This document shows positions 1 to 21,938 of a stretch of DNA of 21,938 bases, piece after piece (position 1 is the stretch's first letter; each line of letters opens with the position of its first letter). The notes beneath the pieces are model-generated. The model was not told the DNA's origin. It was given only the letters and a program-made list of their open reading frames with translations, and made no database searches. The DNA comes from a virus, in the IMG/VR virus record IMGVR_UViG_3300046804_000907, positions 1-21,938 of that record. One strand, given 5' to 3'. The position numbers and the translations under genes are program-made.

Positions 1-645
1 GCATCTTACACGCCTGCTACCAGTATTATAGGAGTTCGTGCTACATCAACAATCTCAGCTGGTCTTCCATCTACGGCAAGTGGTTCTACGGTTTACATCT
101 GGGGCGCACAACTCGAAACAGGCTCGGTTGCAACCTCCTACATCCCCACCACCACAGGGTCAATAACCCGCAACGCCGATGTGATTTCGGTCAGCGGAGC
201 GGTCAGCGGTGCGATAGGGCAGACGCAGGGAACGATTTATGCGGAGGTAGATGTCAAAAATCTTACAAATGGTACAAGGATTTTTGTTATAAACGATGGA
301 ACTCAAACTAATAGAATAGCCTTATTATTTAATTCAACGAACAGGATTCGTCTTTTAGCAACAGTTACCAATACAACCCAAGCCGACATAAACACGGCAA
401 CAAATCAACCTGCTGGCATTTACAAAATAGCCGCCGCATACGCTCTAAATGATTACGTTTTGTATGTTAATGGAGTGCAGATTGGAACGGATACAACCGC
501 TTTAGTTCCTGCTTGTTCATCGGTTTTTATTGGTACGCTTGAAACTGGAACTGGCCTATCCTCTCTCAACGACCGCATCCGTGCCGCTGCCCTCTACACC
601 ACCCGCCTGACCAACGCAGAACTCGCAGCCCTAACAACCCCGTAA
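1..645 (+). CDS. Tail fibre or receptor-binding protein, LamG-like C-terminus (5' partial)
   Basis: The reading frame is open from base 1, so the gene begins upstream of the window; 214 residues are visible. The segment VYIWGAQLETGS (about residues 35-46), followed by SYIPTTTGSITRNADV, is a linker often seen in phage tail-fibre and structural proteins before a concanavalin/LamG-like domain. The remaining 150 residues look like such a beta-sandwich, with the family-like ending DRIRAAALYTTRLTNAELAAL. Such domains usually bind glycans, so a role in host adsorption is inferred. Bases about 240-540 are clearly more AT-rich than the flanks, suggesting module exchange. The stop overlaps the next start (TAATG). 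An ATG-less internal GTG at 181 is not needed as a start because the frame continues upstream. Confidence 0.7.
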   Translation, partial: ASYTPATSIIGVRATSTISAGLPSTASGSTVYIWGAQLETGSVATSYIPTTTGSITRNADVISVSGAVSGAIGQTQGTIYAEVDVKNLTNGTRIFVINDGTQTNRIALLFNSTNRIRLLATVTNTTQADINTATNQPAGIYKIAAAYALNDYVLYVNGVQIGTDTTALVPACSSVFIGTLETGTGLSSLNDRIRAAALYTTRLTNAELAALTTP

Positions 646-908
646 TGCCTACCTTTCGCAAATTCGCATTCCCATCGCAGAAGGTTGCAGACCAGTTGCT
701 CGCATCCCTGCAACCGCTTGACACGGCAGTTCCGCTCGGAGAAATGGATGGATTGGTTTGCTTTGACATACTATTCCAAGACGCTTGCCCCAAAGAACTG
801 ACCTCGTACATCGTATGGCCCACGCCTTGCGGAGTGCATTCCTTCCTCGGTTGGGATGAGCAATACACCGCCGACTACCAAGAATTTGCAACACCGCAAA
901 CGAAATAA
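645..908 (+). CDS. Hypothetical protein (87 aa)
   Basis: An 87-residue soluble protein that I do not recognise. It has no signal peptide, membrane segment or repeats, and contains two Cys (about residues 40 and 48) plus one near residue 62. The start overlaps the stop of the tail-fibre-like gene as TAATG, which suggests coupled translation, and it lies just before the holin-like gene. Position could suggest a tail-fibre accessory or chaperone role, but no motif shows it. Its reality rests on the tight overlap and on the similarity of its codon use to the neighbours. Confidence 0.6.
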   Translation: MPTFRKFAFPSQKVADQLLASLQPLDTAVPLGEMDGLVCFDILFQDACPKELTSYIVWPTPCGVHSFLGWDEQYTADYQEFATPQTK

Positions 909-919
909 CATCTACCAAT

Positions 920-1147
920 ATGCGACTATTTCGCCGCCGTAACCCCGACAAACCCAACATCATGCAATCAGCAATCATCGCCCTTCTTCGCCATCTACTT
1001 ACCTTCATCGGTGGCACACTCGTAGCCAAAGGGTTACTTGACGCAACCGCTTTGCAGGAAATCATCGGCGCATTAATAACCTTGCTTTCAGTAGGTTGGA
1101 TGGCCGTAGAGAAAGTAAAGGCTAAACCCGAAGTTCCCAAGGCGTGA
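920..1147 (+). CDS. Putative holin (small membrane protein)
   Basis: A 75-residue protein with a basic N-terminus (RLFRRRNPDK), a first hydrophobic segment at about residues 16-40 and a second at about 47-65, ending in a charged Lys/Glu tail. The core resembles small phage holins with the pattern LLTxxGGxLVAKGLLDxxxLxxIIGAL, followed by a hydrophobic stretch and a charged end. Holins form lesions in the inner membrane that let endolysin reach the peptidoglycan. The neighbours support this: a membrane-anchored coiled coil follows, and an amidase lies 1.3 kb downstream on the opposite strand. Its stop overlaps the GTG start of the next gene. The holin call is from topology and pattern, not from a search. 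Confidence 0.65.
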   Translation: MRLFRRRNPDKPNIMQSAIIALLRHLLTFIGGTLVAKGLLDATALQEIIGALITLLSVGWMAVEKVKAKPEVPKA

Positions 1148-1416
1148 ACTTAATCGAAACGACCATCATCGGCACGGTCAGCGCAGTCGTTGGCGGTGCA
1201 GTCGCTTGGCTAACCAAGGGCAAATTCACGGCAGATTCATTGCAGGTGAAGCAAGCCCAAGCGGTGCTGGCGATGTGGCAGCAGACCGCAGAGGCCCAGC
1301 AGAAAGAATTGGCGCAACTAAGGAATGAAATCGTAGCTTTGCGGGAGCGGATAGAACATTTGGAGAACACAATCCAAGTGCTTGAAGCCGAAAACGCAAC
1401 CCTACGACAAGCCTGA
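1144..1416 (+). CDS. Membrane-anchored coiled-coil protein, spanin-like
   Basis: A 90-residue protein starting at GTG in a GTGA overlap with the holin-like stop. Residues about 7-24 form one hydrophobic N-terminal segment (TIIGTVSAVVGGAVAWLT). Residues about 35-88 are charged and helical, with a heptad-like run of Leu/Ile/Val (LRNEIVALRERIEHLENTI) typical of a coiled coil. The architecture, N-terminal anchor plus periplasmic coiled coil, and the position directly after a holin fit an inner-membrane spanin (Rz-like). I see no separate outer-membrane lipoprotein partner, so the spanin label is inference. It could also be a holin-associated factor. The stop overlaps the next start (TGATG). Confidence 0.55.
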   Translation: MNLIETTIIGTVSAVVGGAVAWLTKGKFTADSLQVKQAQAVLAMWQQTAEAQQKELAQLRNEIVALRERIEHLENTIQVLEAENATLRQA

Positions 1417-2300
1417 TGCTGCTACCACTAACCAAGCATTCCCGTAACATCCACGAAGTATCCTGCCAATCGGGGCAGGAATTTCTCCTTATCAGCGACC
1501 TGCACTGGGATAATCCCCACTGCGACAGGGGTCTGCTGACCAACCATCTTAAAGAGGCGCAACGCCGTAATGCGGGCATTATCGTTAATGGGGACTGCTT
1601 TTGCCTGATGCAAGGGCGTGGCGACCCACGGCGAAGCAAGGAGGACATCCGCCCCGAACACAACAACGCACGCTACTTGGATTCTATCGTCAATACGGCG
1701 GTGGAATGGTTCAGCCCATACGCCAAGAACCTGCTCCTGCTCGGCTACGGCAACCACGAAACCTCCATCATCCACCACCAAGAAACCGACATCCTGCAAC
1801 GCTTCGCAAGCACGCTGAACTACGCCACAGGGTCAGCAGTCGAAGTTGGTGGCTATGGCGGCACGCTGGATATTCGGGTAAACCACGACCCTCTGCGGTC
1901 CAAGAACTTCGTCGTGCATTATTTTCATGGTGCAGGTGGTGGAGCGTTCATCAGCAAGGGAGTAATTCACGATTCACGCATATTGATGACCACCGAAGGC
2001 TACGACTTGACTTGGATGGGCCACGTCCATGAATTATACTATCATCAAAATATCATCCACCGCTATGACCGTGCGACCAAGACCCTCATTCAAAAGCCTG
2101 TTCACCAACTGCGTACGGCGACTTACAAAGAGGAATGGGATGCCGGATACATGGGCTTTCATACTGAGCGAGGAAGAGGCCCGAAACCTTTGGGAGGCTA
2201 TTGGATGAAACTCGAAACAAGCAGAAATGGCAGTAAGGACAATAACGGCCCAGAGGTCCAAGTCCACGCAACCTTCACCCCTGCGGATAGGTTGTACTAA
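1416..2300 (+). CDS. Calcineurin-like metallophosphoesterase
   Basis: A 294-residue protein with the ordered metal-binding motifs of the calcineurin-like phosphoesterase superfamily: SDLHWDN (residues 27-33; D28, H30), NGD (58-60), GNHE (112-115), HYFHG (168-172) and GHVH (202-205). Such enzymes hydrolyse phosphomono- or diesters using a two-metal site; the substrate cannot be told from sequence. It is translationally coupled (TGATG) to the spanin-like gene at the end of the lysis cluster. No signal peptide is apparent, so it is probably cytosolic. Phage homologues are commonly annotated as phosphoesterases or DNA/RNA-processing enzymes, but a nuclease role here is unproven. It is the last + strand gene before the convergent region. 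Confidence 0.85.
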   Translation: MLLPLTKHSRNIHEVSCQSGQEFLLISDLHWDNPHCDRGLLTNHLKEAQRRNAGIIVNGDCFCLMQGRGDPRRSKEDIRPEHNNARYLDSIVNTAVEWFSPYAKNLLLLGYGNHETSIIHHQETDILQRFASTLNYATGSAVEVGGYGGTLDIRVNHDPLRSKNFVVHYFHGAGGGAFISKGVIHDSRILMTTEGYDLTWMGHVHELYYHQNIIHRYDRATKTLIQKPVHQLRTATYKEEWDAGYMGFHTERGRGPKPLGGYWMKLETSRNGSKDNNGPEVQVHATFTPADRLY

Positions 2301-2419
2301 TTTGGGGAATCAATTCTCCATTATACCCCCCAAAAAAGAGATTATTTCCCATAAGTAGCGAAAACCGCTACCTTTCGCAAACTATTCCTCCTGCTAACCT
2401 GTACGATTCCTTCGTACAA
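2301..2419. terminator. Convergent intergenic region with three hairpins
   Basis: This 119-base gap separates the phosphoesterase (+) from the amidase (-). It contains three short hairpins: 2304-2319 (6 bp with one G-T pair, TCAA loop), 2355-2371 (GTAGCG/CGCTAC, loop AAAAC) and 2400-2418 (7 bp, loop TTCCT). None is followed by a convincing long T tract on the + strand. On the minus strand the middle hairpin is followed about 17 bases later by six T (bases 2337-2332). A 15-base imperfect direct repeat (2380-2394 and 2418-2432, one mismatch) flanks the third hairpin. The likely job is bidirectional termination or transcript end protection; the strength is uncertain. Confidence 0.4.
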
Positions 2420-2845
2420 CTATCCCTCCTGCGGTCCTGCGGCAGTCAGGTAAAGGTAGCCGTATTCCTTCTCTGCGCTGAATTGAGGGCAAGCCTTGGT
2501 CACGTTCGGGAAATCCCTGTGTCCGCAAATGCGAGCCGTCGGGTACTTCTTGAGCCATTCCAACAGTACCCCTGCAATCGCTTGGCGTTGCTGGATGGTG
2601 CGGTCATCCTTATCCTTGCCGCCGATGTAGGACACATGGAGCGATGTTGAGTTGTGGCCCTGCACCCCGTTGGTAATGGCCGAATCGGGTGCGAGTTGCA
2701 CGATATTGCCGTTGGCCTCGACTATCTTATGGTAGCCCACGGACTTCCAGCCAAGGGCTTCCTTCCAGTACTTGCGGATGGATGCGATGGTGGTGTTCTT
2801 CGGTGTAGCCGTGCAATGGACGACAAGGTGGGTGATGTTTCTCAT
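2420..2845 (-). CDS. N-acetylmuramoyl-L-alanine amidase (endolysin, Amidase_2/T7 lysozyme type)
   Basis: A 141-residue single-domain amidase that cuts the bond between N-acetylmuramate and the stem peptide, releasing progeny. Zinc ligands expected in this family are visible: H10 in LVVHCTAT, H109 in GHRDF and C119 in the TKACPQF motif. Y38 (VGYHKIV) and K117 match the catalytic Tyr and Lys positions of T7 lysozyme. The length is about that of T7 lysozyme (about 150 aa). There is no signal peptide or cell-wall-binding domain, so export should depend on the holin. It is encoded opposite to the holin-like and spanin-like genes. It shares a minus-strand operon with the gene upstream (2-base gap). 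Confidence 0.9.
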   Translation of the reverse strand: MRNITHLVVHCTATPKNTTIASIRKYWKEALGWKSVGYHKIVEANGNIVQLAPDSAITNGVQGHNSTSLHVSYIGGKDKDDRTIQQRQAIAGVLLEWLKKYPTARICGHRDFPNVTKACPQFSAEKEYGYLYLTAAGPQEG

Positions 2846-2847
2846 GG

Positions 2848-3099
2848 CTATTCTTCGGGGTTTAGGAGATAGTAGTAGTCAACGGTATGGGGTTCATCGT
2901 TCGGCAGTCCTGACGCATTCACGCCCTCAACGTTACTCCATTGAGCCTTCGCCGGGTCGTAGCCCAGCAGGTCGCAGGCACGCCTGTACTCGCACAGGAG
3001 GACGTGGTTCTCTTCCAGTTCTTGGGTGGATATGGAAATCATCAGCCGCTCCAAGGCATTCGTGAGGGCTTTTGCGGGTCTTGTGGAGTGGTAGGTCAT
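2848..3099 (-). CDS. Hypothetical protein (83 aa), cotranscribed with the endolysin
   Basis: An 83-residue protein that I do not recognise. It is hydrophilic with a helical central part (about residues 8-45) and no membrane segment, and it ends in an acidic, tyrosine-rich tail (VDYYYLLNPEE). Two bases separate its stop from the amidase start, so both genes are presumably read from one minus-strand promoter in the 3100-3250 gap. The TAAATTTG box on the minus strand (3111-3104) lies just before its ATG. Function unknown; regulation or assistance of lysis is only a guess from position. Confidence 0.6.
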   Translation of the reverse strand: MTYHSTRPAKALTNALERLMISISTQELEENHVLLCEYRRACDLLGYDPAKAQWSNVEGVNASGLPNDEPHTVDYYYLLNPEE

Positions 3100-3250
3100 G
3101 ATGCAAATTTATACCCTTACGGTTCTAATTATGGCGAAATTTAGGAATTTATACCGCTTCGGGTGCAATGCCCTGAAAAAAAATTTGACGCAAGAGGTCG
3201 CAAAAAGGAAAAGCCGTTGTAACTTTGTCGGACACTAAACCCAATAAGCC
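3100..3250. promoter_or_regulatory. Divergent promoter region
   Basis: This 151-base AT-rich gap lies between a minus-strand operon and the + strand early operon. On the + strand, TAACTTTG at 3220-3227 matches the Bacteroidota -7 consensus TAnnTTTG, 23 bases before the ATG at 3251. On the minus strand, TAAATTTG (bases 3111-3104) matches the same consensus, only 4 bases before the minus-strand ATG, which would leave almost no leader. No well-spaced -33 TTG is visible for either. The gap also holds an A8 run (3176-3183). The + strand box is the more believable of the two. Confidence 0.55.
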
Positions 3251-3577
3251 ATGCCTTTTTACCGCAAATCAACTTATAAGTCGACCTTAACCGCCGAGCA
3301 ACGTGCCGCCAAAGCCGATGCTGCCTTCGCCAAGAAAGTAGCCAAGATGGAAGCCAATCGTGCAAAAAGTCAGTTCAACTACTCGACCGCTGGCGGTGCT
3401 TACATTCCAACCGAAGAGCAATACAAAGCCGCATCTGCAATGCTTTGGAACGGTGTTTGCGAGGCTGATGCCTCCAAAGCGACATCCGCAGAAATGGTGC
3501 AAATTGCCTATATCACCCAAACCAAAGTCCACCACGACCACATCCACGTTGTCAACGAATACCGTCGCTCACTTTAA
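3251..3577 (+). CDS. Hypothetical early protein (108 aa)
   Basis: A 108-residue protein and the first gene of the early operon, starting 23 bases after the TAACTTTG box. The N-terminal half is very basic and Ala/Lys-rich (helical, residues 14-42), and the C-terminal half is mixed. I do not recognise a family. The leader has CTAAACC at 3235-3241 instead of a Shine-Dalgarno sequence. Being promoter-proximal and small, it could be a host-takeover or regulatory factor, but no motif proves that. Confidence 0.6.
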   Translation: MPFYRKSTYKSTLTAEQRAAKADAAFAKKVAKMEANRAKSQFNYSTAGGAYIPTEEQYKAASAMLWNGVCEADASKATSAEMVQIAYITQTKVHHDHIHVVNEYRRSL

Positions 3578-3602
3578 TTTCCACCCACTAAACCACAAAC
3601 CC

Positions 3603-3722
3603 ATGAACAAACTCGAACGCTACCTCGATGCCGCTATGACGGTAATCACCTACCTCGCCGCCGCTGGTGGCTTCTATTGGATTTTTGTACGCTTCTTTAT
3701 CACCTATCTCAAAACCCTCTAA
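3603..3722 (+). CDS. Small membrane protein (39 aa)
   Basis: A short ORF with a charged N-terminus (NKLERYLDAA) and one hydrophobic segment at about residues 12-37, rich in aromatic residues (GGFYWIFVRFFITY). It begins 25 bases after the previous stop and 8 bases after a CTAAACC motif shared with several other starts in this window. It ends 10 bases before the next gene. The longer frame that begins at 3360 overlaps the previous gene and is not credible. Function unknown; single-span micro-proteins are common in early phage operons. Confidence 0.5.
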   Translation: MNKLERYLDAAMTVITYLAAAGGFYWIFVRFFITYLKTL

Positions 3723-3732
3723 ACCCTAAACC

Positions 3733-4299
3733 ATGCACAAGTTCAAAACCACCAACATCAAAGGCAAGGATTACGTCGAAGTAAACCAACGCCTGCTCTT
3801 TTTCCGCAACGACAAAGCCTACACAGGGTGGAGCATCGAATCGGAACTTGTTGACCTGCAACCCGACCGCTGCTGCATTCGTGCCGTCATCCGTGACGCA
3901 GAAGGCCGCATCCGGGCAACAGGCCACGCCCATGAGGACCGCACCAGTTCCATGATAAACAAGACTTCCTATGTCGAGAACTGCGAAACCTCTGCCTTCG
4001 GTCGCTGCCTTGCCGCTCTTGGAATCGGAATCGAAACGAGCATCGCATCAGCCAACGAGGTGCAGATGGCTATCGCCCAGCAGGCCAACCTTGATGACTT
4101 GAGCGACCGCCTTGGCTTGGTTGCGACATACGATGACCTCGACGTTGCTACCCTCAAAGCCGACTTCATGGCTCTCGTTGAGCAACTCCCCGAAGACCAG
4201 CGTTTCAAGTATCAGGACCACAAGGGCATGACCCCTGCCCGGTACGAGAAAGGCATCAAGTTCCTCCAAGACCAAATTGCTAAATACAAGAAGCCATGA
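3733..4299 (+). CDS. Putative single-strand annealing recombinase (Sak3/DUF1071-like)
   Basis: A 188-residue protein. The N-terminal half has the layout seen in a widespread phage family linked with single-strand annealing (Rad52-like, DUF1071/Sak3 type): an N-terminal beta-rich part with IRAVIRDAEGRIRATGHAHE (residues 49-68), then INKTSYVENCETSAFGRCLA and LGIGIETSIASANEV. The ETSAxGRxLxxLGIGI pattern is the hallmark that I rely on. The C-terminal third is helical and charged and may be a variable tail. Context supports a recombination role: an SSB-like gene, initiator, helicase and VRR nuclease all follow within 4 kb. The start follows two adjacent CTAAACC motifs (3719-3732). The assignment is by pattern memory, so confidence is moderate. 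Confidence 0.5.
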   Translation: MHKFKTTNIKGKDYVEVNQRLLFFRNDKAYTGWSIESELVDLQPDRCCIRAVIRDAEGRIRATGHAHEDRTSSMINKTSYVENCETSAFGRCLAALGIGIETSIASANEVQMAIAQQANLDDLSDRLGLVATYDDLDVATLKADFMALVEQLPEDQRFKYQDHKGMTPARYEKGIKFLQDQIAKYKKP

Positions 4300-4538
4300 G
4301 CAACCTACTGACCAAATGCAATGCCGATGTATTCAAGGCTATCCTTGATATCAAAAGCGAACAACCTCAAATCGGTGAAAACCTTCTCGCACTTTTACAA
4401 AAGCACGAATACTGGTGGCAGTTGGATGGCCAAGAAATTCTTTGGTTTGCTGCAAACCTGCCCTACGAAGTTTGGAATATGAAAATCCATACCTTCTACC
4501 TCCTATTTGAATCTCAACCCACAACCACAATGCCATGA
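4296..4538 (+). CDS. Hypothetical protein (80 aa)
   Basis: An 80-residue protein, helical by appearance, with a Trp-rich centre (EYWWQLDGQEILWFAANL, about residues 38-55). No membrane segment or known motif. It is joined by ATGA overlaps to both neighbours, so it belongs to the same translationally coupled early operon. I do not recognise it. It may be an accessory protein of recombination or replication. Confidence 0.55.
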   Translation: MSNLLTKCNADVFKAILDIKSEQPQIGENLLALLQKHEYWWQLDGQEILWFAANLPYEVWNMKIHTFYLLFESQPTTTMP

Positions 4539-4984
4539 ACCAAGAACTCGTAACCATTCCAAAGTCGGACATCAGCAAGGCTGACATCGCCGACATCGCT
4601 GCTAACCTCATCCTCCGAATAGAGGAAGGAGAGGTCAATCCCATCGCCGCCCATGTGCGCCTCAAAGCCGTTGTCAAAGCCGTTGAGCAGGTCCTCAAAG
4701 CCACCGAGCAAACGGTGTGGGATGAAGCCGAAAAGAACGGCAAGACCTTCTCCGCATTCGGTGCTGACATCCAACTCAAGGAGGGGGCGATTACTCCCGA
4801 CTATTCGCACGACCAAGTTTGGAGTGACCTGCAAGCCTCCATGAAAGCGAGGGAAGAGCAACTCAAGATGGCCTTCCGCAACGCTGGCAAGATGACGGTC
4901 ATTGACGAAGCAACTGGCGAGGTCGTTCCTGTATGTCCCGCAAAAGGCACAAAACCATCCATTTCTGTGACTTTTAAGGGATGA
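4535..4984 (+). CDS. Conserved phage early protein, helical (149 aa)
   Basis: A 149-residue protein. Residues 16-70 are helical (LILRIEEGEVNPIAAHVRLK), then a beta-like turn around FGADIQLKEG, then a helical segment around VWSDLQASMKAREEQLK and a basic end. The layout resembles a common Bacteroidota phage protein of unknown function found among replication genes. A Gam-like host-nuclease inhibitor is another possibility raised by the long helices and the neighbouring annealing protein, but I see no decisive motif. It is ATGA-coupled to genes on both sides. Confidence 0.55.
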   Translation: MNQELVTIPKSDISKADIADIAANLILRIEEGEVNPIAAHVRLKAVVKAVEQVLKATEQTVWDEAEKNGKTFSAFGADIQLKEGAITPDYSHDQVWSDLQASMKAREEQLKMAFRNAGKMTVIDEATGEVVPVCPAKGTKPSISVTFKG

Positions 4985-5253
4985 TACAACCAACACCACC
5001 CAAGAAGAAGAAAGGCGTGCAAAAGATTGGCAGGGTGGCGGGATTACAAGCCGCCATCCTGCTCCTTGAAAAGCCTTACAAGGCAAAGGAGTTAGCCAAA
5101 GTCCTTGGGATGCATATGCGCATCACCTATCGTATTCTTGATGACCTACGGGCTACAGGACACCTTTACTCGCACCGTTGCTATTACTGGTTCGACCCCA
5201 AAAAGAACAACGACCTCCAACATTTAATTCCAGTCAAAGACCCTTATCTTTAA
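4981..5253 (+). CDS. Winged-helix DNA-binding protein
   Basis: A 90-residue protein with a Lys-rich N-terminal tail (PPKKKKGVQK) and a probable winged helix-turn-helix at residues about 20-70: KAKELAKVLGMHMRITYRILDDL has the spacing of a helix-turn-helix with recognition helix MRITYRILDDLRATG. The wing is suggested by LYSHRCYYWFDP. This fold binds DNA, so a regulator of the early operon or a replication accessory is likely. The target is unknown. It is ATGA-coupled to the previous gene, with an 18-base gap before the SSB-like gene. Confidence 0.6.
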   Translation: MIQPTPPKKKKGVQKIGRVAGLQAAILLLEKPYKAKELAKVLGMHMRITYRILDDLRATGHLYSHRCYYWFDPKKNNDLQHLIPVKDPYL

Positions 5254-5271
5254 TTTTTTAACCCAAAACCC

Positions 5272-5517
5272 ATGAGCAACTACACCCCACAACCCAACAC
5301 CTTCTCCCTGTTCGCTAACGACAAAGGCGACAACCCCAAGCGTCCTGACTACAAGGGCGACATCATCCTGCCCGATGGCACTAAGATGCGCCTGTCCGCA
5401 TGGGTGCGTGAATCCCAAGGCGGCAAGAAGTTCCTGAGCGGCAAAGTCGAGCCGATGCAGGACCGCCAAGATTCTGCACCATCACCACAAAAAGATGGAG
5501 ATGACTTGCCATTTTAG
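5272..5517 (+). CDS. SSB-like / DUF736-like protein with acidic C-terminal tip
   Basis: An 81-residue protein. The N-terminal part (SLFANDKGDNPKRPDYKG, then GDIILPDGTKMRLSAWVRES and GGKKFLSG) matches a small beta-rich DUF736-like family common in phages, shorter than a full OB-fold SSB. The C-terminus ends in DGDDLPF, very like the DDIPF/DDLPF tip by which bacterial SSB recruits partner proteins. Its place just before the replication genes supports single-strand DNA binding. The small size and absence of a complete OB fold are odd. Its stop codon lies inside a 13-base tandem repeat (5509-5534), next to the promoter of the following leader. Confidence 0.6.
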   Translation: MSNYTPQPNTFSLFANDKGDNPKRPDYKGDIILPDGTKMRLSAWVRESQGGKKFLSGKVEPMQDRQDSAPSPQKDGDDLPF

Positions 5518-5534
5518 TGTACCATTTTAGTGTA
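5509..5534 (+). repeat. 13-bp tandem repeat CCATTTTAGTGTA x2
   Basis: Two perfect adjacent copies at 5509-5521 and 5522-5534. The first copy encodes the final Pro-Phe-stop of the SSB-like gene, and the second runs into the TAACTTTG box. It may be a recent duplication or an operator for a regulator acting on the downstream promoter. Confidence 0.7.
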
Positions 5535-5540
5535 ACTTTG
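5533..5540 (+). promoter_or_regulatory. Candidate promoter (-7 box TAACTTTG) of the leader RNA
   Basis: TAACTTTG matches the Bacteroidota TAnnTTTG consensus exactly and is identical to the box at 3220-3227. A TTG at 5506-5508 could act as the -33 element, but the spacing of 24 is slightly long. Transcription from here would begin near 5547 and produce an RNA of about 114 nucleotides if it stops at the terminator at 5626-5660. Confidence 0.6.
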
Positions 5541-5660
5541 CACGAAATTCACATTTACCAATAAAGGCGGTTTGCTGAAGTAGAGGTCAGCAAGTCGTTT
5601 AGAAAAAAGGGTACATCTTAACCCTGCCCCGACTGCCTCTACCAGTTGGGGCTTTTTTTT
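5541..5660 (+). ncRNA. Structured leader RNA with kissing-loop potential
   Basis: No ORF fills this stretch. It folds into three hairpins. H1 pairs 5565-5578 with 5587-5600 (14 continuous pairs, four of them G-U; the inner TTGCTGA/TCAGCAA is perfect) around an 8-base loop. H2 pairs 5608-5612 with 5621-5625 (AGGGT/ACCCT, 8-base loop). H3 is the terminator at 5626-5652, directly abutting H2. The H1 loop bases 5580-5586 (GTAGAGG) are perfectly complementary to the whole H3 loop 5636-5642 (CCTCTAC). With CAG 5588-5590 and CTG 5633-5635 a longer alternative pairing is possible that would break both stems. It could be a free small RNA or an attenuator for the replication operon. Confidence 0.65.
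5626..5660 (+). terminator. Strong intrinsic terminator upstream of the replication initiator
   Basis: GCCCCGACTG (5626-5635) pairs with CAGTTGGGGC (5643-5652), ten pairs with one G-T, around a CCTCTAC loop, and is followed by eight T (5653-5660). It ends four bases before the ATG at 5665, so transcripts reaching the initiator from upstream must read through it. Confidence 0.9.
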
Positions 5661-5664
5661 ACTC

Positions 5665-6369
5665 ATGAAACAAATATCATGGTTTAAGTTCTGCCCAGCC
5701 GATTGGATGATGGGCCGAATCTCACGGCAACCCGCCGAGGTGCAGGTAGCCTTCATCCGACTTTGCTGCGTCTATTGGAACGCTGAATGCGAGATGTCAA
5801 CCGAGCACGCCGAACTGGAAGCCGATGGGCATCTGCAAAGGCTACTGCAAACCCGTTTGGTAGAAACCAATGGTCCGTCCGTGTTTATCAAATTCCTTGA
5901 CATTCAATGGGAAGACGCAAACCTGCACCGTACCAAGATGTCCGAAGCAGGGAAAAGAAGTGCCGAAAGAAGGTCAACTAAGGTTGAAGAAAATCCAACT
6001 AAGGTTGAACCTATGTTGAACCTACCTTCAACCTATGTTGAACCTACGTTCAATAGAGAAGAGAAGAGAAGAGAAGATAAGAGGGAGAAGAAAGATTGTG
6101 TCCTTTTTGACCAATTTTGGGCCTTGTATCCGCGCAAGACCTCCAAGCAGTCCGCACTCAAAGCCTTCGCCAAGTTGAAAGATGAAGACCAGCAGAAGGC
6201 TATCAACAACGTTGCACGCCTCTACTCCGATACCCCCGTTGAGTTTATTCCCCATGCCGCAACCTACCTGAACCAAGCCCGATGGGAGGACCAAACCATT
6301 ATCCGTGGCAATACTTTTGCAAAACCACTAAACCAAACCGATGACGCAGACCTACCTCATTTCCGCTGA
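5665..6369 (+). CDS. Replication initiator / O-like replisome organiser
   Basis: A 234-residue protein. The N-terminal domain (about 1-95) begins WFKFCPADWMMG, a pattern typical of phage replication initiator and DnaD/DUF1376-like proteins. The linker (about 103-145) is repetitive (TKVEENPTKVEP) and then strongly charged (REEKRREDKREKK). The C-terminal domain (about 147-220) has FDQFWALYPRKTSKQSALKA and HAATYLNQARWEDQ, common in phage O-like and DnaC-recruiting proteins. It precedes a DnaB-like helicase with a 29-base overlap. Its linker DNA contains iteron-like repeats, as in lambda O, so it probably binds its own gene as origin. It starts right after an intrinsic terminator, which implies attenuation control. 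Confidence 0.7.
   Translation: MKQISWFKFCPADWMMGRISRQPAEVQVAFIRLCCVYWNAECEMSTEHAELEADGHLQRLLQTRLVETNGPSVFIKFLDIQWEDANLHRTKMSEAGKRSAERRSTKVEENPTKVEPMLNLPSTYVEPTFNREEKRREDKREKKDCVLFDQFWALYPRKTSKQSALKAFAKLKDEDQQKAINNVARLYSDTPVEFIPHAATYLNQARWEDQTIIRGNTFAKPLNQTDDADLPHFR
5974..6095 (+). other. Candidate replication origin: iterons plus purine tract
   Basis: Inside the initiator gene lie two perfect CAACTAAGGTTGAA copies (5975-5988, 5996-6009; 21-base period) and two perfect 18-base copies of AACCTATGTTGAACCTAC (6008-6025, 6030-6047; 22-base period). All are built on a GTTGAA core that also occurs inverted (TTCAAC 6027-6032, TTCAA 6049-6053). The 22-base period is out of codon phase, so the identity cannot be a protein repeat. 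A 41-base run that is purine except for one T follows (6055-6095), a candidate unwinding or asymmetric element. The arrangement recalls lambda ori inside gene O. Confidence 0.6.
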
Positions 6370-7630
6370 ACGCAGGCTCCTGTCCTGCCTGATGGATTCC
6401 TTTATTGACCGTGCATCCCTGCTGATGCAGATTCCCGAAAGGTTGTTCACAGGGAATAACGTCTTCATATACCGAGCCATTGAAGCCCTTCACCGGGCAG
6501 AGCGGCCCGTGGACTTGGTAACCGTTCACCAACAACTTGTCAGCCAAGGTCAGGCGTTTGTAGTCATTGAACTCGCAAACGTAGCCGATGGCATTACCAT
6601 CACATCGGACTGGAAGACCTACGCCGCAGACTTGAACCAAGCGTGGAAGGTAAGGGAAGAGCAAGCTATTATGGCAGACCTTGCCGTTGACCGGGACATT
6701 CCAAGAGCATTCGCACGCTACCAAGCGATGCAGGCCGTGGAAACCAATGCCTCCGAATCAACCGCTCATGAACTCGCCAAGGACTACTTGCTCAACATGA
6801 ACGAAGTCCGGGAAGGAAGGCGCAAGGATTCTATCTATCCCTGCTACATTGCACCAATAGACCGAATGTTTACTGGATTTAAGCCATCCGAGTTTATTCT
6901 TCTTGGTGGTCGCCCTGCAATGGGTAAGACCCTGCTTGCCTTGCAAATCGCCATGAACCAAGCCATGGCTGGCATTCCTGTGGTGTTCTTTAGCCTTGAA
7001 ATGAGTGCAGACCAACTGACCCAGCGGATGCTTTCTAACTTGGCCGAGATGGATGGGGCATCGTTTCTAAACCCAAGCGAAAGGATAGGCGACGACGAGT
7101 TTCTAACGCTTGCCCAAAAAGCGGACCTTCTAAAGTCAAAGCCCCTGTACATCGTGGACCTCCACCAAGCCAACCTTGACCGCATCGAAGGCGAAATCGC
7201 AAAACTCAAAACCAAGTACGGAGTTTGCGGATTCTACCTTGACTACCTGCAACTGGTAGAGCCAACAAAGATGGACAAGCCCAAACCTAAAATTGAGCAG
7301 ATGACCAACATATCCAAGACCCTTAAATCTATCTGCAAGCGGCAGAAGGTGTTTGGGGTCGTGGTGTCATCCCTATCCCGTGCAACGGAAGGCAGGGCAG
7401 ACCATCGGCCAATCATGTCCGACCTGCGAGAAACGGGGCAACTTGAGTTTGATGCGGATAAAATTGCGTTTGTTTTCCGACCTCACCAACACGACGATGC
7501 AAAACCCGAAGATTTGATGGAGGTCATCGTACGCAAGAACCGAAACGGTATGCTTGGTATCGCAGACATCCAATGCCATCTTCCATTCACCAAAGCCAAC
7601 GAGTTCCCACCAAATAGAATCGATTTATGA
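6341..7630 (+). CDS. Replicative DNA helicase, DnaB family
   Basis: A 429-residue DnaB-type hexameric helicase that unwinds the replication fork 5' to 3' using ATP. The N-terminal helical domain (about 1-100) starts with SAERRLLSCLM, like DnaB. The RecA-like domain holds Walker A GGRPAMGKT (189-197), the DnaB segment FFSLEMSADQL, Walker B GFYLDYLQLV (297-306, D301) and a C-terminal SDLRETGQLEFDAD with arginine-finger-type motif. The length is close to bacterial DnaB (about 450-470). No loader gene is evident; the upstream initiator probably recruits it. It overlaps that gene by 29 bases, with CTAAACC at 6328-6334 before the ATG, and is ATGA-coupled to the nuclease. Confidence 0.92.
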   Translation: MTQTYLISAERRLLSCLMDSFIDRASLLMQIPERLFTGNNVFIYRAIEALHRAERPVDLVTVHQQLVSQGQAFVVIELANVADGITITSDWKTYAADLNQAWKVREEQAIMADLAVDRDIPRAFARYQAMQAVETNASESTAHELAKDYLLNMNEVREGRRKDSIYPCYIAPIDRMFTGFKPSEFILLGGRPAMGKTLLALQIAMNQAMAGIPVVFFSLEMSADQLTQRMLSNLAEMDGASFLNPSERIGDDEFLTLAQKADLLKSKPLYIVDLHQANLDRIEGEIAKLKTKYGVCGFYLDYLQLVEPTKMDKPKPKIEQMTNISKTLKSICKRQKVFGVVVSSLSRATEGRADHRPIMSDLRETGQLEFDADKIAFVFRPHQHDDAKPEDLMEVIVRKNRNGMLGIADIQCHLPFTKANEFPPNRIDL

Positions 7631-7956
7631 TGGAAGAGTACAACCTCCAAGCGGCCTGCGTCAAGTTGTTCGCAATGCTTCGACCAAACGAGCAGGGCTT
7701 GCTATTCTTGAACCTCAACAACCCTCGCTCCCGCTCCAATGGATTCTTCCTCAAAGGAATCGGGCTGACCGCTGGCGTTGCCGACATGACCTACCTATCC
7801 CCCAAGGGTGCGGTGTTCTTGGAGTTCAAAGCCCCGAAGGGCAAGCAATCCCTGTCGCAGAAGTGGTGGCAGGGAGTCGTGGAGGCAGTTGGCTACAAAT
7901 ATGTAGTCATCAGAAGTGTGGAAGATTTCCAAAGGATATTGGATGAATGTTCCTAA
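7627..7956 (+). CDS. VRR-NUC domain nuclease
   Basis: A 109-residue single-domain PD-(D/E)XK-type nuclease. The VRR-NUC signature is visible: GIGLTAGVADMTYL (44-57, D53), then VFLEFKAPKGKQS with E66 and K68 as the ExK pair, then SQKWWQGVVEAVGYKYVVIRS. This size is normal for stand-alone phage members, which are thought to cut branched or recombination intermediates. It is coupled by ATGA to the helicase, with a second ATG one codon later. It fits a replication-recombination set with the annealing protein and SSB-like protein. Confidence 0.85.
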   Translation: MMEEYNLQAACVKLFAMLRPNEQGLLFLNLNNPRSRSNGFFLKGIGLTAGVADMTYLSPKGAVFLEFKAPKGKQSLSQKWWQGVVEAVGYKYVVIRSVEDFQRILDECS

Positions 7957-7972
7957 CTTGTGTATATCTTTG
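7939..7972 (+). promoter_or_regulatory. Candidate promoter of the methyltransferase gene
   Basis: TATCTTTG at 7965-7972 matches TAnnTTTG, and TTG at 7939-7941 lies 23 bases upstream, inside the accepted -33 spacing. The ATG at 7993 is 20 bases downstream, after overlapping CTAAACC motifs (7973-7985). This gives the AT-rich gene its own transcription start within the replication operon. Confidence 0.6.
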
Positions 7973-7992
7973 CTAAACCTAAACCAAATAGT

Positions 7993-9078
7993 ATGAAACA
8001 TAGGTTTCCATATAACTGGACCTTAAAAGATGCGATTTTTACCAAAGACAAAGGCACGGTATTTAGTTGTTTTGCATGTGGTGGTGGTTCTACAATGGGA
8101 TATAAGTTGGCTGGTTTTGATGTGCTTGGTTGTAATGAGATTGACCCTAAAATGATTGATGCATACAAAATTAATCACAATCCTAAATATGCTTATTTAG
8201 AACCAATTCAAACATTCAAAATGCGAGAAGATTTACCAAAAGAACTTTACGAACTTGATATTTTGGATGGGTCACCTCCTTGCAGTAGTTTTTCAATGGC
8301 AGGAAATAGAGAAAAAGATTGGGGCAAAGAAAAATTATTTAGAGAAGGTCAAGCCGAACAAGTTTTAGATACCTTGTTTTTTGATTTTATTGATTTGGCA
8401 AAAAGGCTACAACCAAAAGTAGTAATTGCTGAAAACGTAAAGGGATTGCTTTTAGGTGAAGCAAAAGGCTACGTAAGGAAAATTTATAGGGAATTTGATT
8501 TAGCCGGTTATTATGTACAACATTGGCTTTTGGATGCCTCAAAAATGGGAGTACCACAACACAGGGAAAGAGTGTTTTTTATTGCATTGCGTAAAGATTT
8601 AGCCGCTCTATTTATGGAACAGGTTGATATGTTTACAATGTTGCCTAAATTAAAACTTGAATTTAATGAACCTCAAATACCTTTTAAGCAAATTGATGAA
8701 TTTCACATTGAAATTGATGACTATTCAATATGTCCAAGTTATATGAAATGTCTGGAAATTTGTGAAGAAGGCAAAAGTTTTAGTACGGTTCATCATAAAG
8801 GAATGCTGCATAATGCATATAGGGTAAATAGAAATAAACCTATTTCTACAATAGTTGCACATAACGACGGAACAGCTTATCATTATAAACATAATCGAAG
8901 ATTAATAAAAAACGAATTTTGCCAAGCAGGCACATTTCCCTTAGATTATGCTTTTAATAAATTAAGACCAAATTATTTAATAGGAATGAGTGTTCCGCCT
9001 GTAATGATGGCACAAATAGCTGAGCAGGTATATGAACAATGGCTATCAAAAATCAATCACCAAACCCTAAACCCATGA
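7993..9078 (+). CDS. DNA (cytosine-5-)-methyltransferase
   Basis: A 361-residue enzyme that adds a methyl group from SAM to C5 of cytosine in DNA. Ordered motifs: I SCFACGGGSTMGYKLAGF (25-42), IV GSPPCSSFS with catalytic C97, VI AENVKGL (E147, N148), VIII QHRER (189-193) and X GMSVPP near the C-terminus. The region between VIII and X is the target recognition part. I prefer ATG 7993 over GTG 7960 because the GTG overlaps the probable promoter box. No restriction enzyme gene is adjacent, so it is an orphan that may protect phage DNA from host restriction. The gene is plainly more AT-rich than its neighbours, a sign of separate acquisition. Target sequence unknown. Confidence 0.9.
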   Translation: MKHRFPYNWTLKDAIFTKDKGTVFSCFACGGGSTMGYKLAGFDVLGCNEIDPKMIDAYKINHNPKYAYLEPIQTFKMREDLPKELYELDILDGSPPCSSFSMAGNREKDWGKEKLFREGQAEQVLDTLFFDFIDLAKRLQPKVVIAENVKGLLLGEAKGYVRKIYREFDLAGYYVQHWLLDASKMGVPQHRERVFFIALRKDLAALFMEQVDMFTMLPKLKLEFNEPQIPFKQIDEFHIEIDDYSICPSYMKCLEICEEGKSFSTVHHKGMLHNAYRVNRNKPISTIVAHNDGTAYHYKHNRRLIKNEFCQAGTFPLDYAFNKLRPNYLIGMSVPPVMMAQIAEQVYEQWLSKINHQTLNP

Positions 9079-9227
9079 AACCAACCCCCACCGATTTCCG
9101 CCGCTGGCAAATCCACATCCGCAAGGAATGCCTCAACTGTCAACGCCCTGACCATGCCGAAACCATTTCCCCTTGGAAGGTGAATTGGGTGCTGCTCGGC
9201 CATGTCCTCAACGCTAAAAAAGCCTAA
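9075..9227 (+). CDS. Small hypothetical protein (50 aa)
   Basis: A 50-residue basic protein with one CxxC pair (CLNC) followed by RPDH, suggesting a possible half zinc site, but no full ligand set is clear. I start at ATG 9075, an ATGA overlap with the methyltransferase stop just after a CTAAACCC motif, rather than the ATG at 9039 that lies inside the methyltransferase. Base composition returns here to that of the surrounding genes. Function unknown. Confidence 0.5.
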   Translation: MKPTPTDFRRWQIHIRKECLNCQRPDHAETISPWKVNWVLLGHVLNAKKA

Positions 9228-9230
9228 GCC

Positions 9231-9416
9231 ATGACGTGGACACGACTTACCAAATACACGATGCCGATTCCGATGGAAGAGGTATTTCTTGCCCTTGAAG
9301 ACGGTAACTACGCAGTTGGATGGCTCACGAAAGGGCAAATCACCTTCACCAACATTCACGGCGAAGCGTGGTGGACGCATGAAGTAACCGCTTGGATGTA
9401 CCCTAAAAAGCCATAA
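9231..9416 (+). CDS. Small hypothetical protein, DUF551-like
   Basis: A 61-residue protein with the general layout of the DUF551 family: an opening MTWTRL segment, a central strand pair around LALEDGNYAVGWLTKG, and an ending around TAWMYPKKP in place of the family VTHWMPLP. The likeness is weak. It starts three bases after the previous stop and ends two bases before the next ATG, so it is part of the same operon. Function unknown; small proteins of this type are common in phage early regions. Confidence 0.5.
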   Translation: MTWTRLTKYTMPIPMEEVFLALEDGNYAVGWLTKGQITFTNIHGEAWWTHEVTAWMYPKKP

Positions 9417-9418
9417 CC

Positions 9419-9745
9419 ATGACACCAGCACTCATCAACCATATCGTTGACAGTACCGCAACGATTCTCGGAATCAGCCGAGAAGCCATCTGCTCCAGTT
9501 CCCGCAAGCGAGCCAACGTCATCGCTCGCAACATCATCACCGACGTTGCTTACAACGACTTCCTGTTCAAGTACCACGAAATCGGGGCAGTCCTCAAGCG
9601 CAACCACTCCACGCTGATAAAAAATAAACTCTCTTACGAGCAGGACATCATCGCCACGCCCGAAATCAAGTACATCCGCAGACAAGTTTTGCACAATGCG
9701 CAGGATTTTTTGTTAAATCTTTACGGAGGTTATACTTCTAAGTAG
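9419..9745 (+). CDS. DnaA domain IV-like DNA-binding protein
   Basis: A 108-residue protein resembling the C-terminal DNA-binding domain of DnaA without the AAA+ part: SSRKRANVIARNIITDV (26-43) matches the domain IV opening helix, and YHEIGAVLKRNHSTLIKNK (52-70) matches EIGxxFGGRDHTTVxxA, with R61-N62-H63-S64-T65 in the DnaA signature position. Such stand-alone domains could bind host DnaA boxes or the phage origin. It is the last gene before the terminator at 9801-9836. The frame is intact, so it is not a decayed dnaA. Confidence 0.7.
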   Translation: MTPALINHIVDSTATILGISREAICSSSRKRANVIARNIITDVAYNDFLFKYHEIGAVLKRNHSTLIKNKLSYEQDIIATPEIKYIRRQVLHNAQDFLLNLYGGYTSK

Positions 9746-9800
9746 GTGCGACTTATGTCGTCGGTGAGCCTACGATAATCGGCAAATCCGTGAGATTCGG
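9746..9800 (+). other. Structured 3' region before the terminator
   Basis: About 55 bases with no ORF. An imperfect hairpin is formed by GTAGG (9742-9746) with CCTAC (9769-9773), enclosing GCGAC (9748-9752) and GTCGT (9757-9761) around TTAT. Then ATCCG and CGGAT pair near 9786-9802. It is probably the folded end of the operon transcript; a small RNA is possible. I see no promoter box directly upstream. Confidence 0.35.
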
Positions 9801-9836
9801 ATGGGGGGGTGCTTAACCGCATCCCCCTATTTTTTT
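9801..9836 (+). terminator. Intrinsic terminator ending the replication/modification operon
   Basis: Bases 9804-9812 (GGGGGGTGC) pair with 9819-9827 (GCATCCCCC), nine pairs with one G-T; up to twelve if flanking bases are included. The loop is TTAACC and seven T follow (9830-9836). It separates the early region from the sigma-like gene and late genes. Confidence 0.85.
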
Positions 9837-9839
9837 GCA

Positions 9840-9847
9840 TACCTTTG
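9840..9847 (+). promoter_or_regulatory. Candidate -7 box TACCTTTG
   Basis: An exact TAnnTTTG match three bases before the ATG at 9851 and just after the terminator. No -33 TTG is visible because the upstream bases belong to the terminator. If it is active, the transcript would be nearly leaderless. It may instead be read with help from a phage factor. Confidence 0.4.
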
Positions 9848-9850
9848 CGT

Positions 9851-10402
9851 ATGCAGTCAGCCGAAACCGTAATCCTTGACCTGTACCGTTCAGGGGAAAT
9901 CAAGAAGGCTTGCATTACCATCACAGGCGGCGACCCGCTTTGGAGGGATTTGGAGCAGGAATGCGTCCTCATACTGCTGGAAAAAGACCCTGCAAAGATT
10001 CTGCAAATCCAAGGGCAGGGCTATTTCAAGTTCTATGTGGTGCGTTTGCTCCTGAACCTGTACCGGGGAAAGAATAACCAGTTCGCCCAAAAGTACCGCC
10101 ACCACGACATCACCGAAGAAATCGACCCCAACGCTGATATGACCCACGAAGAGTACAGTTCCATTGTTGACGATATGTGGGCCATTGCCGAATCGGAGAT
10201 GGATTCTTGGGCGAAGGAGGGTGCGTTTCCGTATGACAAGGAACTGCTCAAGTTGCACATGGCGACGGGGAACATGAAAAAACTATCCCGTGACACAGGC
10301 ATTCCCTACCGCTCGGTGATATACTCAATCGAACAAGCCAAGGCCAAAATCAAAGCCGCAATCCTCAAAACCCATGGAAGTAATCCTGACGCTACTCGTT
10401 AG
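9851..10402 (+). CDS. Sigma-70-like transcription factor
   Basis: A 183-residue protein with two sigma-like parts. Region 2-like: WRDLEQECVLILLEKDP (from about 31), then FKFYVVRLLLNLYRGK, similar to the DLVQE...N...R helix set of ECF sigma factors. Region 4-like helix-turn-helix: MKKLSRDTGIPYRSVIYSIE (about 142-161), matching the LAxxxGxSxxxVxxxL pattern. An acidic linker joins them. It would bind host core RNA polymerase and direct it to phage promoters. It is the first gene after a strong terminator and before terminase, so late-gene activation is a natural inference. I chose ATG 9851 because GTG 9809 lies in the terminator stem. It overlaps the next gene by 29 bases. Confidence 0.65.
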   Translation: MQSAETVILDLYRSGEIKKACITITGGDPLWRDLEQECVLILLEKDPAKILQIQGQGYFKFYVVRLLLNLYRGKNNQFAQKYRHHDITEEIDPNADMTHEEYSSIVDDMWAIAESEMDSWAKEGAFPYDKELLKLHMATGNMKKLSRDTGIPYRSVIYSIEQAKAKIKAAILKTHGSNPDATR

Positions 10403-10622
10403 TTCACTGACCGCCCTCGCCATTGCCGAGTACCACGTTTTGCCGCAGGCTTGGTATCGCACATGGCTTGGAAGGAACAAGCCATTCTCCTGCGTGACCT
10501 GCCTCACCTTTTGGACAGGATTTGTCCTCACCCTGCTCACCTGCGACTGGATGCTTGCCCCTGTTTACGGCATTGCCTCGGCAGGGCTAACCGTTGTAAT
10601 CCTGCAAATTACCAACCGATGA
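10374..10622 (+). CDS. Small membrane protein with CxxC (DUF1360-like)
   Basis: An 82-residue protein with hydrophobic segments at about residues 3-23, 43-57 and 60-78. It carries FSCVTCLTFWTGF (C40, C43), a CxxC next to a membrane helix like the CxxCxxFWxG motif of the DUF1360 family and of small Bacteroidota phage membrane proteins. Function unknown. It starts inside the sigma-like gene (29-base overlap) and is ATGA-coupled to the next gene. Confidence 0.6.
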   Translation: MEVILTLLVSSLTALAIAEYHVLPQAWYRTWLGRNKPFSCVTCLTFWTGFVLTLLTCDWMLAPVYGIASAGLTVVILQITNR

Positions 10623-10882
10623 CCCAAGCCGAATACCTGCTGGCGCAAAAGCATCGCCATTATTGGGAGCAATACCAAGCCGCCCTGTTCATGCGGCTAT
10701 CCCCGGAAGCAGTCCACGACTTGCAGACCATCCTCGTTGCTCATGGCAGGCCGAACACGAATTGGTGGTGTGCTGACTGCGTAAAATCTGCGCTCTCCTA
10801 CATTTACGAACAGGCAGACCTATTCGCCCAAGCCAATCAGCAGACCGTTACCCATGCCCTTACCAACACCCCAACCCAATGA
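10619..10882 (+). CDS. Hypothetical protein with WWCADC motif (87 aa)
   Basis: An 87-residue, mostly helical protein with WWCADC at residues 49-54, a pattern recurring in small Bacteroidota phage proteins. C51 and C54 could form part of a metal site. I use ATG 10619 (ATGA overlap with the preceding stop); the frame is open further upstream but that part is the shadow of the membrane-protein gene. Its last 29 bases overlap the next gene. Function unknown. Confidence 0.55.
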   Translation: MTQAEYLLAQKHRHYWEQYQAALFMRLSPEAVHDLQTILVAHGRPNTNWWCADCVKSALSYIYEQADLFAQANQQTVTHALTNTPTQ

Positions 10883-11321
10883 AACCAGCGACCAGTTCCT
10901 CGGTCGTTGCATGACCAACGCCGCAACCAATGCAGAGTTTCCTGATGTCCAGCAACGGCTCGCAGTATGCGGCAACATCTACGCCAACCACAAGCGTCAG
11001 GCATTCCAATCCTATGCCGACTATGGCGAAGGTGTCCGCAACAACGCCAAGCGGGGGATTGAACTTAACGAGCGTAACGGCAACAAGTGTGCTACCCAAA
11101 CAGGCAAGGTCAGGGCGCAGCAACTCGCCAATGGTGACGCAATTTCCCTTGAAACTATCAAGCGGATGCACTCCTACCTTAGCCGGGCAGAAACCTACTA
11201 CGACAACGCTGACAGTACCAGCGACTGCGGTTACATCAGTTACCTGCTTTGGGGCGGCAAAGCGGCCCTTGGATGGAGCAGGAATAAACTACGAGAACTT
11301 GGCGAACTCGACGAAGGCTGA
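10854..11321 (+). CDS. Conserved phage protein with two short modules (155 aa)
   Basis: A 155-residue protein. Residues about 8-45 (ETSDQFLGRCMTNAATNAEF ... RLAVCGNIY) match a short module (FIGRCM...EFPD..QR.AVC) commonly found at the ends of phage portal or head-protease proteins. Residues about 57-150 (EGVRNNAKRGIELNERNG, then CATQTGKVRAQQLANGD and ISYLLWGGKAALGWSRNKL) match a second module seen in phage head-maturation protease and terminase-neighbour proteins. Here the two occur alone, without a protease or portal domain. It lies just before the terminase genes. The role is not known; a head-assembly function is inferred from the modules. Confidence 0.6.
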   Translation: MPLPTPQPNETSDQFLGRCMTNAATNAEFPDVQQRLAVCGNIYANHKRQAFQSYADYGEGVRNNAKRGIELNERNGNKCATQTGKVRAQQLANGDAISLETIKRMHSYLSRAETYYDNADSTSDCGYISYLLWGGKAALGWSRNKLRELGELDEG

Positions 11322-11346
11322 CACGGAAGCGCAGAAGCAGGCGAGG

Positions 11347-11487
11347 ATGGATTCGCTGATGATGGTCATCACGACCCTCTGCGACTGCATTGGTGCAGTT
11401 GATGAATCCAATTCGCCCAACGCTTTTGCCGTGAAGATGAAGATAGTGGACAAGATTGATTCGCTGATTGATAAAATTGAATACTGA
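11347..11487 (+). CDS. Small hypothetical protein (46 aa)
   Basis: A 46-residue, helical, Asp/Met-rich protein. The frame is open much further upstream, but that part is antiphase shadow of the preceding gene. I take ATG 11347, 25 bases after the previous stop; a TTG at 11299 is an alternative that adds 16 residues. Its stop overlaps the terminase small-subunit start as TGATG, which argues that it is translated. Function unknown. Confidence 0.45.
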   Translation: MDSLMMVITTLCDCIGAVDESNSPNAFAVKMKIVDKIDSLIDKIEY

Positions 11488-11894
11488 TGGCAGGCCGACC
11501 GCCAATATGGAAGACCCCCGAAGAACTGTGGGAGGCATTCGAAAAGTACAGGGCCGAAAACAAGGCCAACCCGTACCGAGTGCAGGACTATGTCGGAAAG
11601 GATGGGGTCATGGTTTACAGGGATAAGGAGCGGCCTATTACCTTTCGGGGCTTCGAAGGATGGCTTGCGGAGAACGGTGTTTGCTTTGACCTTTCGGACT
11701 ATCGGAAGGGAACTTCCGAGATGCACAAGGAATTTTCCCCAATCATTACACGCATACGAGCCACCTGCGACAAGGATATGCTGGAGGGTGCAAGTTCGGG
11801 CGTTTACTCGGCCAACATCGCCTCCCGCCTCCTTGGGTTGGTAGACAAGCAAGAGAATACCGTAACCATCGAGCAACCCCTATTCGGTGAGTGA
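11487..11894 (+). CDS. Terminase small subunit
   Basis: A 135-residue protein. It opens with AGRPPIWKTPEELWEAFEKY, the usual start of phage small terminase or DNA-packaging proteins, followed by PITFRGFEGWLAENGV (a probable helix-turn-helix for DNA recognition) and a C-terminal helix with IRATCDKDMLEG and NIASRLLGLVD, also typical. Its role is to recognise the packaging site and regulate the large subunit. The large subunit follows after one small gene. The start is in a TGATG overlap; the next gene starts at a GTG inside its last codons. Confidence 0.8.
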   Translation: MAGRPPIWKTPEELWEAFEKYRAENKANPYRVQDYVGKDGVMVYRDKERPITFRGFEGWLAENGVCFDLSDYRKGTSEMHKEFSPIITRIRATCDKDMLEGASSGVYSANIASRLLGLVDKQENTVTIEQPLFGE

Positions 11895-12075
11895 TTCAAT
11901 CGTTGAGAGCGTGGTTCAGCAGTTCCACGACAGGGCGGCCAAAGGTGAGGCCAAGTACGGCACGACGATGGACCGAAATGACCTGACCCCGATGCAATGG
12001 CTTCAGCACTTGCAGGAGGAGTTGATGGATGCGGTGGTTTACTTGGAGAAAGTGAAGCAGACGGATGGAGTTTAA
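11887..12075 (+). CDS. MazG-like / all-alpha NTP pyrophosphohydrolase-like small protein
   Basis: A 62-residue protein starting at GTG, with an 8-base overlap with the small terminase. It has GEAKYGTTMDRND (20-32) and LQHLQEELMDAVVYLEKV (39-56), like the helical EExxDA metal-binding motif of all-alpha NTP pyrophosphatases (E44, E45, D48) and of phage dATP/dGTP-hydrolase-like proteins. It is shorter than a full MazG domain (about 90-100), so activity is uncertain. It sits between both terminase subunits and overlaps the large subunit by 11 bases. Confidence 0.5.
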   Translation: MSDSIVESVVQQFHDRAAKGEAKYGTTMDRNDLTPMQWLQHLQEELMDAVVYLEKVKQTDGV

Positions 12076-13243
12076 GTACACGACCGCTATCAAGAAGATT
12101 CGGGCGATGACTGCTCGGAAGAAAGTCATCCAGGGCGGAACGAGTGCATCCAAAACCTTCGGCATCCTTGCGGTCCTGATTGACCACGCCGCCCGCCATC
12201 CAAAGTCCGAGATTTCGGTAGTATCCGAATCCGTGCCTCACCTACGCAGGGGTGCGATTAAGGACTTCGCCAAGATTATGCAATGGACGCACCGATGGGT
12301 TGCAGACCGCTGGAACAAGACGCTCCTGCAGTACAACTTCGCCAATGGTTCAACGATTGAGTTTTTCTCTGCTGATTCCGAGGCAAGGCTACGAGGGGCA
12401 AGGCGGCAAATCCTTTACATCAACGAAGCGAACAACATCGACTTTGACTCCTACTACCAACTTGCCATCCGTACAAGTCAGGAGATTTACATCGACTTCA
12501 ACCCCACGCATGAGTTCTGGGCGCATACCGAAGTCCTGCCCGAAGCGGATGCGGAGTTCCTGATTCTCACCTATCAGGACAACGAGGCCCTGCCTGATAC
12601 GATTCGAAACGATATTGAACTAAACCGAGCCAAAGCGGAAACCTCTGCCTATTGGGCGAATTGGTGGAAGGTCTACGGCATGGGTCAGGTTGGAACCCTC
12701 CAAGGTGCGATATACGGCGACTTCTCGGTAGTTGAGGGCATAGACCCATCCACGATGAAATTCGTCGCCTACGGGCTCGACTGGGGCTTTAGCAACGACC
12801 CAACGGCATTGGTCGCCGTGTACCGCAGGGGGGATGACTTGTTCGTGCATGAACTCCTGTACAACCGTGGCCTCACCAACTCGGATATTGCCGCCAAGTT
12901 GAAGGAATTTGGCATCACAAGGGCGTGGGAGATTGTAGCTGATTCGGCCGAACCAAAGTCCATCGAGGAGATATACCGCCTTGGCTTCAACATTAAGCCA
13001 GCGAGCAAAGGGCCCGATAGCGTCAGGCAGGGGATTGACATCGTGAAGCGGTTCAACCTGCACATCACCAAGGATTCGACAAACCTGATAAAAGAACTCC
13101 GCAGTTACACTTGGGCCACCGACAAGGAGGGCAAGGACACAGGGGTTCCCATCGATTCGTTCAACCACGCCTGCGATGCCCTGCGTTATGTGGCTCTCAA
13201 CAAACTTGCGGTCAGTAACTCGGGAAGGTATTTGGTGGTTTAA
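12065..13243 (+). CDS. Terminase large subunit
   Basis: A 392-residue packaging motor. The ATPase domain shows a Walker A-like QGGTSASKT (23-31), Walker B and catalytic Glu in ILYINEAN (116-123, E121), and a FNP coupling-type segment around IDFNPTHEFW. The RNase H-like nuclease domain has acidic residues D239 (GLDWGFSNDP), D293 (ADSAEP) and D371 (NHACDALRY). It cuts concatemers and pumps DNA into proheads. The length is normal for compact Bacteroidota phage TerL (PBSX-type). It starts 11 bases before the end of the preceding gene. After it comes TAACTTTA (13241-13248), one base off a -7 box. Confidence 0.93.
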   Translation: MEFKYTTAIKKIRAMTARKKVIQGGTSASKTFGILAVLIDHAARHPKSEISVVSESVPHLRRGAIKDFAKIMQWTHRWVADRWNKTLLQYNFANGSTIEFFSADSEARLRGARRQILYINEANNIDFDSYYQLAIRTSQEIYIDFNPTHEFWAHTEVLPEADAEFLILTYQDNEALPDTIRNDIELNRAKAETSAYWANWWKVYGMGQVGTLQGAIYGDFSVVEGIDPSTMKFVAYGLDWGFSNDPTALVAVYRRGDDLFVHELLYNRGLTNSDIAAKLKEFGITRAWEIVADSAEPKSIEEIYRLGFNIKPASKGPDSVRQGIDIVKRFNLHITKDSTNLIKELRSYTWATDKEGKDTGVPIDSFNHACDALRYVALNKLAVSNSGRYLVV

Positions 13244-13253
13244 CTTTACCCCC

Positions 13254-13343
13254 ATGAACCTCGAATCCTTCCTTGATTTGCTTTTGATTTTTGGCAGATT
13301 CGCCCTGTTATTGGTCTTGCTTTTTGCTTTTGCCTCGCTATGA
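13254..13343 (+). CDS. Micro membrane protein (29 aa)
   Basis: A 29-codon ORF (ATG 13254, TGA 13341-13343): a short acidic N-terminus (NLESFLD) followed by an almost purely hydrophobic stretch LLLIFGRFALLLVLLFAFASL. It fills the gap between terminase and the first glycosyltransferase-like gene and is ATGA-coupled to the latter. TAACTTTA just upstream could be a weak promoter box. Function unknown; a membrane anchor or translation coupler is possible. Confidence 0.45.
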   Translation: MNLESFLDLLLIFGRFALLLVLLFAFASL

Positions 13344-13999
13344 AACTCATCCACTATTACCACATCTACTGCGGAGGGGGAGGCCAATGGCAACTCATCC
13401 TGAACCAGCACATGATGGCGCTCTGCAACTACGGCCTCATCGAGCAGTTGGACGAGATTCGGGTGGGCATCGTTGGGCCGCCAGAACAGCGGAAAGCGGT
13501 CAAGGAAATACTTGACAATTCCCTGATAAAAGACAAGGTAAAGGTTGTCGTTACTCGTACCAACGCTTGGGAGCAGGCCACCCTGACCGAGATGTACAAG
13601 GCAAGCCAAGACGAGGATGCGGCCTACCTGTACGCTCATACCAAGGGCAGTTCCGACCCATCACTGATAAACCAACTGTGGTGCAGGTCGATGATTTTCT
13701 TCAATGTCGTGGCTTGGGAACGGTGTCTTGCCGAACTGCAGAACGTAGATGCCGTGGGAGCCTATTGGCTGACCAAGGAGGAATTCCCCCAAATTGCGGA
13801 CCACAACAACCCCGATGGCTACCCATATTTTGCTGGCACGTTCTGGTGGGCCAAGTCATCGCATATCCGCAAACTTGGCGAACCTGTGAGGGAACACCGC
13901 TGGCAGGCCGAGCATTGGATTGGAAAAGCCGAAGGGATGACCGTGTACAACTCCTGCAAGGGATGGCCTGCGCCTGACAAGTTCATCATCACGTTTTAG
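13340..13999 (+). CDS. Glycosyltransferase-like protein (219 aa)
   Basis: A 219-residue protein. IHYYHIYCGGGGQWQLILNQ, then AAYLYAHTKGSS, a long middle, then YFAGTFWWAKSSHIRKL is the pattern of a family of capsule and phage glycosyltransferase-like proteins (YIHTKG ... FSGNFWWA). The probable activity is sugar transfer to a host surface or virion component, but no donor or acceptor can be read from sequence. A clear DxD is not visible, so a pure binding role cannot be excluded. It is ATGA-coupled to the micro-protein and followed after two bases by a second glycosyltransferase-like gene. Confidence 0.6.
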   Translation: MKLIHYYHIYCGGGGQWQLILNQHMMALCNYGLIEQLDEIRVGIVGPPEQRKAVKEILDNSLIKDKVKVVVTRTNAWEQATLTEMYKASQDEDAAYLYAHTKGSSDPSLINQLWCRSMIFFNVVAWERCLAELQNVDAVGAYWLTKEEFPQIADHNNPDGYPYFAGTFWWAKSSHIRKLGEPVREHRWQAEHWIGKAEGMTVYNSCKGWPAPDKFIITF

Positions 14000-14001
14000 C
14001 C

Positions 14002-14751
14002 ATGGCCAAGATACCCGTCATCATCACCAACTTCAACCTGTACACTTGGCCCAAGGCCATGGTCAAGAAATTGAAGCAGATGCAAGATGTCGGGCCAATC
14101 TTAATCTTGGATAACGGCACAACCTACGCCCCAACGCTAGAATGGTACGAGCAACTGAAACTGGAGGCCAACGATGTTGCGGTCATTCGCACAGGAGGGA
14201 ACTTCGGCCACCTTGTCGCATGGCAAGCCCAAATCCCAATGCAGTTGTTTCAAATGGGATACCCCGACTACATCGTAACCGACCCTGACCTTGACCTTTC
14301 GGCTCTACCTGATGATACGCTAATACGGATGCGGGAGGCGTGGTACGACTTGCCTGTCAAGACGTATATGTACGAGCAGGAGGAAGGCGACCCGTTCAAC
14401 GGCGTTATGTTCACGGTCAAGGACAAAATCGGGCTTGGCATTCGGACGGACGATATTCCTGCTGATGCCCTGTTCTTCCAGCAGGCAGAACTACGCTACA
14501 AAAAGCAGCCGACTTGGAATGGATTGCAACTTGCGCCCGTTGACACAACCTTCGCATTCTACCATCACGAACACTATCAACGGGTCTGCATAAGCGGGGC
14601 AAGGATGGTCGCACCCTATGAGTGCAGGCATCTTCCCTACTACCTGACCGCCGAGGACTTGAATGCGGATTGGGAGTTCAGGCAGTACCTCGACAAAGCC
14701 AACCACGCCAGTACCGCCAAGAAGATTGCGGATGGCCTTCAAATCTTTTGA
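14002..14751 (+). CDS. Glycosyltransferase family 2-like protein
   Basis: A 249-residue GT-A-type protein. It opens with IPVIITNFN, then a Rossmann-like ILILDNGTTYAPTLEWYE, then GGNFGHLVAWQ, then DYIVTDPDLDLSALP, where D94-P95-D96-L97-D98 supplies the DxD-like metal and nucleotide-sugar site. The general order fits a family 2 transferase. The acceptor could be virion protein, DNA or host glycan. Two bases separate it from the previous glycosyltransferase-like gene and two from the following methyltransferase, so the three form a tight cassette. Confidence 0.7.
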   Translation: MAKIPVIITNFNLYTWPKAMVKKLKQMQDVGPILILDNGTTYAPTLEWYEQLKLEANDVAVIRTGGNFGHLVAWQAQIPMQLFQMGYPDYIVTDPDLDLSALPDDTLIRMREAWYDLPVKTYMYEQEEGDPFNGVMFTVKDKIGLGIRTDDIPADALFFQQAELRYKKQPTWNGLQLAPVDTTFAFYHHEHYQRVCISGARMVAPYECRHLPYYLTAEDLNADWEFRQYLDKANHASTAKKIADGLQIF

Positions 14752-14753
14752 CC

Positions 14754-15248
14754 ATGCCGTTTTCGCATCCATTCTACAAAGACCGAATCGCCGCTCACAT
14801 CAGGTCAGTATTGCGACCCGATGACCGTGTTCTTGACGTAGGTGTGGGATGCGGAACTTACGCCCAACTGCTTCCCGAAGTTGCCATGGATGGCGTGGAA
14901 ATTTACGAGCCGTATGTTGAGCGGTTTGACCTTCGGGCCAAGTACAAGCAACTATTCATCACCGACATTCGGGATTTTGATATTTCGCCCTATACATACC
15001 TAATTCTCGGCGATGTCTTTGAGCATCTCAACCTCAAGGATGCAAGGGATTTGCTAAACCGAATCGGAAGCAAAAGAGCGATGATTGCCGTGCCTTACCT
15101 TTACGAGCAGGGGGTGTGGGAGGGGAATGTTCACGAAACGCACTACCAACCCGACCTGACCCCTGAAATCGTTGCGTCAAGATACCCCGAACTGAACCTA
15201 ATCGTTGGGGATGCGATTTACGGATATTACACAAACTACCCAGCATGA
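14754..15248 (+). CDS. SAM-dependent methyltransferase (class I)
   Basis: A 164-residue class I methyltransferase fold. Motif I is VLDVGVGCGTY (26-36), binding SAM. An acidic residue near MDGVEIYEPYV corresponds to motif II, and D87 in LILGDVFEHL fits motif IV. The substrate is unknown. Placed after two glycosyltransferase-like genes, it may modify the same sugar or surface molecule. ATG 14754 lies two bases after the previous stop. The reading frame is open further upstream, but that is the shadow of the glycosyltransferase. ATGA coupling to the tail chaperone. Confidence 0.75.
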   Translation: MPFSHPFYKDRIAAHIRSVLRPDDRVLDVGVGCGTYAQLLPEVAMDGVEIYEPYVERFDLRAKYKQLFITDIRDFDISPYTYLILGDVFEHLNLKDARDLLNRIGSKRAMIAVPYLYEQGVWEGNVHETHYQPDLTPEIVASRYPELNLIVGDAIYGYYTNYPA

Positions 15249-15811
15249 AACTCCAAGACCTGACCATCGACCAATTCCAGCGGATTGCCGCCTTGGAACT
15301 ATCCCCTGCCCTCAACGACGCAGACAAGCGATTGGGCGTGGTTGCGATTGTCGAGGGAGTGGATGTCGCCATCGTCAGGGATATGCCTGCTGCTTCGCTT
15401 ACTAAGCGCTACAAGGCCATCATCAAGGAGTGGAACGAACTGCCTGCACTGGCTTACAAGCGCAAGTTCAAAGCCGGGGGCAAGTGGTGGATTCCGACTG
15501 TGTTCACGGATGAGTTAACTGCCGGGCAACTCATCGACCTCATGGAGATGAACACCACGGACGAGCGGCAACTGGTACAGAACCTGCATCGCATCATGGC
15601 AACCCTGTGCAGGGAGGCTGCTTGGCTTGGATGGTTTCCCAAGAAATACGACGGGGCGAGCCATGCCGAGCGAGCAGAACTGATGAAGAAGCACGCCAAG
15701 ATTGGCGATGTTTGGGGGGTCGTTAGTTTTTTTTTGTTAAGTTCCGAGAGTTACTTGCAAATTTTGAGCGACTATTCCAAGCACCTGACGAAGAAGGCGC
15801 AGGGCCAGTAA
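15245..15811 (+). CDS. Tail assembly chaperone, short form (gpG-like)
   Basis: A 188-residue protein with a helical body typical of tail assembly chaperones of Bacteroidota siphophages: QFQRIAALELSPAL near the start, a central Trp-Trp segment (GGKWWIP), FTDELTAGQLIDLMEM, and helical C-terminal parts around ESYLQILSDYSKHLTK. Such proteins coat the tape measure and recruit tail-tube subunits. It contains a nine-T run (15727-15735) where part of the ribosomes could slip -1 to give the longer form. It is ATGA-coupled to the methyltransferase. Confidence 0.65.
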   Translation: MKLQDLTIDQFQRIAALELSPALNDADKRLGVVAIVEGVDVAIVRDMPAASLTKRYKAIIKEWNELPALAYKRKFKAGGKWWIPTVFTDELTAGQLIDLMEMNTTDERQLVQNLHRIMATLCREAAWLGWFPKKYDGASHAERAELMKKHAKIGDVWGVVSFFLLSSESYLQILSDYSKHLTKKAQGQ

Positions 15812-15990
15812 CGAACCCGCTCGCAGGGTACGGTTGGCTGATGGTCGTTTGGAGGATGGCCAACAAGGACGTGCTGAAATTCGATGCCATCTTTGCGATG
15901 AAGGCGGTGGAGTTCCTGAACTACGCCCTGCTCATTCACGACATCTTGGAGGCCGAACGGCAAGAGGCAGAGCGGATGAGGAGGCGGTAG
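15245..15990 (+). CDS. Tail assembly chaperone, predicted -1 frameshift fusion (gpGT-like)
   Basis: In the -1 frame the sequence is open from the T9 run to TAG at 15988-15990. A single -1 slip gives about 248 residues. The new C-terminal part, beginning FVKFRELLANFERLF and including YGWLMVVWRMANKDVLKF, AMKAVEFLNYALLIHDI and LEAERQEAERMRRR, looks protein-like and matches the short second frame of G/GT gene pairs. The frame has an internal ATG at 15841, so independent translation of 49 residues is an alternative. A homopolymer sequencing error (T9 for T10) is the other explanation. Confidence 0.6.
15727..15736 (+). promoter_or_regulatory. Slippery site for -1 ribosomal frameshift
   Basis: Nine T then G: in the zero frame the codons are AGT TTT TTT TTG. 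T TTT TTT permits full re-pairing after a -1 slip. A G6 run (15714-15719) lies eight bases upstream and might act as a weak stimulator; I see no strong downstream hairpin. The zero frame continues for 25 codons before its stop. Confidence 0.6.
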
Positions 15991-16022
15991 GACACTATTT
16001 GCGTGGCTGGACATTTACCAGC

Positions 16023-16622
16023 ATGGAGTTTGATGTATTTGTCGGTGGGTCAGGGAAGAAACTGACCAACGTGCAGAGGCAAGCGTTGCCCGATTTCGGG
16101 GTCAACCTCGAAGTTGGGGCGATTGACAATAAATCCTACGCAATAGTCAAGAAATGGTTGGACGGGGTCATTAAATTGGCCAAGCAGAACCTCGCAAATT
16201 CAGGGGCTATTGCAAGCGATTCGCTATCTGCCAGCATTGAGTTTGAACCAATAAGCCTCACCGACACTTCCTTCGTGGTCGCTATTGTGGCCAACGACTA
16301 CTGGAAGTTCGTGGACCTCGGTGTCAAAGGTGCAAAAAGCAGCAGTCGTGCGCCGAACAGTCCCTTTCAGTACAGGGACAAGCGGCCACCTATCCGACCC
16401 ATCCAAGAATGGATTGCCTTCAAAAGCATTCCTTTGCAGGGCAGGGATAAGATTGCCGCAAACCGTTCCTTCGCCATCAACATCGCTAATAAGATTCGGA
16501 GGGAAGGATTACGAGCCACCAACTTCATGAGCAATGCGGTCACCGAGGATATGGTCGCAGTACTTACCGAAAACATCGCCGAAGTCCTCGGCAAATCCAT
16601 CAGCGTAGCAACAGTCCGATAA
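16023..16622 (+). CDS. Putative tail completion / gp10-like protein (199 aa)
   Basis: A 199-residue protein. Its pattern resembles HK97 gp10-type tail completion proteins: an early helical part, a central beta part ending with YWKFVDLGVKG, a basic proline-rich loop (RPPIRPIQEWIAF), then a helix with FAINIANKIRREGL and RATNFMSNA. Such proteins sit at the head-tail junction or neck. The label rests on pattern and on the neighbouring tail genes. The start is ATG 16023; a TTG-started extension to 15834 would overlap the frameshift product and is rejected. Confidence 0.45.
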   Translation: MEFDVFVGGSGKKLTNVQRQALPDFGVNLEVGAIDNKSYAIVKKWLDGVIKLAKQNLANSGAIASDSLSASIEFEPISLTDTSFVVAIVANDYWKFVDLGVKGAKSSSRAPNSPFQYRDKRPPIRPIQEWIAFKSIPLQGRDKIAANRSFAINIANKIRREGLRATNFMSNAVTEDMVAVLTENIAEVLGKSISVATVR

Positions 16623-16623
16623 T

Positions 16624-17802
16624 ATGGCAATAACAGTCCTTTCGGGTTCGCCTCAAGCGGCAACCCCCGTATACAACAAGATGCTCTTCAAGGTCAGCGG
16701 CTCGCTGACAAGTGGCACGAATTACCGCTACGTCTGCGATGTCAAGGACGCAGCAGGAACGACCACGCTGGCAAGATTGAAATGCGACAAACTCCCGACC
16801 ACCAACTACGGTTTCTTTGATGTCAGCAGGGTGGTGGAGACGTTGATTGCGCCAACCGTTCCAACCTTGACGCAGACAGGCTTCGCTGACCATGCGGGGT
16901 TTTATTCGGGGTATCGCCTGACGTTCATGGAAGAGTACGGTTCAACGCCTGTCGTGCAGACGGGAACGACTACGAACGTAACGGGGAATATCGCTTTTGC
17001 AGGCAATTTGGAGCAGTTGGAACTTGCCGATTGGAGTGGCGGTGTGTACTTCAACTCATATATTTTTGACGGCGTGAGCAGGGCATTGACCACCCCTACA
17101 ACTCGCACGGTGTACGGCTCGGATTACGGATTCCTCTGCATGGGGCAGTCGGGAACTCCGTTTGACCGAGCGGAAATCACTTACCCAACCCGCACGTTTA
17201 CTGTCAACATTCCTGCATCCGTCAGCGGGTCAATCGCTCGCTTTGGCGCAGGGCCGATGAACCTCAAGGCACTCACGTCAGGGCAATGCTCGGACGGTCA
17301 GGCAGGTTCGGTGGGATTCCCAACGGCAGAGGGGTCATCCTATACCATCGCTTTTGAGGATTCAGGTGCAGGTAATTTCTCGGTTTACTACACCTACACC
17401 ATCGGACCATGCCAGCGGTTCAACTCGCAACCTGTGCATTTCATCAACAAATACGGCGGGATAGATTCATACACCTTTACCCTAAAGAACCGCAAGCGAG
17501 CCAACGTTGAGCGAGATACCTTCGGCTACAACTCGGACGTTTACGCTACCCTCACCTACGACAAAGTATGGGCAGGGTCGTTTGACTATGTGTATGCGCT
17601 CAACTCCGATTGGCTGACCGATGCAGAATCGGAGTGGCTCATTGAGATGGTCCGAAGTGGGCAGGTATGGCTTGAGATTAACGGTGAACTTGTGGAAGCG
17701 GTGGTCAACGCCAACCAGTATCAATTTGTAACCAGACGAAATGACCAACTCCAGCAGTTGCAAATCGAGATTGCCGTGGCTTACAAGAACAACATCCTAT
17801 GA
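16624..17802 (+). CDS. Tail structural protein (392 aa)
   Basis: A 392-residue, beta-rich, Thr/Ser/Gly-rich virion protein. MAITVLSGSPQAATPVYNKM at the start, and HFINKYGGIDSYTFTLKNRK followed by VERDTFGYNSD near residues 278-307, are hallmarks of a family found in tail regions of Bacteroidota phages. No enzymatic motif. It lies between the tail completion and baseplate-like genes, so a distal tail or tail-tip role is likely. Its single-base spacing to the upstream stop and ATGA coupling to the next gene show operon structure. Confidence 0.65.
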   Translation: MAITVLSGSPQAATPVYNKMLFKVSGSLTSGTNYRYVCDVKDAAGTTTLARLKCDKLPTTNYGFFDVSRVVETLIAPTVPTLTQTGFADHAGFYSGYRLTFMEEYGSTPVVQTGTTTNVTGNIAFAGNLEQLELADWSGGVYFNSYIFDGVSRALTTPTTRTVYGSDYGFLCMGQSGTPFDRAEITYPTRTFTVNIPASVSGSIARFGAGPMNLKALTSGQCSDGQAGSVGFPTAEGSSYTIAFEDSGAGNFSVYYTYTIGPCQRFNSQPVHFINKYGGIDSYTFTLKNRKRANVERDTFGYNSDVYATLTYDKVWAGSFDYVYALNSDWLTDAESEWLIEMVRSGQVWLEINGELVEAVVNANQYQFVTRRNDQLQQLQIEIAVAYKNNIL

Positions 17803-20066
17803 GCGTCACGCTGATTGCTTACCCGCTTAACGATAGCAACGTCGAAGTGCCTTACGTCCTTGACACGATGGGCGGCACGGACGTGGCCATCACCTACTCA
17901 ATTTCCGACATTGAAGACGTAACCAAGCGCAGGGGGTCGTTCTCCAAGACCATCACCCTGCCGAACACACCGACCAACGAGAAGTGCTTCGGGTTTGCGT
18001 ACAATATCCAGTCATTCGTGGGTGGCTTTACTCCGAACAAGAAGATAAGGGCGGCGATGTGGGAGGATGGCGTGCAGGTGTTCAGCGGAGTGCTGCAACT
18101 GCTATCCATGGCCAAGACGAGGGGCAAAGTCACCTACGAGGTTGGCTTGTTCACGGATGACGTGGGACTGTACCAAGCCATCGAGGGGAATCTTCTTGTA
18201 AACACGGCAGGGGTTACCGGGATGAACCACACGCCAACAAGCGGCCACGTCAGCGGAACTTGGACGGCAAGCGGTGCGGCATCGAGTGGCTACGTCTATG
18301 GGGTGATTGATGCAGCAGGATTCACCGATGTTTATTCGCAAGGAGGTGGCGTTTTATTAGCAGGTTGGTGGCAGTTAGGGCCAAGCATCTACGTCAAAAA
18401 GATGATTGACTTAATCTTCAGTCAAGCGGGATACAGGTACTCCAGCAACTTCTTCAACTCAGCAACTTTTGGTAAGTTGGTCATTCCATATGCGGCAGGA
18501 ACGATGCCCGTCAACCTTTCGGGGTCAAACATCTTTGCACAAAGCACAGGAACGGTCACCGCATTAAGCGGAACTAATACAGTTTTACGATTCCCAAAAG
18601 ACACTCCTGCGCCTTTCTATGATAATGGCGGATACTGGGTGGCATCATCAAGCACCTTCGTTGCACCGACTGAACTTCCAACTCTTTGGAATGTAAACCT
18701 ATCCCTTAAAATTGGAAACGTTTCAGGATACCCAATTTTAGCGGCTATTTTTGACGTTTATGATACAATAACGTCAAGCGTAATAACAACCCTTGGAGGA
18801 ACTACTGGAGTAAGAAGTGCGCCAAATACAACAATCGCTCTTAATTTCAATAATTTAACTATCCCTGCTGGCTCGGCGGTTCAACTTAGAACTCGCCCAG
18901 TAATTATTGGCAATAACGGTCCAAGTGCATTTGCCGTGTTGTCAGGGTCAACGATGCAATGGACTTGTCTGCAAAATGCAACAAGTATCGGAACGCTTGA
19001 TATGCGGACTGCTCTGCCTGCTGACGTGAAGCAAGGCGACCTTCTGCAAGACCTGCAAAAGATGTTCAATTTGCATATCATGGCCGATGCTCAAGACCCG
19101 AAACTCCTGTACATCGAGCCTTGGGTGGACTTCTATTCTTCGGGTGTGGTGGATTGGTCGCAGAAAGCGGATGAGAACGCAGAGCAAATTCTCACCAACG
19201 GCGACCCGAACGCAAGCACCAACCTCATCTTCAAGTACAAGGATATGAGCGATTACCTGTCCAAGACCTACAAACAGTCCTATCCTCTTGCAAGGGAAGG
19301 CTATGGGGGCAAACTATTCCCGACGCAGAACTTCTACGGCAAGGGGGATAAAGTCGTGGAAACCTCCTGCGGCACGCTTATACCAGCATCGTTTGCTTCG
19401 GATAAGGTTGTTGGTAGGACTTGGGATTTGGAAGGTACGATTGCAAGCGGAACAATCAAACCGCTACAAACAGGGTATAGAATCGCTCAATACAATTTAA
19501 TTTCAAATCAAACGCCTTGGCTTTATTGGTACGGCATTAACAATGCGGATGGGTCTGCGCTTATTGTTTCTCAAAACAATCTGCCCTTTGTCAGCCACAT
19601 CGACAATCCCTACGCTCCGACCTTTGACCTTGCCTTTGAGATTCCTCGCTTGGTGTACTACAACGCCGTGAACGCAAGCGGCAGCACCATTACCTACACC
19701 AACAACAACCTGTTCAACAAGTACTGGAAGAACTACGTGAACGAAACCGTCAGCAAAGAAGCCCTGCAGTTGGAACTCACCATGATGCTCTCATCGGTGG
19801 ACATCTACCAACTGGACTTTCGCAAGCCGATTTATTACGGCGGCATCCGTTGGCGGTTACTTGAAATTCGAGATTACTTGGTCGGGCAGATGAAGCCGTG
19901 CAGGGTGACGCTACGCCGCATCCTGAACCTTGCAGAATTTGCACCTGTGACCAACGTGCCGATTGCAAACGACCCCGCATTCCTGTACAACGGGCCGATA
20001 ACAAGCGACCCATCCGACCCGAACTACGAACCACCTATAAACCCTGAACTACCCTCCGAAGGATAA
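17799..20066 (+). CDS. Large tail/baseplate protein with FSKT motif (755 aa)
   Basis: A 755-residue protein. The N-terminal region (about 25-66) holds VAITYSISDIEDVTKRRGSF then SKTITLPNTPTNEKCFGFAYNI, a motif common in Bacteroidota phage and prophage tail proteins that resemble baseplate-hub or tail-associated proteins. Middle and C-terminal parts are beta-rich, with a Pro-rich end (SDPSDPNYEPPINPELP). Bases about 18660-18930 and 19480-19580 are more AT-rich than the rest, so residues about 287-377 and 560-595 may be exchanged modules, possibly for receptor binding. It is ATGA-coupled to the previous gene and followed by the tape measure. Confidence 0.7.
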   Translation: MSVTLIAYPLNDSNVEVPYVLDTMGGTDVAITYSISDIEDVTKRRGSFSKTITLPNTPTNEKCFGFAYNIQSFVGGFTPNKKIRAAMWEDGVQVFSGVLQLLSMAKTRGKVTYEVGLFTDDVGLYQAIEGNLLVNTAGVTGMNHTPTSGHVSGTWTASGAASSGYVYGVIDAAGFTDVYSQGGGVLLAGWWQLGPSIYVKKMIDLIFSQAGYRYSSNFFNSATFGKLVIPYAAGTMPVNLSGSNIFAQSTGTVTALSGTNTVLRFPKDTPAPFYDNGGYWVASSSTFVAPTELPTLWNVNLSLKIGNVSGYPILAAIFDVYDTITSSVITTLGGTTGVRSAPNTTIALNFNNLTIPAGSAVQLRTRPVIIGNNGPSAFAVLSGSTMQWTCLQNATSIGTLDMRTALPADVKQGDLLQDLQKMFNLHIMADAQDPKLLYIEPWVDFYSSGVVDWSQKADENAEQILTNGDPNASTNLIFKYKDMSDYLSKTYKQSYPLAREGYGGKLFPTQNFYGKGDKVVETSCGTLIPASFASDKVVGRTWDLEGTIASGTIKPLQTGYRIAQYNLISNQTPWLYWYGINNADGSALIVSQNNLPFVSHIDNPYAPTFDLAFEIPRLVYYNAVNASGSTITYTNNNLFNKYWKNYVNETVSKEALQLELTMMLSSVDIYQLDFRKPIYYGGIRWRLLEIRDYLVGQMKPCRVTLRRILNLAEFAPVTNVPIANDPAFLYNGPITSDPSDPNYEPPINPELPSEG

Positions 20067-20069
20067 ACT

Positions 20070-21566
20070 ATGGCAGACGTAACCAAAGAAATAGCATTAG
20101 AAGTATCGCTCAAGGATAGCACCAGCACAGGAACGCAAAGCGCAAAGCAACGCTTGCGTGAAATGCAGAAGGAATTGATTGCAATGGCCGAAGCAGGTCA
20201 GCAAGGCACGGATGCGTTCAAGCGGCTTGAGCAACAGGCAGGGCGATTAAAGGACGAGATTGCAGACGTAAACCAGCGGGTCAAGAACCTTGCCTCGGAC
20301 ACCAAGCGAATCGATGCTTTTGTCGGTGCCGTGCAGGGCATTGCAGCAGGATTCCAAATAGCACAGGGAGCGGCGGCGTTGTTCGGCGATGAGAACGAGG
20401 ACTTGCAGAAGGCTATGCTGAAAGTGCAGGGAGCGATGGCCCTTGCCAACGGTGTGCAACAGGTGGCCAACCTCTTGCAGAAGGAATCGGCGGTCATGAT
20501 GGGAATCAACACGGCGGCAACGAACCTCTACACCGTAGCCGTAGGAACGGCGACTGGAGCGATGCGAGCGTTCAGGATTGCTCTCCTTGCTACTGGTATC
20601 GGCGCAGCAGTTGCGGCCATTGGCCTATTGATAGCCAAGTGGGATGAATTGACTGCGGCAGTACGGCGTTTCTTGGATTTGCCTGACCCAAAGGAGGAAG
20701 CGGCCAAGCAAGCGCAAGCGCTGAAAGACCAAGAGGCGCAGTTGAACCGCTACCGCAACGCATACGAAGAACATACCGATAAATTAATTGCCGCAGACAA
20801 AAAGAGGGAGGAACAACGCAAGAAAGCGGCAGAGGCAGAACGCCAACGCTTGCAGAAATTAAGGGATGACAACAAAGCGTTCATCGCCTTCATGGAGGAA
20901 ACCAACCTCCTGCTATACGAGGAAGAACTGGATTCACAGGCACGCAAGGAGCGGTCTTTGGAGGCGGCGATGCAACGGGAGGGTGCAAGACGAAAAGCCC
21001 AAGCAAACAATGAATTAGAGGGGCAAAAGAAAAGGCTCGAAGATGAAAAGTTTATTCAAGACCAAAAGGTTAAACTGGCAAGTGATGGTTTCAGTGCTAT
21101 TGGCGAACTTGCCAACGCATTTGCAGGAAGCAGCGAGGAATCGCAAAAGAGAGCATTCAACATCAACAAGGCGGCGGGTATAGCGCAGACCATCATTGAC
21201 ACCTTTGCCGCAGCACAGGGGGCGTATAAGTCGCAGATGACCGTTCCTGACCCATCTGCACCAATTCGTGCGTCCGTTGCGGCGAGCATTGCTATTGCCC
21301 AAGGTCTTGCGAGGGTTGCCGCAATATCCAAAACGCAGTTCAAATCAACAAGCACTGCAACACCGCCTCCAACTCCATCGGGTGCATCTTCTTCAACGCC
21401 TGCCCCCACGTTCATAAACCCACAAACCACTAACCTCGGAACTGGCGAACTGTCGGCAGGCCAAGGTCAAGGGATGCAACCCATGCGTGCCTATGTGGTA
21501 GAGCGTGACATCCAGCAGACCACCAGCAGGGTGCGGAGGTTGTCCGAATTTGCAACATTGGGCTAA
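20070..21566 (+). CDS. Tape measure protein
   Basis: A 498-residue protein with tape-measure features: an N-terminal coiled coil (about 20-80, KQRLREMQKELIAMAE), then Ala/Gly-rich helices, a hydrophobic segment at about 167-190 (RIALLATGIGAAVAAIGLLIAKW), a long charged coiled coil (about 211-335), and a Ser/Thr/Pro-rich region before a conserved tail AYVVERDIQQT...VRRLSEFATLG typical of Bacteroidota phage tape measures. It sets tail length: at about 0.15 nm per residue, roughly 75 nm. It is short for a siphophage, so the virion probably has a short siphophage-type tail. Confidence 0.85.
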   Translation: MADVTKEIALEVSLKDSTSTGTQSAKQRLREMQKELIAMAEAGQQGTDAFKRLEQQAGRLKDEIADVNQRVKNLASDTKRIDAFVGAVQGIAAGFQIAQGAAALFGDENEDLQKAMLKVQGAMALANGVQQVANLLQKESAVMMGINTAATNLYTVAVGTATGAMRAFRIALLATGIGAAVAAIGLLIAKWDELTAAVRRFLDLPDPKEEAAKQAQALKDQEAQLNRYRNAYEEHTDKLIAADKKREEQRKKAAEAERQRLQKLRDDNKAFIAFMEETNLLLYEEELDSQARKERSLEAAMQREGARRKAQANNELEGQKKRLEDEKFIQDQKVKLASDGFSAIGELANAFAGSSEESQKRAFNINKAAGIAQTIIDTFAAAQGAYKSQMTVPDPSAPIRASVAASIAIAQGLARVAAISKTQFKSTSTATPPPTPSGASSSTPAPTFINPQTTNLGTGELSAGQGQGMQPMRAYVVERDIQQTTSRVRRLSEFATLG

Positions 21567-21583
21567 GTCCTACATCTCCCCGC

Positions 21584-21938
21584 ATGGAACTTCCTGTTTA
21601 CCGAATGACTGTGGATGAGGTGGATGAAGGCGTGCAATTCGTGGCCCTTGTTGATATGCCTGCCATCGAAAAGCCCTTCCAAGCCTTTGCCAAGACCCCG
21701 CAACGCTTTGCCGAAACGGGTGAACGCAGGGTGCTGACCGGGCCGCTGATGCTTGCCGACACCCCCATCTTCCGCAAGGATGACACATACGGCGAGTACT
21801 ATGTCGTATTCGACAAGGCAACGATTCGCAAAATCGTGCAGAAGTACTTCAAGCAGGGCAACCAGCACAACGTCAACGCTTACCACAACGCCGAACTCGA
21901 TGGTGTGTTCATGTTTGAATCTTACATCACCGACGCAG
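21584..21938 (+). CDS. XkdF-like putative head maturation protease (3' partial)
   Basis: The gene runs off the window; 118 residues are visible. Opening MELPVYRMTVDEVDEGVQFV, then ALVDMPAIEKPFQAF and RRVLTGPLMLADTPIFR match the XkdF-like family, a domain found in phage prohead protease-like and head-assembly proteins. Later motifs with the catalytic Ser/His are not visible in this portion except HNVNAYHNAEL. Position after the tape measure is unusual, since XkdF-type genes normally precede the capsid. It may mark the start of the head gene block. It begins 18 bases after the tape measure. Confidence 0.75.
   Translation, partial: MELPVYRMTVDEVDEGVQFVALVDMPAIEKPFQAFAKTPQRFAETGERRVLTGPLMLADTPIFRKDDTYGEYYVVFDKATIRKIVQKYFKQGNQHNVNAYHNAELDGVFMFESYITDA

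Follow-up and report, generated by a model that had tools for sequence, protein, structure and literature searches.

Covarying loops of an upstream hairpin and a terminator hairpin in a phage leader RNA ahead of replication genes

In ColE1 (RNAI/RNAII) and R1 (CopA/CopT), hairpin loops pair fully and changes in the loops make new specificities, and the attenuator of pT181 precedes a replication initiator. The pT181 leader is described as containing kissing hairpins and an intrinsic terminator, its 5' attenuator hairpin being targeted by a complementary antisense RNA (PMC4878617). In the account of satellite phage P4 given in PMC4825925, the CI RNA is a prematurely terminated leader ahead of replication genes, with segments that are complementary within the same leader. 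The pRNA of phi29, as presented in PMC12670572, contains a pair of complementary loops within the one RNA, covarying between phages; they pair by three to four nucleotides, and the RNA forms rings on the packaging motor. For the cobalamin riboswitch, the L5-L13 contact is described as an intramolecular kiss of an upstream hairpin loop with the loop of the expression hairpin (PMC10907184).

Layout and predicted fold of the leader

The leader analysed here belongs to a 21,938-nucleotide stretch of viral DNA (IMG/VR record IMGVR_UViG_3300046804_000907, positions 1 to 21,938), the whole of which is called the window. It occupies the gap between an SSB-like gene and a replication initiator and consists, from 5' to 3', of a -7-type promoter box, hairpin H1, hairpin H2 and an intrinsic terminator:

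5272-5517, plus strand: SSB-like gene, directly upstream of the leader (PHROG 18154, E 3.5e-8; TAG stop 5515-5517)
5531-5553, no strand assigned: dyad TGTAA-N13-TCACA over the promoter, a candidate operator with putative function
5533-5540, plus strand: -7 promoter box TAACTTTG, Bacteroidota type TAnnTTTG
5565-5600, plus strand: hairpin H1, stem 5565-5578/5587-5600 of 14 pairs, 8-nt loop 5579-5586 AGTAGAGG
5580-5586, plus strand: kissing segment 1, GTAGAGG, in the H1 loop
5608-5625, plus strand: hairpin H2, between the kissing hairpins, stem 5608-5612/5621-5625
5626-5660, plus strand: intrinsic terminator, 10-pair stem 5626-5635/5643-5652, 7-nt loop, eight-U run 5653-5660
5636-5642, plus strand: kissing segment 2, CCTCTAC, the whole terminator loop
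5665-6369, plus strand: replication initiator gene (PHROG primosomal/replication initiation families), ATG at 5665, 4 nt past the U-run
6341-7630, plus strand: DnaB-type replicative helicase, the next operon gene (Pfam DnaB_C, E 6.8e-60)

Hairpin H1, its 8-base loop containing GTAGAGG and the strong terminator, all pointed out in an earlier sequence-only reading, were recovered at the same positions in the predicted fold. The window leader has a minimum free energy (MFE) of -39.9 kcal/mol (z -4.25), and none of 200 shuffled sequences was as stable. The perfect complementarity that the same reading had seen between the H1 loop (5580-5586) and the terminator loop (5636-5642) is exact in the window sequence, each segment being the reverse complement of the other, and is upheld by the relatives described below. 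By arithmetic, the chance of an exact 7-mer match in one given 8-nt loop is about 2 in 16,384, odds that would be raised by the many other places at which a reader may look. A 30,785-base contig (L002) carries the same initiator and leader as the window. Free duplexes of the kissing segments are predicted to be stable (-7.5 to -17.3 kcal/mol), which would also suit an element that merely compacts or protects an abundant 3' end and switches nothing; such an element leaves the location ahead of the replication genes unexplained and is considered improbable.

The leader had not been matched to any named RNA family, and this was borne out by Rfam 15, which gave no match at the gathering threshold in the window and six related loci. 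Below threshold, the window leader scored highest with Spot_42 (25.9 bits versus 80), which was rejected as a generic hairpin-terminator resemblance, and the sub-threshold matches look like chance. Nothing like the window leader appeared in the part of a 2010 survey of 104 candidate RNAs that was available (PMC2864571), and no paper in PMC, a scope that most subscription papers fall outside, describes the leader by title or abstract.

Relatives of the leader and their genomic surroundings

Relatives were gathered through the initiator gene, the terminator-stem pattern, SSB (the best 80 of 225 and the best 80 of 233), DnaB (the best 80 of 229) and a loop-agnostic pattern of H2 and terminator. 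There were 361 loci with an SSB match, many of them overlapping pieces of one contig, and the 343 that could be parsed represent 140 distinct combinations of SSB and leader, with 97 distinct leaders. The 18 unparsed loci comprise five split terminators, seven loci in which another gene follows SSB and the leader lies further on, one locus without a stop, and five isolated-phage regions. A first set contained 62 distinct leaders, a count that omits the split leader of L254. The element is single: each of 24 records gave a strong model match at one place only. Three weak matches to model R1 about 3 kb downstream were rejected as second RNA copies, since they fall in a helicase-like coding region (frame shown for G011), and pattern matches L279, L292 and L319 were dropped as coding or unrelated sequence. 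With model R1 the leader was not found in five regions of isolated phages with 34-51% similar SSB, in L068 and L069 (distant initiators) or in L040.

Inserts split the terminator in L040, L041, L253, L254 and L278. The L040 insert (2238-2966, 729 bp) lies in the terminator loop and contains, by eye, a DNA-methyltransferase-like frame; when joined, the terminator halves match the uninterrupted terminator of L263. Rfam gave no match in L040.

The -7 box, which had been reported at the start of the piece 5541-5660, is present but lies just before 5541, at 5533-5540, after the stop of the SSB-like gene. Its sequence TAnnTTTG, which we take to be the Bacteroidota-type -7 promoter consensus, occurs near the start of 94 of the 97 distinct leaders. 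It is absent in L306, L263 and L271 (whose leader is the same as that of L118); the kiss, as the loop-loop pairing is called here, is intact in L263 and L271/L118 despite the missing box. No clear -33 element was seen by eye in the window. In 90 of the 97 distinct leaders TGTAA is followed by TTACA, CTACA, ATACA or TCACA, with a spacing of 13 in 89. The small protein encoded at 4981-5253, for which no Pfam or PHROG match was found, could conceivably read the dyad, as a guess. A tandem duplication of CCATTTTAGTGTA lies at 5510-5535 of the window and, by eye, also in L002, L003 and the L051/L104 contig; it is absent from most relatives printed.

SSB lies directly upstream of the leader in the parsed loci, and the replication modules downstream, which start 3-10 nt past the parsed U-run, vary: initiators like that of the window (MKQISWF/MKNISWF), a relative beginning MENSWYKH, a DUF6291 protein, and a VapE/PriCT_2 primase. 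Identical loop types precede different replication modules. Three leaders are followed by another gene (DUF4326 in L114), 12-20 nt away, before the replication gene, and in three leaders the automated gene choice took a 61-residue overlapping frame. In L321, L326, L327, L330, L335, L363 and L385 a small gene (MQYIAKIWKL... or MDTYIAKIWKL...) directly follows SSB, and the leader pattern is elsewhere in the same loci. None of 16 records, possibly fragments, contains a tyrosine integrase (PF00589), and scans of bacterial genome contigs with SSB and DnaB confirmed no relative, as from prophages or hosts; the uncultured carrier phages are therefore probably lytic. Judged by promoter type only, the hosts would be Bacteroidota.

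Within the initiator gene of the window, five 25-nt repeats resembling GTTGAACCTA, in both orientations, lie in register at 5975-6053 with spacings of 21, 11, 11 and 11. By eye they are also present in L005, L008, L040 and L044, not in L047, and are possible origin iterons. A long purine-rich tract (AGAGAAGAGAAG...) follows them directly at 6054-6094.

Pairing of the two loops among relatives

In all 62 distinct leaders of the first set, the terminator loop (with its closing bases) can form 6-10 consecutive Watson-Crick pairs with an upstream segment that, judged by the printed flanks, sits in the H1 loop. Among the parsed loci, 342 of 343 have a kiss of at least 6 pairs. The loop-agnostic scan listed at least 102 loci, with a match of 8 bp in 93, 9 in 5, 5 in 2 and 4 in 2, both 4-bp matches being unrelated sequence. 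The terminator loops of the first set fall into 17 types, a few of them close to one another. With one representative per type, loops of the same type match by 6-10 bp (mean 7.6) and loops of different types by a mean of 3.4; only 12 of 272 cross-type pairs reach 6 bp, some of them between near-identical types. When the types were re-paired at random, none of 100,000 permutations reached the observed match sum. Two exceptions have 5 bp: L306 joins the H1 loop of one type to the terminator of another, with its downstream gene open over 205 codons, and L363, near a contig end and with an intact -7 box, has a single base change within the kiss, which then consists of 5 bp, one mismatch and a further two pairs.

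Alignment and covariation were based on 46 of 48 distinct cores, L107 and L132 being omitted for an H2 insertion. MAFFT puts the loops of L114, L117, L156 and L263 out of register, so that they are scored partly unpaired. The kiss is paired in 93.6% of cells, the terminator stem in 99.8%, and the H1 upper stem, in which 6 of 7 pairs have changed on both sides, in 74.5%, with some rows of the alignment out of register. Both H1 and the terminator stem also covary. In the kiss, 82 cells have changed in both partners, compared with 29.6 for shuffles (none of 500 reached 82), and the covariation score is 0.602 against 0.192 +- 0.021 (0 of 500 shuffles reach it; the shuffles ignore relatedness), with slid controls at or below 0.129. 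The numbers of kiss pairs with double changes and of further pair types were not in excess of the shuffles (347 and 292 of 500, respectively). Bearing on relatedness, the leaders of L149 and L133 show no difference at 112 positions outside the kiss; inside it 5 of 16 positions differ, as two compensated pairs and one lost end pair. The H2 combinations and the SSB tree given below bear on relatedness as well. Since relatives have changed both loops together into many matching pairs, the pairing matters, and the comparison of homologous leaders proposed with the original observation found it kept through compensatory changes. To judge from these alignments, the kissing pair is a selected RNA feature.

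The two segments also form an interrupted inverted repeat in the DNA sequence, as would a protein or recombination site with no RNA feature. A purely DNA-level site is very improbable, as the stems keep pairing through many G-U pairs, possible only in RNA (64 of 459 paired cells in the terminator stem), the segments fall in hairpin loops, and the core sequence is not conserved. The complementarity and covariation of two loops of one RNA, as in phi29 pRNA (PMC12670572), would also fit copies joined hand in hand, loop 1 to loop 3, as dimers or rings that serve a structural purpose or bind protein. The predicted fold here is of hairpins in series, without a three-way junction, and one of the paired loops belongs to a transcription terminator that precedes replication genes; such multimers are accordingly given little credence.

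Between the kissing hairpins, H2 mostly keeps GGGT/ACCC and has a variable apex, giving 29 H2 types in the 97 leaders. One H2 type is combined with five terminator-loop types, each of three further H2 types with two or three, and across the H2 types shared by several loop types the loops still match, except in L306. Among pairs of leaders with the same H2, 228 have both loops the same and 259 both different; as H1 was labelled by its match to the terminator loop, these counts restate the complementarity and are no independent test of it. The kissing segments are 43-53 nt apart in 95 of the 97 leaders and 82-83 nt apart in two with an enlarged H2 apex. L107 and L132 share this enlarged apex but differ in loop type, so that a module has been exchanged within the leader.

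Loop words recur outside the leader in 10 records, in no common place, and in some records exceed the uniform-base expectation (in G012, 7 and 9 places against about 2; in G007, three occurrences of a 9-mer against 0.1). A third pairing site elsewhere in the phage was rejected, the contexts in five of the 10 records searched being unrelated between loop types. The one shared outside place (G001 and G004, of the same type) falls within homologous coding sequence.

Possible action on read-through and comparison with known systems

The start codon of the replication initiator lies right behind the U-run and no promoter fits between, so this gene would be read from read-through RNA, and because it depends on that RNA, the hairpin with kissing segment 2 would be its gate. 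The reading we favour, at a little under an even chance, is that the leader RNA ends mostly at the terminator and that the kiss between the H1 loop and the terminator loop tunes read-through into the replication gene. Transcription would start at the promoter at 5533-5540, and most of the leader RNA would terminate ahead of the replication operon. The H1 loop would kiss the loop of the terminator hairpin and thereby tune read-through of RNA polymerase, most likely because it captures the terminator loop as this is being made, ahead of the 3' arm, so that read-through is favoured. The short terminated leader would accumulate and compete for the same loops in trans, giving a type-specific feedback.

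A stem-breaking alternative fold, extended by adjacent CAG/CTG bases, had been proposed as a possible antiterminator. The two triplets are indeed at 5588-5590 and 5633-5635, but the extension is not conserved and is special to the loop type of the window; the only further kiss pair that recurs in relatives is column 36 with column 91 (C-G or U-G in 43 of 46 rows). At full length the alternative reaches only -30.0 kcal/mol against -39.9, but when the transcript ends at 5645, with only three bases of the terminator 3' arm out, the fold that pairs both loop segments is the MFE structure. An attenuator is favoured because the loop-pairing fold is the MFE early and the terminator wins by about 10 kcal/mol at full length, and in these predictions an antiterminator role within a kinetic window is possible. 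Against an attenuator, terminator hairpins close very fast, and a kiss formed afterwards may be too late to prevent closure. The broken kisses of L306 and L363, the three leaders with another gene before the replication gene, the split terminators and the two covariation measures no higher than in shuffles also weigh against it. At 2.8 A per pair and 6 A per nt, the 14+7+10 stacked pairs span, by arithmetic, about 87 A and the 7-nt linker plus H2 about 60 A; the linker being short for the stacked span, the full kiss within one molecule would need fraying or bending.

Covariation looks alike for pairing within one RNA and between two molecules. A possible but on balance unlikely alternative is therefore a self-specific RNA acting in trans: a released leader would bind same-type leaders of other phage copies and so signal dosage or superinfection, and the loop types would resemble immunity or incompatibility groups. 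The strained geometry in cis, the near absence of G-U pairs from the kiss (4 of 293 paired cells) when they are common in the terminator stem (64 of 459), and the 17 largely orthogonal loop types would suit this, as would the finding that a single metagenome, 3300020043, contains at least five of the types (L009, L058, L128, L061 and L062). Loop type is also nearly unlinked from the adjacent SSB gene: three identical SSB sequences each carry two loop types, and on the SSB tree (134 rows) loop type changes at least 79 times, a count that is soft because the tree is short, against a mean of 87 and a minimum of 80 in 200 sets of shuffled labels. That short tree, however, and the mosaic nature of phage genomes weaken the point; pairing in cis is strongly favoured by local concentration, a search for a separate antisense gene found none, and overall the loops are not hypervariable. 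Among 20 nearest pairs chosen to be disjoint, the divergence per site was 0.043 in the loops, 0.021-0.028 in the stems and 0.066 in the linker and H2, which leaves diversifying selection on the loops unsupported; pairs picked for different kisses give 0.232 versus 0.153, a biased choice. More speculative, and rather doubtful, is RNA-only self-recognition in lytic phages, in which the two loops of each phage's terminated leader would fit only their own type and resident leader RNA would control replication entry of same-type genomes and ignore others, with loop-defined incompatibility groups reassorting as cassettes. The 17 natural loop types offer a ready panel with which to ask if the specificity of RNA loops could serve phages as an incompatibility code, and they may supply orthogonal attenuators.

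The favoured reading, control of read-through by the kiss, can be set beside the systems named at the outset. In ColE1 RNAI/RNAII and R1 CopA/CopT the partners are two separate complementary RNAs, whereas here they belong to one RNA. The pT181 attenuator, which likewise combines kissing hairpins with an intrinsic terminator, appears closest in attenuator logic; an antisense promoter of the pT181/ColE1 type was unseen in the leader bodies, the minus-strand -7 box (CAAAnnTA, one consensus) being absent from 97 of 97. The cobalamin riboswitch would be the closest in intramolecular kissing with an expression hairpin, as an upstream loop here would also kiss the loop of such a hairpin. It differs in its conserved aptamer core, of which no Rfam match gave any sign here, and the loop sequences of the leader differ freely between types. 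The pRNA of phi29 is closest in having a complementary, covarying loop pair within one RNA, but the leader pairs mostly by 7-9 bp, is predicted to have three hairpins in series and no three-way junction, and has a terminator and a replication operon. In place and logic, the closest known system is, by analogy, P4 immunity, whose CI RNA also precedes replication genes and has internally complementary segments. It differs in that the leader pairs a hairpin loop with the loop of the terminator, in that Rfam gave no match (the c4-type antisense RNA is RF01695), and in that a PF00589 integrase was seen in none of 16 records, possibly fragments. The leader represents a well-supported RNA family, unmatched in Rfam, in which an upstream hairpin and the terminator loop make a covarying contact at the gate of phage replication; it belongs to the kissing-loop leader RNAs, in a family new to Rfam.
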